Made by a program: the position numbers and the translations under genes. A DNA stretch of 64,000 nucleotides from Echinicola soli (GTDB taxonomy: Bacteria > Bacteroidota > Bacteroidia > Cytophagales > Cyclobacteriaceae): NCBI RefSeq assembly GCF_006575665.1, contig NZ_CP041253.1, positions 1,927,501 through 1,991,500 on the forward strand. Direction: 5' to 3'. A model generated the notes under the pieces. The model saw only the letters and a program-made list of their open reading frames with translations. It made no database searches and was not told the DNA's origin. This document shows, piece after piece, positions 1 through 64,000 of this stretch (within the stretch, counting starts at the first letter, position 1; every line of letters starts with the position of its first letter).

Positions 1-381
1 GGGCCGGTAAATGTTAGGGCGAAATCCTGGGCTTCCAACGAACGTGACCTACTGGTGATCAACAGTGGGATTTCTGGATACAATGTTGCCTACCGGGTTC
101 CTCAAGCACATTCTACCAAATATGATATTTATTGGAGGGCGGTAAACGATGATTACATTCCCCGAACCAATGAACAGCGGATCGCAATTGACTCAGTGGC
201 GAACGATTTATTTGGTTATCATGCGGTGGTGCCCAATACCTATGAGGAGGTCTTTGTGGGACAGCACGAAGTGCAGAATTATGGAGACCTCAGGCTGTTG
301 CTGACCTCATATACCAGTACGAGTAACGATTGGAATAGCATGGTGCTGGATTATATACGTTTGGTTCCGGTATTTGAATAA
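1..381 (+). CDS. C-terminal part of a surface protein upstream of susC (partial)
   Basis: The frame is open from base 1, so the gene starts before the window. About 126 residues are visible, ending in DYIRLVPVFE. The segment is rich in aromatic and beta-prone residues and looks like a beta-sandwich end domain of an exported protein. It ends 17 bases before the SusC start, so it is probably in the same operon. Proteins in this position next to SusC/SusD pairs are often surface glycan-binding or fasciclin-type lipoproteins. That assignment is a guess from context, because the N-terminus with any signal peptide or lipobox is missing. Confidence 0.55.
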   Translation, partial: GPVNVRAKSWASNERDLLVINSGISGYNVAYRVPQAHSTKYDIYWRAVNDDYIPRTNEQRIAIDSVANDLFGYHAVVPNTYEEVFVGQHEVQNYGDLRLLLTSYTSTSNDWNSMVLDYIRLVPVFE

Positions 382-398
382 ACCCAAAACAAGAAACG

Positions 399-3300
399 AT
401 GAAGCGAAAAAATATACAGAAATTTTGTACAGCGGTGCTGGCATTGCAAATGGGGTTTGCCGGTAGCTTATGGGCGCAGGAGGTAGAAGAGGTCAAGGTT
501 CAGCCCAACCAGCAGATGGAATACCTGATCGAAGAGGTCGCGGGTAAAGTGGTGTCCAAAAGGACAGGAGAATCCTTGGAGGGAGTTGCTGTATCCTACA
601 AAGACCTATCTTCGACTTTTACCAATTCGGCAGGCGAATTCAAATTGATGGTGCCTTCTTCTTCGGTGACCGTAGCCTTAAGAATTGGTGATAGACTTAT
701 CAAAGAATATCCCCTAAATGGAAGGACTACGGTTGACGTGGAATTAAGCGATCTGGAACTCGCCGGGGCGGGAAAGCAATTTGTCCAAATGGCATATGGG
801 GAACGTCCTTCAGCTCAAGTAACTGGTGCCATGAGTGCTGTTGACCTGACCGAATCGTGGAAAAACAAGGCAAATATGCCTGAAACTTCCATTCAGGGCA
901 CTGCTGCCGGGGTCAACATGATCCGGAGATCAGGTACTCCGGGGATGGGGGCAGATGTATTCATCAGGGGGCTAGGATCCCTGAATGCCAAGACTCAGCC
1001 TTTGGTGGTTGTGGATGGAATGATCTATGACATGAATGAGTATGATGGCTCTATCATTGAAGGGTATACCTCAAACCCGCTTTCCTTTATTGACATCAAG
1101 GACATCGATAAGGTGACTTTCATTAAGGACGGGGGGAGTATTTATGGTACCAAGGGAGCAAATGGTGTGATACTGATCACCACAACCAGGGCAAAAGACC
1201 TGACCACCAAAATTGATTTTTATACCTATGGTGGAGTGAATATAAAACCAAAGAACCTTCCGGTAATGGAGGCGGGTGAATTCCGCCCCTATTTTACACA
1301 GATGTTAGCCAGTAGCGGTTTACACGCCAATGAAGTTATCAATTATCGGTACTTGAACGATGATCCTGATACCTTGGGCTACTATAATTACCACAATAAT
1401 ACTGACTGGCAGAATCAGGTGATGAACACCACTTATGATCAGAATTACTTTGTCAAAGTGACGGGGGGAGATAATATTGCCAGTTATGCGCTCTCTGTGG
1501 GACACCTGAAAAGCGAAAGTGTGATGAAGGGAGATGATTTTTCCCGTACCAATATGCGGTTCAATGCTGATTTTCAAATTACCGAAAAGCTGACGGCAGG
1601 TACAAATGTGTCTTTTTCCTATGCAGTGAACAATCTCCATAAATATGGATATGGTGTAGAAAATATCAGTCCATTGAACCTGGGGCTAATAAAGGCTCCT
1701 TTTCTGGCTCCCAATATTTATGATGAAGCAGGGGTGCTATCTCCCAATTTATATGATGTGGACAGCATGGGAATCAGTAATCCCAGTGCTGTGGTGGAGA
1801 ACATGCAAGGTGAAAATAGACGTTACCGGTTTTTTGGCTCCTATAATGCTAGATATGAATTTAACGATCATTTCAGCATACAGTCGTTATTTGGCCTGAC
1901 CATTGACAAGAACCGGGAATCTTTCTTCATACCGGATCTCGGGACCCCTGAGGAAGAGGGAACCAATGCCCTGGTGAGAAACCAGATAGGCGGGCAGGTG
2001 TCGCGTGTATTTAGCTCATATAGTGATTCCCGTTTTGATTACACGAATACGTTTGGGTTTGCCCATAACCTTAACGTGGGCCTTGGATTCCGGTATAATA
2101 AGAATAAGTTGGAAGAGGACAGTGGTTACGCTTTTAACTCTGGCACGGATGACCTGATCACCTTAGGTTCTGGTGTGGTTACCCTGAATGAGTCCTATGC
2201 CAATGTCGGAGACTGGATTTGGATGAGCTATTATGCTGATGTCACCTACAATTTTCTCGAAAAGTATTATCTGGATGTGACCATGTCCGTGGATGGATCT
2301 TCGCGGTTTGGAAAAGATGCTGAAGGCGGAATAGGCCTGTTTGGCCATCGGTTTGGTGTTTTTCCATCCGTAAAAGGAGCTTGGTTGGTTTCTTCCGAAG
2401 ACTTTATGCGTAACAGTCCTTTGGATTTGCTGAAATTAAGGTTGAGCTATAGCCAAACTGGTAATGATGGTATTGGAGACTATAGGTATTTACAGACTTA
2501 CCAAGGAAGTAATGTCATTGCGAACCAAGGACTAGTAAGGGCCAATCTTGCCAACACGGCCATACAGTGGGAAACGAACACAAAATTGAATGCAGGTGTG
2601 GATCTGGCCACGGCAAATAGCATTTTTGCATTTAGTGTGGATATTTACCAAAACACGGTCAGTGATATGCTGACCTATCAACCATTGAAGACCACGATCG
2701 GGCTGGACTATTTCTTGGCCAATGGTGGTGAAATGGTCAATACCGGTGTGGACTTGGGGCTCTCTGCCAGAGTCCTTGACCAGGATGTAAAACTGACCTT
2801 GGCCGCACAAGTGGGCACCTATAAAAATGAAGTAAAGGAATTGCCATACGATCAGCGCACCACCCAAGTGGCAGGAGGTGAAGTGATCACCAAGGTGGGC
2901 GAGTCAGCTTCCATGTTTTACGGCTATCAGACCGAGGGCGTGTACAGCACTTCGGAAGAAGCCAGTACAGCAGGACTTATGACGACTTTGCCGGACGGTA
3001 CATTGGAAGCATTTGGCGCAGGTGATGTGAAGTTTGTGGATCAAAACAATGATAATGTCATCGACGAAAATGACAGGACGATCATTGGTGATCCAAATCC
3101 AGATTTTTATGGTGGTTTTTCGGCCCATGCAGAATATAAGCGGTTTACCTTTGATGCAGCCTTTTCCTTTAGCGTTGGAAACGATCTCTATAACTATGTA
3201 AGACAGCAAATGGAAAGCATGTCTGGTTATGAAAATCAACTGACAAGTGTCAGAAACAGGTGGCGGACTGAAGGCCAGCAAACCAATATGCCCCGCTTGG

Positions 3301-3587
3301 CCTATGGTGATCCCATGGGCAACAGCCGCTTTTCCGATCGCTGGGTCGAAGATGGTTCTTATCTCCGACTGAAGACCCTCAGTGTGAATTATGCAATACC
3401 CGTCGATGGCAAGATCGTGAAGAAGATTGATGTGTATGCTTCGGGCCAAAACCTCTTGACCATTACCAATTATCTGGGCCATGACCCGGAGTTTAGCTAT
3501 ACCAGTAGCGTGTTTGGACAAGGGGTAGACATGGGGCTTCCCCCACAGTTTGCAAGTGTAATGTTGGGGCTTAAAATTGGGCTGTAA
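399..3587 (+). CDS. SusC/RagA-family TonB-dependent outer-membrane receptor
   Basis: This 1062-residue protein has the SusC layout. A signal peptide ends near WAQ (about residue 27). A carboxypeptidase-regulatory-like beta domain follows (about 48-115, GKVVSKRTGESLEGVAV). Then come a plug domain with the SusC signature IYGTKGANGVILIT (about 248-262) and a long beta-barrel ending in a hydrophobic strand (MLGLKIGL). Such proteins import oligosaccharides with energy from TonB, paired with a SusD lid. The SusD gene follows almost directly. Lying at the head of a row of rhamnogalacturonan enzymes, it most likely takes up RG-I fragments; the substrate is inferred from neighbours only. Confidence 0.95.
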   Translation: MKRKNIQKFCTAVLALQMGFAGSLWAQEVEEVKVQPNQQMEYLIEEVAGKVVSKRTGESLEGVAVSYKDLSSTFTNSAGEFKLMVPSSSVTVALRIGDRLIKEYPLNGRTTVDVELSDLELAGAGKQFVQMAYGERPSAQVTGAMSAVDLTESWKNKANMPETSIQGTAAGVNMIRRSGTPGMGADVFIRGLGSLNAKTQPLVVVDGMIYDMNEYDGSIIEGYTSNPLSFIDIKDIDKVTFIKDGGSIYGTKGANGVILITTTRAKDLTTKIDFYTYGGVNIKPKNLPVMEAGEFRPYFTQMLASSGLHANEVINYRYLNDDPDTLGYYNYHNNTDWQNQVMNTTYDQNYFVKVTGGDNIASYALSVGHLKSESVMKGDDFSRTNMRFNADFQITEKLTAGTNVSFSYAVNNLHKYGYGVENISPLNLGLIKAPFLAPNIYDEAGVLSPNLYDVDSMGISNPSAVVENMQGENRRYRFFGSYNARYEFNDHFSIQSLFGLTIDKNRESFFIPDLGTPEEEGTNALVRNQIGGQVSRVFSSYSDSRFDYTNTFGFAHNLNVGLGFRYNKNKLEEDSGYAFNSGTDDLITLGSGVVTLNESYANVGDWIWMSYYADVTYNFLEKYYLDVTMSVDGSSRFGKDAEGGIGLFGHRFGVFPSVKGAWLVSSEDFMRNSPLDLLKLRLSYSQTGNDGIGDYRYLQTYQGSNVIANQGLVRANLANTAIQWETNTKLNAGVDLATANSIFAFSVDIYQNTVSDMLTYQPLKTTIGLDYFLANGGEMVNTGVDLGLSARVLDQDVKLTLAAQVGTYKNEVKELPYDQRTTQVAGGEVITKVGESASMFYGYQTEGVYSTSEEASTAGLMTTLPDGTLEAFGAGDVKFVDQNNDNVIDENDRTIIGDPNPDFYGGFSAHAEYKRFTFDAAFSFSVGNDLYNYVRQQMESMSGYENQLTSVRNRWRTEGQQTNMPRLAYGDPMGNSRFSDRWVEDGSYLRLKTLSVNYAIPVDGKIVKKIDVYASGQNLLTITNYLGHDPEFSYTSSVFGQGVDMGLPPQFASVMLGLKIGL

Positions 3588-3625
3588 TCATGGGAAATTT
3601 ATCAAGAATTCTAAATGGAGGAAAC

Positions 3626-5404
3626 ATGAAATTGAAACATATTCCTGTTAAAAAATATTTGGGTATGGCATTGTTGGGACTTGGGCTCTGCTCATGTTCG
3701 GGAATGCTGGAAGTGGAACCTGTCACTGAGCTGAACAAAGACAACTATTATCAAAATGAATTTGATGCGGATGCCGCCGTGATCGGTGTGTATGGCGAAT
3801 TTCTGAAGCTGGCAGAGTACTATGTCGTGCTTAATGAAGTAAGGGCCGACCTGATGGAGCCTACATTTATGGCAGATCAAAGTCTGATTGATCTAAGTAA
3901 CCATAGCGTAGTAGCATCCGATGATAATAAATATGCTGATCCCAAGCCTTTTTATAGGGTGATTTTGAACTGCAATGAGGTATTGGAAGGGTTGCGGAAA
4001 ATGCGGGATGAAAATAGGATTACCGAAGAGCAGTTTAGCCAGCGGTATTCCGATGTCGGAGCGGTAAGGTCTTGGGTTTATCTCCAGTTGGGCATCCATT
4101 TCGGAGAAGTACCCTATGTGACTGAGAGCATAGTATCCATTAATGATGTCAATAACCCTGCATTGTTCCCGCAACTGGCCTTGCCCGAATTGATTGATGA
4201 GCTCATCAAATTTATGGAGAGTCTTCCCTATCTTGATAGATATCCATCTAATATCGGATTGGTAGGCACATCCAATGGATATGATGTCAGCAGGTTTTTT
4301 ATACCCAAAAGGGGACTATTAGGAGAACTGTATTTGTGGAATGGTAATTACACGCAAGCAGCGGAAATGTACCGTTACATTATGGAAACGGCGTCAAGAG
4401 ATTTTTCTGCAGGAGGAGAATATTATAATAACCTAAGAATAGGATGGGGGGGGTCAGGTGATTTTGATATGCGGTATGATAAAGAAAACGATATCAGAAC
4501 ATTGGTAAATTCTCCCAGTGCAGGTTGGAAACATATATTCGGTATTGGGTCAGGAGAACGATATGAAAAACAAGTGTGGACTTGGGTGATACATTATGAT
4601 AGTGATTTTGCTCCTGAATATCCTTTTGTCCGTCTTTTTTCAAATTCCGGTAGAGGAGAGTACCAATTAATGCCATCCAAATCCATTTTGGAAATGTGGA
4701 AAAGCGAGACGCAATGGAATGATTTTGAGTTTGATGCCAGAGGGATGTTGTCCACTGAAAACTGGGGAACGACAGATCCAGAGATAGGGAAATACACGGT
4801 ACGGTATGATCCGGTTACGGAACCTTTGAAAGAAGGAGGTAAATGGTTCTTGGAGAGAGCGGCTTCTGTCCATTTGAAATTTGCCGAAGCAGCCAATCGT
4901 GATGATTTGGACAGTATTAGTAAACTGTCAAGGGCTTTAATAAACGAAGGCATTCCTGGTGCTTATCGTCCTGAGGACTTTTCAGGAGACGATGTTACCG
5001 AAATTATGAATACCCTGTTTTACCCTTATCCCTACGATTTTGATGGCAGACAGGGTAATTTCCCCTACTATCGCGGGCCTTGGTACCGTCATATTGGAAT
5101 AAGAGGAAGAGCTTATTTACCTCCGAAACAATTACCGGAAGAAATCACATCAGAACAAGAAGAAAAAGAGTGGACAGAAGACCTTATCATCGATGAAATG
5201 GCCAAAGAACTGGCCTTTGAAGGTCATCGCTGGCCACAATTGTTGCGGATTGCGATGCGTAGAAACGATCCATCGGTTTTGGCCGACAGGGTCTATGATA
5301 AAATGTCCAAGTCCAATAACCCGGAAACGGTAGGCAGAGCAGCAGGTGTAAGGGCAAAATTAATGGCCGGTGACTGGTTTTTACCTTTTCATTGGGAGGA
5401 GTAG
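3626..5404 (+). CDS. SusD/RagB-family glycan-binding lipoprotein
   Basis: The product (592 residues from this start) is a SusD-like outer-membrane lipoprotein that caps the SusC just upstream. The signal peptide ends in a lipobox (LGLCSCSG), followed by the usual VEPVTELNKDNYYQNEFDA opening and TPR-like helices. The C-terminal block FEGHRWPQLLRIAMR is typical of the family. An in-frame ATG lies at 3590, only 2 bases after the susC stop. The ATG at 3626 is preferred because it gives a compact lipoprotein signal and has a GGAGG just upstream. Ligand is probably a pectin fragment, by context. Confidence 0.93.
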   Translation: MKLKHIPVKKYLGMALLGLGLCSCSGMLEVEPVTELNKDNYYQNEFDADAAVIGVYGEFLKLAEYYVVLNEVRADLMEPTFMADQSLIDLSNHSVVASDDNKYADPKPFYRVILNCNEVLEGLRKMRDENRITEEQFSQRYSDVGAVRSWVYLQLGIHFGEVPYVTESIVSINDVNNPALFPQLALPELIDELIKFMESLPYLDRYPSNIGLVGTSNGYDVSRFFIPKRGLLGELYLWNGNYTQAAEMYRYIMETASRDFSAGGEYYNNLRIGWGGSGDFDMRYDKENDIRTLVNSPSAGWKHIFGIGSGERYEKQVWTWVIHYDSDFAPEYPFVRLFSNSGRGEYQLMPSKSILEMWKSETQWNDFEFDARGMLSTENWGTTDPEIGKYTVRYDPVTEPLKEGGKWFLERAASVHLKFAEAANRDDLDSISKLSRALINEGIPGAYRPEDFSGDDVTEIMNTLFYPYPYDFDGRQGNFPYYRGPWYRHIGIRGRAYLPPKQLPEEITSEQEEKEWTEDLIIDEMAKELAFEGHRWPQLLRIAMRRNDPSVLADRVYDKMSKSNNPETVGRAAGVRAKLMAGDWFLPFHWEE

Positions 5405-5676
5405 AAGGCTCAGGCAGAAAGTGGTGAGTATGAAAGCCTGATGAGGTTGTTTTATCGCCCAAGAATCCCTTTTGGGATAAGCTGTCATTCCGACGAAGGA
5501 GGAATCTCTCTCATACAACAGATACTGATTGACGAGATAGCCTCTTAATACTAAAGGTTAAGTAAAATGAAAAACATAAAAATGTATACAAAATAAATAT
5601 AAATATTTTGCGCGCTCGTTTGTACTGTAAGTGGAAAGCGTTATATTAAGCCAATATTAACAATCGCCCCAAAAAG
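5405..5676 (+). other. Intergenic spacer with repeat remnant and likely promoter
   Basis: After the SusD stop there is a fragment of the dispersed chromosomal repeat (CTGTCATTCCGACGAAG around 5482-5498, then GGAATCTC). From about 5560 the DNA becomes very AT-rich, which fits a promoter for the small ORF and PL11 gene downstream. I could not fit the Bacteroidota -33/-7 consensus convincingly. Confidence 0.4.
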
Positions 5677-5853
5677 ATGAAAAAGTTCGTTAATCTAAGA
5701 GGAAAATCCGGCCTTAGCTGGAAGGTTAAGTTACTGGTTTATTTGGCTACGATATTACTGTGTGTCTTGGCGGCAAATTTCCGTCCCGAGATACAACACT
5801 TTACAGGAAATCATCAAGATATGAATGTTGAAATTTCCACCATTGAAGAATAA
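5677..5853 (+). CDS. Small putative membrane protein (58 aa)
   Basis: ATG at 5677 opens a 58-codon frame that ends in TAA at 5851-5853, 3 bases before the PL11 start codon. The product begins with a basic stretch (MKKFVNLRGKSGLSWKVK). It continues with one hydrophobic segment (LLVYLATILLCVLAANF, about residues 19-35) and ends in an acidic tail. This is the shape of a single-pass inner-membrane protein or an uncleaved signal anchor. The tight spacing suggests co-transcription and perhaps translational coupling with the lyase. No family recognised. It could be a chance frame, but the N-basic/hydrophobic/acidic layout and ATG-rich A context favour a real gene. Confidence 0.55.
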   Translation: MKKFVNLRGKSGLSWKVKLLVYLATILLCVLAANFRPEIQHFTGNHQDMNVEISTIEE

Positions 5854-5856
5854 ACC

Positions 5857-7740
5857 ATGTTAACCAACTTATTAAAAAACGGCAAGGTACTACACCTTGC
5901 CGTTCTACTTTCATTCACTTGTATTTCATTTTCCACATCTGCCCAAAACCTACGGCAGATGGAAGCCCTGGACAGGGGGCTAGTGGCTATACCCACTGAA
6001 GAGGGAGGGAACTTTGTCAGCTGGCGGGTGCTTGGCACAGAACCGGAAGATATCAGCTTTAACCTTTACCGGGTTACGGCATCAGATGATCATAAAAAAC
6101 TTAATCCCATCCCATTGACCAAGTCCAGCAGTTTTTTGGATAAAGCAGCTACCGGAAAGGATGTTTCCTATGAAGTAAGAGCTGTCATTGATGGCGAAGA
6201 GCAGCAAGGAACAAACCCTGCCGCTGTATGGAAAGAAGACTACCTGTCTATCTCCCTCCAAACCCCCGAAGGCTATATGCCCAATGATGCTTCCGTGGGG
6301 GACCTGAATGGAGACGGTCAATACGAAATCGTCCTGCATCAGGCGGGCAAAACACACGATAATTCCCATAAGGGCTTAACTGACCCGCCTATCCTGCAGG
6401 CCTACACGCTAGAGGGAGAAATGCTATGGGAAATCAATTTGGGCAAGAACATCAGAGATGGTGCCCACTACACGCAGTTTATGGTCTACGACCTGGATGG
6501 CGACGGCAAGGCAGAGGTGGCCTGTAAAACCGCAGATGGCACCACTGACGGCGTAGGGAGTGTAATAGGAGATCCGGAAGCCGATTGGCGTAATGCAGAT
6601 GGCTATATACTGGAAGGACCGGAATTCCTGACGATTTTTGATGGCCAAACGGGCAAAGCATTGGCGACCACTGATTATATTCCTGCAAGATATCCCGGAA
6701 AATTACACCCCACCACAGAAGAACTCAAATCCCTTTGGGGTGATGGCTATGGCAATCGTATGGATCGGTTTCTGGCAGGGATTGCCTATCTGGACGGGGA
6801 GCGGCCGAGCCTGATCATGACACGGGGATATTATACCCGGTCAGTCCTTGCTGCCTGGAACTGGCGGGATGGGGAATTGACCGAAGTGTGGACCTTTGAC
6901 AGTGAAGATGGGGATCCTGACCATAAAGCCTATAGCGGCCAGGGGTACCACAGCCTTTCCGTAGGAGATATTGATGAAGACGGCAAAGATGAGATTGTCT
7001 TTGGTGCCATGGCCATTGATGATGATGGTACCGGCATTTACAGCACAGGTTTGGGGCATGGAGATGCACTTCACCTATCAGATATCGATCCGGAGCGTCC
7101 GGGGATGGAGGTCTTTGGCATTCATGAACATGCCAGGCACGAGCATGGAACGAATTTACGAGACGCAGCTACCGGCGAGATCATTTGGTCTTACCCTTCC
7201 CCTGATGTTGGACGTGGTTTGGCCATCGATATAGATCCGCGGTACCAAGGGTACGAATGCTGGGCTTCAGGAGATGGGCTGCATGGCCTCTGGAATGTAA
7301 AAGGTGAAATGATTTCCGAAAACAAACCCCGCTCCTGCAATATGGGCATCTGGTGGGACGGCGACCTGTTGCGTGAAATACTCAATGGAGTGGATATCGA
7401 CAAATGGGATTTTGAGAATGCGCAGTCCGAACGGATATTTACCGGTGAGGATTTCAAAATGGCTAAAAACAACGGCACCAAATCCAATCCGGCACTTTGT
7501 GCGGATATCTTTGGAGACTGGCGGGAAGAGTTGATTGGAAGGACAGCTGATGGAAGTGAATTGAGAATTTTCAGCACAACTATCCCTACGGAATACCGCT
7601 TTTATACGTTGATGCATGATCCAGTGTATCGCCTGAGCATTGCCTGGCAGAACGTGGCGTATAACCAGCCGGCCCACACGGGATTTTACCTGGGAGCCGG
7701 CATGGCCAAACCGCCAAAGCCAAGGATTCGTACTAAGTAG
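5857..7740 (+). CDS. Rhamnogalacturonan lyase, polysaccharide lyase family 11 (YesW/YesX-like)
   Basis: This 627-residue secreted protein (signal peptide to about residue 29, TSAQ) cleaves the rhamnose-galacturonate backbone of rhamnogalacturonan I by beta-elimination. An N-terminal Fn3-like domain (about 31-125) precedes an eight-bladed propeller. The propeller carries repeated calcium-binding loops: DLNGDGQYE (149-157), DLDGDGKAE (212-220) and DIDEDGKDE (about 370). Further PL11 blocks are ACKTADGTTDG, GDGYGNRMDRFLAG and FGDWREELIGR. Length matches the family. It defines the locus as RG-I-directed. Whether it is endo- (YesW type) or exo-acting (YesX type) cannot be told by eye. Confidence 0.93.
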   Translation: MLTNLLKNGKVLHLAVLLSFTCISFSTSAQNLRQMEALDRGLVAIPTEEGGNFVSWRVLGTEPEDISFNLYRVTASDDHKKLNPIPLTKSSSFLDKAATGKDVSYEVRAVIDGEEQQGTNPAAVWKEDYLSISLQTPEGYMPNDASVGDLNGDGQYEIVLHQAGKTHDNSHKGLTDPPILQAYTLEGEMLWEINLGKNIRDGAHYTQFMVYDLDGDGKAEVACKTADGTTDGVGSVIGDPEADWRNADGYILEGPEFLTIFDGQTGKALATTDYIPARYPGKLHPTTEELKSLWGDGYGNRMDRFLAGIAYLDGERPSLIMTRGYYTRSVLAAWNWRDGELTEVWTFDSEDGDPDHKAYSGQGYHSLSVGDIDEDGKDEIVFGAMAIDDDGTGIYSTGLGHGDALHLSDIDPERPGMEVFGIHEHARHEHGTNLRDAATGEIIWSYPSPDVGRGLAIDIDPRYQGYECWASGDGLHGLWNVKGEMISENKPRSCNMGIWWDGDLLREILNGVDIDKWDFENAQSERIFTGEDFKMAKNNGTKSNPALCADIFGDWREELIGRTADGSELRIFSTTIPTEYRFYTLMHDPVYRLSIAWQNVAYNQPAHTGFYLGAGMAKPPKPRIRTK

Positions 7741-8312
7741 CTGGTTTTAAGTATCAAGAAATGAGACTTGAGACTTAAGAAATTCCTCCCCGCCGCGGCG
7801 GAAGAAATCCGAAATTCGCTTAGCTTAATAACATTGGGGGAGGCCAGGAGAGGTAGATCGTAGAAAAGAGCAAAGTAAAAATGCAGATAGCAAAAATATA
7901 AGGTTGAGTCGGGAGACACAGTCTTAGCGTTGTCCTGCCGTCTCTGACGCGGGACAATGCTAAGACCTGGTCGTTACCGGTTCTCTGCCCCAGCACTATC
8001 GTACATTGAGTCTCTGACTCAATAAAGCCCCCAATCTTCCAATTTTACAATCTTCTAATTCTAAACAGACCATGACAGACCAGAAGAGTTTGGTCATCAA
8101 TTATGCGTACTTTAAACCTGAAATATGCATTAGCCTATTTATTACGACCTGAAACTACTTTAAAATCAGACGCTTTGCTTTAGTTTTCAACATTACCATA
8201 GCGGTGCTATGTTTCTGTCTCCAAACTAACTGATTTTCTTGCATTTTCAGGCCTCATTACAATTCCTAATGCATAATCCAAATTAAACCGGAATTTAAAC
8301 AAAACAGACATC
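7741..8312. repeat. Gene-free 572-bp spacer packed with dispersed repeats
   Basis: No convincing gene lies here. Three repeat types are stacked. First is a post-stop element (TAAGTATCAAGAAATGAGAC near 7748) and a GC-rich piece (CTCCCCGCCGCGGCGG, 7786-7801). Second is a 41-bp sequence at 7877-7917 that recurs exactly at 23559-23599, with similarity continuing for about 100 bp more. Third is a roughly 100-bp element (8145-8243) whose inverted copy lies at 63302-63422. The promoter of the DUF4861 gene must lie in the last 70 bases. Confidence 0.75.
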
Positions 8313-9602
8313 ATGAAACATTCTTTTTGGTTCGTTGGCTCGGCGGTTTTATTGGCTTGTGCCTGTAGTCCTGCACGGAAGGAGGAAAAACCGTTGCAAT
8401 TCACCGTTAACAATCAAGTGTCTCTGGCATTGACCGATAAGCCAGTGGCGATCAAAAAGGGAGATATTCCTGGTTTGGAAGCGCATGGGGGTAAATTGCC
8501 CTTGGTCATTGCAGCAGGAGATACCATTGCTTCCCAGTGGGATGATACAGATGGTGATGGAAAGTGGGACGAGTTGTTTTTTGTCACTGACCTGGGAGCA
8601 AACGACTCCAAAACATTTACCCTGGGCTGGGCTGAGGAGGCACCTGAATTTACGCCTCGTACCAGTGTGCGATTTGGTAAGCGTGAAGGAGCCGACATCC
8701 CGGTACATCCGGCATTGGGCGATACCCTTCCGGCAGATGGGCTCCCAAAGAGCGTAGGCTATCAGCCCTATCAAACGGACGGTCCTAGCTGGGAAAATGA
8801 TAAAGTAGGTTTCAGACACTATTTTGATGGCCGAAATGCCAAAGACCTCTTTGGCAAGAAAACATCAGCCATGAGCCCGGAAGATGTCGGCATCAATGCG
8901 GATGGGGCGGTAGAAGATAACTACCACGTAATGCACGACTGGGGCAGGGACATCCTGGCCGTTGGGAATTCGGTCGGCCTGGGTGGTGTATCCCTGATGA
9001 TAGCTGATGAGCCAGCCAGATTGGGCGTCACCGTAGATGATGCAATCAATAATGTAGAAGAAAGTATTTTCCAGATCGTAAAGGAAGGCCCTGTCCGTTC
9101 TGTAATCCAGTACAACTATAACAACTGGCAAACCCATGACCGCAGCTATGATGTACAGGAAGTAAGCACCATTTGGCCGGGCATGTATGCCTATAAAAAT
9201 GCCGTTTCGGTAGATGGCCTTCAAGGAGACGAGACCCTGTTGGTCGGCTTGGTCAATATCAATAATGACCATGAACTGAGTGAAATAGAAGTAAATGACG
9301 AGTGGGTGGTATTGCTTACCCATGATCAGCAGAGTTATGAAAAGGAATGGTGGCTGGGCATGGCACTGATCCTGCCAAAATCAGTCTATCAGGGCTATAC
9401 AGAAGCACCGCAAGAAGGTCCGCTTTCCAAAACGTATTTGGCAAAGGTTTCTATTGAAGAAGGCAAATCCGTGGAATATTTCGCCGCTGCCGGATGGGAG
9501 CTGTCCGACGAGCAGTTTTCCGACAGGCAATATTTTACCGATTACATCACCAATCTGGTGGAACAACTCAGTGCCGAGGTTAGGGTGAATTGGGAGGAGT
9601 AA
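8313..9602 (+). CDS. DUF4861 domain lipoprotein
   Basis: The 429-residue product has a lipoprotein signal (LLACACSP, Cys near residue 17) and a DUF4861-type body. The opening is FTVNNQVSLALTDKPVAI, then GDTIASQWDDTDGDGKWDELFF and LGWAEEAPEF. The centre holds many Asp/His/Trp (YHVMHDWGRDILAVGNS). Members of this family recur in pectin loci beside polysaccharide lyases. Their biochemical role is not settled as far as I know; a carbohydrate-active beta-sandwich enzyme is plausible. It sits 68 bases before the DUF6250 gene, so these two are probably co-transcribed. Confidence 0.8.
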   Translation: MKHSFWFVGSAVLLACACSPARKEEKPLQFTVNNQVSLALTDKPVAIKKGDIPGLEAHGGKLPLVIAAGDTIASQWDDTDGDGKWDELFFVTDLGANDSKTFTLGWAEEAPEFTPRTSVRFGKREGADIPVHPALGDTLPADGLPKSVGYQPYQTDGPSWENDKVGFRHYFDGRNAKDLFGKKTSAMSPEDVGINADGAVEDNYHVMHDWGRDILAVGNSVGLGGVSLMIADEPARLGVTVDDAINNVEESIFQIVKEGPVRSVIQYNYNNWQTHDRSYDVQEVSTIWPGMYAYKNAVSVDGLQGDETLLVGLVNINNDHELSEIEVNDEWVVLLTHDQQSYEKEWWLGMALILPKSVYQGYTEAPQEGPLSKTYLAKVSIEEGKSVEYFAAAGWELSDEQFSDRQYFTDYITNLVEQLSAEVRVNWEE

Positions 9603-9670
9603 AACAGGGCTGTTTGCAATGGACGACTAAATCGAACAAAATCTGCATAACGCATTAAAATGGTTATTAA

Positions 9671-10387
9671 ATGAAAAGATTATGCTTGATGATCATCACT
9701 GGAGGTGTATTGGCTTCCTGTGGAAGTTCCGGTAATAAAGCAACCACCAGCGAAGCAGTTTCCGAGACAGAAGAGGTGTTGGTAGAAGAAGTTTTTTCCA
9801 AGTCGCTGGACAGTAATAGGTGGAAGGTGGAAATGGATGATCAGCCCAATTCCTCAGTGACCGTGAAGGACGGAAAACTGGTCCTGGACACCAAGGGAGG
9901 TGTGACGGTTTGGCTGAATCAAAAGCTGGAGGGCAATATTGAGATCACCTATAAACGGCAAGTGGTTATGGCGGATGGCACCAATGACCGGTTATCTGAT
10001 CTAAACCAGTTTTGGATGGCTACCGATCCACGGAACGGCAACCTGTTTACGCGAAGTGGCAAGTTCGAAGAGTACGATTCCCTGAGCATGTATTATGTGG
10101 GTTTTGGAGGGAATTATAACGAAACGACCCGTTTTCGCGAATACCAGGGAAATGGTGAAAAAACATTGCTCTTTGACCTCGATGATGAAGATCACCTGCT
10201 AAAGCCGGATCATTGGTATACGATCAAGATCCGAGTGGAAAATGGCCTGGTGAGCTATTGGGTGGACGGAGAGAAATTCTTCGAGTACCAGGATGAGACA
10301 CCACTCACGGAAGGTTATTTTGGCTTCAGGTCTACTTGGTCCAGACATGAGATTGATGATTTGAAGATAATTAGTATTGAGTCTTGA
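9671..10387 (+). CDS. DUF6250-like lipoprotein, concanavalin-type lectin fold
   Basis: A 238-residue lipoprotein (LASCGSSG, Cys about 17). After a Glu-rich linker (residues 30-45) the body reads as a jelly-roll: WKVEMDDQPNSSVTVKDGKL, DLNQFWMATDPRNGNLF, DHWYTIKIRVENGLVSYWVDG and a closing FGFRSTWSRHEIDDLKI. This matches DUF6250/LamG-like proteins found next to exo-rhamnogalacturonan lyases. It may bind or cleave pectin oligomers at the cell surface. I see no established catalytic motif, so function is left open. The next gene is the PL26-type lyase. Confidence 0.7.
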   Translation: MKRLCLMIITGGVLASCGSSGNKATTSEAVSETEEVLVEEVFSKSLDSNRWKVEMDDQPNSSVTVKDGKLVLDTKGGVTVWLNQKLEGNIEITYKRQVVMADGTNDRLSDLNQFWMATDPRNGNLFTRSGKFEEYDSLSMYYVGFGGNYNETTRFREYQGNGEKTLLFDLDDEDHLLKPDHWYTIKIRVENGLVSYWVDGEKFFEYQDETPLTEGYFGFRSTWSRHEIDDLKIISIES

Positions 10388-10875
10388 GATGTGAGACACT
10401 AGATATGAGAAAAAGGAGTAAAGATAAAAGAGTAAAGAAGCATAATGCTAATCGGGATTTGCAATAACCTCAGTTTGATTATAAAACCGTCACTGCGGGC
10501 CTGTCTGGTGTCAAACAGGCCTGTCTGGTGTCAAACAGGCCTGTCTGGAGCCAAGCAGGGCTTAGAGGGCGTGCATCAGAAAAGGGTTCGCAATAGCCTG
10601 TCCCGATACTTTCGGGGACGTTTTTGATGCTGATTATAAGTCGAAACGCAGGTTAATAATATGAGTCAATGCTGAGTATTTTCTCTTCTATTAGATTTAA
10701 TGAATGGTAAATATTCATAAAATATCGATAAAAAATTTGTGTAATTCGTGGACTTCCTTTTCGACTATTTTATCATTGGCGCAATTGTGCACAACTATAT
10801 AATCAATCTTTAAATATACCAATTTTCAAATTCCCAATCTTTCAATATTACAATAAAACCCTTTAACCCATAACG
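10388..10875. repeat. Gene-free spacer with a 3 x 20-bp tandem repeat and a hairpin
   Basis: A 20-bp unit (GGCCTGTCTGGTGTCAAACA) is repeated head to tail at 10498-10517 and 10518-10537, with a diverged third copy at 10538-10557. Around 10596-10620 lies a hairpin of the AGCCTGTCCCGA / TCGGGGAC family seen elsewhere in the window. From 10620 to the next start the DNA is AT-rich and probably carries the promoter of the exo-lyase gene. No ORF here looks coding. Confidence 0.75.
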
Positions 10876-13596
10876 ATGAAAAACTACTCCCTTTCGAGAA
10901 GAAATTTTGTTAAGCAATCTGCCGTGCTTTCTGGTGGACTTTATATGGCTCCACACTTGGCTTCTGCGTTTGAAGATCAAGAAAGCATGCCCCTTGAACC
11001 CGTTGAACTTGCGTGGCTTGAAAACCCTGGCAACGCGCAATTTGGAGGAGTGACGATGGGGGTGCCCTGGCCAAAAGGGCAGTTAAAGCAAAGTGAGTTT
11101 CTACTGACAAATAGTGCTGGAAAACAAATACCTGTCCAAAGCTGGCCATTGGCTTTCTGGCCGGATGGCTCTATCAAGTGGGCCGGGCATGCCATTCCCC
11201 AAGCGGATGAAATGGGCAGTGATTGGAAACTGATGCCAGGAAAGGGTATAAGGCCCAGTAAGGAAGTAAAGGTGGAAGAAACGGCTGATATGATCAAAAT
11301 CGACACAGGAATAATGCAGTGTCAGATCGATAAAAAAGGCCCAAACCTGCTGAAAAGTATCCGGAGAAATGGCCGGGAAGGCCTCAAAAATGGCCGCCTG
11401 GTATTGATGAAGCAAGATGGGATTTTGGGAGAAAAGGCAAGCATCAGCACTTCACTTTTTGAAGGTGAAATCTACCAGGTGACCGTAGAGCAAAATGGAC
11501 CAGTAAGAGCAGTGGTTAAGTTGGAAGGGAAGCATGCAGCTCCGGGTGAGGACGCCTGGCTGCCATTTGTAATCCGGTTTTACTTTTATGCCGGAGGGGC
11601 ATCCATTCGCACCATGCACACCATTGTATTTGACGGTGAGGAGGAAAAGGATTTTATCAAAGGCCTGGGGCTACGTTTTGATGTGCCCATGGAGGATGAA
11701 TTATATGATCGTCATATCCGGTTTGCGGGAAAAGGAGAAGGGGTTTTTGGCGAAGCTGTCCGCGGACTGACCGGACTGCGGAGAGATGCAGGAGAAGCAG
11801 TCAGGGAAGCGCAGGTCCAAGGGAAAAAGACTCCTCCCCAATCGACATTTCCGGAGAGTGTCCGTTCCCGCTTGCATTATATTCCTGCCTTTGGAGATTA
11901 TACCCTGTCACAAACCAGTTCGGATGCTTTTGCCATTAGAAAACGGACAGCATCAGGTCATGCTTGGCTGAAATCGGGCTTTGGCGACCGCAGCAGGGGA
12001 ACGGGCTATGTCGGTGGCCCCGCAGGCGGAGTGGCTTTTGGTATCCGAAACTTTTGGCAGAGCTATCCTGCCCAGCTCGACATCAGAAATGCCCAAACAG
12101 AAAATGTCGAAGTGACCATGTGGCTTTGGGCGCCGGATGCACCGGCCATGGATTTGCGCTTTTACCATGATGGCATGGGCCAAGATACCTACGAGAAGCA
12201 GCTGGATGCGCTGAACATTACCTATGAAGATTATGAGCCCGGATTTGGTACGGCTAAAGGCGTGGCCAGAACGAGCGAAATGCAACTTTGGGTAATGGAG
12301 AAAACGCCAAGCCATGAAGCATTCAACGCCTTGGCCAATGGGGTGGAAACCCCACCACAACTGGTAGCATCGCCTGAATATCTCCATCAGATGGGTGTTT
12401 TTGGTAAGATATGGGATCTGCCAGATCAAAGCTCAACGAAGAAAGCAAAGATTGAAGAATACCTCAATGATTACTTTGAATTTTATAAGGGTCAGGTAGA
12501 TGATCACCGATGGTATGGCTTCTGGGATTATGGTGATGTGATGCACAGCTATGATTATGACCGCCACACCTGGCGCTATGATGTGGGCGGATTTGCCTGG
12601 GACAATTCGGAGCTTTCGACCGATCTTTGGCTTTGGTATTATTTTTTGAGAACAGGCAGGTCGGATGTATTTCGAATGGCAGAAGCCATGACCCGGCACA
12701 CCGGAGAAGTGGACGTGCATCATTTGGGCAAGTTTGCACCACTGGGAAGCCGGCATAATGTGATGCACTGGGGTTGTAGTGCCAAGCAGCTTCGGATTTC
12801 CACAGCCGCCAATAGGCGTTTTTACTACTACCTCACGGCCGATGAGCGTGTAGGAGACCTGATGAAGGAGCAAATCAATGCCGTGGCCACACTCAAGGAG
12901 ATCCCGCCTACCAGAAAAGTAAGCAGCAAATCCTTGTGGGAAACCGATGATGATCCCAACCATGTTTACGCCGGATTTGGCACGGATTACAGTGCGATTG
13001 CGGCTGCTTGGCTTACGGAGTGGGAGCGTACAGGCGATGATAAGATTAAAACGAAGCTTATGAACAGCATGCGTACCATCGCGGCACAGCCAAAAGGCTT
13101 CTTTACGGGTGGTAGCCGCTTGGATTTGCGTACGGGTAAATTTGAGATACAAGACCGACAGCGGGCAACAGCATCGCATTTGAGTGCTGTTTTTGGCTTA
13201 ATGGAAATTTGTGCCGAGTTGGTCGAAAATATTGATATGCCAGCCTTCAAGACCGCTTGGCTACAATATTGTGAGCTGTACAATGCCTCTGGTGAGGAGC
13301 AGGAGAAGGTGCTGGGCAACAGCCTCGGGGGACTTAACCTTGGACAGGGACACAGTCGTCTCACCGCTTATGCTGCCCAGCAAAAGAATGATGCCCAGCT
13401 GGCCGCAAGGGCCTGGAGGGAGTTTTTTGGCGGTGCTGCTGGATATCGTTTTGAGAAACCCGAAATATATCAGGTCGAAGGTGCGGAAATACTCCATCCC
13501 GTGGAAGAAGGCCACATCTCTACCAATGCCACCGCTCAATGGGGACTGGCTGCAATCCAGTGTTTAGGGTTGGTAGGAAGTTATTTGGAGGAGTAG
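10876..13596 (+). CDS. Tat-exported exo-rhamnogalacturonan lyase family protein (PcRGLX/YetA-like, PL26-type)
   Basis: This 906-residue protein starts with a twin-arginine signal (SRRNFVKQSA, residues 7-16), so it is likely folded in the cytoplasm and exported by Tat. A RIFT-barrel-like N-terminal domain follows (LENPGNAQFGGVTMGVPWPKG; WPDGSIKWAGHAI). Then come a beta-sandwich (about 150-400) and a C-terminal alpha/alpha-toroid with YGFWDYGDVMHSYDYDRHTWRYD and TRHTGEVDVHH. These features match the PcRGLX/YetA family, whose founder is an exolytic RG-I lyase. With the PL11 enzyme it would take RG-I chains down to unsaturated disaccharides. Activity is inferred from family, not shown. Confidence 0.85.
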   Translation: MKNYSLSRRNFVKQSAVLSGGLYMAPHLASAFEDQESMPLEPVELAWLENPGNAQFGGVTMGVPWPKGQLKQSEFLLTNSAGKQIPVQSWPLAFWPDGSIKWAGHAIPQADEMGSDWKLMPGKGIRPSKEVKVEETADMIKIDTGIMQCQIDKKGPNLLKSIRRNGREGLKNGRLVLMKQDGILGEKASISTSLFEGEIYQVTVEQNGPVRAVVKLEGKHAAPGEDAWLPFVIRFYFYAGGASIRTMHTIVFDGEEEKDFIKGLGLRFDVPMEDELYDRHIRFAGKGEGVFGEAVRGLTGLRRDAGEAVREAQVQGKKTPPQSTFPESVRSRLHYIPAFGDYTLSQTSSDAFAIRKRTASGHAWLKSGFGDRSRGTGYVGGPAGGVAFGIRNFWQSYPAQLDIRNAQTENVEVTMWLWAPDAPAMDLRFYHDGMGQDTYEKQLDALNITYEDYEPGFGTAKGVARTSEMQLWVMEKTPSHEAFNALANGVETPPQLVASPEYLHQMGVFGKIWDLPDQSSTKKAKIEEYLNDYFEFYKGQVDDHRWYGFWDYGDVMHSYDYDRHTWRYDVGGFAWDNSELSTDLWLWYYFLRTGRSDVFRMAEAMTRHTGEVDVHHLGKFAPLGSRHNVMHWGCSAKQLRISTAANRRFYYYLTADERVGDLMKEQINAVATLKEIPPTRKVSSKSLWETDDDPNHVYAGFGTDYSAIAAAWLTEWERTGDDKIKTKLMNSMRTIAAQPKGFFTGGSRLDLRTGKFEIQDRQRATASHLSAVFGLMEICAELVENIDMPAFKTAWLQYCELYNASGEEQEKVLGNSLGGLNLGQGHSRLTAYAAQQKNDAQLAARAWREFFGGAAGYRFEKPEIYQVEGAEILHPVEEGHISTNATAQWGLAAIQCLGLVGSYLEE

Positions 13597-13654
13597 GAGG
13601 TTGGAAGGTGAGAACGTTTGAAATGTTTAAAAAGGTTGGTTGGATTATTAAGGC

Positions 13655-13690
13655 AGGTCAGGTCCAAGTCCAGAGAGATGGACCTGACCT
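13655..13690 (+). terminator. Hairpin, 12-bp perfect stem
   Basis: AGGTCAGGTCCA (13655-13666) pairs perfectly with TGGACCTGACCT (13679-13690) across a 12-base loop. It lies 59 bases after the exo-lyase stop. No T-run follows, so it may stabilise the mRNA end or be a repeat rather than a classical terminator. Confidence 0.5.
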
Positions 13691-13875
13691 TGTCCGTTGT
13701 CTCCAGCTTTATCGGGAGCCATAACTGTCCAGTGCAGCCTTACTAAATACCACATACTGCATTGTACTTCATGACTCGTACTGCCTTGTTAAACCCCACC
13801 CTCACAGCAGCATACAGTTATTTGTGCATAAATCCTTAGTTTTCGCTGAATTTCATCAAAAACAATAGACCGACC

Positions 13876-15192
13876 ATGCGTAGTTTACTCTTTTTGGCAG
13901 CATCTCTTTTATTATTTACAAACCTGACAGCCCAGACCTACAGATTTGATTTTGGCAATGGTCCGGTGGCTAATGGCTATGAACAGGTGCTCCCCGATAT
14001 GAAGTACAACGCGGAAAGAGGTTTCGGCTTTTTGGAGGGCAGACAGCCAGAGTCGGTGGACAGAAAAGGAAGTGCGCTTAGAGGAGATCTGATCTCCAGC
14101 GATGAACCATTCTTCTTTACCGTAGATGTACCAGAGGGCAATTATGATGTAGAGGTGATTTTGGGGGATAAGGAGGGGACTTCATCCACGACCATTCGTG
14201 TGGAGAATCGCCGATTGATGCTAGAAAAGACAGATACCAAAATAGGAGAACAGGTAAAAGAGCTGTTTTCGGTGCATGTTCGGTATCCTGAAATTGCCGG
14301 TACCGATAAAAAAGTCAAGCTAAAGTCACGCGAACTGGCCTATTTTCATTGGGACCACCAGCTGACCATTGAATTCAACGGAGATGCGCCCAAAGTGGCT
14401 GCTGTCAAAATTAAGCCCAACACCAAAGCATCAACTGTTTTTTTGGCCGGAAACAGCACCGTAGTGGATCAGGCGAACGAACCCTGGGCGGCATGGGGAC
14501 AGATGTTCCCGGCCTTTTTTAAACCGGGCAAGGTGGTGATTGCGAACCACGCCGAATCAGGTGAGACGCTAAAGGCCTTTAAAGGGGCGAGAAGATTGGA
14601 GAATGTGCTCAGCTTGATGAAGCCGGGGGATTACCTGTTTATCGAATTTGCCCATAACGACCAGAAGCCGGGTGGCAGTCACGTGGAGCCTTTTACATCC
14701 TATCAGGAAATGATTCGTGAATATGCTGCGGCCGCTAGGGCAAAGGGGGGCATTCCTGTTTTGGTAACCTCGATGCATAGAAGAAGATTTGACGAGAATG
14801 GAAGGATCATCAATACACTTGATGACTATCCCGAAGCCATGCGGCAGTTGGCCAAAGAAGATGGTATGGCTTTGATCGACCTGAATGCCATGAGCAAGAC
14901 CCTGTACGAAGCCTGGGGAGTGGAAGCCTCCAAAAAAGCCTTTGTGCATTTTCCGGCAGGGACTTTTGAAGGGCAGACGGAAGATTTTGCCGACAATACC
15001 CACTTCAGCACTTATGGCGCTTACCAACTGGCCAGCTGTGTAGTGGAAGGACTGAAGCAAACTGATCTAAAGCTGAAAAATTACCTTAGAAAAGATGCCC
15101 CATCCTATGATCCGTCCAATCCACCGACCTTCGAGGATTTTTACTGGCCACTAAGTCCAAAGGTATCGGTAATCAAGCCAGACGGCAATTGA
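13876..15192 (+). CDS. Rhamnogalacturonan acetylesterase, CE12 (SGNH hydrolase)
   Basis: A 438-residue secreted esterase (signal to about residue 20, LTAQ) that should remove acetyl groups from galacturonate in RG-I. An N-terminal galactose-binding-like beta domain (21-185) is followed by the SGNH core. Ser194 lies in AGNST, a conserved AESGET block is at 225-231, Asn261 is in the HND block (260-262), and Asp373/His376 are in ADNTHFS. All catalytic elements are present. Its placement between the exo-lyase and the arabinofuranosidase fits concerted RG-I breakdown in the periplasm or at the surface. Confidence 0.92.
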   Translation: MRSLLFLAASLLLFTNLTAQTYRFDFGNGPVANGYEQVLPDMKYNAERGFGFLEGRQPESVDRKGSALRGDLISSDEPFFFTVDVPEGNYDVEVILGDKEGTSSTTIRVENRRLMLEKTDTKIGEQVKELFSVHVRYPEIAGTDKKVKLKSRELAYFHWDHQLTIEFNGDAPKVAAVKIKPNTKASTVFLAGNSTVVDQANEPWAAWGQMFPAFFKPGKVVIANHAESGETLKAFKGARRLENVLSLMKPGDYLFIEFAHNDQKPGGSHVEPFTSYQEMIREYAAAARAKGGIPVLVTSMHRRRFDENGRIINTLDDYPEAMRQLAKEDGMALIDLNAMSKTLYEAWGVEASKKAFVHFPAGTFEGQTEDFADNTHFSTYGAYQLASCVVEGLKQTDLKLKNYLRKDAPSYDPSNPPTFEDFYWPLSPKVSVIKPDGN

Positions 15193-15655
15193 GTGGCAAG
15201 ATGTAAGTATCAAGTAGTGAGATATGAGATGTGAGACAATTTGTCCCTCCCCTTGCAGGGGAAGTTAGGTGGGGTAGATTGGAGCAGACAAGCACAATTC
15301 GTCATGTTTGGTCACAGCTCTCGTTATAGCAAAAATGAGCAAAAGTCCGGAAGAGCTTGAAAGAAATTGGTCTAAAATTCCATCTGGGGATGGACCAGTT
15401 ATTACTATGTTTGACAATGAAATCTAATAATTCATCCGGTCAACTATAATCAGGGATGTACAAGAGATAAATTGTTCCTCCCCCGCCGCAGCGGGGAGGA
15501 ACATAAGTGGATTCTGTCACAAGTCTATCATCTAAAATTTCACATCTATTTTAAGTGTACAAAAAACATTTAATTATTTTTTCTTATATTGAGCTCTATT
15601 AGTCTCAAGTAGAGGCAGCAGATTTTAAATTTAGATCTAATTATAACCTAAACCC
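15193..15655. repeat. Gene-free spacer with repeat elements and a 30-codon ORF
   Basis: Directly after the CE12 stop is a copy of the post-stop element (GTAAGTATCAAGTAGTGAGA, then ATGTGAGAC). A GC-rich element follows (CTCCCCTTGCAGGGG, then GTTAGGTGGGGT), with a second GC-rich piece near 15480-15500. A 30-codon frame at 15335-15427 (MSKSPEELERNWSKIPSGDG...) has a coding-like composition but no recognisable family; it may be a gene remnant. The last 100 bases are AT-rich and likely hold the GH51 promoter. Confidence 0.6.
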
Positions 15656-17635
15656 ATGAACAAATTTAAACCCCTGATGCTTGGGATGGCCATGTCATTA
15701 TTGCCATTCGTTACCCAGGCTCAAAATGAACCTACCGTTTTAGAGGTAAACCTCAATGAAAAGACTGCTGATATTTCCCCGGACATGTGGGGACTGTTTT
15801 TTGAGGATATCAACTTTGCCGCTGATGGTGGCCTTTATGCCGAAATGATCAAAAACTACTCCTTTGAGTTTGAGAATCCCATGATGGGCTGGAGAAGAGT
15901 GGAAGATCAAGGTGCCAAAGGCTATGTATTTAACCGCAATCACGATGCTGAAGGAGCCAACGATAAATACCTGCGCATGCAGCGGCTAAACAGTGAAGGA
16001 AACTTCGGGATGCACAATGAAGGCTTCCGTGGCATGGCAGTGAAAGAAGGTTTGCAATATACACTTACCTTTATTGCCAAAGTGGCCAAAGGGGAAAACC
16101 TAAAAGTGACAGCCAAATTTTTGGATAAAGAAGAGTTGATCGGAAAAGGCTCCGTCAGTGGATTTACCGATGAGTGGGCCGAATATGAAATTGTGGTGAC
16201 AGCGGACAAAACGCTGGATGGTGTGAACTTTCAGTTTTTGTTGGAAGGTGAGGGGGAGCTGGATGTGGACATGATCAGTATGTTTCCCGAAGACACCTGG
16301 AAGGGCCGAAAGAGAGGCTTGAGAAAAGACCTGGTACAGCTATTGGCAGATATGAATCCTGGTTTTTTACGTTTTCCGGGAGGATGTATCGTAGAAGGTT
16401 TTGACCTGGAAAACCGCTACCAGTGGAAGAAGACCATCGGCGAGATGGAAGACCGGGAAGTGATGAAAAACCGTTGGAATATCGAGTTTGCCCACCGTAC
16501 CACACCGGATTATTATCAGTCTTTTGGTATCGGGTTTTTTGAATATTTTCAACTTTCAGAAGATATCGGAGCAGAGCCTCTTCCTATCCTAAGCTGCGGA
16601 TTGGCTTGCCAATTTAATACCGGGGAACAAGTACCGATCGGTGCCCTTGACCAATATGTTAATGACGCTCTGGACTTGATTGAATTTGCCAATGGCCCGG
16701 TGGATAGTAAGTGGGGAGCCAAAAGAGCTGAAATGGGACATCCTGAGCCATTTGATCTGAAATATATAGGGGTAGGAAACGAAAACTGGGGACCGCAGTA
16801 CATCGAAAGGGCCAAGGTGTTTGAAAAAGCCATCCAAGCGGCCTATCCGGAAATAACGATCGTGTCTACCTCAGGTCCTTTCCCAGATGGGCGTGAATTT
16901 GAATACTTATGGGGAGAACTGAAAAAAATGGATGCCGAATTGGTGGATGAACACTACTATAGGCCACCATCCTGGTTCCGCGAAAATGCCAGAAGATACG
17001 ATGATTATGACCGTAACGGCCCGAAAGTCTTTGCCGGTGAATATGCTGCGCACAGTACCACGGTAAGCGAAGACTTTAAGCGCAATAACTGGGAAGCTGC
17101 TTTGTCGGAAGCGGCCTTCATGACTGGACTGGAGCGAAATGCCGACATTGTACGCTTGGCCTCCTATGCACCGCTTTTCGCCCATGTGGACGGCTGGCAG
17201 TGGAATCCGGATATGATCTGGTTTGATAATTTACGTTCTTATGGAACGACCAACTATCACGTTCAAAAGCTGTTCTCTACCAATCCAGGAACAGCAGTGG
17301 TGTCCATCACCGCGGATGGTAAGAGCTTGGCAGGAGAAGGCAGTCTGTATGCTTCCGCTACAATCGACGAAAGCACCAATGAATTGATCTTTAAAGTGGT
17401 CAATACTTCTCCTGAAGCTAAAAAAATCACCATTGAGCTGGATGGAAAATACAAAGGCAATGGAGAAGGAAGCCTTCTGGAAATGGCCAATGATGATCTG
17501 GAAGCCTATAATTCCCTGGATAATCCAATGGCTGTCAGCCCAAAAACAAAGGCATTCGAAGTCACCAAGAAAACCATCGAACTGGAACTCAAAGGCCAGT
17601 CAGTGAACGTCGGAAAAGTGAAATTGGATAAGTAA
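15656..17635 (+). CDS. Alpha-L-arabinofuranosidase, GH51
   Basis: The 659-residue secreted enzyme (signal to about residue 23, VTQAQ) should release arabinose from arabinan or arabinogalactan side chains. The start of the catalytic fold (MWGLFFEDINFAADGGLYAE, 44-63) is followed by an inserted CBM4-like beta-sandwich (about 75-210). The TIM-barrel contains FLRFPGGCIVEG (237-248), the acid/base Glu376 in GNENWG and the nucleophile Glu462 in AGEYAAH. A C-terminal beta-sandwich ends the chain. All catalytic residues are present and length is normal. Confidence 0.93.
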   Translation: MNKFKPLMLGMAMSLLPFVTQAQNEPTVLEVNLNEKTADISPDMWGLFFEDINFAADGGLYAEMIKNYSFEFENPMMGWRRVEDQGAKGYVFNRNHDAEGANDKYLRMQRLNSEGNFGMHNEGFRGMAVKEGLQYTLTFIAKVAKGENLKVTAKFLDKEELIGKGSVSGFTDEWAEYEIVVTADKTLDGVNFQFLLEGEGELDVDMISMFPEDTWKGRKRGLRKDLVQLLADMNPGFLRFPGGCIVEGFDLENRYQWKKTIGEMEDREVMKNRWNIEFAHRTTPDYYQSFGIGFFEYFQLSEDIGAEPLPILSCGLACQFNTGEQVPIGALDQYVNDALDLIEFANGPVDSKWGAKRAEMGHPEPFDLKYIGVGNENWGPQYIERAKVFEKAIQAAYPEITIVSTSGPFPDGREFEYLWGELKKMDAELVDEHYYRPPSWFRENARRYDDYDRNGPKVFAGEYAAHSTTVSEDFKRNNWEAALSEAAFMTGLERNADIVRLASYAPLFAHVDGWQWNPDMIWFDNLRSYGTTNYHVQKLFSTNPGTAVVSITADGKSLAGEGSLYASATIDESTNELIFKVVNTSPEAKKITIELDGKYKGNGEGSLLEMANDDLEAYNSLDNPMAVSPKTKAFEVTKKTIELELKGQSVNVGKVKLDK

Positions 17636-17714
17636 TAATAAGTCCACGGATTTCACTGATTAGCACTGATGTAGAAAAAAAATCAATGTGAATCGATGAA
17701 ATTCGTGGACATTT

Positions 17715-18085
17715 TTAAAGTACAATTCGTTTTACCTCTAATGATCTTTGACCAAAATTAATCAGGAGTCCGAGTTTAAAGCCAGTCACTTTTAAGTAGT
17801 TCAAGACTTGGGCATCATGATCTGAGGACAACTCAGTAAGTGCTTTTATTTCTACGATTATCTTATTAAAGCATACAAAGTCAGCGATGTAGAACTTCGA
17901 TAAAACCGACCCGTTGTGTCGTATTTTTAGAGATTCTTGAGCTTTTAAAGGGATTTTTCTGTTTAGCAATTCTAAATGCAGTGCTTCTTGGTATACAGCT
18001 TCCAAAAACCATTGCCAAGCTCTTTATGTACATCCATAGCAGCTCCTATTATTTCATATGTATTTGATTGGTAAAGTAGTTTCAT
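17715..18085 (-). pseudogene. GxxExxY family protein, frameshifted
   Basis: On the minus strand an ATG at 18085 begins [27 protein letters not shown]. After a run of five T (about 18004-18008, minus-strand sense) the frame is lost. The rest of the family sequence ([14 protein letters not shown]... [16 protein letters not shown]) continues in the -1 frame to 17715. One extra T would restore an about 123-residue GxxExxY protein with its PDDEXK-like core ([18 protein letters not shown]). The choices are inactivating indel, homopolymer sequencing error or recoding. It is a lone opposite-strand gene inserted between two pectin genes. The function of this widespread family is uncertain. Confidence 0.8.
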
Positions 18086-18388
18086 CTATTCACTTAATTA
18101 AGTCTTGTGAAAAATTATCACATCTAAAAATATAAAAAATATGCAAATACGGGTAACCAGTGGATTTCGACTTGCATTGATGAGCAGTTTCAGTTACTTG
18201 ATAGACCTTCCTGTGTGACATTACTAATTACCAAGCACAAGCTTTCCGTGCCAATACATCCGTGTAATCCGTGGACTTTGACGGGAAGGTACAGGATAGC
18301 AGCTTGTCCCGTTCTATCTAACTTGTTCGTGATACTGGGGATCCCCAGTGGTTTTTGTTGGACAAGTAACCCAAAATTAATACATATC
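18086..18388. other. Spacer with a 16-bp perfect palindrome upstream of the sialidase-like gene
   Basis: The 5' flank of the minus-strand gene and the leader of the + strand lipoprotein share this stretch. At 18334-18349 ACTGGGGATCCCCAGT is a perfect palindrome ending 39 bases before the downstream ATG. It could be an operator or a cruciform. A fragment resembling the repeat CCGTGTAATCCGTGGAC lies near 18259-18275. Confidence 0.45.
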
Positions 18389-19528
18389 ATGAATAAGAAA
18401 TACCTTTGGATATACTGCTTATCCTGTTTGCCGATAGTGTTTTCCTGTGCGGGGGAAAAGCAAAAAGAGACTTGGAGGGATGGGATCGTCGTGGATGAAT
18501 TTATCTATGAAGAAGCACCTTACCCATCTTGTCATGCGTCTACTATCGCGGAGACACCGGATGGATTGGTGGCTGCTTGGTTTGGTGGCACCCATGAAAG
18601 GAACCCTGATGTAGGCATCTGGGTCAGCCACAGGAAAGACGGTAAGTGGACCGAATCCGTGGAAGTCGCCAATGGTGTGGTCAATGACACTTTGCGCTAT
18701 CCCACTTGGAACCCAGTGCTTTATCAGGTGCCGGATGGAGTGCTTCAACTGTACTACAAAGTAGGTCCCCATCCTTCCAAGTGGTGGGGTATGCTGATCA
18801 CTTCTATTGATGGAGGCCATACATGGTCTGAACCTAAAGTACTTCCTGACAGTGCCATAGGGCCAGTGAAGAACAAGCCTGTGTTATTGGATAATGGTGA
18901 CTTGATTGCTCCTTCGAGCACCGAAGGAGATGGCTGGAATATCCATTTTGAAGTGACTTCGGACTTTGGCAAGACCTGGGAAAATGTAGGACCCATTGCC
19001 CGTGGTGAGGACGATATCAATGCCATCCAGCCCAGTGTGCTGGACCATGGTAGTGGAAAGCTTCAGGTTTTAGCCAGAACACGCAACAGGGCGATAGGGA
19101 CCTCTTGGTCTGAAGACTATGGAGAGACCTGGACACCAATGGAGAAGTCCAATTTACCCAATAACAATTCAGGAACGGATGCAGTGACCTTGGAAGATGG
19201 TCGTCACCTTTTAGTGTATAATCACGTGCTTCCTCCAGGTGAAAAGGCTAAAGGACCGAGAACTCCCCTTAATGTTTCCATATCAGAAGATGGTATCCAC
19301 TGGAATGCATCCTTGATCCTGGAAGATTCTGAAATCAGTCAATACTCTTATCCTTCCATCATTCAGTCGTCCGATGGAATGGTGCACATTGTGTACACAT
19401 GGAGACGTGAGCGGATCAAATACGTAAAAATCGATCCCAGCAAAATGACGTCTTTACCCATCAAAGATGGCCAATGGCCAAAACTTCCAAAAGAGAACAC
19501 CACAATGGAGGAAGCGGCTACGGAGTAA
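18389..19528 (+). CDS. Sialidase-superfamily (BNR/Asp-box) lipoprotein, probable exo-glycosidase
   Basis: From ATG 18389 the product has 379 residues with a lipoprotein signal (IVFSCAGE, Cys about 20). The frame extends upstream to 18215, but that part lacks a signal, so the internal ATG is chosen. Four Asp-box-like loops mark a six-bladed propeller: SIDGGHTWSEP, TSDFGKTWENV, SEDYGETWTPM and SEDGIHWNAS. Other conserved blocks are WFGGTHERNPDVGIWVS and YPTWNPVLY. Pectin contains no sialic acid, so the substrate here is more likely another acidic or deoxy sugar; this is inference. It heads a run toward the TIM-barrel protein. Confidence 0.8.
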   Translation: MNKKYLWIYCLSCLPIVFSCAGEKQKETWRDGIVVDEFIYEEAPYPSCHASTIAETPDGLVAAWFGGTHERNPDVGIWVSHRKDGKWTESVEVANGVVNDTLRYPTWNPVLYQVPDGVLQLYYKVGPHPSKWWGMLITSIDGGHTWSEPKVLPDSAIGPVKNKPVLLDNGDLIAPSSTEGDGWNIHFEVTSDFGKTWENVGPIARGEDDINAIQPSVLDHGSGKLQVLARTRNRAIGTSWSEDYGETWTPMEKSNLPNNNSGTDAVTLEDGRHLLVYNHVLPPGEKAKGPRTPLNVSISEDGIHWNASLILEDSEISQYSYPSIIQSSDGMVHIVYTWRRERIKYVKIDPSKMTSLPIKDGQWPKLPKENTTMEEAATE

Positions 19529-19646
19529 AAGCATCCAGTAGCAAGGCGCAAGTAAGCGCTACAAAGTAGATGGTCTTTTGTAGCTGGGGACTGCTTGATT
19601 TATAATCTTTCAATTTTCAAATATTCCAATTAACCAATTTTAAGTT

Positions 19647-20567
19647 GTGAACACCACATCCAATAATAGAAGAAATTTCATCAAATCCCTGGCCGTCATT
19701 GGTTCGGGGATTTTGTCAGGTCAAGCACTTTCTGCCTGTTCTTCCAGTCGTGGAATGGCAGGGACGGGGAAAGTGCGGTACAAAATAGCGGTCTGTGACT
19801 GGATGATTCTGAAACGCCAAAAACTCAGTGCTTTTGCTTTGGCCAATGAAATCAATGCCGATGGTATTGAGCTGGACATGGGTGGTCTGGGCAATCGGGA
19901 TACGTTTGACAGTAAGTTGGGCGATCCAGCAGTGAGGAGGCAGTTTTTGGAAGAAGCCAAAAAGCAAGGGGTAGGGATCAGTTCTATCGCAATGTCCGGC
20001 TTTTATGCCCAGTCTTTTGCGGAGCGTCCCACTGTACCCCTTATGGTGCAAGATACCGTGGACACCATGGAAGGAATGGGCGTAAAAGTAGCCTATTTGC
20101 CGTTAGGAGTACAGGGAGACCTGGTAAAGCATCCTGAGCTTCGTCCGGCCATTGTGGAAAGGCTGAAAATGGCTGGTGCCAAAGCACAAGAAATCGGTGG
20201 TGTCATTGCAGTAGAAACTGCTCTGGATGCGGCTGGGGAGGTAACATTGCTGAAAGAAGTGGATTCTCCGGGGGTGAAAATCTCTTATAACTTCGCCAAT
20301 GCCATTAAGAACGGGAAAGATATTCCGAGTGAACTGAAAACATTGGGTGCAGATAACATTGCCCAGATCCATTGCTCCAATACCGATGGGGAACTGATCG
20401 AAAACGATCCTGCGCTGGATATGCCGGCCATCAAGAAAACCCTGGACAAGATGGGCTGGTCCGGCTGGCTGATCATCGAACGGTCCCGGGATACAGATGA
20501 TGTCCACAATGTCCGCGCGAATTACGGTGGTAATGTAGCCTATATGAAGTCAGTATTTCAAGATTGA
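19647..20567 (+). CDS. Sugar phosphate isomerase/epimerase-like TIM-barrel protein, Tat lipoprotein
   Basis: A 306-residue AP-endonuclease-2-type TIM barrel starting at GTG 19647. The N-terminus has a twin-arginine motif (NNRRNFIKS, RR at 8-9) followed by a lipobox-like LSACSSS (Cys31), so it may be an exported, anchored protein. Metal-site candidates are Glu in IAVETAL, His in IHCSNTDG and Glu in IIERSRD. The position that is usually Asp in the family reads Asn (SYNFANA), which may weaken metal binding. Probably acts on a monosaccharide released from pectin; the exact reaction cannot be named. Confidence 0.8.
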   Translation: MNTTSNNRRNFIKSLAVIGSGILSGQALSACSSSRGMAGTGKVRYKIAVCDWMILKRQKLSAFALANEINADGIELDMGGLGNRDTFDSKLGDPAVRRQFLEEAKKQGVGISSIAMSGFYAQSFAERPTVPLMVQDTVDTMEGMGVKVAYLPLGVQGDLVKHPELRPAIVERLKMAGAKAQEIGGVIAVETALDAAGEVTLLKEVDSPGVKISYNFANAIKNGKDIPSELKTLGADNIAQIHCSNTDGELIENDPALDMPAIKKTLDKMGWSGWLIIERSRDTDDVHNVRANYGGNVAYMKSVFQD

Positions 20568-20770
20568 CATTTACTTTATCCGTCATTGGAAATGGAGAGA
20601 AGCGTAATGAGGTAATCTTGTGTACCGGGGAAAAGATTGCTTCGTTCCCGATACTAACTTAGTATGACGTAATCGACCTGAAAACTTACGATGCTGTTCC
20701 TGATCTTATATCAGGAACTATCATTAAGGAGGATTTCTCCCCCCTTACAATTACCCAAAAACTAACCGAA

Positions 20771-23521
20771 ATGAAATTATTGACTCCCATTCTACTCTTG
20801 CTTTTAATTGTTGCCTGTCAGCAGCAAAAGGAGCAAATCACCATTCTCATTTCCGAAAATGCATCTAATAGGACGAATTTTGGAGCCGAAAAGCTGATCA
20901 AGACACTGGAAGCTTCTGGCGCCTACACCGTACAGCTGGAGAAGCTTGGTAGTGCTGATTCCAAAGGGAAAACCATTGTCATCGGTGAACAGAATGATCC
21001 TGCTCTGACTCAGTGGAAGCAGGAGTACTCGTGGAATGCTCCTCAAGAAGAACTTGCTGAAAAAGAGGCTTTTCAGATCAGTAATGCAGATGGGAATGTC
21101 CTTCTGGTAGAAGGGGTAGATCCTTCTGGGACGCTGTATGGTGCCGATGAGCTGGGCGATCAGCTTAAGGAGACAGGTGAAATTGATTTTCAGCAACAGC
21201 TTACGGATGGACCGGAGATGGTGCTTCGCGGAGCTTGTATCGGTTTACAAAAGACTTCCTATTTACCAGGAAGGGGTGTGTATGAATATCCGTACACACC
21301 GGAAAATTTCCCTTGGTTTTATGATAAGGAGCATTGGATAGATTATTTGGACATGCTGGTGGAAAACCGCATGAACTCTCTCTACCTATGGAATGGTCAT
21401 CCTTTCGCCTCACTGGTGAGGTTGGAGGATTATCCATTTGCCGTGGAAGTGGATGACGAAACCTTCAAGAAAAACGAGGAAATGTTTCGTTTTATCACGG
21501 AGGAAGCTGATAAGCGTGGGATTTGGGTGATCCAGATGTTTTATAACATCATCGTGTCCAAGCCTTTTGCAGAACACTATGGCATCGAGACCCAGGACCG
21601 CAGTCGCCCGATCATTCCGTATATTGCAGATTACACCCAGAAGTCCATTGCCGCTTTTATTGAAAAATACCCCAATGTAGGCCTTTTGGTCGCCTTAGGG
21701 GAAGCCATGTCAGGAGAAGAAAACGATGTGCAATGGTTTACTGAAACGATCATCCCCGGCGTAAAGGATGGGTTGCAGGCATTGGGACGGACCGATGAGC
21801 CACCGATCATTTTGAGGGCCCACGATACCAATGCCCCTTTGGTGATGGAGAAGGCATTGCCGCTTTACAAAAATCTTTATACCACCCATAAGTACAACGG
21901 TGAATCCCTGACGACTTACGAGCCAAGGGGCCCCTGGACCGAAATCCACCGTAGCCTCAGTTCAAAAGGTAATATTCATATTTCAAACGTGCACATTTTG
22001 GCTAATTTGGAACCATTCCGTTACGGTTCACCGGATTTTATCCAAAAAAGTATTCAGGCCATGCACGATACCCATGGCGCCAATGCGCTCCACCTCTATC
22101 CGCAGGCCTCCTATTGGGACTGGCCTTATACGGCGGATAAGACCAAAAGCGGGGAGCGCTTGCTACAGATTGACAGAGATTGGATGTGGTATAAGGCTTG
22201 GGGACGCTATGCCTGGGACGGCAGGAGAGACCGGGAAGAGGAAATTGCCTATTGGAGTGAAGTGCTTGGAGAAGAGTATGATGGCGGTAAAGAGGCCGGT
22301 CGCCAGATCTTGACCGCCTATGAAGAAACGGGTGAAATAGCACCTAAGTTATTAAGGAAATTTGGCATTACCGAAGGCAACCGCCAGACCTTGCTGTTGG
22401 GGATGTTTGGCAGCCAGTTGGTCAATCCGTACAAATGGCGTGTCTATCCCGGCTTCCATTCTTCCTGTGGGCCATTGGGAGAAATCCTGATCGAATACGC
22501 CGAAAAGGAGCAAAACGGAACGCCACATGAAGGAGAGATCCCGCCGCAGCTCATAGAGGAAGTGGTAGCGCACGGTCGCAAGGCGGTGGAGGCCATTGAC
22601 GCTGCTGCTCCTTCTGTAAAAGCCAATGAAGAGGAATTTGCGCGGTTGCGGAATGATGTCCATAGCTATAACGTGTTTGCCCAATTTTTCTCCGAAAAGG
22701 TAAAGGCCGCCATGGAGGTATTGGAGTTTAAGTATTCCGGCGATGTAGCAGATCTGGAAGAGGCTTTGCCCCACTTGGAGAAAAGTGTAGCCCATTTCAG
22801 GGACTTGGTGGAGCTGACGAAAGATGCCTACCTCTATGCCAATAGCATGCAAACATCCATGCGGAGGATTCCGATAGGAGGAGATGAAGGCAACAACAAA
22901 CACTGGACTGAGCTGCTTCCGCACTATGAAAAAGAGTTGGCCAGTTTCAAGAGAAATATTGCTTTACTGAAGAACTCCGAGGACGGACAGCGGCCGGACA
23001 TGAATGTGGCTCCATGGAAAACAGTGGATGTGGACTTAGGCTTGGATGCTGCCCGGTTTTCGGTGAACGAAAGCCAGAAGGTGTTTACAGACGATCCTGG
23101 CAAAATCATTCAGCTGGCCGATGAACTCAAAAACCTCAAGGGATGGATGCTGTCTTCAGAAAAACTGGACGAAGAAGGTATCACCCTGGAGTTCAGCAAT
23201 GATCAGCCGATAAAATTGGTATTGGGGTATTTCAACACTGGAGACAAACACTTTTTGACACCGCCGACACTGGAAACCAATGCCATGGGCAATATGCGCG
23301 GAGAAGCGGAAGTCCAGCTGGCCAATGCCCTGCAAATTGAAGGTTTGCCACCAGTGAATGTCCATACTTATGAATTTGAAGCAGGTGAAAATACATTGAC
23401 CCTGGAAGATGGGAAAGTGCTTTTTCTAGGGGCGATCGATGCCGGTCAGGAAATTACTTCAAGGGATGTAGGGCTGATAGATGATGAGCAGAAAGTGGCA
23501 GTGGACTGGGTATTTTATTAG
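20771..23521 (+). CDS. Large lipoprotein with GH20/GH67-type N-terminal domain, putative uronidase-like glycoside hydrolase
   Basis: This 916-residue lipoprotein (LLIVACQQQ, Cys about 16) begins with an alpha/beta domain (24-140: ITILISENASNRTNFGAEKL... GTLYGADELGDQL). That domain resembles the non-catalytic N-domain of GH20 and GH67 enzymes. A probable TIM barrel follows (about 150-500): RMNSLYLWNGHPFAS, VIQMFYNIIVSKPFAEHYG, VGLLVALGEAMSGEEND, HLYPQASYWDWPY. Beyond it is a helical region (about 560-720), then a beta domain. In a pectin locus, cleavage of an alpha-linked galacturonate or glucuronate is a fair guess. I cannot point to verified catalytic residues. Confidence 0.6.
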   Translation: MKLLTPILLLLLIVACQQQKEQITILISENASNRTNFGAEKLIKTLEASGAYTVQLEKLGSADSKGKTIVIGEQNDPALTQWKQEYSWNAPQEELAEKEAFQISNADGNVLLVEGVDPSGTLYGADELGDQLKETGEIDFQQQLTDGPEMVLRGACIGLQKTSYLPGRGVYEYPYTPENFPWFYDKEHWIDYLDMLVENRMNSLYLWNGHPFASLVRLEDYPFAVEVDDETFKKNEEMFRFITEEADKRGIWVIQMFYNIIVSKPFAEHYGIETQDRSRPIIPYIADYTQKSIAAFIEKYPNVGLLVALGEAMSGEENDVQWFTETIIPGVKDGLQALGRTDEPPIILRAHDTNAPLVMEKALPLYKNLYTTHKYNGESLTTYEPRGPWTEIHRSLSSKGNIHISNVHILANLEPFRYGSPDFIQKSIQAMHDTHGANALHLYPQASYWDWPYTADKTKSGERLLQIDRDWMWYKAWGRYAWDGRRDREEEIAYWSEVLGEEYDGGKEAGRQILTAYEETGEIAPKLLRKFGITEGNRQTLLLGMFGSQLVNPYKWRVYPGFHSSCGPLGEILIEYAEKEQNGTPHEGEIPPQLIEEVVAHGRKAVEAIDAAAPSVKANEEEFARLRNDVHSYNVFAQFFSEKVKAAMEVLEFKYSGDVADLEEALPHLEKSVAHFRDLVELTKDAYLYANSMQTSMRRIPIGGDEGNNKHWTELLPHYEKELASFKRNIALLKNSEDGQRPDMNVAPWKTVDVDLGLDAARFSVNESQKVFTDDPGKIIQLADELKNLKGWMLSSEKLDEEGITLEFSNDQPIKLVLGYFNTGDKHFLTPPTLETNAMGNMRGEAEVQLANALQIEGLPPVNVHTYEFEAGENTLTLEDGKVLFLGAIDAGQEITSRDVGLIDDEQKVAVDWVFY

Positions 23522-23860
23522 AAGATACTGGACTTGAGATAGGAGAAAAGAGTAAAGGAAAAATGCAGATAGCAAAAATATAAGGTTGAGTCGGGAGACT
23601 CAGTCATTGTGCACCCGCGTCAGAGACGGCGGAACAACGTTAAGAGGCAGTTGTGCCAGGTCACTGCCCCGGTACTAAGAAATATTGAGTCCCTGCTTGG
23701 GCACAGCCCTCGTCATAACCAATAAACTAGACTTGAGATAGGAGAAAAGAGCTTGCTGTATCTCGCTCGCTCTCCGCCGCGGTGGGGAAGTCAGATGGGG
23801 TTGACTTGAAGTAAAGAGGAACCCTAGGGGATTTGTAATCCTCAAAAACAATATCATAAA
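23522..23860. repeat. Gene-free 339-bp spacer with dispersed repeats
   Basis: It holds the second copy of the 41-bp exact repeat (23559-23599; first copy 7877-7917) with related sequence on to about 23700. Two short copies of GACTTGAGATAGGAGAAAAG lie at 23531-23550 and 23730-23749. A GC-rich palindromic piece (CTCCGCCGCGGTGGGGAAG) lies near 23770-23788. No gene seen. Confidence 0.75.
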
Positions 23861-26800
23861 ATGAAAAAGATAAGCATTTGTATCACATCTGTAATGATCC
23901 TTTTTTTAGGATGTGTCTTCTCTGGAAAGGCCCAGGAAGTTCGGAAAGAGATTTCGCTGAACCAAGGGTGGAAAACCATTGCTTCCGGAGTGGCACCATT
24001 GCAAGAAGAGGGATTTGAAGAAGCTGGTTTTGATGCTGGCGACTGGCTTACCGTCGATGTGCCACACAATTGGGATCAATACGAAGGCTTCCGGCGAATG
24101 AAGCACGGCAATCGTCATGGTGCCGCTTGGTATCGAAAGGTTTTTAGCCCCCTTCCTGAAAATGAAGGAAAGCGGCACTTTTTGTTTTTTGAAGGAGTAG
24201 GCTCTTATGCTACTGTTTGGGTGAATGGTCAGGTTGTGGGCAAGCACGATGGCGGCAGGACCACTTTTACTTTGGATATTACCGATGCCCTACATTTTGG
24301 AGAGGAGAATGCCATTGCCGTAAAGGCTGATCATCCGGCATGGATAGCGGATTTACCTTGGGTATGTGGTGGCTGCTCTGGTGAGTGGGGCTTTTCGGAA
24401 GGTTCACAGCCCATGGGCATCTTCAGGCCAGTGACACTGGTGGTGACGGATCCTGTTCGCGTCGAACCTTTTGGTGTACATATCTGGAATGATGAAGAAA
24501 TCTCTGCAGAATCAGCCAGGCTGCATTTGACCACAGAGCTCAAGAATTATGGTGCCTCCACCAAAGAGGTAAAAGTCGTCAACCGGTTTTTGGATGCCAA
24601 AGGGAATGAAGTAGATCGGCAGGAAAACCAGGTTTTATTGGCACCGGGAAAGTTGGATACGATCCGCCAAACATCAGCAATTATCAAGCAACCCAAGCTT
24701 TGGTCACCTGCCAATCCCTACCTCTATACCATGGAAACCGAGGTGTATGAAGGGGGACGTTTGATTGATAAAATAAGCACTCCTTATGGCATCCGCTGGA
24801 TCAGTTGGCCTGCGGGTCGAAAAGATGGGGATCATCGTTTTTTTATTAACGGGAAGCCGTTATTTGTCAACGGGATTTGTGAATACGAGCACCTGATGGG
24901 AATGAGCCATGCCTTTACCGACGAGCAGGTAGCCTCTCGGGTAGATCAGATGCTGGCGGCTGGGTTCAATGCCTTCCGCGATGCCCATCAGCCCCATAAT
25001 CTCAAGTACCATGAAGCTTGGGACCGGCAGGGGATCCTTTTTTGGACGCAGTTTTCAGCACACATCTGGTACGACACTCCTGAGTTTAAAGCGAATTTAA
25101 AAAAACTATTGCGTGATTGGGTAAAGGAGCGGCGCAACAGCCCATCGGTGGTGCTTTGGGGACTTCAGAATGAAAGTACCATTCCTAAGGCATTTGCAGA
25201 AGAGTGTACCCAGATCATCCGTGAAATGGATCCTTCCACTTCTTCCCAGCGACTGGTCACTACCTGTAATGGCGGAGAAGGTACCGACTGGAATGTCATC
25301 CAAAACTGGTCAGGAACCTATGGTGGTGATCCCCAGCAATACGGGGAGGAACTTAGCGAGCAAATCCTGAACGGGGAGTATGGCGCGTGGAGGACCTTGG
25401 ACTTGCATACAGAAGGGCCATTTGACCAAAAGGGAGCCTACAGCGAGGACCGTTTTTACCAACTAATGCAAATTAAGGTACGGGAAGCAGATGAGCATAA
25501 GGACAGCCTGGCAGGTCAATTTCATTGGTTGTTCAATTCTCATGAAAACCCAGGCAGGATTCAAAACGGGGAAGGCTTTAGGGACATTGACAGGGTAGGA
25601 CCGGTCAATTATAAAGGTTTGGTCACGCCATGGGAGGAGCCTACCGACGCTTATTACATGTACCGTTCTGAATATGCTCCCGCGGTTACTGAACCGATGG
25701 TGTACCTCGTCAGCCATACGTGGCCGGATCGCTGGATTAGTCCGGGGATCAAAGACAGCTTGGTGGTGTTTTCCAATTGTGAAGAAGTGGAGTTGTTTAA
25801 TGCTGTAAACGGCATCTCCCTGGGAAAAAAATCCAATCCCGGAATGGGAAGCAATTTCCAATGGAACCAAGTAAATATCCGATATAATGTTTTGAAGGCA
25901 GTAGGCTATATGGATGGACAGGCAGTGGCAGAAGACATCATTGTTTTGAACCATTTCCCCAAAGCACCTGACTTTAGCGAGCTGCAAGAAAATACTGACC
26001 TGCTAAATGCCCAAAATGGCTATCATTACCTCTACCGGGTAAATGCCGGTGGTACGGATTATATCGACCAAAACGGACAGCGCTGGCAGGCCGATGTTCA
26101 TCGCAGGGATGATCATTCCTGGGGATCGCTGTCATGGACGGATGATTTTGAGCATTTACCAGCTTTTTATGCCAGCCAGCGGAGAACATTCGATCCAGTT
26201 GGCGGTACGGCAGACTGGGGTTTGTTTCAGACTTTCCGGTACGGTAAGCATAAGTTGCGATATGAATTTCCACTACCGGATGGCGAATACCTGGTGGAGC
26301 TTTATTTTGTAGAACCCTGGTATGGCACAGGAGGCGGTTTGGATTGCAGTGGTTGGCGGGACTTTGATGTAGCCATCAGTGGAGATACAGTTCTACGAAA
26401 CCTGGATATCTGGAAGGAAGCAGGCCACGACCAAGCTCTTAAAAAAACGGTCACCGGCAAAGCAAAAGAAGGTCTGCTGACCATTAGCTTTCCGAAAGTA
26501 ACTACGGGACAGGCTGTGATTTCGGCGATTGCCATTGCCGGAAAAAAGGAGGGGGTACCAATTGCTCCGCCATCGGCAAAGACGATTACCGCTTTTGAAT
26601 CTACGGCATCCACGGCCAAGGTGCAATCCTGGCTGGACACCGGACAGCCCCAATATACGGACGCTTCCACCGCTTTCAGTCAATTGCCCTACCGGCTTTA
26701 TGGAGCAGACTGGATACAATTTCCTGTCGGGGCAAGTGAAGTGACTGGGAGTTTTTCCGCTTTACTCGCATCTAATGTGTATGTGCTGATGGACAGTGCA

Positions 26801-27394
26801 GCGACTTCGCTGCCGGATTGGATGGAAAATTTCACCCTAACAGGGGACCAGGCCTCCAATAGCAGAGAAGACCGTTTTAATGTCTACCAAAAGGCGTTGG
26901 AAAAAGGGGAGAAATTTACTTTTGGTGAAAATGGAAAATGTCCAACAGGCAAAGCGGCGATGTACAGCCTGGTATTGGTGCCGCATTATGAAATGGGAGA
27001 AGGGGAAGAGCAACGTCCAGTAGAAACACAAGAGGCAGAAACGGCCAGCATCGAAGGGGAGACGACGACTGGTAACTTTAAGGAAAGTGATTATATAGCC
27101 TTTGAGGGTGAAAACAGCTTCTCGTGGGAAGTCAATCCGGGTTTGGCAGGAACCTTCCTTATCCGGTTTCGGTATATGAATAATGATGATCATCCCAAAA
27201 AGGTAAGACTGCAAATTACCGCTTCCAATGGGGTAGTGATGCGGGACGATTTGATTCGGTTTCCAGTAGCCGATGTGAAATGGAAAATCCTGAATACTAC
27301 CTCTGGTGGGCAGCTAAATGCCGGAAAATACACCATTAAGATTTCAGGAGAGAATTTGGTGGGATTGTGGCTAGATCGTGCGGAGTTTCAATGA
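23861..27394 (+). CDS. GH2 family glycosidase (beta-galactosidase-like) with malectin and C-terminal carbohydrate-binding domains
   Basis: A 1177-residue secreted GH2 enzyme (signal to about residue 24, GKAQ). The N-terminal sugar-binding jelly-roll contains VPHNWDQYEGF. An Ig-like domain follows, then a TIM barrel with the acid/base Glu438 in LQNEST and the likely nucleophile Glu506 in NGEYGAW. From about residue 715 a malectin-like domain is visible (FDPVGGTADWGLFQTFRYG; YLVELYFVEPWYG). The last 130 residues form a CBM6/35-like beta-sandwich. The Gly-Glu-Tyr nucleophile site and extra domains differ from LacZ. Beta-galactan or an unusual beta-linked side chain is a likely target. Confidence 0.88.
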   Translation: MKKISICITSVMILFLGCVFSGKAQEVRKEISLNQGWKTIASGVAPLQEEGFEEAGFDAGDWLTVDVPHNWDQYEGFRRMKHGNRHGAAWYRKVFSPLPENEGKRHFLFFEGVGSYATVWVNGQVVGKHDGGRTTFTLDITDALHFGEENAIAVKADHPAWIADLPWVCGGCSGEWGFSEGSQPMGIFRPVTLVVTDPVRVEPFGVHIWNDEEISAESARLHLTTELKNYGASTKEVKVVNRFLDAKGNEVDRQENQVLLAPGKLDTIRQTSAIIKQPKLWSPANPYLYTMETEVYEGGRLIDKISTPYGIRWISWPAGRKDGDHRFFINGKPLFVNGICEYEHLMGMSHAFTDEQVASRVDQMLAAGFNAFRDAHQPHNLKYHEAWDRQGILFWTQFSAHIWYDTPEFKANLKKLLRDWVKERRNSPSVVLWGLQNESTIPKAFAEECTQIIREMDPSTSSQRLVTTCNGGEGTDWNVIQNWSGTYGGDPQQYGEELSEQILNGEYGAWRTLDLHTEGPFDQKGAYSEDRFYQLMQIKVREADEHKDSLAGQFHWLFNSHENPGRIQNGEGFRDIDRVGPVNYKGLVTPWEEPTDAYYMYRSEYAPAVTEPMVYLVSHTWPDRWISPGIKDSLVVFSNCEEVELFNAVNGISLGKKSNPGMGSNFQWNQVNIRYNVLKAVGYMDGQAVAEDIIVLNHFPKAPDFSELQENTDLLNAQNGYHYLYRVNAGGTDYIDQNGQRWQADVHRRDDHSWGSLSWTDDFEHLPAFYASQRRTFDPVGGTADWGLFQTFRYGKHKLRYEFPLPDGEYLVELYFVEPWYGTGGGLDCSGWRDFDVAISGDTVLRNLDIWKEAGHDQALKKTVTGKAKEGLLTISFPKVTTGQAVISAIAIAGKKEGVPIAPPSAKTITAFESTASTAKVQSWLDTGQPQYTDASTAFSQLPYRLYGADWIQFPVGASEVTGSFSALLASNVYVLMDSAATSLPDWMENFTLTGDQASNSREDRFNVYQKALEKGEKFTFGENGKCPTGKAAMYSLVLVPHYEMGEGEEQRPVETQEAETASIEGETTTGNFKESDYIAFEGENSFSWEVNPGLAGTFLIRFRYMNNDDHPKKVRLQITASNGVVMRDDLIRFPVADVKWKILNTTSGGQLNAGKYTIKISGENLVGLWLDRAEFQ

Positions 27395-27475
27395 CGGGTC
27401 CATGATCAATGGCTCCAGTTCATGAATTACACTAATTCTGCTTTGTCAAATTAAGGAAGTACCTTGGTGAGACCG

Positions 27476-27573
27476 GTTTAAGAAAAATGAGCAGGCCGTT
27501 AAGAAAATGAATTAGCTCGCGTCGTGGAACAGCGAGATCCATTCATTTTCAGGCCGGAGCAGTTTTCTTAAAC
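27476..27573. other. 98-bp nested hairpin (possible structured RNA or cruciform)
   Basis: Four nested pairings line up. GTTTAAGAAAA (27476-27486) pairs with TTTTCTTAAAC (27563-27573). GGCC (27494-27497) pairs with GGCC (27552-27555). GAAAATGAAT (27503-27512) pairs with ATTCATTTTC (27541-27550). CTCGC (27516-27520) pairs with GCGAG (27532-27536). That is 30 pairs in all. It lies between two GH2 genes. Confidence 0.6.
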
Positions 27574-27638
27574 TAAATTGGGTAACGTATTATCCTCACT
27601 GGAAAACTAGTCCTTCCCAATTTAAAGGTATCACCACC

Positions 27639-27733
27639 GGACTGGATTTTTGGTCCTTTTCCATTGATGAAAAGGACGGAAACACAATTTATTCAATTAT
27701 GCTTGGCTACGTGTATGATTGCGGAGACTCATA
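27639..27733 (+). repeat. Dispersed hairpin element, copy A
   Basis: It starts GGACTGGATTTTTGGTCC. A GTCCTTTTC/GAAAAGGAC stem with a 7-base loop follows. The 64-base tail (27670-27733) is 63/64 identical to 30523-30586. The tail reads in frame with the N-terminal extension of the GH2 ORF, but the same peptide appears in copy B with no enzyme attached, so it belongs to the element. Confidence 0.75.
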
Positions 27734-27825
27734 AATTAAATTATCAAAACTTTCGAAAAATGCCAGCAGTATCCTATTTTACTAATATCTTTAAGATGAC
27801 CGTTGGGTCACCTAACATAATACAT

Positions 27826-30255
27826 ATGCATAGAGTCAAGAGTTTTTTTCTACTACTTTTCGTTTTAGCGCTTTGCTGGAATTGTACTGCACCAGATGAT
27901 AAAGAGCGTCAGGTGATTGATTTTAACAGCGGTTGGCATTTTCAGTTGGGAGATCATCCCAATGCCATCAGTGCAGATTTTGATGTGTCCAATTGGCGGG
28001 AGCTAAATCTTCCCCATGACTGGAGTATCGAAGGGGATTTCAGTGAGGATCATCCGACCAAGCCAGAGGGAGGCGCTTTGCCTGCAGGAATAGGCTGGTA
28101 CAGAAAAGCTTTTAGGCTTCCCACAGAGGCAAAGGAACAAAGCATTTGGATTGAGTTTGATGGGGTTTATAGAAACGGAGAAGTATGGATCAATGGCCAT
28201 CGGTTAGGGATTCGCCCAAACGGCTACAGCTCTTTCAAGTATGACCTAAGCGAATTTTTGAATTACGGGGACGATGTAAATGTTTTGGCCGTTCGTGTGG
28301 ATAATTCCCAGCAGCCCAACTCCCGTTGGTATACTGGGTCGGGTATTTATAGAAATGTACGCTTGATTCGTACGGGGAAAGTCCATGTAGAACACTGGGG
28401 AACCTATGTCACCACTCCCGAAATCACTGACTCTTCGGCTTCTGTAAATATGGAAGTGATGGTGAAGAATGAGGGATTTAATGAACGGAACCTGACTGTC
28501 CGGTCGACCATCTTGGATGCTGAAGGAGAAGAAGTGGCCCAGGAGGAACATTCCCTTACGCTTGGTAATGGTGAAAGTACCGATATCATGCAGCACTTTA
28601 CTGTTCCCTCTCCCAAATTATGGTCCACAGAACAGCCATATTTATATAAAGTGGTCACCCAGGTTTTTGCAGGAATGCAGCTAATGGATGATTATCAGAC
28701 GCCGTTGGGGATTCGGTATTTTGAATTTGATGCTAAAGAAGGTTTTTCCTTAAATGGAAAGCCAATGAAAATCCTGGGTGTTTGTAACCACCACGATCTT
28801 GGGGCTTTGGGCGCGGCAGTGAATAAGCGAGCCATCGAACGACGATTGGAAATCCTAAAGGAAATGGGGGTAAATGCCATTAGAACAGCTCATAACCCGC
28901 CAGCTCCCGAACTGTTGGAGCTCTGCGATGAGATGGGGTTTATTGTGCAGGATGAGGCTTTTGATGTGTGGAAAAAGAAAAAGGTAGATGCGGATAGCCA
29001 CCTCTTTTGGGAAGAATGGCACCGTAGGGACTTGGAAGATCTGATCCTTAGGGACAGAAACCACCCGTCCATCATGATGTGGAGTATTGGCAATGAGATC
29101 CGGGAGCAGTTTGACAGTACGGGAATTAGCATTACCAAGGAATTGGTTAGAATCGTAAAGAGTCTGGATACCACACGCGTAGTGACATGTGCCCTGACCG
29201 AGAATATTCCATCGAAGAATTTTATTTACCAATCCAAAGCACTTGACCTGTTAGGGTTTAACTACAAACATAAAGACCATAAAAAATTCCCAAAATGGTA
29301 CCCGGGCGAAAAGCTCATTGCCACAGAAAACATGTCGGCATTGGCCACAAGAGGCCAATATGACTTTCCTTCCGATACCGTAATGCGTTGGCCACAGGCT
29401 CATGATAAGCCATTGGAAACGGGTAATGACGATTTGACGGTTTCCGCTTATGATCAGGTTTCCGCTTACTGGGGCAGCACCCACGAGGAAACCTGGAAAT
29501 CCATCAAGGATCAGGACTTTATGGCCGGGCTTTTCGTATGGACGGGATTCGATTATCTGGGAGAGCCGATTCCTTATCCTTATCCAGCGAGAAGTTCTTA
29601 CTTTGGCATAGTGGATTTGGCAGGGTTCCCCAAAGATTCCTACTACATGTACAAAAGTGAGTGGACTTCCGATACGGTGCTGCATGTTTTTCCCCACTGG
29701 AACTGGGAAGAGGGGCAAGAGGTGGATGTATGGGCCTATTATAACCAAGCCGATGAAGTGGAATTGTTCCTGAATGGAGAATCTCTGGGAACCAAGAAAA
29801 AAGTAGGTGATGACCTTCATGTGATGTGGCGCGTTCCATACGAACCGGGAACCCTCAGGGCAGTGTCCAGAAAAGACGGTAAAGCGATATTGGAAAAGAA
29901 AGTTTTCACTGCTGGTGATGCCCAAAAGGTAACGTTGAATCCAGATCGAAAAATCATCAAAGCAGATGGGAAAGATCTCTCCTTTATTACCGTGAACATC
30001 TGTGATATGGATGGAAATATGGTGCCCAATGCCAATAATATGGTCAATTTCGAAATCCAGGGAGAAGGAAAGATTATGGGCGTCGACAATGGCTATCAAG
30101 CTAGTCTGGAACCTTTTAAGGCTAATTACAGGAAAGCATTTAACGGTAAATGCCTGCTGATCGTCCAATCCACAGGTGAGGCAGGCAATATTTCTATTCG
30201 TGCCACCGCAGAGCACCTACAGCCAGGGGAGATTGTCTTGGAGACGGTGGATTGA
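27826..30255 (+). CDS. GH2 family beta-galactosidase-like lipoprotein
   Basis: From ATG 27826 the product has 809 residues with a lipoprotein signal (LALCWNCTAP, Cys about 22). It has the GH2 domain order: jelly-roll (FNSGWHFQLGD... LPHDWSIEGDF), Ig-like domain, then TIM barrel with SFNGKPM-type opening, IRTAHNPPAPE, acid/base Glu424 in IGNEIRE and candidate nucleophile Glu501 in ATENMSA. A C-terminal Ig-like pair (DUF4982-type, about 640-800) closes it. The ORF is open upstream to 27664; the inner ATG is preferred because it gives a clean lipobox and avoids the repeat element. Confidence 0.88.
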   Translation: MHRVKSFFLLLFVLALCWNCTAPDDKERQVIDFNSGWHFQLGDHPNAISADFDVSNWRELNLPHDWSIEGDFSEDHPTKPEGGALPAGIGWYRKAFRLPTEAKEQSIWIEFDGVYRNGEVWINGHRLGIRPNGYSSFKYDLSEFLNYGDDVNVLAVRVDNSQQPNSRWYTGSGIYRNVRLIRTGKVHVEHWGTYVTTPEITDSSASVNMEVMVKNEGFNERNLTVRSTILDAEGEEVAQEEHSLTLGNGESTDIMQHFTVPSPKLWSTEQPYLYKVVTQVFAGMQLMDDYQTPLGIRYFEFDAKEGFSLNGKPMKILGVCNHHDLGALGAAVNKRAIERRLEILKEMGVNAIRTAHNPPAPELLELCDEMGFIVQDEAFDVWKKKKVDADSHLFWEEWHRRDLEDLILRDRNHPSIMMWSIGNEIREQFDSTGISITKELVRIVKSLDTTRVVTCALTENIPSKNFIYQSKALDLLGFNYKHKDHKKFPKWYPGEKLIATENMSALATRGQYDFPSDTVMRWPQAHDKPLETGNDDLTVSAYDQVSAYWGSTHEETWKSIKDQDFMAGLFVWTGFDYLGEPIPYPYPARSSYFGIVDLAGFPKDSYYMYKSEWTSDTVLHVFPHWNWEEGQEVDVWAYYNQADEVELFLNGESLGTKKKVGDDLHVMWRVPYEPGTLRAVSRKDGKAILEKKVFTAGDAQKVTLNPDRKIIKADGKDLSFITVNICDMDGNMVPNANNMVNFEIQGEGKIMGVDNGYQASLEPFKANYRKAFNGKCLLIVQSTGEAGNISIRATAEHLQPGEIVLETVD

Positions 30256-30727
30256 TGGGGTATGAAAGAAATATGAAATGAACGGTCCAAGTTTTCAAAC
30301 TTGGACCTAAACTTCCAAAAATCTTCGGGCTTTCATATTAATCTAAAATCGATAGGAGTTTGGCCATTGGAATGATTTAAAATGACTATTGGTAATTTTA
30401 CACGTAGTGGGACAATTACAAATTCGATTTCGAAAGTTAATGGACTGGATTTTTGGTCCTTTAGATCAATGAAAATGCGTAGCATTCATGAAGACCTATT
30501 GAAAGCAATTTTACACCTGAATAAAAGGACGGAAACACAATTTATTCAATTATGCTTGGCTACGTGTATGATTGCGGAGGCTCATATAATTTAATGCTAA
30601 TCCCATAATGACTTTCGCATTTCTCTTTTTAATTCATAGAAACTCAGGTACATATTATGAGTAGTCCTAAATAGCATTGATCCAGCCTCTGCTTGGAGGA
30701 ATGATAGCTTCCGGTTTTCTAGAGGGA
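30256..30727. other. Spacer with palindrome and repeat copy B between GH2 and AraC genes
   Basis: An 11-bp perfect-stem hairpin (30284-30307, GGTCCAAGTTT/AAACTTGGACC, 2-base loop) follows the GH2 stop and may end transcription. Copy B of the hairpin element occupies 30442-30586. The frame across 30382-30594 is not considered a gene. The stretch to 30727 is the 3' flank of the convergent AraC gene. Confidence 0.6.
30442..30586 (+). repeat. Dispersed hairpin element, copy B (expanded loop)
   Basis: Same outer parts as copy A (GGACTGGATTTTTGGTCC at the left, the 64-base tail at 30523-30586). The loop between the stem arms is about 50 bases longer and holds its own small palindrome (AATGCGTAGCATT). 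Copies A and B bracket the lipoprotein GH2 gene in the same orientation. Confidence 0.75.
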
Positions 30728-31675
30728 TCAATTATCCTCACGCTTCCTCAACTGATTTTGGTACTTGCCAGGAGTGATGCCCGTTCGGTGCGAAAATGTA
30801 GTGGTGAAATGTTGTAGGGATGAAAAGCCACAGTTATAGGCAATATCCGAAAGGTCCATTCCATTGGGATCCAGGATTTGGGCTTTGGCCTTTTCTATTT
30901 TGAGGTTGATGATAAAGCTGTTTGGGGGATATCCGGTGAGCCGCTTTACTTCATCGGTGAATTTAGTCTTTCCCATCCCAAAGTGGCTGGCCATATCTTC
31001 TACGCCCCATTTTTTGGTGAGGTCGCTTTGCACCAAAGCAGTCAGTTGCTCAATAAAATGATCATCTTCATCGATCTTTGATTTGCGGTGTTTCAGGTCA
31101 CGGTACAGCTCGATCAGTAAATTTTCAATGAGATTTCCAATGACCTTCGCGTAACCCTCTCGTTGATGCTGCAGTTCTTCCTTTATTTCAGAAAAGTACT
31201 TTTTGAAAAACCGTGCTTTTCTGAGCACCATACCTTTTTCGGCGGCAATCATATTGCCAAGCTCTTCCTGGAAGTCCGTGGACAACTTGGACCAACTGCC
31301 AAGCTGCAATGGAGCCCCAGGAGAAAAAGCATCAGGCTTTATAATCAGCCAATTGATCTGTCCCATGTCCATTTTTCCTGCCGGGCTGCCATTCCAATGC
31401 CATGGAGCGGTAATGGATAAGTCATCGGGCAGCAGTTCCACAGAGCGATTTTCAATGACCCAGTCGTATTTACCACTTTCGATAAAGTGAATTTCGATAC
31501 CGTCATTTAGGTGTGGACGCATATTTTCATCCATTCGGACTTTTGAAAATTTCATGCTGCCAAATTGGTTGATAAAAGGAAGAGATGTGATGGGGCCGGG
31601 ATTTTCCTCGTGGTACCAAATACCTGATTCACCTGCTTTTGATCTTCCTGAGGGGTGATGTTCACTATCAGTCAT
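30728..31675 (-). CDS. AraC-family transcriptional regulator
   Basis: A 315-residue protein on the minus strand. The N-terminal part (about 30-130) looks like an AraC cupin-type sensing domain (MRPHLNDGIEIHFIESGKYDWVIENR; LPDDLSITAPWHWNGS). A helical linker follows. The C-terminal 100 residues are the double helix-turn-helix: WGVEDMASHFGMGKTKFTDEV and DLSDIAYNCGFSSLQHFTTTF, then TGITPGKYQ. It is transcribed divergently from a SusC gene with a 219-base gap, so it probably regulates that operon and maybe the next pair. Inducer is unknown, likely a sugar from pectin. Confidence 0.92.
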   Translation of the reverse strand: MTDSEHHPSGRSKAGESGIWYHEENPGPITSLPFINQFGSMKFSKVRMDENMRPHLNDGIEIHFIESGKYDWVIENRSVELLPDDLSITAPWHWNGSPAGKMDMGQINWLIIKPDAFSPGAPLQLGSWSKLSTDFQEELGNMIAAEKGMVLRKARFFKKYFSEIKEELQHQREGYAKVIGNLIENLLIELYRDLKHRKSKIDEDDHFIEQLTALVQSDLTKKWGVEDMASHFGMGKTKFTDEVKRLTGYPPNSFIINLKIEKAKAQILDPNGMDLSDIAYNCGFSSLQHFTTTFSHRTGITPGKYQNQLRKREDN

Positions 31676-31774
31676 TTATTATTGGCTGGGTTTATGTTAG
31701 ATTATATTTTGGGTAATCGAAGATTTTTTCGATGGTTATTTTGCGTTTATTTGGAATAAAAGCAAATATAATGA

Positions 31775-31810
31775 CCTTTTTATAAAATCGACCGTTGTTT
31801 TTATTTTTCT
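31775..31810 (+). promoter_or_regulatory. 36-bp sequence shared upstream of two SusC genes, copy 1
   Basis: The 36 bases from CCTTTTTATAAAATCGACCG onward are identical to 36641-36676. This copy lies in the AraC-SusC divergent region, 84 bases before the SusC start at 31895. A good candidate for a shared promoter, leader or operator; no protein-binding claim can be made from sequence alone. Confidence 0.6.
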
Positions 31811-31894
31811 TCGGTTTTGCTTGATTCTGGTGATATTTACTAATAGCAATGTCGGATTATAAGTCCATTTTAATAACCCAAAATTTCCAAACTT

Positions 31895-34800
31895 ATGAAC
31901 ACAAAATTACTCTTTGCCACCTTGGTGGTAGGAAGTGGCATGTTGCTCTCAAATGCCAATGCTACTGGAAATCCACCCTCTATTTCATATGGGACAGCGC
32001 GAATACAGCAAGATGCAGAAACTGTCCGCGGCACTATCCGGGATGCAGATAGTGGTGAGTTGATGCCTGGCGTAAACGTACGCCTAAAAAACACAAGTAA
32101 AGGTACTGTTACGGATATTGACGGTAAGTTTGAAATCGAAGTAGAAGGCCCACAAAGCGTCTTGGTTTTTTCATTTATTGGTTACGTTTCCCAAGAAGTA
32201 ACTGTTGGCAATCAAGGTGTCATGGAAATATCACTTCATTCTGACCTGGAGAGCTTGGAAGAAGTGGTGGTTGTCGGTTATGGTACGCAGGTAAAGCGAA
32301 ATGTCACAGGGTCAGTGAGCTCCGTGGAGGTGGATCAACTAGAAACCCAACCTAACACCAATATCGGCCAAGCTCTACGAGGAAGAGTGGCCGGAGTGCA
32401 GTTTACCGACAATGGCCGTCCAGGCCAAGGGGGGAACGTGCTTGTCCGGGGTCAACGTTCCATTACTGCTAGTAATGACCCATTGATAATTTTGGATGGG
32501 GCTTTTTTTAACGGTGAGCTGTCTGATATCAATCCGTCTGACGTCGCTTCTATGGAAGTATTGAAGGATGCAAGTGCTTCTGCGATTTATGGATCGAGGG
32601 CCGCCAACGGGGTGATCTTGATTACTTCCAAAAAGGGAACATCCGAAAAACCACTCATCAGAATCAATTCCTATGCAGGTGTGTCTGATTGGAGTTATAA
32701 AATGCCCCTCTATTCTCCTGACGAATACCTTCAGCGACGACTTGACTTCAGATCCCAAAACCAGCCTAATGATCCGATAGTGACTGTACGTGAGTTGCTA
32801 AGTGCAGAAGAAAGGGAAATGTATGATGCTGGAAGAACCGTAGATCCATGGGATGAGATTTCGCAGAATGCCTCGCAGAAATCCATTAACCTCAGCGTTT
32901 CTGGTCAGAGCGACAAAACCAATTATTTCATTTCGGGAAGTTATGTGGATGAGGAAGGACTGATTTATGGTGACCGAGCCAGTAGAATTTCCATGCGTTT
33001 AAACCTAACCAACGAAATCACTAGTTGGCTGAAAATTGGAGCAAATACCCAGTACGTACAGCGTGATCTTTCAGGTGTGGAAGCATCAGTTTTGAACGGC
33101 TATTGGCTAACCCCTTATGCCAAAATGTATTATGACGATGCCAAAACAGACCCGGTACCTTATCCTACAGGGGATAATCTGGTAAATAATCCTATGTTCA
33201 ATGCGCTACTAATGGACAACGAGCAGATTTCCAATAATCTCATGGCCAATTTATTTGCGATCATTGATGTTCCATTCCTGGAAGGGCTAAGTTATCGGTT
33301 CAATTACAACCCAAACATTCGCTGGGACCACGATTATTCCTTTCAGCCGATTTATCAGAGAAATGGGATCAATAATCCCGGTACCGGTAGAAAGTACAAT
33401 CAAAACCGGAAGAATTGGCAGTACGAAAATATCGTAACCTACACCAAGGAAATTAATGATCATGGTTTTGACGTCACATTGCTCTATGGTCGTAACCATG
33501 CTTTCAGAGAAGGGACCTTTGCAGAAGGTAGGGGATTTGTCAATGATGCGAATGGATGGCATAACCTTGAAATAGCGGAGACCCAGCAGATCGAAACAGA
33601 AGGGGCTCAGCAGGACGGGGTATCTTCTATGGCGCGATTGAATTATCGGTTCAAAAACCGCTATATGATTACACTTACCGCTAGAAGGGATGGTGCATCG
33701 GTATTTGGTGAAGATAAAAAATTCGGGACTTTTCCCTCTGTGGCTTTGGGCTGGGTGATGAGCGATGAAGCCTTTATGCTAAATCAGAAGACCATCGATA
33801 TGCTGAAATTCCGGCTAAGTTATGGTGAAGTGGGTAACCAGGCTGTTTCGGCATACCGAGCATTGGATAGATCTAATTCCTTCCAATATGTTTTTGGCTC
33901 AGATACGTATACTGCCCTTTTCCCAAACCCGGAATATATGCCAAACCCAAGTTTGGGGTGGGAGACGACCGCTTCCTTTAATGCAGCGGTGGATTTTGAA
34001 CTTTGGAAGGGGAGATTATCTGGTACGGCAGAATTTTATGATATGACCACCACGGATCTCCTGCTGGCGAGAAGTCTTCCAGCAATGACCGGATTCTGGT
34101 CCACCACTGCCAACTTGGGACAAACCAGCAACACTGGATTTGAATTGACCTTAAATGGCGGTATTATCCAGAAGAAGGACTTTTCTTGGAACAGTACCTT
34201 GACGTTTTCCACTAATAAAAACCGAATCGACCATCTGTACTATGCAGATTCTGACGGGGATGGACAGGAAGATGATGACCTTGGCAACAGGTGGTTTATC
34301 GGTCAACCCATTGGGGTGACCTATGATTATGCTTTTGATGGCATCTATCAAGAAGGAGATGAGATGCCAGATGGCTACCAAGCAGGATGGATAAGGGTAA
34401 AAGACCTGAACAATGATGACCAAATTACGCCCGAAGATAGAACCGTCCTAGGACAAACAGCTCCTAAATATCGCTTGGGCCTGAACAATCAATTCAATTA
34501 TAAAAACTGGTCACTTTCTGTTTTTATCAATGCGATGACAGGTTGGGAAGCGCAGTTTAACCTGCTGGATGTAAGTACCCAAACCGGGAATAGCTATCCC
34601 GGCAGATCAGTGAATTTCCTCAATGCTGGTTACTGGACTCCCGAAAACCAGTCTAATGATCGACCGGGACTTACCTACACCAACCCGCTGGGAAGAGGAT
34701 ATTACCTCAGCAGGGATTTTGTAAGGATTCAGGATGCTACACTTGCCTATAGCTTCCCTGAGGTAATGTTGGAAAAATGGAGAATGTCAGGATTAAAAGT

Positions 34801-34933
34801 ATATGTAAGTGGGAGAAACCTCGCCACCTTTACTGATTGGCTCGGCCCTGATCCTGAAAGTGGAAACAATACCATTACCAACCTGTATCCAACCCCACGA
34901 ACTATAATAGCGGGACTAAATATCAGCTTTTAA
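31895..34933 (+). CDS. SusC/RagA-family TonB-dependent outer-membrane receptor
   Basis: A 1012-residue SusC. Signal peptide to about residue 24 (SNANA), carboxypeptidase-regulatory-like domain (about 49-115: VRGTIRDADSGELMPGVNV, GTVTDIDGKFEIEV), then the linker LEEVVVVGYGTQVKRNVTGSV that marks the plug start. The SusC signature is DASASAIYGSRAANGVILIT (about 225-244), followed by the 22-strand barrel. It is paired with the SusD 16 bases downstream. No glycosidase directly follows the pair, so the substrate is inferred only from the flanking pectin genes. Confidence 0.95.
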   Translation: MNTKLLFATLVVGSGMLLSNANATGNPPSISYGTARIQQDAETVRGTIRDADSGELMPGVNVRLKNTSKGTVTDIDGKFEIEVEGPQSVLVFSFIGYVSQEVTVGNQGVMEISLHSDLESLEEVVVVGYGTQVKRNVTGSVSSVEVDQLETQPNTNIGQALRGRVAGVQFTDNGRPGQGGNVLVRGQRSITASNDPLIILDGAFFNGELSDINPSDVASMEVLKDASASAIYGSRAANGVILITSKKGTSEKPLIRINSYAGVSDWSYKMPLYSPDEYLQRRLDFRSQNQPNDPIVTVRELLSAEEREMYDAGRTVDPWDEISQNASQKSINLSVSGQSDKTNYFISGSYVDEEGLIYGDRASRISMRLNLTNEITSWLKIGANTQYVQRDLSGVEASVLNGYWLTPYAKMYYDDAKTDPVPYPTGDNLVNNPMFNALLMDNEQISNNLMANLFAIIDVPFLEGLSYRFNYNPNIRWDHDYSFQPIYQRNGINNPGTGRKYNQNRKNWQYENIVTYTKEINDHGFDVTLLYGRNHAFREGTFAEGRGFVNDANGWHNLEIAETQQIETEGAQQDGVSSMARLNYRFKNRYMITLTARRDGASVFGEDKKFGTFPSVALGWVMSDEAFMLNQKTIDMLKFRLSYGEVGNQAVSAYRALDRSNSFQYVFGSDTYTALFPNPEYMPNPSLGWETTASFNAAVDFELWKGRLSGTAEFYDMTTTDLLLARSLPAMTGFWSTTANLGQTSNTGFELTLNGGIIQKKDFSWNSTLTFSTNKNRIDHLYYADSDGDGQEDDDLGNRWFIGQPIGVTYDYAFDGIYQEGDEMPDGYQAGWIRVKDLNNDDQITPEDRTVLGQTAPKYRLGLNNQFNYKNWSLSVFINAMTGWEAQFNLLDVSTQTGNSYPGRSVNFLNAGYWTPENQSNDRPGLTYTNPLGRGYYLSRDFVRIQDATLAYSFPEVMLEKWRMSGLKVYVSGRNLATFTDWLGPDPESGNNTITNLYPTPRTIIAGLNISF

Positions 34934-34949
34934 CATTGAGCCAATAGTC

Positions 34950-36593
34950 ATGAAAAAAACAGCTAATAAATACATCAAAAAAGCAGCGCAACTATTGCTA
35001 GGAGCAAGTTTAGTGGGCGCGGTAATATCTTGCGAAAATGATTTCTTGGAAGAGAAACCACTGGACTTCTTGAATTCCGACGTGGTCCTGACCAATCCAG
35101 AGGGCTTTGAAAGTGCCATCACAGGACTTTATGAATCCGTAAGGCACCTTTACTTCCGAGAGGATGGTTCTAAGATGCAGGCAATGTACTATGGAACCGA
35201 CGTCGCCACCACAGGAGACCGGTCATTGGCGGATTTTAAAGATTATGGGACTTGGCTTACCCCCACGCTTTATGCGGTGGACCATTACTGGAACTGGGGA
35301 TACAGGAACTTGATGCCAAGGGCCAATACTATAATCCAATATGCAACGGAAACGGATTTTTGGGATAGCGAAGAGCAGCGAAATGCTGTCATAGCAGAAG
35401 CGAGGTTTTTCAGGGCTTACGCCTATAATTTCTTGGCAAATTTGTACGGTGATGTGCCCATTGTGGACCAGCTATATCGTGCTCCCAAAGCCGATTTTCA
35501 GCGCAGTCCAAGGAATGAAGTGTATGACTTTGCTAGACAGGACCTTGAATTTGCCGCACAGTGGCTTCCTAATGAGGCCAGTGTGGATGGTCGGGTGGCG
35601 AAGGCGGCAGCTTACCATTTGCTCGCTGAAGTGTACATCAGCCTTGGTGATTACAATGCGGCTATTGATGCGGCGACCAATGTTATCGATGACGGTAATT
35701 ATGAGCTTATGAGAGAACGGTTTGGGAGCCGGGTGGATCAGCCGGGAGATGTCATTTCAGACCTCCATGCCCAAGATAACCAAAACCGATCCACTGGTAA
35801 TACCGAAACGATCTGGAATCTCCAGTTTGAACCTCGATCCACCCCAGGAGGTACCGTCGAAAACAGTAAGTGGAAAGGAGTCACTTGGCTAAGGGCGTGG
35901 GGACCAAAATGGTGGGAGATCACCGATCCCAATGGGGAGCCAGGAATGGAGCTATCCGTAGACAGTCTTGGGCGTGGCGTAGCTTGGGTGAGACCGACCA
36001 ATTACTATTCCTATGAAATATGGGAAAACGAAAGTGATGTGAGAAATTCTTCTTATAACATTCGCAGGACCTACTACTATAATAACCCGGAGTCTGAGTA
36101 CTTTGGTCAGGAAGTGCAGTTAGATCCCAATAGATTGGATTCAATGGTTCAGTTTTACCCTATGCTCACCAAGATAGAGGGCACGGCTGAATACCTGGAA
36201 GGAGCTAATTATGGACGATCGTTTAAGGATGTCTATTTAATGCGACTGGCTGAAACCTACCTATTACGGGCGGAAGCCCATTTTCTAAATGGAAATGCAG
36301 ATCTTGCCGCAGAAGACATCAACGAGGTACGTCTGAGGGCAAATGCCAATTCCATTACGGGAGCCGATGTTGATCTTGATTTTATATTGGATGAAAGGGC
36401 CCGGGAGCTTATCATTGAAGAAAATAGAAGGTTGACGCTTAATAGAATGGGGGAACTAGTAGAACGCACCAAAAGGTATAATCCTCAAAGTGGCCCCACC
36501 ATTCAGGATTACCATGAGTTGTTTCCAATTCCACAGACTACCATTGATGCAAATATCGATGCGGACATGCCGCAGAATCCTGGGTATTTATAA
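34950..36593 (+). CDS. SusD/RagB-family glycan-binding lipoprotein
   Basis: A 547-residue SusD partner of the SusC immediately upstream. Lipoprotein signal with Cys about 28 (AVISCENDF), then FLEEKPLDFLNSDVVLTNPEG. TPR-like helices follow (RNAVIAEARFFRAYAYNFLANLYGDVPIV). The C-terminal SusD domain reads LRAEAHFLNGNADLAAEDINEVR and ELIIEENRRLTLNRMG, ending in MPQNPGYL. Length is typical. A terminator hairpin follows at 36609. Confidence 0.94.
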   Translation: MKKTANKYIKKAAQLLLGASLVGAVISCENDFLEEKPLDFLNSDVVLTNPEGFESAITGLYESVRHLYFREDGSKMQAMYYGTDVATTGDRSLADFKDYGTWLTPTLYAVDHYWNWGYRNLMPRANTIIQYATETDFWDSEEQRNAVIAEARFFRAYAYNFLANLYGDVPIVDQLYRAPKADFQRSPRNEVYDFARQDLEFAAQWLPNEASVDGRVAKAAAYHLLAEVYISLGDYNAAIDAATNVIDDGNYELMRERFGSRVDQPGDVISDLHAQDNQNRSTGNTETIWNLQFEPRSTPGGTVENSKWKGVTWLRAWGPKWWEITDPNGEPGMELSVDSLGRGVAWVRPTNYYSYEIWENESDVRNSSYNIRRTYYYNNPESEYFGQEVQLDPNRLDSMVQFYPMLTKIEGTAEYLEGANYGRSFKDVYLMRLAETYLLRAEAHFLNGNADLAAEDINEVRLRANANSITGADVDLDFILDERARELIIEENRRLTLNRMGELVERTKRYNPQSGPTIQDYHELFPIPQTTIDANIDADMPQNPGYL

Positions 36594-36608
36594 GTGAAAT
36601 TTATTACC

Positions 36609-36647
36609 AAAAAGCTTCTTGCAGCATCAGCTGTAAGAAGCCTTTTT
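36609..36647 (+). terminator. Rho-independent terminator after susD
   Basis: AAAAAGCTTCTTGCAG pairs with CTGTAAGAAGCCTTTTT across a short CATCAG loop and runs into a T-tract. It starts 16 bases after the SusD stop. The T-tract side is the left end of the 36-bp element at 36641, so stop signal and the next operon's leader overlap. Confidence 0.75.
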
Positions 36648-36676
36648 ATAAAATCGACCGTTGTTTTTATTTTTCT
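36641..36676 (+). promoter_or_regulatory. 36-bp sequence shared upstream of two SusC genes, copy 2
   Basis: Identical over 36 bases to 31775-31810. It ends 143 bases before the SusC start at 36820. After it, TGGTGAT also recurs near copy 1 (after a 17-base insertion there), so the similarity is a little longer than the exact block. It overlaps the right arm of the preceding terminator. Confidence 0.6.
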
Positions 36677-36819
36677 GGTGATCATCTTTTAAAACGGATA
36701 TTGTAAGAGCAATGCAGCTGAAAGCTTTGTTCAATATTGACCTAATAGTAAAAGGTTTGGTGATAACAAATTGGGACAGGCAAAAGGCATTGAATCTATA
36801 ACCCAAAATATTCCTATTT

Positions 36820-39800
36820 ATGAACCCAAAATTACTCATAATGCTGGCAGGTGTCTGGTTAGGCATGCATGCTCCAGCAATTGGCACTGTTGCGGACACA
36901 GGGCCGATCCCCCATTCTTCATTTGTGTTTCCCGTGGACAAGACCATTCGCGGTGTGGTAAAAGATGCTGAAGATGGGCAGACCATCCCCGGTGTAAACG
37001 TGATGCTAAAAGGTACCCAAAACGGTACAGTCACTGATATGGATGGAGCCTTTCAGCTGACTGTTCCTGACGATGCCAGCACGTTGATGGTGTCGTTTGT
37101 TGGTTATTTGTCGAAAGAAGTTTCCATTGGCAATCAAGGCAATCTTGAAATTTTATTGGAGCAAGATGTTCAAAACCTGGATGAAGTCGTGGTGGTGGGC
37201 TATGGCACGGCCAGAAAGCGTGACCTTACTGGAGCCGTCAGTCGTGTAGGAGAAGAAGGATTCAACAAAGGGGTAAACGTGTCTCCAGACCAGCTGATCC
37301 AGGGGAAAGTCGCTGGAGTGGACATCATCAATAACAGTGGTGCTCCCGGAGGCCAAGTGACTTTTAGGATTCGTGGCACTTCCTCCGTGCGTTCAGGTAA
37401 TCAGCCGCTTTTTGTGGTAGATGGTGTGCCCTTGGACGGCCGAAATACCAAACCCGGGGCGACAGCAGGTGAGCTGGGCAGTACGGAAGGTTCCAATCCG
37501 CTCAATTTTATCAATCCCAATGACATCGAATCGATCGATGTGCTGAAGGATGCTTCAGCCACGGCCATTTATGGCTCTAGGGGAGCAAATGGTGTGGTGA
37601 TCATCACCACCAAAAAAGGAAAGTCCGGCGCTCCTAAGGTGACAGTGGACATGAGCACAGCGGTGAGTACCATGGTGCGCCGACCGGACATCATGGATGG
37701 CGATACATATCGTCAGGCATTGCAGCATAGGGGGATAGAAGGCAATAACGGAGGAGATGCCGTGGATGCTTTTGATGAGATCACCCAAACTGCCCTGACC
37801 AACAGACTTAACCTCAGTGTAAGCGGTGGTGGAGAAAAAAACAATTACCGTCTTTCGCTGGGATATCATGACCAAGAAGGTGTGGTAAAAGAATCAGGCT
37901 TAAAGAAATATACAGCGAGCTATACGACCAGTTACCGCTTCTTACCAGAGGACAGAGTGAAGCTGGACGTCAGCTTGATCGCGTCAAACACAGTGGAGCA
38001 GGGCGCTCCTATTGCTGAAAATTCGAATGTCAATGGCAGTTTGATTGGCAATGCGATCGAATGGAATCCCACGGTGCCTTTCCGGTATGCAGACGGGTCA
38101 TTTGTTCAGCGAATATATAACCAGGAGGGGTATGAAGTTGCCGGATTGTCCACTAACCCAGCAGCACTTTTGGCTTATTATAACGACAAAAGCAATGTGA
38201 CCAACATTTTGGGAAATGTGGCCCTTACGGTCAATATCATTGATGGCCTGGACTACCGATTTAGCATCGGCGTCAATCATGCCAAGGGCAACCGTACCGT
38301 GGACACTTCTGGTGAATTGTTTTTGAGCACCATTACGGATTTGGGCTTGGCCATTTCCAATAGCTCCACTTTGACCAGCCAGACGCTAAATCATACCCTT
38401 AACTATAAAAAGGACCTGGGAAAAGTGCATTTGAATGCCCTGCTGGGGTATGAGTTTCAGGATTATAAAAGTTATGTCAACAATATCTCGGCACGTGGCT
38501 TCACATCATTTGACGTTTTCGGAACGGATATTTTACAAAACCCTTCGCGTGAAAATGTAGGCGTAAGTTCCTTTCGTGACCCTACCAACCAGCTCCAATC
38601 ATTCTTTGGTCGTGTCAACCTGAATTTCTCTGATCGATTTTTGTTGACGGGAACCATGCGGGCAGATGGTTCCACGAAGTTTGGTGAGAACAATAAGTAC
38701 GGTTATTTTCCTTCGTTTGCTGGTGCCTGGGTGCTGAGCGAAGAGGGATTCTTGAAGTCCAGTAACCTCGTGGATAACCTTAAATTCAGAGTGGGGTGGG
38801 GCATTACCGGTAATCAGGAGTTCCCAGCGGGAGCTTCCCAAGAACGGTATGCTTTCGGAAATCAGCAAATTTCCCTGGTCAATGTGGCCAATCCAGACTT
38901 GAAATGGGAAACTACCGAAACAGTAAACATTGGCCTTGATTTTTCACTCTTCCGATCTAGGCTGATGGGGTCTTTGGAGTATTTTGACAAGGCGACCACT
39001 GACTTGTTGTTCCAGTTGCCGACCATTCAGCCGGCGCCGGCCGCCCAGTTTTGGACCAATGTGCCGGCTACTGTGAGAAACAGGGGAATGGAGCTGATGC
39101 TGAGCACTATTGTCGCGGATTCGGAAAAATTACTTTGGGAGGTGGGTATGAATGCCACCTATCTCTCCAATGAACTGACCAATTATGACGGAGCTCCCGT
39201 GTGGACTGGTCAAATCAATGGAAACGGACTCGGAGGGGGATCCAATTCCCAGCAGCTCGTTAATGACCATCCACTGAACGTATTTAAGATGCTCAGGTTT
39301 GAAGGTTTTGATGAAGATGGGGAGGCCCTCTATTCCGCCCAAGAAGAGTTTGTGGGCGATCCAAATCCCAACTTCCTGTTGGGTGTAAACACACGGCTGG
39401 ACTATGGAAAGTTTGGTTTTAACATGAGCTTAAACGGAGCGTTTGGCCACCAGATTTATAACAACACCGCCAATGCATATTTGACGGCAGCCAATTTTGG
39501 CTTGGGAAGGAATTCATCGCCGGAAATTGGCCTGGGCAATGAAAGTCTTGCCAATGCCAATGTGGTTTCCACACGCTTCCTGGAAGAGGGAAATTTCCTA
39601 AGACTGCAAAACGCTTCTGTCAGCTATAACCTAGGGGGAATAGGGCAAGTAGTAAGTAATCTTCGCTTCTCACTCACTGGTCAAAACCTGTTTTTGATCA
39701 CAAATTATAGCGGTTTTGACCCTGAAGTCAATACCAACCGGTCGGTGGACGGTGTTCCGTCGTATGGGATCGAATACGCACCTTATCCGAGAGCAAGGAC

Positions 39801-39831
39801 GTTTCTGCTGGGGGTAAGTGCTTCCTTTTGA
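36820..39831 (+). CDS. SusC/RagA-family TonB-dependent outer-membrane receptor
   Basis: A 1003-residue SusC with a signal peptide (MNPKLLIMLAGVWLGMHAPA). The carboxypeptidase-regulatory-like domain (IRGVVKDAEDGQTIPGVNVM, about 44-63) is followed by LDEVVVVGYGTARKRDLTGAV and a plug with KDASATAIYGSRGANGVVIIT. The long barrel closes with FLLGVSASF. It is clearly related in its first 250 residues to the SusC at 31895, but the barrel differs, as expected for receptors of different oligosaccharides. The cognate SusD follows after 74 bases. Confidence 0.95.
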   Translation: MNPKLLIMLAGVWLGMHAPAIGTVADTGPIPHSSFVFPVDKTIRGVVKDAEDGQTIPGVNVMLKGTQNGTVTDMDGAFQLTVPDDASTLMVSFVGYLSKEVSIGNQGNLEILLEQDVQNLDEVVVVGYGTARKRDLTGAVSRVGEEGFNKGVNVSPDQLIQGKVAGVDIINNSGAPGGQVTFRIRGTSSVRSGNQPLFVVDGVPLDGRNTKPGATAGELGSTEGSNPLNFINPNDIESIDVLKDASATAIYGSRGANGVVIITTKKGKSGAPKVTVDMSTAVSTMVRRPDIMDGDTYRQALQHRGIEGNNGGDAVDAFDEITQTALTNRLNLSVSGGGEKNNYRLSLGYHDQEGVVKESGLKKYTASYTTSYRFLPEDRVKLDVSLIASNTVEQGAPIAENSNVNGSLIGNAIEWNPTVPFRYADGSFVQRIYNQEGYEVAGLSTNPAALLAYYNDKSNVTNILGNVALTVNIIDGLDYRFSIGVNHAKGNRTVDTSGELFLSTITDLGLAISNSSTLTSQTLNHTLNYKKDLGKVHLNALLGYEFQDYKSYVNNISARGFTSFDVFGTDILQNPSRENVGVSSFRDPTNQLQSFFGRVNLNFSDRFLLTGTMRADGSTKFGENNKYGYFPSFAGAWVLSEEGFLKSSNLVDNLKFRVGWGITGNQEFPAGASQERYAFGNQQISLVNVANPDLKWETTETVNIGLDFSLFRSRLMGSLEYFDKATTDLLFQLPTIQPAPAAQFWTNVPATVRNRGMELMLSTIVADSEKLLWEVGMNATYLSNELTNYDGAPVWTGQINGNGLGGGSNSQQLVNDHPLNVFKMLRFEGFDEDGEALYSAQEEFVGDPNPNFLLGVNTRLDYGKFGFNMSLNGAFGHQIYNNTANAYLTAANFGLGRNSSPEIGLGNESLANANVVSTRFLEEGNFLRLQNASVSYNLGGIGQVVSNLRFSLTGQNLFLITNYSGFDPEVNTNRSVDGVPSYGIEYAPYPRARTFLLGVSASF

Positions 39832-39905
39832 ATAATTAAGGCATTAGATATGAGACAGAGAGACGTAAGAATGATCCTGCCCTAATAACCAATAACCCAA
39901 AAACC

Positions 39906-41402
39906 ATGAAAAAACAATCCATAATATATACGCTGGCGTTGACCGCTTTATTTTCCTGCACGGATCTCGATGAGGAATTGCGTTCAGAGCTACCAAAAGA
40001 CAAGGCAGAGGCCTTTCTAAAAGAAAATGTAGACTATAGCTCCTTGATGGAAACGGTTTATCGAGACTTTGATAGCCGATATATCCAGCATGCAGGCTGT
40101 GTATGGCTCTTCCAGGAGATCAGCGGGGATGCGGCCATTGTTCCTTCCCGTCCTTCCGGTTGGGACAACGGCGGAGTGTACCGCCAGCTGCATACGCATA
40201 CCTGGGTACCGACCAATCCTTATATCCAATCCCTTTGGAGAGGCTTGAACAAAGGGATCTTCGATGCCACCAATGTGCTTTCCTTTGATCCATCGGCTGA
40301 GCTGGCTGCAGAGGCGAGGTTCCTCCGGGCATTTTTCATGTACTCGGTTTTGGACTTGTTTGATCAAGTGCCTTTCCGAGAACCAGGAGACGATCTGCTG
40401 GAACCTTCTACTGTACTTCGGGGCAAGGCGGCTGCAGATTTTATCATCGAGGAAGTAGAAGAGGTTCTTCCTGACCTAGTCGCTGATGGACCAGCCTACA
40501 GGGCTTCGCAGAATGCTGCCCATGGGCTTTTGGCAAAGCTATACCTGAACAAGGGCGTATATGAAAACCGTGAAGCACCTCAGTTTGCCACTTCGGATAT
40601 GGATAAGGTGATCATGCATGTCGATGCCATTCAAGGTAAAAGCCTGGGTTTTTACTGGGACAGTTTTGTACCGGAAAATAACAGTACTTCTTCGGAATTA
40701 GTCTTTACGATCGAGGGATTGGGAGGAGTTAGGTCGCATTCGCTTTGGGTATGGTGGCACGCCATTTTTCCTACCGAGATGACACTTCCCAACGGTGGAG
40801 GCTGGAATGGCTTCTGCTCCACACCGGAAGTCTATGAGCTATTTGAGGAAAATGATGTCAGAAGATATTACGAGCACCCGTTGACGGAAGCCCACGGCTA
40901 TAATGCAGGCTTTCTGACAGGACAGCAGACAGATGCTGAAGGAAACCCGTTGCCGGATGTGGTCTTTACCAAGGAGGTACCCAAGATTGTGGGAGCCACG
41001 CTTTGGAACGGCTATCGGCCAGTAAAATATATTCCCGATTATGAATATCCTGGAGCAGCAAACAATGATGTCGTATTGCTTCGCTATGCGGACCTTTTGC
41101 TGATGAAAGCCGAAGCTTTATGGCGCAATGGAGATAATGCCACTGCACTGGGAATCATTAACCAAGTAAGGGAAAGAAATAATATTGGCCCACTGGAGGA
41201 GGTGAATGCCCAAGTGCTATTGGACGAGAGGGGAAGAGAGCTGTTTTGGGAAGGTCATCGTAGACAGGATATGGTTCGTTTTGGAACATTCTTGGGTGAA
41301 TGGACACTCAAGGAGGCCTCTGATCCGAAATACTTGATCTTTCCGATTCCACCTGCCGATGTGCTTTCCAATCCAAATTTGGATCAGAATCCTGGGTTCT
41401 GA
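39906..41402 (+). CDS. SusD/RagB-family glycan-binding lipoprotein
   Basis: A 498-residue SusD. Lipobox ALFSCTDLD (Cys about 18), then ELRSELPKDKAEAFLKENVDY. TPR-type helices (AEARFLRAFFMYSVLDLFDQVPFREPG) and the C-terminal blocks LLMKAEALWRNGDNATALGIINQVRERN and ELFWEGHRRQDMVRFG follow, ending in NPNLDQNPGF. It forms the third SusC/SusD pair. An odd GAGDTHUS-type repeat is absent; the protein looks intact. Confidence 0.94.
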   Translation: MKKQSIIYTLALTALFSCTDLDEELRSELPKDKAEAFLKENVDYSSLMETVYRDFDSRYIQHAGCVWLFQEISGDAAIVPSRPSGWDNGGVYRQLHTHTWVPTNPYIQSLWRGLNKGIFDATNVLSFDPSAELAAEARFLRAFFMYSVLDLFDQVPFREPGDDLLEPSTVLRGKAAADFIIEEVEEVLPDLVADGPAYRASQNAAHGLLAKLYLNKGVYENREAPQFATSDMDKVIMHVDAIQGKSLGFYWDSFVPENNSTSSELVFTIEGLGGVRSHSLWVWWHAIFPTEMTLPNGGGWNGFCSTPEVYELFEENDVRRYYEHPLTEAHGYNAGFLTGQQTDAEGNPLPDVVFTKEVPKIVGATLWNGYRPVKYIPDYEYPGAANNDVVLLRYADLLLMKAEALWRNGDNATALGIINQVRERNNIGPLEEVNAQVLLDERGRELFWEGHRRQDMVRFGTFLGEWTLKEASDPKYLIFPIPPADVLSNPNLDQNPGF

Positions 41403-41858
41403 TTTTCTCGAATAGATGCGAAGAGCGCAAAGTGGTGACTTCGCTGATCCTGATAGGTTGATGATTGTGGTATGGGGTACGGATAACTTGACCCTTGTGT
41501 TATGTCACATCTACGTTGGCGCATTCCTGCCCCCCTATCTCCTAAAGGGGCAATCCTGTGCGCTGACATTCCCTTTAGGGGACCGAGGGGTGAGCGAAGA
41601 GGAGGAACAGCCTGCCCCACATGGATACCGGGGAGGACGTGGCAGGCTCATGTTTTGAAAACGAGATTGCCTCACTACGTTCGCAATGACGTTATAAGAA
41701 AATATTACCCAAAAATTTATAGTTGACTTAACCATAGTTAGCTCCAAAAGTACGACTACTTTCCATCCCGAAAGTGCAGGATAGTATTGAAAGTAGACAG
41801 CTGTAATATTAAATGATACAATCTAAGCTGGAAGGAGCTTTAAAAATTAATTGATAAA
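41403..41858. repeat. Gene-free 456-bp spacer with palindromic repeats
   Basis: A GC-rich element (about 41529-41600) contains CTCCTAAAGGGG and its partner CCCTTTAGGGG. A half copy of the CGTCATTGCGAG repeat family, in inverted sense, lies at 41662-41692 (CGAGATTGCCTCAC, then CGCAATGACG). The small frames here are repeat-derived and not called. The last 120 bases are AT-rich, probably the promoter of the beta-helix gene. Confidence 0.65.
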
Positions 41859-43739
41859 ATGCATAAACGGAAATTAACCTTTTTATTCCTGTTGGCCTTT
41901 TTGACAGGGTTTATGGTGGACACAATGGCCATTGATATTTGGGTGTCAAAAAATGGGGATGATGCCCATGACGGAACAAAGGCAAGCCCATTGGCGACGG
42001 TACATATGGCTTTGCGAAAGGCCAGGGAACTGCGCCGGCTGGATGACCCTTCCATTGATGGAGGCATCCGCATCTTGGTAGGCGATGGTATTTACAGGTT
42101 CATGGATCCACTGCTGATACGACCAGAAGATGCCGGGACAGCAGATAGTCCTACTGTCATCATGCCGGCATCAGGAGCCCAGCCTATTTTCTCAGGAGGA
42201 ACCAAGGTACTGAACTGGCAGAAAGCCGCCGACTTTCCAGAAGGACTTCCGGCAGCTGCCAAAGGCCAACTTTGGGTGGCAGATGTACCCGTAGTAGGCG
42301 GTCAGGAGGTGGAATTCCGCCAGCTTTGGATCAATGGCCAAAAAGCTAAACGGGCAACCAACCTATATGAAGGTGAACTGGAGAGGATCTTGTCCGTGGA
42401 TAGTGCCCGGCAGGAAATGTGGATTCCCACGCCGGAATGGGACTTTAAAAACCTGGATCAATTGGAATTTGTGATCCACCAGTGGTGGGCCATTGCCAAC
42501 CTGCGGGTAAAATCGGTGGAGGTGCAAGGAGAGAAGACCAAGTTGACCTTTCACCAACCGGAGAGTCAGATTGAGTTCCAGCATCCCTGGCCGGCTCCAT
42601 TTATCGATGCAAAAAATGAATACAATGGTAACTCAGCCTTTTACTGGCAGGGAGCAGCTGAATTGCTTAGCCAGCCGGGCGAGTGGTATCATGACAAGAA
42701 ATCAGAAAAGGTATATTACTGGCCAAAAGAGGACGAGAATATGGGTGAAGCAGAAGCCATAGTCCCTTTTCTGGAAACTATTGTCCGGATCATGGGGAAT
42801 GCAGACCATCCAGTTCGTCATATTGGTTTTGAAGGGATTGCTTTCGAGCATGCTACTTGGCTGAGGCCTTCCCATCGTGGCCATGTGCCTTTGCAGGCAG
42901 GCTGGTATATTTTGGAGGCTTACAAACTAAAGAAACCAGGAACACCGGATAAGGCCAGCCTTGAAAACCAAGCGTGGACAGGCCGACAGCCAGCAGGGGT
43001 CGAAGTAAACTATGCCACTAATATTCATTTCGAAAGGTGCCGCTTTGAGCATATGGCAGCTACCGGTCTTGATTTGGTAGAAGGAGTGAGCGATAGTAAA
43101 GTCATCGGCAATGTGTTCAGGGATATTGGGGGAACAGGCATTCAGGCAGGTTTCTTTGGAGGACCTGACTTTGAATCGCACTTGCCTTATGATCCTGAAG
43201 ATCCGAGGGAACTGGTGCACCACCTGGACATCAACAATAACTACATCACCAATGTGACCAATGAAGATTGGGGATGTGTCGGTATTAGTGTCGGATCCGC
43301 TCATGATGTCAATATTGAACACAACGAGGTAAGTGATATCAATTACTCAGGTATCTGTGTAGGCTGGTTCTGGACCAAGACCATTACGGCAGCCAAAAAC
43401 AACCGCATCCACGCCAATCGCATTCACAACTTCGCAAAGCAGATGTATGACGTGGGAGGGGTGTATACCCTTTCTGCCCAGCCGAATACCGAAATCAGTG
43501 AAAATGCCATCTACGACCTTCAGGACGCTCCCTATGCCCACATGCCACACCATCATCAATACATTTATTTTGATGAAGGCTCTTCCTATATCCGTGCGAC
43601 CAACAACTGGACGGAGCGGGACAAATTCTTTTCCAACAGCCCCGGACCGGGAAATTTATGGGAAAATAATGGGCCTGATGTAGATATAGCCATAAAAGAA
43701 AAGGCAGGCTTGGAGGAGGAATATAAAAGTATCAAGTAG
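41859..43739 (+). CDS. Secreted right-handed parallel beta-helix protein
   Basis: A 626-residue secreted protein (signal to about residue 24, DTMAI). It opens with a motif common to secreted beta-helix enzymes (IDIWVSKNGDDAHDGTKASPLATVHMALRKAR, broken here as IDIWVSKNGDDAHDG and the following ALRKAR). Helix coils rich in N/G/I repeats run from about 330 to 560 (HIGFEGIAFEHATW, NIHFERCRFEHMAATGLDLV, DINNNYITNVTNEDWGCVGI). It resembles GH120-like and uncharacterised beta-helix hydrolases more than GH28, because the GH28 motifs NTDG, DD and GHG are absent. Pectin or xylan side chains are possible targets. Confidence 0.75.
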   Translation: MHKRKLTFLFLLAFLTGFMVDTMAIDIWVSKNGDDAHDGTKASPLATVHMALRKARELRRLDDPSIDGGIRILVGDGIYRFMDPLLIRPEDAGTADSPTVIMPASGAQPIFSGGTKVLNWQKAADFPEGLPAAAKGQLWVADVPVVGGQEVEFRQLWINGQKAKRATNLYEGELERILSVDSARQEMWIPTPEWDFKNLDQLEFVIHQWWAIANLRVKSVEVQGEKTKLTFHQPESQIEFQHPWPAPFIDAKNEYNGNSAFYWQGAAELLSQPGEWYHDKKSEKVYYWPKEDENMGEAEAIVPFLETIVRIMGNADHPVRHIGFEGIAFEHATWLRPSHRGHVPLQAGWYILEAYKLKKPGTPDKASLENQAWTGRQPAGVEVNYATNIHFERCRFEHMAATGLDLVEGVSDSKVIGNVFRDIGGTGIQAGFFGGPDFESHLPYDPEDPRELVHHLDINNNYITNVTNEDWGCVGISVGSAHDVNIEHNEVSDINYSGICVGWFWTKTITAAKNNRIHANRIHNFAKQMYDVGGVYTLSAQPNTEISENAIYDLQDAPYAHMPHHHQYIYFDEGSSYIRATNNWTERDKFFSNSPGPGNLWENNGPDVDIAIKEKAGLEEEYKSIK

Positions 43740-44031
43740 CTAGTATCAAGTAGTGAGATATGACTATTGAGACATGAGCATAACGTCCCCGAAAGTATCG
43801 GGGCGAACGCAGAGCAACGGAGTGAAGCAATCTTCTTCTCTTGAGATGAGACTGCCGATGTAAACTTCGGAGTATAGCCCCAGCGGGGCTTAAGCTTCGT
43901 AACCACGGGTGGAGACCGTGGAAAAGAGGTTCCTTCCGATTATTAAAATATAGCTCCTCCCCGCCGCGGCGGGGAGGTTAGGTGGGGTAAATTGGAGCAA
44001 AAAGCCATTTGGTAATTATGATAAACAACTA
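43740..44031. repeat. Spacer composed almost entirely of short repeats
   Basis: In order: post-stop element (AGTATCAAGTAGTGAGATAT, 43743-43762), a hairpin of the CCCGAAAGTATCGGGG family (43789-43804), part of the AAGCAATCT repeat, GCCCCAGCGGGGC (43878-43890), CCACGGGTGGAGACCGTGG (43903-43921) and CTCCCCGCCGCGGCGGGGAG (43957-43976). No gene. Five different palindromes in 240 bases is unusually dense. Confidence 0.75.
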
Positions 44032-46281
44032 ATGAAACAAACAAACTACCAACTTTTTGATTTTTTGGATTTCGATCCTGAGCGGTTGGACGTTACTACT
44101 GATCGGTTGTGGCGTGCAGGAAGACCATTGGCAATCGAACAATGTGGCAAGGGGATCATTGTACATTTACCTTTTTACTGCCAAAAACCAACGGTGGATA
44201 TCCAGCTTGATCCGGAGGTGGAGCCTCAGTCTTTTGAGCTGCATATCCGGGCTTATGGAGAGCGGATTTTACGGGTGACAGCAGAAATGGGACAAAAGAT
44301 GCATGAAGAATCTCCAATGCTGGAAATGGCCAGTGATGTGAAAGAAATCCCTTTGTCCGTCGAGAAAACAGCCGAAGAATGGATTATCAGGGACGACAGG
44401 CAAGTGGTACGGGCGACCATAGATTTGTCAGCACCGACAATCGATTGGTGGAGCGACCTGCTTCCTGTTCCCGAGCCGACGTTTCAGGCTACCTTTTTTC
44501 CGGACGGAAAGAAAGCAGTGAAGATCAGTAGCCATGACCAGTTTTTCCCGGGAAGAGTGGATGCCATGGGACTGGCCATGATTTCCGTCGAGGAAAAACC
44601 GGCAAAGGCCACACTTTCATTTACAGCGCAGCCAGATGAGAAGTTTGCGGGTACCGGTGAGCGTTTTACCAAAATGGACCTGTCCGGTCGGACTTTTCAG
44701 CTGAAAAACCAAGACGGTCAAGGCGTCAATAACAGAAGGACTTATAAAAACGTCCCTTTTTACCTTTCGAGTGAAATGTACGGGATGTTTCTCCATACCT
44801 CGGCACATGGCAAGATATCCTTGGCCGACCATAGTACACGATCGGTACAGGTGCTAGTGGAAGAACCGCTGGCTGATGTATTTTTGCTGGGTGGGGAAAA
44901 TCCAAATGAAATACTTCAACATTATCGACGGTTGACAGGTTTTCCTGCCATGCCGCCGTTGTGGAGTTTTGGGGTTTGGATGAGCCGGATGACCTACTTT
45001 TCTGCCAATGAGGTAGTGGAAATATGCAATCGCCTGCGTGCCGAAAAATTTCCCTGTGATGTGATCCATCTGGATACTGGTTGGTTTGAGACAGACTGGT
45101 TGTGCGAATGGAAATTCAATGCCGAGCGTTTTCCGGATCCGAAAGGATTTGTGCAAAAGCTGAAGCAGCAGGGGTACCGTGTGAGCCTTTGGCAAATGCC
45201 GTATATCGCCGCCAATGCCATCCAGCACGATGAGGCAAAAGCCAATAACTATATCGGCCCATTAAAAGAAAGTAAAGTCCAGGGAGGGTCCAATTTCAGT
45301 GCTTTGGACTATGCGGGTACAATAGATTTTACCTATCCGCCGGCAGTGAATTGGTACAAAGGCCTGCTTAGGGAGCTTCTCGAAATGGGCGTGACCTGTA
45401 TCAAAACGGATTTTGGAGAAGAAATTCATTTGGATGCCGAGTATAAAAATATGCCAGCTGAGCTATTGAACAACCTATACGCTTTACTGTATCAAAAGGC
45501 GGCCTTTGAAGTGACCGAAGAGGTGGCTGGTGACGGTGTGGTGTGGGCGCGTGCCGGATGGGCAGGATGTCAGCGATATCCTATTCACTGGGGCGGTGAT
45601 GCAGCTGCCAGCTGGGACGGCATGGCCGGATCGCTAAAAGGAGGATTACACCTTGGTTTATCGGGGTTTGGCTTTTGGAGCCATGATGTGCCGGGCTTTC
45701 ACGGGGTGCCCAATTTTATGAATTCGGTAATCCCCGATGATTTGTATGTACGGTGGACACAGTTTGGTGTATTTACCTCCCATATTCGCTATCACGGCAC
45801 TTCCAAAAGAGAGCCCTATCATTATCCCTCTATTGCGGATACAGTCCGGAAGTGGTGGGAGTTGCGATATCTGCTGCTCCCGTATATCCTGGAGCAAAGC
45901 CGCCAGTCTATCCAATCAGGAATGCCTGTTTTGAGGGCCATGCTGCTCCATTTTCCTGAAGATCCCATGTGCTGGCATTTGGATGATCAGTATTTCTTTG
46001 GATCAGACTTCCTGGTAGCCCCAGTGATGAACAGTGAAAATGCCCGGAGTGTCTATCTTCCTGAGGGAAATTGGGTGGACTTTTTCTCCGGAAAGGCCCA
46101 AAAAGGCCCACAATGGATAAAATTGGATAATATCCCTATGGAGGAGATGCCTGTATGGGTGAGGCAAGGTGCTTCTATCCCTGTTTATCCTGAAGAAGTT
46201 GCCTGTACGGATGAAATGGATATGGACAAAGCAAAAAGTTTGGTGATCGACAGAAAATTTAAAGGAATTTGGAACAATTGA
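44032..46281 (+). CDS. Alpha-xylosidase, GH31 (YicI-like)
   Basis: A 749-residue GH31 enzyme without a signal peptide, so probably cytoplasmic. An N-terminal beta-sandwich (1-290) is followed by the (beta/alpha)8 barrel with GVWMSRMTYFSANEVVEICN (314-333), HLDTGWFETDW (347-357), nucleophile Asp460 in KTDFGE and acid/base Asp523 in WGGDAAASW. The TGERF block (208-212) and KTDFGEEI/DTGWF context match YicI-type alpha-xylosidases rather than alpha-glucosidases. It would trim alpha-xylosyl ends from imported oligosaccharides, such as xyloglucan or xylogalacturonan pieces. It opens the group of cytoplasmic genes. Confidence 0.9.
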   Translation: MKQTNYQLFDFLDFDPERLDVTTDRLWRAGRPLAIEQCGKGIIVHLPFYCQKPTVDIQLDPEVEPQSFELHIRAYGERILRVTAEMGQKMHEESPMLEMASDVKEIPLSVEKTAEEWIIRDDRQVVRATIDLSAPTIDWWSDLLPVPEPTFQATFFPDGKKAVKISSHDQFFPGRVDAMGLAMISVEEKPAKATLSFTAQPDEKFAGTGERFTKMDLSGRTFQLKNQDGQGVNNRRTYKNVPFYLSSEMYGMFLHTSAHGKISLADHSTRSVQVLVEEPLADVFLLGGENPNEILQHYRRLTGFPAMPPLWSFGVWMSRMTYFSANEVVEICNRLRAEKFPCDVIHLDTGWFETDWLCEWKFNAERFPDPKGFVQKLKQQGYRVSLWQMPYIAANAIQHDEAKANNYIGPLKESKVQGGSNFSALDYAGTIDFTYPPAVNWYKGLLRELLEMGVTCIKTDFGEEIHLDAEYKNMPAELLNNLYALLYQKAAFEVTEEVAGDGVVWARAGWAGCQRYPIHWGGDAAASWDGMAGSLKGGLHLGLSGFGFWSHDVPGFHGVPNFMNSVIPDDLYVRWTQFGVFTSHIRYHGTSKREPYHYPSIADTVRKWWELRYLLLPYILEQSRQSIQSGMPVLRAMLLHFPEDPMCWHLDDQYFFGSDFLVAPVMNSENARSVYLPEGNWVDFFSGKAQKGPQWIKLDNIPMEEMPVWVRQGASIPVYPEEVACTDEMDMDKAKSLVIDRKFKGIWNN

Positions 46282-46650
46282 AGAATGAAACGCAGACAGA
46301 TGACGCGGATAAAGTGAATTCACTCCGAAAACCAGGTTTTGAATTGTGTGAAATTATGACTTTCCACGGTACCGCCGCAGGGAAGTATCCATCGCTACCG
46401 CCATTGCGACGACCAAAGGGAGGAAGCAATCTCGTATTGTAGAAACAAGATTGCCGCGTCGTTCCTCCTCGCAATGACGATTTCTCTTACATCATTGCGA
46501 TGATCCCTGTGGGAGAGGAAGCAATCCCATCTCGGGACTGCCACGTCGTCCCCGATATCCATGTGAGGCAGGCTGTTTCTCCTCTTCGAAGTGACGGTTT
46601 CTCACCTCGAACTGGCAATAACATTTTGAATCTAAATATCTATAAAATAA
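46282..46650. repeat. 369-bp spacer with degenerate CGTCATTGCGAG-family repeats
   Basis: The span 46424-46600 holds at least two inverted arms of the GCAATCTC/CGCAATGACG repeat (AAGCAATCTCGTATTG, CCTCGCAATGACGATT, ATCATTGCGATGATCC, GGAAGCAATCCC). The reading frame running through 46500-46760 is repeat-derived and overlaps the true start of the next gene, so it is rejected. Confidence 0.6.
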
Positions 46651-47745
46651 ATGACAAAAGAAGGAAAGCTAAGGTTAGGGATTTTGGGCCTAGGGGAAGG
46701 GCGGAGCACCATATCTGCAGCCCTGAACAGCCAAAAAATCCAGTTGGTACAGATCTGTGACCGCAACGAGGAACTGTGCAAGCAGCGGGCCAAGGAATTT
46801 GATTTTCCGCATTTCACTACACGGTATGAAGACATGCTGGAAAATCCCGAAATCGATGCGGTTGGGATATATACCCCGGACAAGTTGCACGCCACCCATA
46901 TCAAAATGGCCATGGAGCATGGCAAACATGTGGTTTGTACCAAGCCTTTGCTGGATGATCTTAAAGACGCCAAAGCATTGATTGAGCTGCAAGCGAAAAC
47001 CGGTAAGCGTCTTTTTGTAGGGCAAAGCAGTCGGTTTTTTGAGCCCATGAAGCGGCAGCGGGCAGATTTTAAGAAGGGTCTTATCGGTGAATTGATCACC
47101 GTGGAGGCGTATTACCATGCGGATCATCGCTGGTTTTTGGAAAAGCCTTGGGCTTTGGAACCGGCTTTTAAGTGGCTATACGGCGGGTTGAGCCACCCGG
47201 TGGACTTTATTCGATGGTATTTGCCGGAGATCGAGGAAGTGATGGGCTATGGCATGCTCAGTACCAATGGCCAACATGGAGGATTGAAAAATCCAGATAC
47301 GATGCACTTTATCTATAAGGCCAAGGACGGCCGAATCGCAAGGGTATCGGGAGCCTATACTGGGCCTGTGCAGCCAGCATTGAGGGACAGTGAAATGAGC
47401 TGTATCCTGCGAGGCACCGAGGGCAGCAGCCAGGGAGATTACATGGAATTGCGTTATGCGATCACAGACAATACGGGTGAGGAGCAGGTAGTGACCTGGG
47501 AGCACAAGTCCAAGCACTATTTCCGCTTTGAGGGGAAAAGCCACCATGCCGGGGAATACAATAATTACCTGGAGCACTTTGCCGACAGCATCAACTATGA
47601 CTTTGTGGCCTATCCAGATCTGACAGAAGGCATTGGCACCATCGCTCTGCTAAAAACCATGGAGAAAAGCCTGAACACTGGCAAACCTGAAAAAGTGGCC
47701 GATGTCATTGCTGAATTTGGTCTGGGAAAATACCTGAAGAAATAG
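46651..47745 (+). CDS. Gfo/Idh/MocA-family oxidoreductase
   Basis: A 364-residue cytoplasmic NAD(P)-dependent sugar or cyclitol dehydrogenase-like protein. The Rossmann start is LGILGLGEGRST (9-20), an unusual variant of GxGxxG. DAVGIYTPDKLHATH (69-83) and VVCTKPLLDD (94-103) are in place; the family's EKP reads TKP. The C-terminal domain carries LYGGLSHPVDFIRWYLPE, with the conserved His near the active site. Neighbours are a dioxygenase and a transporter, so the three may form one catabolic unit. Substrate unknown. Confidence 0.88.
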   Translation: MTKEGKLRLGILGLGEGRSTISAALNSQKIQLVQICDRNEELCKQRAKEFDFPHFTTRYEDMLENPEIDAVGIYTPDKLHATHIKMAMEHGKHVVCTKPLLDDLKDAKALIELQAKTGKRLFVGQSSRFFEPMKRQRADFKKGLIGELITVEAYYHADHRWFLEKPWALEPAFKWLYGGLSHPVDFIRWYLPEIEEVMGYGMLSTNGQHGGLKNPDTMHFIYKAKDGRIARVSGAYTGPVQPALRDSEMSCILRGTEGSSQGDYMELRYAITDNTGEEQVVTWEHKSKHYFRFEGKSHHAGEYNNYLEHFADSINYDFVAYPDLTEGIGTIALLKTMEKSLNTGKPEKVADVIAEFGLGKYLKK

Positions 47746-48069
47746 GTGAGATGTTATTCCGAGGAATAGCCTGTCCCGATACATCGGGAAGGAATCTCCT
47801 TTTGATATCGTTTCAGCTTAATAAAGATGCTTCCTTTCGTCAGCATGGCATAACACCTGTCATCTCGCCGCGGTGAGGGAATCTCATACGGATTTACGGA
47901 AAAAGATCCTTTCGCCTGTGGCGAATGACAAGCGGTTTGGATGGATGAAACCGCTTCAAATAGTGAAGAAGTAAGCGTGAATAATGTCAACAAGATTCAG
48001 AACGTGATGAAATGTCTTGAATCTCAATACTCACTACTAAAATTAACAACCATTTAACCAATTACAACC
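47746..48069. repeat. 324-bp spacer with repeat remnants
   Basis: AGCCTGTCCCGATACATCGGGA (given here as AGCCTGTCCCGA and ATCGGGA, 47768-47789) is a member of the hairpin family also seen near 10600, 56230 and 59850. Further decayed repeat text (GGAATCTCC, CATCTCGCCGCGG) follows. The last 60 bases are AT-rich and lead to the dioxygenase start. No gene seen. Confidence 0.6.
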
Positions 48070-48822
48070 ATGAGCAAAATTTTATCAGACGAACAATTAA
48101 ACCAGTTTCAAGAGGAGGGGTTCTGTATTGTCAAAGATGTCATCCCCAAGGAATTATTAAAGCGACTACAGGAGGAGTGTCAGCGCTTTATGAAGGAAAA
48201 GGATGATGAAATGGACCGCAAGGGAGTGGAAGTAGACGAGATCAACCACAAGGGAAAGCGGTATTTTATCGCCCTTCGCTACAAAGATAGCGAAACCATG
48301 CAGGACCTGATCTTTGGTAAGCAGATGGAAGAGATTACCCGCAAAATCCTTGGAGATGACGTGTACCTCTTTTTAGAGCAGTTTGTCGTCAAAGCTGCGG
48401 ATAAAGGCATGACTTTCAGCTGGCATCAAGATTCGGGTTACCTTGATTTTGAGCACAAGCCATATTTGTCAGTTTGGTGCCCTCTTGATGATGTCACAGA
48501 AGAGAATGGCACAGTTTACCTGCTGCCTTACAAGGATGCCGGTACCAAAAACAGAATTGACCATGAGCTACAAGAAGGAACCAATGATAAGGTGGGTTAT
48601 TTTGGAGACAATCCAGGCGTGCCGGCCATCCTGAATGCAGGAGATGTAGCACTGTTTTCCAGCACCTGCTTCCACCGCAGCGGTTCCAATAAGACAGGGA
48701 AATCCAGAAGGGTGCTTTTGATCCAATACTCTGCAGAACCTATTATGAAAGGAGAAAAGCCGCTTTACTGGGCAGATCCCTTTGTTATCAATGGCGAGCG
48801 AAAAAAGGAAGTGCCGGCATAA
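48070..48822 (+). CDS. Phytanoyl-CoA dioxygenase (PhyH) family protein
   Basis: A 250-residue Fe(II)/2-oxoglutarate oxygenase-like protein. The double-stranded beta-helix has the metal-binding HxD (His119, Asp121 in SWHQDSGY) and the distal His202 in CFHRSGSN. Basic residues in KSRRVLLIQY (about 212-221) probably bind 2-oxoglutarate. The opening EEGFCIVKDVIPKELL is typical of the family. It has no signal, so cytoplasmic. Its place between an oxidoreductase and an SSS symporter suggests oxidative handling of an imported small molecule, for example demethylation or hydroxylation; this is inference. Confidence 0.88.
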   Translation: MSKILSDEQLNQFQEEGFCIVKDVIPKELLKRLQEECQRFMKEKDDEMDRKGVEVDEINHKGKRYFIALRYKDSETMQDLIFGKQMEEITRKILGDDVYLFLEQFVVKAADKGMTFSWHQDSGYLDFEHKPYLSVWCPLDDVTEENGTVYLLPYKDAGTKNRIDHELQEGTNDKVGYFGDNPGVPAILNAGDVALFSSTCFHRSGSNKTGKSRRVLLIQYSAEPIMKGEKPLYWADPFVINGERKKEVPA

Positions 48823-48833
48823 AATACTAAAAG

Positions 48834-48914
48834 CGTCATTGCGAGGAAGAATGACGAAGCAATCTCATCTAAAGAAGACGAGATTGTTTCCTCTCTGCGG
48901 TCATCGCAATGACG
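48834..48914. repeat. Palindromic dispersed repeat, CGTCATTGCGAG family
   Basis: CGTCATTGCGAGGAAGAATG at the left and CATCGCAATGACG at the right are near-complete inverted arms; the inner AAGCAATCTC and GAGATTGTTTC also pair. It fills most of the 123 bases between the dioxygenase and the symporter start. It could fold as a long hairpin in the mRNA. Confidence 0.75.
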
Positions 48915-48945
48915 TTTATTGAACAATTACGACCCAACAATACCC

Positions 48946-50532
48946 ATGGAAATACATGAAATACTTCAACCGCTGGATTTTGCGGTGGTTGGTCTTTACT
49001 TGGTGACCCTGATAGGCATCGGCTATTGGGTGAGTTTTAAGAAAAAGCGAGATGCAAACGAAAACCTGTTTTTGGCCGGAAACTCTCTGGGATGGCCCAG
49101 CATCGGTTTTACCATGTGGGGCACTAACGTCGGCCCGTCCATGCTGATCGCCTCGGCGAGTATTGGCTATACCACAGGGGTGGTAGCGGGTAATTTTGCT
49201 TGGTATGCGTTTATCTTTATTTTCTTGCTGGCGGTGGTCTTTGCTCCACGGTATTTGGGGGCTCGGGTGCAGACCCTTCCGGAATTTATGGGCAAGCGCT
49301 TTGGCAATTCCACCCAGAATATCCTTGCTTGGTACACAATTGTAACGGTACTCATTAGCTGGTTATCCTTGACGCTGTTTGCAGGAGGGATTTTGATCCG
49401 TCAGATACTGGATTTGCCGCTTTGGCTTTCTGTGATTATCCTGATTCTTATTGCCGCTTTTTTTACGATTGCCGGAGGGCTCAAGGCCATTGCCTATACC
49501 AATGTGTTCCAGATGGTGCTGTTGATCGTTGTTTCATTAGTGCTGACCTTGACTGGATTGTACAAAGTAGGTGGTGTTGGAGAATTGATTGCGGCTACTC
49601 CTGGAGAATACTGGAACCTATTGTTGCCGGCGGATGATCCCAATTATCCGTGGATTGCCATTGCATTGGGATATCCAGTCATGGGGGTCTGGTTTTGGTG
49701 TACGGATCAGTCCATGGTACAGTCTGTCCTGGGCGCCAAAAACCTGAAGGCAGGTCAGCTGGGAGCCAATTTTACAGGCTGGCTAAAGATCTTGGATGTG
49801 GCTTTGTTTATCATCCCCGGGATCATTTGCTATGTCCTGTTTCCGGATCTTGACAATCCCGATGAAGCGTATATGACCATGGTGACCAAGCTATTTCCTG
49901 TAGGGATGACCGGGTTGGTCATGGCGGTGTTGATCGCAGCATTGGTGAGCACGATTGATTCTGCACTGAATGCGCTGAGCACTGTTTTTACCATGGATAT
50001 TTATGTAAAAAAGTACAAGCCCGAAGCCAGCCAAAAGCAGATCGTGACGATCGGCAGGGTGGTGACCGTTTTGGGAGCTGTCATTGCTATTTTCCTGACC
50101 TTGGCCATTGACAGCATCAAAGGGCTCAATCTCTTTGATGTGTTCCAGTCCATCCTGGGATTCATTGCCCCGCCGATGTCGGTGGTATTTCTTTTTGGGG
50201 TGCTATGGAAGAAGACCACCACACGGGCAGCCAATACCGTTTTGCTCTTTGGAACCATCTTGAGTTTGGGGATTGGCGTCCTGTATCTCTGGGTGTTTCC
50301 TAATGCAGAGCATGCCTTTTGGCCGCATTTTCTGCTACTTTCATTTTATATTTTTGTGTTTTTGGCCGTATTGATTGTGGTGATCTCTTATGCCGAGCGA
50401 AACCGAAAAGATTTGCATGCAAGTACGTTGAATTACGGTGCGATCCCTAAGCTGCCCGGAACGGTAAAGTGGTTGTGGCTCGCCCTGATTGTCGTAATGG
50501 TGGTATTGTATGTGTTGTTTAACGGGAATTAG
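48946..50532 (+). CDS. Sodium:solute symporter (SSS family)
   Basis: A 528-residue inner-membrane transporter from ATG 48946 (the frame is open a little upstream from a TTG inside the repeat, which is not used). About 13-14 hydrophobic segments are visible. The first (LDFAVVGLYLVTLIGIGYWV) is followed by a Lys-rich loop (SFKKKRDANENLFLAGNSL), the SSS signature area GWPSIGFTMWGTNVGPSMLIA, and a sodium-site region VLIAALVSTIDSALNALSTVF. It resembles SGLT-type sugar symporters. It likely brings a pectin-derived monosaccharide or uronide into the cell for the neighbouring enzymes. Confidence 0.92.
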   Translation: MEIHEILQPLDFAVVGLYLVTLIGIGYWVSFKKKRDANENLFLAGNSLGWPSIGFTMWGTNVGPSMLIASASIGYTTGVVAGNFAWYAFIFIFLLAVVFAPRYLGARVQTLPEFMGKRFGNSTQNILAWYTIVTVLISWLSLTLFAGGILIRQILDLPLWLSVIILILIAAFFTIAGGLKAIAYTNVFQMVLLIVVSLVLTLTGLYKVGGVGELIAATPGEYWNLLLPADDPNYPWIAIALGYPVMGVWFWCTDQSMVQSVLGAKNLKAGQLGANFTGWLKILDVALFIIPGIICYVLFPDLDNPDEAYMTMVTKLFPVGMTGLVMAVLIAALVSTIDSALNALSTVFTMDIYVKKYKPEASQKQIVTIGRVVTVLGAVIAIFLTLAIDSIKGLNLFDVFQSILGFIAPPMSVVFLFGVLWKKTTTRAANTVLLFGTILSLGIGVLYLWVFPNAEHAFWPHFLLLSFYIFVFLAVLIVVISYAERNRKDLHASTLNYGAIPKLPGTVKWLWLALIVVMVVLYVLFNGN

Positions 50533-50834
50533 TATTAAGTTGCAAGATTTTAGACGTGAGATATGAGACTTGAGAGGAATGTACCGAGGGCTGTGCCCCG
50601 GTACGGGATATAGTCGAGCCTGTCTGCATCAGGTAGGCTTTTAGCTTGATATTAAGTACAAAGTACGAGGCACGAAGTAAGAAGACCGCGTTCCATCTAT
50701 GTCTCAAGTTTAACATCTTATTTTATAGCTCATTACTCACCACTCATAACTCAAGACTGAACAAAGCAGGAATGTACAGGATAAAGGTCTGCCGATATCC
50801 ATGCAGTTTTAAGAGAATTAACCTATAAGCCCAA
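50533..50834. repeat. Repeat-rich spacer after the symporter
   Basis: A post-stop element (GACGTGAGATATGAGACTTG near 50554-50573) is followed by a hairpin-like GTACCGAGGGCTGTGCCCCG and GAGCCTGTC...GGTAGGCTTTTA (50615-50644), which could terminate the symporter message. Then comes low-complexity text of the GTACAAAGTACGAGGCACG type. No gene seen. Confidence 0.5.
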
Positions 50835-50963
50835 ATGGTCAGAGTAGATTCATGGGGGAGCATATCAGTGGACTTGTTGACCGTCGTCAGTGGGCAATTT
50901 CCAGCATATCCCTTGGATGAAGAGATCATCGGAAATATTGCGGATAATTTGAAAATAAAATGA
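50835..50963 (+). CDS. Tiny ORF (42 aa) overlapping the GH78 start
   Basis: ATG at 50835 opens 42 codons (MVRVDSWGSISVDLLTVVSG... ADNLKIK) ending in TGA at 50961-50963, which overlaps the GH78 start as ATGA. The arrangement would allow translational coupling. Composition is protein-like, but no family is recognised. It may be a leader peptide, the tail of a degraded gene, or chance. Confidence 0.35.
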   Translation: MVRVDSWGSISVDLLTVVSGQFPAYPLDEEIIGNIADNLKIK

Positions 50964-53176
50964 CCACTCAGAAGAAAAACAATAAACCTCAGATGGAAAC
51001 CCGAAAATATACCATTCTCTTATTACTTTTTGTGATGTGCTTTGCTACTGTAAAGGCGCAGGAAAAAGCCCCTCAAGCCACTTGGATATGGTATCCAGGA
51101 GATTACGAGATTTGGCTGAGCAATAAAATGCAGGCCCGGAGAACTGAGCGGGGTGCTTTTTTGCCACCTTTGTGGCGGTATTACAGCCCTTATGCATTGG
51201 TGACCTTCAGAAAAGAATTTACGCTTCCTGCTGAAGATGAAATTTCCATCTTTACAGAAGGTCAGTTCAAACTTCAGATTGATGGAAAGCAGCAGCATGG
51301 ATCTTCACAAAAAGTAACCATTCCTGCTGGCAAACATAGCATTGTCATTAAAGTATATAACCAAGAACGTGTGCCCGCAGTGTTTATTCAGGGTGACCAT
51401 TTGGTGACAGATGAAAGCTGGAAGGTGACTTTTGAAGATAAGGAGTGGATTGATGAGACGGGAAAAGCTTCGGATCAGTCCGGGACCAACTGGGAAGCGG
51501 TAGGAACCTGGAATTTCAATACCCCCGATGATTTGCCCTCTGCGTTTAGGCTGGCCACCACACCACAATATGCCAAAGAAGTGACACCTGTAGGGGAGGG
51601 CGAATTGGTCGATTTTGGTAAAGAGACCTTTGGTTATATCCGATTCCATGGACTGAAGGGCGAAGGAAATGTCAATGTCTATTACGGGGAGTCGGAAGAA
51701 GAGGCCTTGGACAGTGCCTTTTGTGAAACCCTCGATTACCTGAGTTTTGATGGCCGTCAAGAAACTGAATATACGATCGAAAATTCCAAAGCCTTTCGCT
51801 ATGTGCAGGTGCAGCATGATCCAGGAGTGAGCTACGATTCTGTTTCGATGCTTTATGAATACTTGCCTGTGGAATACCGTGGAGAATGGAACAGTTCGGA
51901 TGAACTGTTGAATGAGATTTGGGATGTATCGGCTTATACCATGCATCTGAATACCCGCGAATTTTTTCTGGATGGCATCAAACGTGACCGTTGGATCTGG
52001 TCGGGGGATGCCTATCAGAGCTACCTGATGAATTACTACCTGTTCTTTGATAATGCTTCTGTTCGGAGAACACTGCTGGCATTGCGTGGCAAGGAGCCGG
52101 TTTCAAGTCATATGAACACCATTATGGACTATTCTTTTTACTGGTTTGTGGGGATATATGATTATTACCTGTATTCCGGTGATGAAGCATTTATCAAGAA
52201 CTTTTACCCTCGAATGGTAAGTATGATGGACTTTTGCCTGGAACGAAGGAATGAAAACGGTATGATGGAAGGCCTGCCGGGAGATTGGATTTTCATCGAC
52301 TGGGCTGATGGGCTGAGCAAGCAGGGAGAAGTGAGTTTTGAGCAGATGTTGCTGGCAAGAAGCCTGGAAGCCATGGCAGTAAGTGCGGAGATTGCCGGTG
52401 ATCAGGAAGGGCATGAGAAATACCAAAAACTTGCAGATGAAATGAAAGCCAAGCTGTTTGAAGTGTTTTGGTCGGAAGACCGGCAGGCGATCATGCACCA
52501 GCGCGTCGATGGTAAAGTGCTCGATAATGTCACCCGCTATGCCAATATGTTCGGGATATTCTTTGATTACTTTTCCAATGACCAAAAGCAGTCCGTCAAA
52601 CAGTCGGTTTTGCTGAACGACAATGTCCAAAAAATTACCACACCCTACATGCGGTTTTATGAGCTGGAAGCACTATGTGCCATGGGTGAGCAGGAATTTG
52701 TGCTGGATGAAATCAGGGATTACTGGGGGGGAATGCTGGATCTTGGGGCCACTTCTTTTTGGGAAAAATATGATCCGGGCGAATCCGGTGCCGAGCACTT
52801 GGCCATGTATGGAAGACCTTATGGTAAGAGCCTTTGCCATGCTTGGGGAGCCAGTCCTATTTACCTGTTTGGAAAATACTATTTGGGTGTAAAGCCCCTT
52901 TCGGCAGGCTATGAAACCTATGAAATCAGTCCTGTGCTGGGAGGTTTGGAATGGATGGAAGGGAAAGTGCCTACACCTGATGGTGATATTTCCGTGTATT
53001 GCTCCACCAAAGAGATCAAGGTCTCTGCTGATCATGGACAGGGCATCCTGAAGTTTAAAAGTAAGTCCAAACCGAAAACTGACCACGGTCAGATCAAGGC
53101 TTTGGGCAATGATGAATATGAATTGGTGATAGCCGCAGGGAAAGAATATATGGTGAAATATAAGGCGGTGAAGTAG
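50960..53176 (+). CDS. Alpha-L-rhamnosidase-like enzyme, GH78
   Basis: A 738-residue secreted GH78 protein (signal to about residue 33, VKAQ; a second ATG at 50993 would shorten the n-region). N-terminal beta domains (35-300) precede the alpha/alpha barrel. The GH78 acid motif reads REFFLDGIKRDRWIWSGDAYQ in two parts: FFLDGIKRDR (335-344) and WIWSGDAYQ (345-353). Asp338 and Asp350 are conserved, while the position usually Glu is Asp343. GATSFWEKYDPGES near 600 supplies the second carboxylate. A C-terminal beta-sandwich follows. It would release rhamnose ends from pectin side chains or RG fragments. Confidence 0.88.
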   Translation: MTTQKKNNKPQMETRKYTILLLLFVMCFATVKAQEKAPQATWIWYPGDYEIWLSNKMQARRTERGAFLPPLWRYYSPYALVTFRKEFTLPAEDEISIFTEGQFKLQIDGKQQHGSSQKVTIPAGKHSIVIKVYNQERVPAVFIQGDHLVTDESWKVTFEDKEWIDETGKASDQSGTNWEAVGTWNFNTPDDLPSAFRLATTPQYAKEVTPVGEGELVDFGKETFGYIRFHGLKGEGNVNVYYGESEEEALDSAFCETLDYLSFDGRQETEYTIENSKAFRYVQVQHDPGVSYDSVSMLYEYLPVEYRGEWNSSDELLNEIWDVSAYTMHLNTREFFLDGIKRDRWIWSGDAYQSYLMNYYLFFDNASVRRTLLALRGKEPVSSHMNTIMDYSFYWFVGIYDYYLYSGDEAFIKNFYPRMVSMMDFCLERRNENGMMEGLPGDWIFIDWADGLSKQGEVSFEQMLLARSLEAMAVSAEIAGDQEGHEKYQKLADEMKAKLFEVFWSEDRQAIMHQRVDGKVLDNVTRYANMFGIFFDYFSNDQKQSVKQSVLLNDNVQKITTPYMRFYELEALCAMGEQEFVLDEIRDYWGGMLDLGATSFWEKYDPGESGAEHLAMYGRPYGKSLCHAWGASPIYLFGKYYLGVKPLSAGYETYEISPVLGGLEWMEGKVPTPDGDISVYCSTKEIKVSADHGQGILKFKSKSKPKTDHGQIKALGNDEYELVIAAGKEYMVKYKAVK

Positions 53177-53324
53177 TCCACGGATTTCGGGAACCGTCAT
53201 TGTGAACATTGCGGTAGTGGAGTGAGGAGATTCCATCTTCGATAGATAAGATTGCTTCGTTCCGGAAAGCGATACGGGACAGGCTGTGGACAATAAGACA
53301 TGAAATAAAAAGAATAAAAACATA

Positions 53325-56177
53325 ATGATCAGATCAAGACGTATCAATAAGCTGTTTTTGGGACTGGTATCCATTTTTGCGATGTCAGGATTGAAAGCAC
53401 AGGAAACGGAAACCCAATACCTGTCCGGCAAGGGCTATCAGGATACCAAAGAATGGGAATTTAAGATTTCCGGAGGAAGAAACAGTGGTGAGTGGAGCAC
53501 GATCAGTGTGCCCTCTGTCTGGGAGCAAGAGGGTTTTGGGAAGTACCAGTATGGGATTAAATTTTACGGTAAGCCGTTTCCGGATGGGATTGCCGATGAA
53601 GTAGGCCAGTACAAATACACCTTTGACGTTCCCCGGGAATGGGAAAACAAGATCGTCAGAGTTGTTTTCGATGGCTCCATGACCGATACGGAAGTAAAGA
53701 TCAACGGCCGGTCGGCAGGAGATAAACACCAAGGGGCATTTTATCGCTTCAAATACGATATTACAGACCTGCTGAAGTACGGAAAAGAGAATTTGCTGGA
53801 AGTTACAGTGAGCAAGGAATCCACAAATGCCAGTGTCAACCTGGCGGAGCGGAGGGCCGATTACTGGAATTTCGGCGGGATTTTCCGTCCGGTATTTTTG
53901 GAAGCTTTTCCGGCCAAATTCATTGATCGTACCGCGATAGACGCACAGGCAGATGGTGATTTCAGAGCAGAAGTCTTTTTGGGCAATGCCAGCTCAGAGG
54001 ATATGAGAGTGGTGGCCCAAGTGACCGATGAGCAGGGAAAGGAAGTAGGGAAACCATTGGCGTCGAGTTTTACCGTAGGTGGCGATAAAGCCGTACTTAA
54101 AGGCCGTTTTGGAGATGTCAATCTCTGGACAGCTGAGACGCCAAACCTTTATCATATCCAATTTTCACTTTTTGATGGGGATGAGCTGGTGCACCAGACC
54201 GATGACCGTTTTGGTTTTCGCACCATTGAGTTGAAAGCCAGTGATGGCATTTATATCAATGGCCAGCGGGTGTTGATGAAGGGGGTGAACAAGCACAGCT
54301 TCTGGCCCGAATCAGGAAGGACATTGAACAAGGAACTCAATTATGCCGATGCCAGGCTGATCAAGGAAATGAACATGAATTCGGTGAGGCTTTCCCACTA
54401 TCCATCCGATCCTGAGTTTTTGGATGCCTGTGATGAACTGGGTCTTTATGTGCTGCATGAGCTGGGCGGTTGGCATGGCCACTATGATGAGGCAATCGGG
54501 ATGAAATTGGTAGAATCCTTGGTGACACGTGATGTAAACCATCCAAGTGTGATCTTCTGGGACAATGGCAACGAAGGTGGCTGGAATACTGCTCTGGATG
54601 ATGAGTTTGCCAAATGGGATCCTCAAAACCGTCCTGTGCTGCATCCGCAGCAATTGCTCAGTGGTGTGGAGACGATGCACTATCGCTCCTATGGCGAGAC
54701 GGAGGAATACTTCAGAGGTGACTATATCTTTATGCCGACGGAATTTTTACACGGTCTGTACGATGGCGGGCATGGTGCTGGCCTGTATGATTATTGGGAA
54801 ATGATGCGCAAACATCCCCGAAGTGGTGGTGGTTTTCTATGGGTTTTTGCTGATGAGGGGATTGCCCGTACCGATCAGGATGGCCGTATCGATAATCAAG
54901 GCAACTTCGGAGCTGATGGCATTGTAGGGCCACACCATGAAAAAGAAGGTAGTTTCTTTACCATCAAGGAAGTCTGGTCACCAGTGATGGTGATGCACGA
55001 AGATCTATTGACGAGTGACTTTGATGGCGTTTTTGAAGTAGAAAACAGGTATGATTTCACCAATTTGAATGCCTGTACTTTCCAATGGTCCCTAGCGGAA
55101 TTTTATGACCTGGAAGCAGGAAAAAGTGGACATAAGGTAACCAAATCTGGTGAAATGAAAGGCCCTGATGTGGCACCACATGAAGCGGGGAACTTGTCCA
55201 TACCATTGCCGGCAAATTGGCAAGAGTCTGATGTGCTTTACCTAACCGCAAAGGATCCAGAAGGCAAGGAGCTTTGGACCTGGCATTTCACTTGGGATAA
55301 ACCGCGTCAATATTTACAGGCCGGTTCAGGAGCAGTGGACCTGCAAGAGACTTCGTCAGGCTATGTGGTGACTTCGGGGAATTTGGAAATGGAGATTAGC
55401 AAAGAAAATGGACAAATAACCTCTGTTAAAGCTGCTGGTAAACGCATTTCTTTTGGGGGAGGACCACGATTTGTGGCTGCTAGAAGAGGTGACAGGACCC
55501 TGGATGGGACTATAAATCCGGACTTCGAAAAAGGAATGGACAGGATTTACAAAGAATTGGATTTGGAGCAAGAATTCAGGGGGATTACAGCAAAAAAAGA
55601 AGGGGGAAATGTGGTGGTTAAGGCACATTATTTTGGGCCGCTTCAGGAAGTGACCTGGTCAGTTCAGCCAGGCGGGTTGGTGCAGTTGGATTATGTTTAT
55701 GAATACAATGGTGTCGTGGAATTGATGGGCGTGTCGTTTGATTATCCTGAGGACAAAGTAAAAGCGATCCGTTGGCTTGGAGAAGGGCCTTACCGTGTTT
55801 GGCAAAACCGTGTCCACGGTACCACACTGGATATCTGGGGGAACGATTATAACGACCCGATTCCCGGAGAATCTTTTGTCTACCCCGAGTTCAAAGGTTA
55901 CTTTCATGATTGGCATTGGATGGCATTGCAGACTGAGGAAGGAGAGATCTTAATGGCCAATGACCAGCCGGATAATTACCTGGGCGTGTTTACTCCCAGG
56001 GATGGAAGGGATGCCCTTTTGTACACCCTGCCGCAGACGGGATTGGCCGTTTTCAATGTGATTCCCGGTGTCAGAAATAAGGTGAATGCCACCGACCTGG
56101 TAGGTCCTTCCTCCCAGCCACAATGGGTGAGCGGGCCGAAGGAAGGCAGGGTTTATTTTAAATTTAAGGCAAATTGA
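53325..56177 (+). CDS. GH2 family beta-galactosidase-like enzyme
   Basis: A 950-residue secreted GH2 (signal to about residue 25, LKAQ). Jelly-roll domain with VPSVWEQEGFGKYQYG; Ig-like domain; barrel with KGVNKHSFWPESGRTL, VRLSHYPSDPEFLDACDELG, acid/base Glu417 in GNEGGWNT and candidate nucleophile Glu473 in PTEFLHGL. The C-terminal part (about 680-945) is a Bgal_small_N-like beta-sandwich (VDLQETSSGYVVTSGNLEMEI; EGPYRVWQNRVHGT), as in LacZ-type enzymes. It differs clearly from the two GH2 genes at 23861 and 27826, suggesting a different linkage specificity. Confidence 0.9.
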   Translation: MIRSRRINKLFLGLVSIFAMSGLKAQETETQYLSGKGYQDTKEWEFKISGGRNSGEWSTISVPSVWEQEGFGKYQYGIKFYGKPFPDGIADEVGQYKYTFDVPREWENKIVRVVFDGSMTDTEVKINGRSAGDKHQGAFYRFKYDITDLLKYGKENLLEVTVSKESTNASVNLAERRADYWNFGGIFRPVFLEAFPAKFIDRTAIDAQADGDFRAEVFLGNASSEDMRVVAQVTDEQGKEVGKPLASSFTVGGDKAVLKGRFGDVNLWTAETPNLYHIQFSLFDGDELVHQTDDRFGFRTIELKASDGIYINGQRVLMKGVNKHSFWPESGRTLNKELNYADARLIKEMNMNSVRLSHYPSDPEFLDACDELGLYVLHELGGWHGHYDEAIGMKLVESLVTRDVNHPSVIFWDNGNEGGWNTALDDEFAKWDPQNRPVLHPQQLLSGVETMHYRSYGETEEYFRGDYIFMPTEFLHGLYDGGHGAGLYDYWEMMRKHPRSGGGFLWVFADEGIARTDQDGRIDNQGNFGADGIVGPHHEKEGSFFTIKEVWSPVMVMHEDLLTSDFDGVFEVENRYDFTNLNACTFQWSLAEFYDLEAGKSGHKVTKSGEMKGPDVAPHEAGNLSIPLPANWQESDVLYLTAKDPEGKELWTWHFTWDKPRQYLQAGSGAVDLQETSSGYVVTSGNLEMEISKENGQITSVKAAGKRISFGGGPRFVAARRGDRTLDGTINPDFEKGMDRIYKELDLEQEFRGITAKKEGGNVVVKAHYFGPLQEVTWSVQPGGLVQLDYVYEYNGVVELMGVSFDYPEDKVKAIRWLGEGPYRVWQNRVHGTTLDIWGNDYNDPIPGESFVYPEFKGYFHDWHWMALQTEEGEILMANDQPDNYLGVFTPRDGRDALLYTLPQTGLAVFNVIPGVRNKVNATDLVGPSSQPQWVSGPKEGRVYFKFKAN

Positions 56178-56183
56178 TCGCAG

Positions 56184-56218
56184 CCCTTAATTGGGAGTCA
56201 GAGACTCCCAATTAAGGG
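56184..56218 (+). terminator. Strong hairpin, 15-bp perfect stem
   Basis: CCCTTAATTGGGAGT (56184-56198) pairs perfectly with ACTCCCAATTAAGGG (56204-56218), loop CAGAG. It begins 7 bases after the GH2 stop. Only TT follows, so it is a terminator-like or mRNA-stabilising hairpin. Further repeat hairpins follow to about 56310 (GCCTGTCCCGACTATCGGGA; GTCCCGC...GCGGGAC). Confidence 0.6.
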
Positions 56219-56346
56219 TTCCGGGGCCTGTCCCGACTATCGGGATCAGAAACTTCGGAAAACCAGCGTCCCGCGCCTGTCTGCCCAAGCAGGTCAGAGA
56301 CAGCGGGACAACCAACGATTTTCAAATCTTTCAATTTTCCAATGAA

Positions 56347-57234
56347 ATGATAAAAAATACCAACGACGGAACGAACGTAACCCCTTATCTGAGGGTGGAT
56401 ATGAATTATGGGGGATGCAATGATTTGCCTGATTTTTCATCAGGGCCAAAAGGTGAAGATAGGGAGAAGCATGAGGCCATCAAGCAAGCGGGCTTTCAGG
56501 GGATTCAGGATGGAGACCCCACTCTCTGTAAGGAGCTGGGCTTGGAACTGACGGCCCATGCGAGAATGAATGCGGTGGGAGAGTTGGATGAGTTATTGCC
56601 CAAGTGGAAAGACGACGGGTATAACTGTGCCACGCTGCATGTAGGCTGGGGCATGGAAGATGACGATGAGGTGAACCGGCTGGTGGAATACGTGCTGAAC
56701 AGCTCGGTAAAGTTTGATTTGCCCATTTATATCGAAACCCACCGAGCCACCATCACCCAGGATATGTGGAGGACAGTAGCGCTGACCAAACGCTTCCCGG
56801 AAGTGCGGTTCAATGGCGACTTTTCCCATTGGTATACCGGTCAGGAGATGGTCTATGGAGGGGTAGAGAATAAATGGGAATTTATCCAGCCGGTGTTTGA
56901 CAGGGTGAGGTTCATGCATGGCAGGATCGGTAATCCAGGCAGCATCCAGGTGGATGCAGGGAATGGTGAAAACCAAAGCTATGTAGACCATTTCAAGGAA
57001 ATGTGGACCAGGGCTTTTCAGGGCTTTTTGAATTCTGCGGAAACAGGGGATTATATCTGTTTTGCGGTAGAGTTGTTACAAGCTGATATTTTCTATGCCC
57101 GGACCTTCAAAAATGCCAATGGCCGGGAGCAAGAGGAGGGGGATCGCTGGCAACAGGCTTTGCTGTACAAGCGGTTGGCAGAAGAGTGCTGGAAAAAGGC
57201 AATGGAGAGAAGTAAGTATCAAGATGCTAGATGA
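56347..57234 (+). CDS. Sugar isomerase/epimerase-like TIM-barrel protein (cytoplasmic)
   Basis: From ATG 56347 the product has 295 residues and no signal. The frame is open back to 56191, but that part lies in the hairpin repeats, so the inner ATG is used. It has the xylose-isomerase-like metal site in order: Glu130 in YIETHRAT, Asp158/His161 in NGDFSHW, His191 in MHGRIG and Glu242 in AVELLQ. It differs in sequence from the Tat lipoprotein homologue at 19647. Likely converts an imported sugar or sugar acid; substrate not determinable. Confidence 0.82.
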   Translation: MIKNTNDGTNVTPYLRVDMNYGGCNDLPDFSSGPKGEDREKHEAIKQAGFQGIQDGDPTLCKELGLELTAHARMNAVGELDELLPKWKDDGYNCATLHVGWGMEDDDEVNRLVEYVLNSSVKFDLPIYIETHRATITQDMWRTVALTKRFPEVRFNGDFSHWYTGQEMVYGGVENKWEFIQPVFDRVRFMHGRIGNPGSIQVDAGNGENQSYVDHFKEMWTRAFQGFLNSAETGDYICFAVELLQADIFYARTFKNANGREQEEGDRWQQALLYKRLAEECWKKAMERSKYQDAR

Positions 57235-57562
57235 TAAACATTTAGAAACGGGAGGCTGTCTCACCCGCCTTGTCGGATCCCTTCCGGATCAGAATAACCT
57301 GCCCCGTATGACTATCGGGGACATACGATTCCAATTTATGAGACAATCTCTTTTGAGATCGAGGTGTTTGCAATTCGTGTTTTTTTCCATGTCCAGATTT
57401 CTGATTTTTCTTCCCTTTTTCCAAATACTTTTGTAGAAAAATTTGAAAGCTTAAATTTAGTATATTTACTAAATAGTTTGGGTTTGATCGGTTATACTTA
57501 GTTTATTATATAGAAAAACAAGAGACTTTAACTAAGTTCAGGGAAGGGCAAAAACACAATTT
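57235..57562. other. 328-bp spacer at the border to the AT-rich island
   Basis: The first half has repeat pieces (GAGGCTGTCTCACCCGCC, GATCCCTTCCGGATC, CCCCGTATGACTATCGGGG near 57302-57320). From about 57420 the DNA turns AT-rich. At 57455-57474 ATTTAGTA/TACTAAAT forms an inverted repeat with a 4-base gap, about 90 bases before the ATPase start, a candidate operator or promoter element. Confidence 0.5.
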
Positions 57563-58963
57563 ATGATTACATACATAAAGATAAATGGCTTCAAATCATT
57601 TCATAATTTTGAAATGGAATTCACCCCTTTTACAATTATAGCGGGAGCAAATGCATCAGGTAAAAGTAATCTTTTTGACGCACTTATGCTCTTGTCAAGA
57701 TTGGCTGAGGTAGATTTGAGGACAGCTTTTTCTGAGCAAAGGGGGAATGCGATAGAGCTTTTTACCATGTATGATGAAGGTATTTATTCCAAAACAATGG
57801 ATTTCACCGTAGAAATGCTCTTGAATAGAAAAGTAAAAGATAAATGGGGAGGAGAAGAGAATTTAAATAATACACGGTTAAGATATAATCTAAGTATTAG
57901 TAGAAAAGAGAATAGGCTAGGTTTTGAGGATTTGTTTATAACACATGAAAGTTTGGAGAAAATCAGGCCTTTGGAAGATAAATGGCAAAAGAAATTTGAA
58001 GATGCCAGTATTTTTTCTAGAACATTAAGAGCTGGTGGTTCAAGAGAACCTTTTATCAAAACGACAAAAGAAGGAGAAAAAGTTGCAATAAAGATCAGGC
58101 AGGATGGAAAACAAGGAGGGAAAGTCACGCCAGCGGATACCATTTCACAAACTGTTTTGGGAGGAATAGTAAATGTTGATTTCCCCCATGTTTACGGCGC
58201 AAAAGAAGAGATGTTATCTTGGAAATTTCTTCAATTGAATCCGAAGCATTTGAGTGAGCCAACGAATCAGGAACCTGGAATAAAGGATGAAATTACGTCA
58301 AGTGGAGCAAATTTAGCTTCAACTTTGTATCGGGTTTCTTTAGAAGATGGGGTGGCAATTAGAGAAATTTCAAGGAAACTGAATTCCTTTTTACCTAATT
58401 TCACCAGGGTAAATATTATTGATGATAAACCCAATAGGCAATATATCATTAAACTGAAAGGAGTAGATGGAAAGGAATATTCATCAAGAGTTTTGTCAGA
58501 AGGCACATTGAGACTGTTGGCACTATGTGTACTTGAGCAAGATCGAAGACATACCGGCTTATTGTGTTTTGAGGAACCTGAAAACGGAATTCATCCTTAT
58601 CGTTTACAGACGATGCTTGATCTGCTTAAGGATTTGACCGCTGATTTTAAAGAAACCGAAATGCCCTTAAGGCAGGTTATTGTTAATACACATTCCCCTG
58701 TTTTGATAAACGAAATAATAAAATGGAATGATAGTGGATTAGTATCAGTTAATTTTTCTGAAATCAGGACAAATATTGTTAATACGGAATATGGTAAGAA
58801 GAAGCTAAATGCTACCCGAATACTTCCTGTGATTAAAGATATTTCAACTCAGGAGACTATTGGATTTTCTTCTGCTGATAGAAAGCTCACAATTGCTACC
58901 GTTAAAAAATACTTGGAAACAGTTGATTTTGATGAATCTACAAGTCTTGTTAACAAATTATGA
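57563..58963 (+). CDS. AAA-family ATPase (OLD/AAA_21-like)
   Basis: A 466-residue ABC/SMC-like ATPase. MITYIKINGFKSFHNFEMEF is the classic start, and the Walker A is GANASGKSN (28-36). A long insert (about 75-210) precedes the signature region VLSEGTLRLLALCVLEQ (about 312-328). Walker B is LLCFEEPENGIHP (about 332-344), and the switch region is VNTHSP (about 373-378). Such ATPases pair with TOPRIM nucleases in OLD/PARIS-type and related anti-phage modules. The next gene overlaps it by 32 bases and is TOPRIM-like but broken. The coding sequence is more AT-rich than the pectin genes, suggesting separate ancestry. Confidence 0.9.
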   Translation: MITYIKINGFKSFHNFEMEFTPFTIIAGANASGKSNLFDALMLLSRLAEVDLRTAFSEQRGNAIELFTMYDEGIYSKTMDFTVEMLLNRKVKDKWGGEENLNNTRLRYNLSISRKENRLGFEDLFITHESLEKIRPLEDKWQKKFEDASIFSRTLRAGGSREPFIKTTKEGEKVAIKIRQDGKQGGKVTPADTISQTVLGGIVNVDFPHVYGAKEEMLSWKFLQLNPKHLSEPTNQEPGIKDEITSSGANLASTLYRVSLEDGVAIREISRKLNSFLPNFTRVNIIDDKPNRQYIIKLKGVDGKEYSSRVLSEGTLRLLALCVLEQDRRHTGLLCFEEPENGIHPYRLQTMLDLLKDLTADFKETEMPLRQVIVNTHSPVLINEIIKWNDSGLVSVNFSEIRTNIVNTEYGKKKLNATRILPVIKDISTQETIGFSSADRKLTIATVKKYLETVDFDESTSLVNKL

Positions 58964-59630
58964 TACAATTTTTATAGGACTTTTTACTGAGGGGACTACA
59001 GATCTAAGATTCTTGAAAAATGTAGTAAAAAAAGCTTTCGTCGATATTGGCTTTATGGAATGTAGCAGTGAGATGGAATTTGATATTAAGGAGGTCAGAA
59101 TCGATAAATCTGGGTTGGATTTCAATACTCAAGTTTTAAATGCTTCAAGATATGGTGTTGACAATTATGGAATATCGATATTGTGTGTACATTCAGACGC
59201 TGATTCACCAAATAAGATCTTGGCCAATCAAAAGGTATCAAGAGCTCTTGAAAATTTGAAGAATTCTCAAGAGGAGTGTTGTGAAATAATTACACCGATT
59301 ATTCCTGTTCGAATGACCGAAGCGTGGATGATAGCTGATAAAGATTTGTAAAAATATCATTTAGGTACGGATAATGCAGATAGCTTGCTAGGACTACAAC
59401 GGAGACCAGAAATGTATGCAGATCCTAAGGAAGCCATAAGAGGTGCTATTCGAATCGCATTTGAAGGGAAGCCCAGGAGGAGAAAAAATGAAATTGAGAT
59501 TTCTGATTTGTATCAAATAATAGGAGCTGAAATAGAACTGGAAAGGTTAAGGAATTTACCATCTTATAAAGATTTCGAAAATGCAATTCGGCATAGTTTA
59601 GCTGAATTAGGTTATTTGGCGAAAAAATAG
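58932..59630 (+). pseudogene. DUF4276/TOPRIM-like partner of the ATPase, interrupted by an in-frame stop
   Basis: The likely start is ATG 58932 (MNLQVLLTNYDTIFIGLFTEGTTDLRFLK), overlapping the ATPase end by 32 bases. IFIGLFTEGTTD is the conserved acidic TOPRIM-like start and ILCVHSDAD the second acidic motif. The sequence PVRMTEAWMIADKDL then meets TAA at 59349-59351. It resumes in the same frame with KYHLGTDNADSLLGLQRRPEMYADPKEAIR and ends in TAG at 59628-59630. So a single codon splits a gene of about 232 codons. Either one nonsense mutation inactivated it, or a 139-residue N-terminal product is made. Confidence 0.82.
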
Positions 59631-59640
59631 AACACAATCA

Positions 59641-59808
59641 TTTACTGAGTTTGATCCTGTAACACTGTTAAAATCATTGATGGAGGAATACCATTTAAAA
59701 GCACAGGATCTGGTTGGAATTCTTGGTTTTTCCAAAGGCTCTGTTTCAAAAATCCTGAATTACCACAAAGGGCTTTCCAAAGAAACCATAAGGAAATTGT
59801 CCGCTTAA
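59641..59808 (+). pseudogene. HigA-type (XRE) antitoxin fragment
   Basis: The frame reads FTEFDPVTLLKSLMEEYHLK, then AQDLVGILGFSKGSVSKILN, then YHKGLSKETIRKLSA and a stop at 59806. This is the helix-turn-helix of HigA-like antitoxins: helix AQDLVGILG, turn FSKGS, recognition helix SVSKILN. The N-terminal part is missing and the usual tail after RKLS is gone. An ATG at 59680 could start a 42-residue piece. No HigB toxin is next to it. It belongs to the same decaying island as the ATPase pair. Confidence 0.7.
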
Positions 59809-60284
59809 ATAAACGCGATTTAAAATACCGTCATAGCGAGGAAGTATAGCCTGTCCCGAGCTATCGGGAACGTGGCAATCCCGTATTAAGAAAACGAGAT
59901 TGCTTCACTCCGTTGCTCTGCATTCGCAATAACGGATTTATACTGATTTTATAATCTACACATTCCTATTGCTACATTAAAGAGAAATATGCTTACCAAA
60001 ACCACCTGGAAATCTCTCATCTTCCAGAAATATTGCTTGGTCCTCAAAATGTGCTAAAAAGGAGGCAAGCGAAAAAGTTGAGGGCATGAATCCCTTTATT
60101 TTAAAAGGATTTCTTTTTTGTTTTTTTTGCCACAAAGATTCTAAGGCCCAAAGCTGTTTGTTTTCCATGAAATTTGGAATCCGCCTACAAAAAACTTCGT
60201 GTCTTGGCGACTTCGTGGCGACATACCAAATGAATATAAATCTTCTCCCGCCCCCAGAAATATTGCTTGATCCCTTTTATCCTG
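59809..60284. repeat. Spacer with palindromic repeat and fragment repeats
   Basis: A degenerate CGTCATTGCGAG-family copy fills 59829-59934, with an AGCCTGTCCCGA/ATCGGGA hairpin nested inside it (about 59847-59871). A 20-base sequence (CCAGAAATATTGCTTGGTCC, 60024-60043) recurs with one change at 60254-60273. A common intergenic text (CTTCGTGTCTTGGCGACTTC) lies at 60195-60214. No intact gene. On the minus strand both 20-base copies read DQAIFL, perhaps from duplicated gene remnants. Confidence 0.55.
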
Positions 60285-60412
60285 AAAATAGAACCAGAAG
60301 TTATTGGTGATATTCAGGAAGGGATCGATTGGTATGACCAAAAACAACCAGGTCTGGGGAACAAAATTTTTTAAAGAAGTAAATAGTTTTTTCAACAAGT
60401 TACAGAACAATC
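60285..60412 (+). pseudogene. RelE/ParE-family toxin, N-terminal remnant
   Basis: The frame reads KIEPEVIGDIQEGIDWYDQK then QPGLGNKIF, typical of RelE/ParE toxins. It hits a stop at 60372-60374 because of one extra A in the run 60363-60366. In the corrected frame KEVNSFFNKLQNN continues up to the IS66 insertion. The start codon is not recognisable. The matching C-terminal part lies beyond the IS at 62844-63012. Confidence 0.8.
60405..60412. repeat. Left target-site duplication of IS66 (GAACAATC)
   Basis: GAACAATC directly precedes the IS left end and is repeated at 62844-62851 directly after the right end. Eight bases is the usual IS66 duplication length. Confidence 0.92.
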
Positions 60413-60483
60413 GTAACCTCCTTATAAAGTACATATTTCATTGACGGGTTTGATCGCATAGCTTTGTGGAAAAAGCAAAAGTG

Positions 60484-60771
60484 ATGAACCTAGAAGAAGA
60501 AATGGCCGCCCTGGTCGAAGAGTTTAAAACGACCGGTCTAACGCAGAAGACCTTCAGTGCACAAAAGGGGATCGGTTATCCCAAGTTTAATTATTGGTAC
60601 CGAAAGCTGGAGGGGGAACACTCCCGGGAACCCACTGGTTTTCTACCGGTCCGTACCCGGGGCAGCAGTCTTCCAGCAGAGACAGTGGAAGTGGTCTATC
60701 CGAACGGGGTAAAGCTGCGGGTGCCTGGCGGGGACCTATCGCTGTTGTCGAACCTGATCAAACTCTACTGA
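60484..60771 (+). CDS. tnpA: IS66 accessory protein TnpA
   Basis: About 95 residues from ATG 60484 (a GTG at 60466 would add six). EFKTTGLTQKTFSAQKGIGYPKFNYWYRKLE (read as EFKTTGLTQKTFS and AQKGIGYPKFNYWYRKLE) is the helix-turn-helix typical of IS66 TnpA. The tail VEVVYPNGVKLRVPGGDLSL is the usual C-terminal signature. Its stop overlaps the tnpB start by one base (TGATG), so the two are translationally coupled. Needed with TnpB for efficient IS66 transposition. Confidence 0.92.
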   Translation: MNLEEEMAALVEEFKTTGLTQKTFSAQKGIGYPKFNYWYRKLEGEHSREPTGFLPVRTRGSSLPAETVEVVYPNGVKLRVPGGDLSLLSNLIKLY

Positions 60772-61112
60772 TGTTTTCACTGGGCTCCCAGCACCAATAT
60801 TTCCTGTACCGCAGCCCGGTGGACATGCGCAAAGGATTTAATGGGCTTTACGGGATGGTCATCAATGAACTGGACCGGGACCCGGTTTCCGGGGAGGTGT
60901 TCGTCTTTGTCAACCGCAACCGCAACCTGATCAAACTCCTGCACTGGGAGAAGGGCGGTTTCGTGGTCTATTATAAACGCCTGGAAAAAGGCACTTTCCT
61001 GCTCCCGGAGGAGCGGGACGACGGCGTGTTGGAATGGCCCGAACTGGTGCTGATGGTCGAGGGCATCCAGGTGGACGGCTACCGGCAGCGTCCCCGCTAC
61101 ACCCCCGGTTGA
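60771..61112 (+). CDS. tnpB: IS66 accessory protein TnpB
   Basis: A 113-residue protein starting at ATG 60771. The upstream open frame overlaps tnpA and is rejected. YFLYRSPVDMRKGFNGLYGM, DPVSGEVFVFVNRNRNLIKL and LLHWEKGGFVVYYKRLEKG are the standard IS66 Orf2 blocks. Length is normal and the gene is intact. Confidence 0.95.
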   Translation: MFSLGSQHQYFLYRSPVDMRKGFNGLYGMVINELDRDPVSGEVFVFVNRNRNLIKLLHWEKGGFVVYYKRLEKGTFLLPEERDDGVLEWPELVLMVEGIQVDGYRQRPRYTPG

Positions 61113-61280
61113 TTTTTTTACTGACCGGTGTTCAGCTTTTTGGAGCCGTATGCGCTCCTATTCGCTCCATCAGGTGTTTTTTGAAGTGAAATGGCCGAAA
61201 CCATCCCTTGAGGGCTTTTTCCACAGGGGATGTGGAAAAAAAGTTCATGGTTTTATAAGCGGGAGGCTTTATTTTCGGGC

Positions 61281-62831
61281 ATGTCAAAGCCACTCGATCA
61301 GTTGACCAAAGCCGAACTGCTTGCCCTTTTGGAGCAAAGGGAGCAACAGGTGGCCGACCGTGAGCGGGTGATAGCCGAGAAGGAACGTATCCTGGCCGAG
61401 AAAGAAGCTTATGAGAAGCAGCTGTTGGCGATGATCGAGAAGTTCAAGCGCATGTCCTTTGCCCAGAAGCGGGAGCGCTTCGAGGGGAACAAAGACCAGA
61501 TGGACCTGCCCTTTGAGCCTACCCAAGAGCAGGAGCGGCAACAGCAGGAGGAGTTCTCCCGCAAGGTGGAATACATCCGCAGGAAACGCCCCACCCATAC
61601 GGGCAGACAACCCTTGCCCGACCATCTCCCTACAGAAGAGATCGAGATCCATCCGGAAGGCGATCTTACCGGCATGGAGTGTATCGGCAAAGAAGTGACC
61701 GAAGAGTTGGACTATATCCCTGCCCAATATATCCGCAGAAGGTATATCCGTTACAAATATGCACCAAAAGACAAGTACAGCAGTGCCGGGGTAAAGATCG
61801 GCCTGTTACCGGAAAGGGCCATCCCGAAGGGCATCCCGGGTTACGGACTGCTCACCGACATCCTTACAAGGAAATACCTGGAACATATGCCGCTGTACCG
61901 GCAGGCGCAGCGGTTCAAACGGGAAAAGATCCCCATAGCGCCCACCACACTTGAGGGATGGGTGAAACAGGGCCTGGAAAAACTCGAGCCCCTGTACGAT
62001 TGCCTGGTGGCCGACACCAAGGCCATGGGCTATCTTATGGTGGACGAGAGTACCATACGGGTATTGGACGGCGACAAGAAGGGCGCCTGCCATACAGGCT
62101 ACTATTGGGTGTACCATAATCCCCTGGAAAAAACCGTACTGTTCGATTACCGGCCTACCCGGGGAAAGGAAGCCCCCAGTGCCATCCTGGAAAATTTTAA
62201 GGGCTACCTGCAAAGTGACGGGTATGCCGTATATGAACACTACGCCGACAATAAGGAGGTCACCCACCTGGCCTGCTGGGCGCATGCCAGGCGGAAGTAC
62301 TTTGAGGCCTTGGTGGAGAACAAAAAGCTGGCTTCCGAAGCCCTGGGCTTTATCGGCAAGCTCTACGATGTGGAAAGAAAGGCCAAGAAGCTGAACCTAT
62401 CTGCCGAAGACCGTAAAAAGCTCCGTTTGGATGAGGCATTGCCGGTGATCAACAAAATGTCCGAATGGATCAAGAAGCAGCTGCCCAAGGCCCTGCCCAA
62501 AAGCGAGCTGAGAAAAGCCCTGTTCTACTCGGCAAACAGATGGGCCGAGCTGTCCAACTACCTGTATGACGGGGAACTGGAGATCGACAACAACCCCGTA
62601 GAGCGAGAAATCAGATCCATGGTGGTCGGCCGGAAGAACTACCTGTTTGCCGGTTCCCATAAAGCGGCCCAAAGGGCGGCCATGATCTATTCCTTCTTTG
62701 GGATATGCAAGCTACATGACGTGAATCCCCAGCAGTGGCTCGAACATGCGCTGAGAAATATCATGACCATCAACCATAAAAACATCCGGGACTTATACCC
62801 ACAAAACTTCAACCACACAACACGGGGTTAA
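61281..62831 (+). CDS. tnpC: IS66 transposase TnpC
   Basis: A 516-residue DDE transposase from ATG 61281. It has an N-terminal coiled coil (LTKAELLALLEQREQQVADRERV..., about 5-55). Next comes a Lys/Arg-rich region with IRRKRPTHTGRQPLPDHLP. The DDE catalytic core contains MVDESTIRVLDG (first Asp), YLQSDGYAVYEHY (second Asp) and DNNPVEREIRSMVVGRKNYLFAGS (Glu). The C-terminal helix FGICKLHDVNPQQWLEHAL closes it. All signature residues are present; it ends 12 bases before the right IS end. Confidence 0.95.
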   Translation: MSKPLDQLTKAELLALLEQREQQVADRERVIAEKERILAEKEAYEKQLLAMIEKFKRMSFAQKRERFEGNKDQMDLPFEPTQEQERQQQEEFSRKVEYIRRKRPTHTGRQPLPDHLPTEEIEIHPEGDLTGMECIGKEVTEELDYIPAQYIRRRYIRYKYAPKDKYSSAGVKIGLLPERAIPKGIPGYGLLTDILTRKYLEHMPLYRQAQRFKREKIPIAPTTLEGWVKQGLEKLEPLYDCLVADTKAMGYLMVDESTIRVLDGDKKGACHTGYYWVYHNPLEKTVLFDYRPTRGKEAPSAILENFKGYLQSDGYAVYEHYADNKEVTHLACWAHARRKYFEALVENKKLASEALGFIGKLYDVERKAKKLNLSAEDRKKLRLDEALPVINKMSEWIKKQLPKALPKSELRKALFYSANRWAELSNYLYDGELEIDNNPVEREIRSMVVGRKNYLFAGSHKAAQRAAMIYSFFGICKLHDVNPQQWLEHALRNIMTINHKNIRDLYPQNFNHTTRG

Positions 62832-62843
62832 TAGGGCGGTTAC

Positions 62844-63012
62844 GAACAATCCATATTATCAAATCAGGTACGATAACGTTTGTTGTTTGCCGCTCAAAAA
62901 ATTCCTCTAAATGATTCATTTTACAGTGGACAAACAAAACAAGCAAGTGATCATCAGGGCAGTTTATAATACCAAACAAAATCCTAAAATCTGGACTAAA
63001 AGGGAAAAGTAA
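62844..63012 (+). pseudogene. RelE/ParE-family toxin, C-terminal remnant
   Basis: After the right target duplication (62844-62851) the frame reads NNPYYQIRYDNVCCLPLKKFL, a stop at 62908-62910, then MIHFTVDKQNKQVIIRAVYN and TKQNPKIWTKREK to TAA at 63010. Removing the IS and one duplication joins this in frame to the N-terminal remnant at 60285. The stop probably replaces Tyr or another residue before MIHF. Together this is one toxin of about 95-100 residues with three separate lesions. Confidence 0.85.
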
Positions 63013-63608
63013 TAGCATAAATTCCTTTGATATTCCTCAATTTCTAGCATAAAAAAATTATTGCTATTAAGTGCATTATGAATGCTGGCTCACGAAGTCC
63101 TCATTTCAAATGAGGATTAGCGCAATTTTTCAATATTAAAATCTTCCAATTTCCCAACCCTTAAAACTTTAAAAAACTCCCAATATCCTAACTTTTGTAA
63201 CCTTCCAACATTTTAACCCGGATTATACCTTAGGAATCGTAGTAGCCTGTCCTCCCGAAATCCTTCGGGACAGGCTGGCGGATATCGGAAAGAGCTGAAC
63301 GTGCAAGAAAATCAGTTGGTTTGGAGGAGTGAGCGTAGCACCGCTACGGTGTACCCTGTCTGGCCGCCAGGTAAATCCGAAAACTAAAGCGTAGCGGCTG
63401 ATTTTGAAGCAATTTCAGGTCGCAACACTTGTGCGCCGCGGCGTAGATAGGTTTCGGGTTTAACTTTTAAACCTGAACCCCATGATACTACAGGAAGGTA
63501 TTTCTGTTGAGGAAAGTAACTTTATCATTGGATGAAGAATTTGCGGCAACGATCACGGACTGTGGTCTGTGGACTGACAATAATTGCCAATTAGACCAAT
63601 GATTGACC
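63013..63608. repeat. 596-bp spacer with dispersed repeats
   Basis: A hairpin of the GCCTGTCC family (TCCCGAAATCCTTCGGGACAGG, 63253-63275, quoted in parts: CCCGAAAT and TTCGGGACAGG) is followed by the inverted copy of the 8145-8243 element at 63302-63422. Similarity extends to about 63480 (GTTTAACTTTTAAACCTGAA). The first 200 bases after the toxin remnant are AT-rich with no ORF. Low-complexity text such as TCTTCCAATTTCCCAACC lies at 63143-63160. Confidence 0.65.
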
Positions 63609-64000
63609 ATGTTTATAAAAAAGTATTACGAGGAGTTTGAACTTGAGGAGAGCAGGGAGACGCTTGGCCGGACCATCACCGAAACGGATATTGTGATGCA
63701 TGCTGGGCAGACGGGAGATTTTTTTCCCCACCACATGGATGCAGAATGGTGCAAAACCCAGCCGTTTAAAGTGCGTATTGCCCATGGAACCCTGATCTTT
63801 TCTGTGGCTGTGGGGATGACAGCACAGGTAATCAACGAAGTGGCCATGACCTATGGCTATGAAAGGCTCCGCTTTACCAAACCTGTTTTTATTGGTGATA
63901 CGATCCGTGTGAAGGTTTCGATAAAAGATAAAAAAGATCACAAAAGACCGCAATTTGGCCTTGTCACGGAGCTGGTGGAGGTGTTTAACCAGAAGGATGA
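63609..64000 (+). CDS. MaoC-like dehydratase (partial, runs off the end)
   Basis: ATG 63609 opens a frame that continues past base 64000; 130 codons are visible. [20 protein letters not shown], then [23 protein letters not shown] and [18 protein letters not shown], match the hotdog fold of MaoC dehydratases/(R)-enoyl-CoA hydratases. The Asp/His of GDFFPHHMD correspond to the catalytic pair, and [15 protein letters not shown] is the usual later strand. It probably acts on a CoA thioester. No pathway partner is visible in the window. Confidence 0.85.

Follow-up and report, generated by a model that had tools for sequence, protein, structure and literature searches.

The locus described here lies in a stretch of 64,000 nucleotides of the Echinicola soli genome, hereafter called the window; the genome consists of one contig of 5,550,304 bases, in which the region is present in one copy. 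Two adjacent genes on the forward strand form the core of the locus. Gene A (57563..58963) is an intact open reading frame of 466 aa encoding an ABC-type, OLD/AriA-like ATPase, an assignment based on PADLOC and Pfam profiles, residue conservation and an AlphaFold2 model (mean pLDDT 84.1). Gene B, its partner, occupies the frame 58932..59630 on the same strand, which is open on both sides of one internal TAA (59349..59351). This premature stop divides the partner into an N piece (58932..59351), 139 aa from a displaced ATG with a predicted TOPRIM core carrying the EGxTD and DxD motifs, and a C piece (59352..59630), 92 aa of a C-terminal helical region. Abutting the 3' end of gene B on the same strand is a remnant resembling a Cro/C1-type helix-turn-helix protein (59644..59808; Pfam HTH_26, 21.7 bits against a cutoff of 22), which has no ATG before an internal Met and probably lies outside the system.

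The top profile for the ATPase in PADLOC-DB was HEC-01A (PDLC04184, 446.8 bits), which was covered over positions 1-461 of 464, and the next-best profiles were other HEC-01A models at 127 bits or less. Pfam assigned the AAA_21 and AAA_15 domains. The Walker A motif, the LSEGTLR signature, CFEEPENG and NTHS are invariant, bar two nearly invariant positions, in 28 aligned ATPases including that of the window, and the earlier note was correct in describing an ATPase with Walker A and CFEEPENG motifs. By leave-one-out count, the window sequence deviates at 4 of 161 conserved columns, while the other relatives deviate at 0 to 12 and one of them at 32. The ATPase family is large, with 4763 proteins at E <= 1e-30 among 8000 candidates scored; among the best 120 of these 4763 matches, the nearest other ATPase is 72% identical.

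The earlier note also reported a partner split by the TAA with coding continuation on both sides, and profile searches confirmed this. The N piece matches positions 3-131 and the C piece positions 135-219 of the same 222-position HEC-01B profile (PDLC04212; 105.6 and 71.1 bits, respectively, PADLOC-DB), and this consecutive match of both pieces to one profile is, on the profile evidence, more than chance. Exactly one codon separates the two pieces in all 16 loci matching both by tblastn, a count that allows for unmatched first residues of the C piece and in which L003 and L016 denote the same place; in L005 and L006 only the N piece was matched. At the position of the TAA, all 18 aligned relatives carry a sense codon. 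Across these 18 partners, EGxTD is invariant and DxD consists of one invariant and one nearly invariant Asp; the window partner has both motifs. In the TOPRIM fold, strand 1 is followed by an E and strand 3 by DxD, and a predicted strand-helix core with this order is present in the partner. Invariant residues number 26, of which 11 are located after the stop codon, all of them kept in the C piece. A profile search of solved structures with the partner returned a single match (E 0.26), and Foldseek with the partner model returned none at E <= 0.001. With 21.0 bits against a Pfam cutoff of 30.2, the window N piece falls below threshold for the DUF4276 label proposed earlier, although three of the four intact relatives tested pass this cutoff.

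The start of the partner is affected as well. In 23 relatives, the position of the partner start ranges from -8 to +12 nt relative to the end of the ATPase gene; L071, in which 184 nt lie between the ATPase stop and the partner start, is not in this count. The window has an ATG at this usual position, overlapping the gene A stop (58960..58977, forward strand), that is out of frame with the gene body and gives five codons, MIQFL*. The in-frame ATG at -32 (58932) adds residues without counterpart in the aligned relatives. The 32-base overlap between the two genes, taken in the earlier note as their layout, was ruled out as the usual arrangement by the start positions in these 23 relatives, and 58932 is not the usual start. 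Because the ATG at the usual site is out of frame and the body contains a TAA, the partner has been hit by two lesions.

Both window genes find their best match in the PADLOC candidate system HEC-01, adjacent, in the same order and on the same strand, and we therefore consider the pair to be a HEC-01-type module. The same two profiles were also the best matches for 7 of 7 proteins from four relatives (three pairs and one partner). The window copy differs from HEC-01 in its broken partner, and no defence gene, Hma system included, was recognised among the nearest neighbours scanned. Since the partner cannot be translated as one protein, the pair was filed as an inactivated copy and not as a working HEC-01; judged from sequence, it is an inactivated member of an already known candidate kind. 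HEC stands for Hma-embedded candidates, several of which have been shown to be antiviral, HEC-06 being named, while most others await tests, according to the accessible part of PMC12988326. In the accessible part of PMC12724379, HEC-01 figures by name alone among the systems listed, and a reference in the corresponding part of PMC12255303 gives Payne et al. 2024 as the original preprint. Our searches found no literature on DUF4276.

The pair was previously described as OLD- or PARIS-like without clearly belonging to either. The HEC-01 profile match settles this point. Like AriA and AriB of PARIS, the window pair consists of two genes, with an OLD-type ABC ATPase split from a TOPRIM protein; AriA profiles match the window ATPase (103.8 and 75.6 bits, 4e-30), and chain A of the PARIS complex, which may be either subunit, was one of the structures matched by the intact partner. 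However, the AriA score is far below that of HEC-01A (446.8 bits), and no AriB name appeared among PADLOC matches of the window pieces (E <= 1) or of four intact partners (E <= 0.01), in a profile library that we take to include AriB models. For these two reasons, PARIS membership is not claimed. Members of the OLD family (class 1 OLD, GajA) also link an OLD-type ATPase to a TOPRIM domain, and OLD C-terminal regions were among the structural matches of the intact partner, but OLD is one polypeptide, whereas the window and the 24 relatives with an open partner have separate genes. Split ATPase and TOPRIM genes are discussed in the accessible parts of PMC10568477 and PMC12839542. MAD3 of the MADS system (NCBIfam NF047739) matches the window ATPase at 8.5e-41, with 140.5 bits against a curated cutoff of 420.

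We then compared the state of the pair in 28 relatives with an ATPase of the same subfamily; this set leaves out L044 (a duplicate of L016), L023 (at a contig end) and the distant L006, L046, L070, L060 and L061. An open partner of about 220 aa is present in 24 of the 28. The four others are L013, with a frameshift elsewhere, L018 and L022, which have no partner, and L073, which has a run of N. The ATPase of L013 and L018 gives a full-length match, as in the window; that of L022 is truncated. L071 combines an open partner with an ATPase match containing a gap in the profile. The earlier note had held that a TAA shared by all relatives would speak against inactivation; none of the 25 relatives readable at this position has a stop there. 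The searches yielded no further strain of the species; the partner search returned five proteins, one being the window's own and the nearest other being 50% identical to it. Independently of the window, the partner of Flavobacterium restrictum (L013, 7411-8072) has been split by a frameshift of its own.

Of 33 partner columns conserved in 17 or more of the 18 relatives, the window deviates at 1 (0-3 in the others, leave-one-out), and of 42 conserved in 16 or more it deviates at 5, one of which is the stop itself. As conserved residues are mostly kept on either side of the stop, the breakage looks recent on the scale of the compared relatives.

The pair lies in a stretch that appears to have been inserted. 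Seven syntenic loci (L037-L043) were compared by blastn. In three sister species (L038, L039 and L042), the sequences flanking approximately 57.2-63.5 kb align with only a short spacer between them, which places the insertion at about 57208..63478 (some 6.3 kb, comprising the gene pair, the helix-turn-helix remnant and IS66 genes). For L037, L040 and L041, alignment breaks at 57.2 kb (L037) or 56.2 kb (L040 and L041) and resumes at about 71.25 kb, and L043 shows no alignment past 57.19 kb. The IS66-family genes (60466..62831, forward strand; NF047593 TnpA and NF033517 IS66 transposase) are neighbours of the pair inside the insertion. The genes around the insertion are presumably devoted to carbohydrate metabolism, judging from their sequences. 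The ATPase is absent from all 10 other genomes of the genus (E <= 1e-20). Counting the own genome each time, the ATPase turned up in 4 of the 390 family genomes at E <= 1e-30 and, at E <= 1e-60, in 12 of 390 from the order and 4 of 395 from the class; a search of the order keyed on the partner gave 14 of 390 genomes, again with the own genome (E <= 1e-10). Two distant relatives were found in viral contigs (36-39 bits by profile) and three records in plasmids (36-37% identity).

Family searches of the relatives' neighbourhoods covered 15 different proteins out of 181 flanking ORFs. In L021 (4102-10731) and L069 (7169-14223), the pair sits between the genes of an N6/N4 DNA methylase and a type III restriction endonuclease (mod-A-B-res), with the methylase 12 and 3 nt upstream and the restriction endonuclease 16 and 6 nt downstream, respectively. 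The two ATPases are 44% identical. In the ATPase tree, that of L021 groups (100/100) with four others for which neither mod nor res was recognised among the direct neighbours, and that of L069 forms a long branch whose place in the tree is unsure; the grouping of L021 and its distance from L069 suggest two separate placements of the pair in type III restriction-modification (RM) operons. L068 adjoins an MmeI-like enzyme and L022, which lacks the partner, adjoins DarTG. Next to L020 is a nucleotidyltransferase domain, and the neighbour of L007 had no match. Elsewhere the pair is found between thrA and thrB (L009, L011, L012 and L063), between rsgA and dtd (L010, L013 and L014), the members of each set forming one clade in the ATPase tree, and between tsaD and smpB (L016). 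L010 comes from Flavobacterium filum and L016 from Belliella calami. These flanking genes were identified by family searches in L009, L010 and L016 and by sequence likeness in the other loci. In these housekeeping operons the pair is on the same strand as its neighbours, and no recombinase gene was recognised directly beside it. The picture is mixed with regard to the absence of any defence link, which the earlier note had set against a defence role, since some relatives lie in or beside RM or DarTG genes and others in housekeeping operons.

Taken together, the locus is probably a horizontally gained HEC-01-type pair whose partner was recently broken while the ATPase stayed intact; with the partner broken and only the ATPase intact, the module is most likely inactive. 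Among the explanations raised in the earlier note, a recently killed defence system is the best supported, through the open partners of relatives, the lack of a stop at this codon among them and the little drift of the window copy; its defence component is suggested by the PADLOC candidate label and by the neighbours of some relatives. Gene A would be an OLD/SMC-like ABC ATPase and gene B a nuclease-like protein with a TOPRIM fold. In PARIS, according to the accessible part of PMC12409363, AriA keeps AriB inactive until a trigger protein binds AriA, and the released AriB dimerises and cleaves tRNA. By analogy, the ATPase complex of intact relatives may restrain the TOPRIM partner and sense a signal linked to infection, upon which the released partner would cut nucleic acid and the infection would abort. 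In the window genome, a frame shift at the very start of the partner and a premature stop after the predicted TOPRIM core would have put an end to this activity.

A possible but less probable explanation is that the partner, toxic unless kept under control, was lost through selection, which removed the nuclease and left a harmless ATPase. The damaged or missing gene is mostly the partner, the window, L013 and L018 all having a full-length ATPase match, and PARIS kills cells when triggered by Ocr (accessible part of PMC12409363). On the other hand, the numbers are small, and a search for loci by their ATPase is biased against those with a partner only. A partner fragment in one genome (G870) came from the partner-keyed search, and the truncated ATPase of L022, without partner, and the gapped ATPase match of L071, beside an open partner, also run against this explanation. 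Neutral decay accounts for the data equally well. The smaller number of ATPase than of partner lesions was considered as proof of toxicity and discarded, given too few loci and an ATPase-keyed search.

An intact pair, with one lesion or both produced by faulty sequencing or assembly, seems improbable. The 5' lesion adjoins a run of T, and such runs are a typical site of indel errors in long-read assemblies. The internal stop, however, replaces one codon and leaves the frame unshifted. Moreover, of 51 sister-species ORFs around the locus, 48 match a single open frame across 90% or more of their length (the 51 ORFs come from four sister loci, so that window genes enter the count repeatedly), and an assembly fault is not favoured for this reason. 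Of the three others, two extend past the end of the sequence compared, and one, a sister ORF of 207 aa matched over 157 residues, lies inside the open window ORF 50960-53176. A reassigned stop codon is not plausible either, the same 48 neighbouring sister ORFs being open under the standard code.

The earlier note also proposed a truncated functional form; we regard it as very unlikely that the 139 aa before the stop make a working short protein whose TOPRIM core is complete. The two acidic motifs do precede the stop, as do the four core strands predicted, but this reading is rejected on the invariant residues that follow the stop and on the open partners of relatives, none of the 25 readable there having a stop at the window codon, and the usual start position is out of frame too. 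Equally remote is a housekeeping module unrelated to defence, as might be read from the thrA-thrB and rsgA-dtd placements, given the patchy distribution of the ATPase and the pairs in type III RM operons, beside the MmeI-like enzyme and DarTG and in a record filed as phage.

The window copy by itself is an ordinary pseudogene case, in which a candidate defence cassette was apparently gained and its effector-like gene then lost while the sensor-like gene stayed intact. The comparison offers leads on the little-studied HEC-01: its placement in type III RM operons, its TOPRIM core order and its retention in housekeeping operons. From the mod/res placement in two distant lineages, we speculate, with considerable reserve, that HEC-01 pairs guard restriction-modification as a second line, in which the ATPase would respond to phage anti-restriction or to RM damage by releasing the TOPRIM nuclease; a pair that lands in an ordinary operon, away from its RM partner, could persist there for a long time or, as in the window, be the first to lose its effector gene.

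Four comparisons of relatives gave dN/dS of about 0.04-0.14 for both genes, with most dS above 0.7. Between L009 (6001-8085) and L012 (771-2849), the ATPases are 87% identical (dS 0.72) and the partners 96% (dS 0.10), suggesting that the partner was exchanged separately from the ATPase. The two pieces of the window partner also differ in their closest relatives, as the N piece is most like L011 (50%) and the C piece most like L007 (57%), whose likeness to the N piece is only 36%; gene B (58932-59630) is possibly a mosaic gene. Outside the 28 relatives, a pair with an open partner is found in L088 (2134-4222), an unannotated, unverified record filed as phage from human faeces, whose phage origin is putative.
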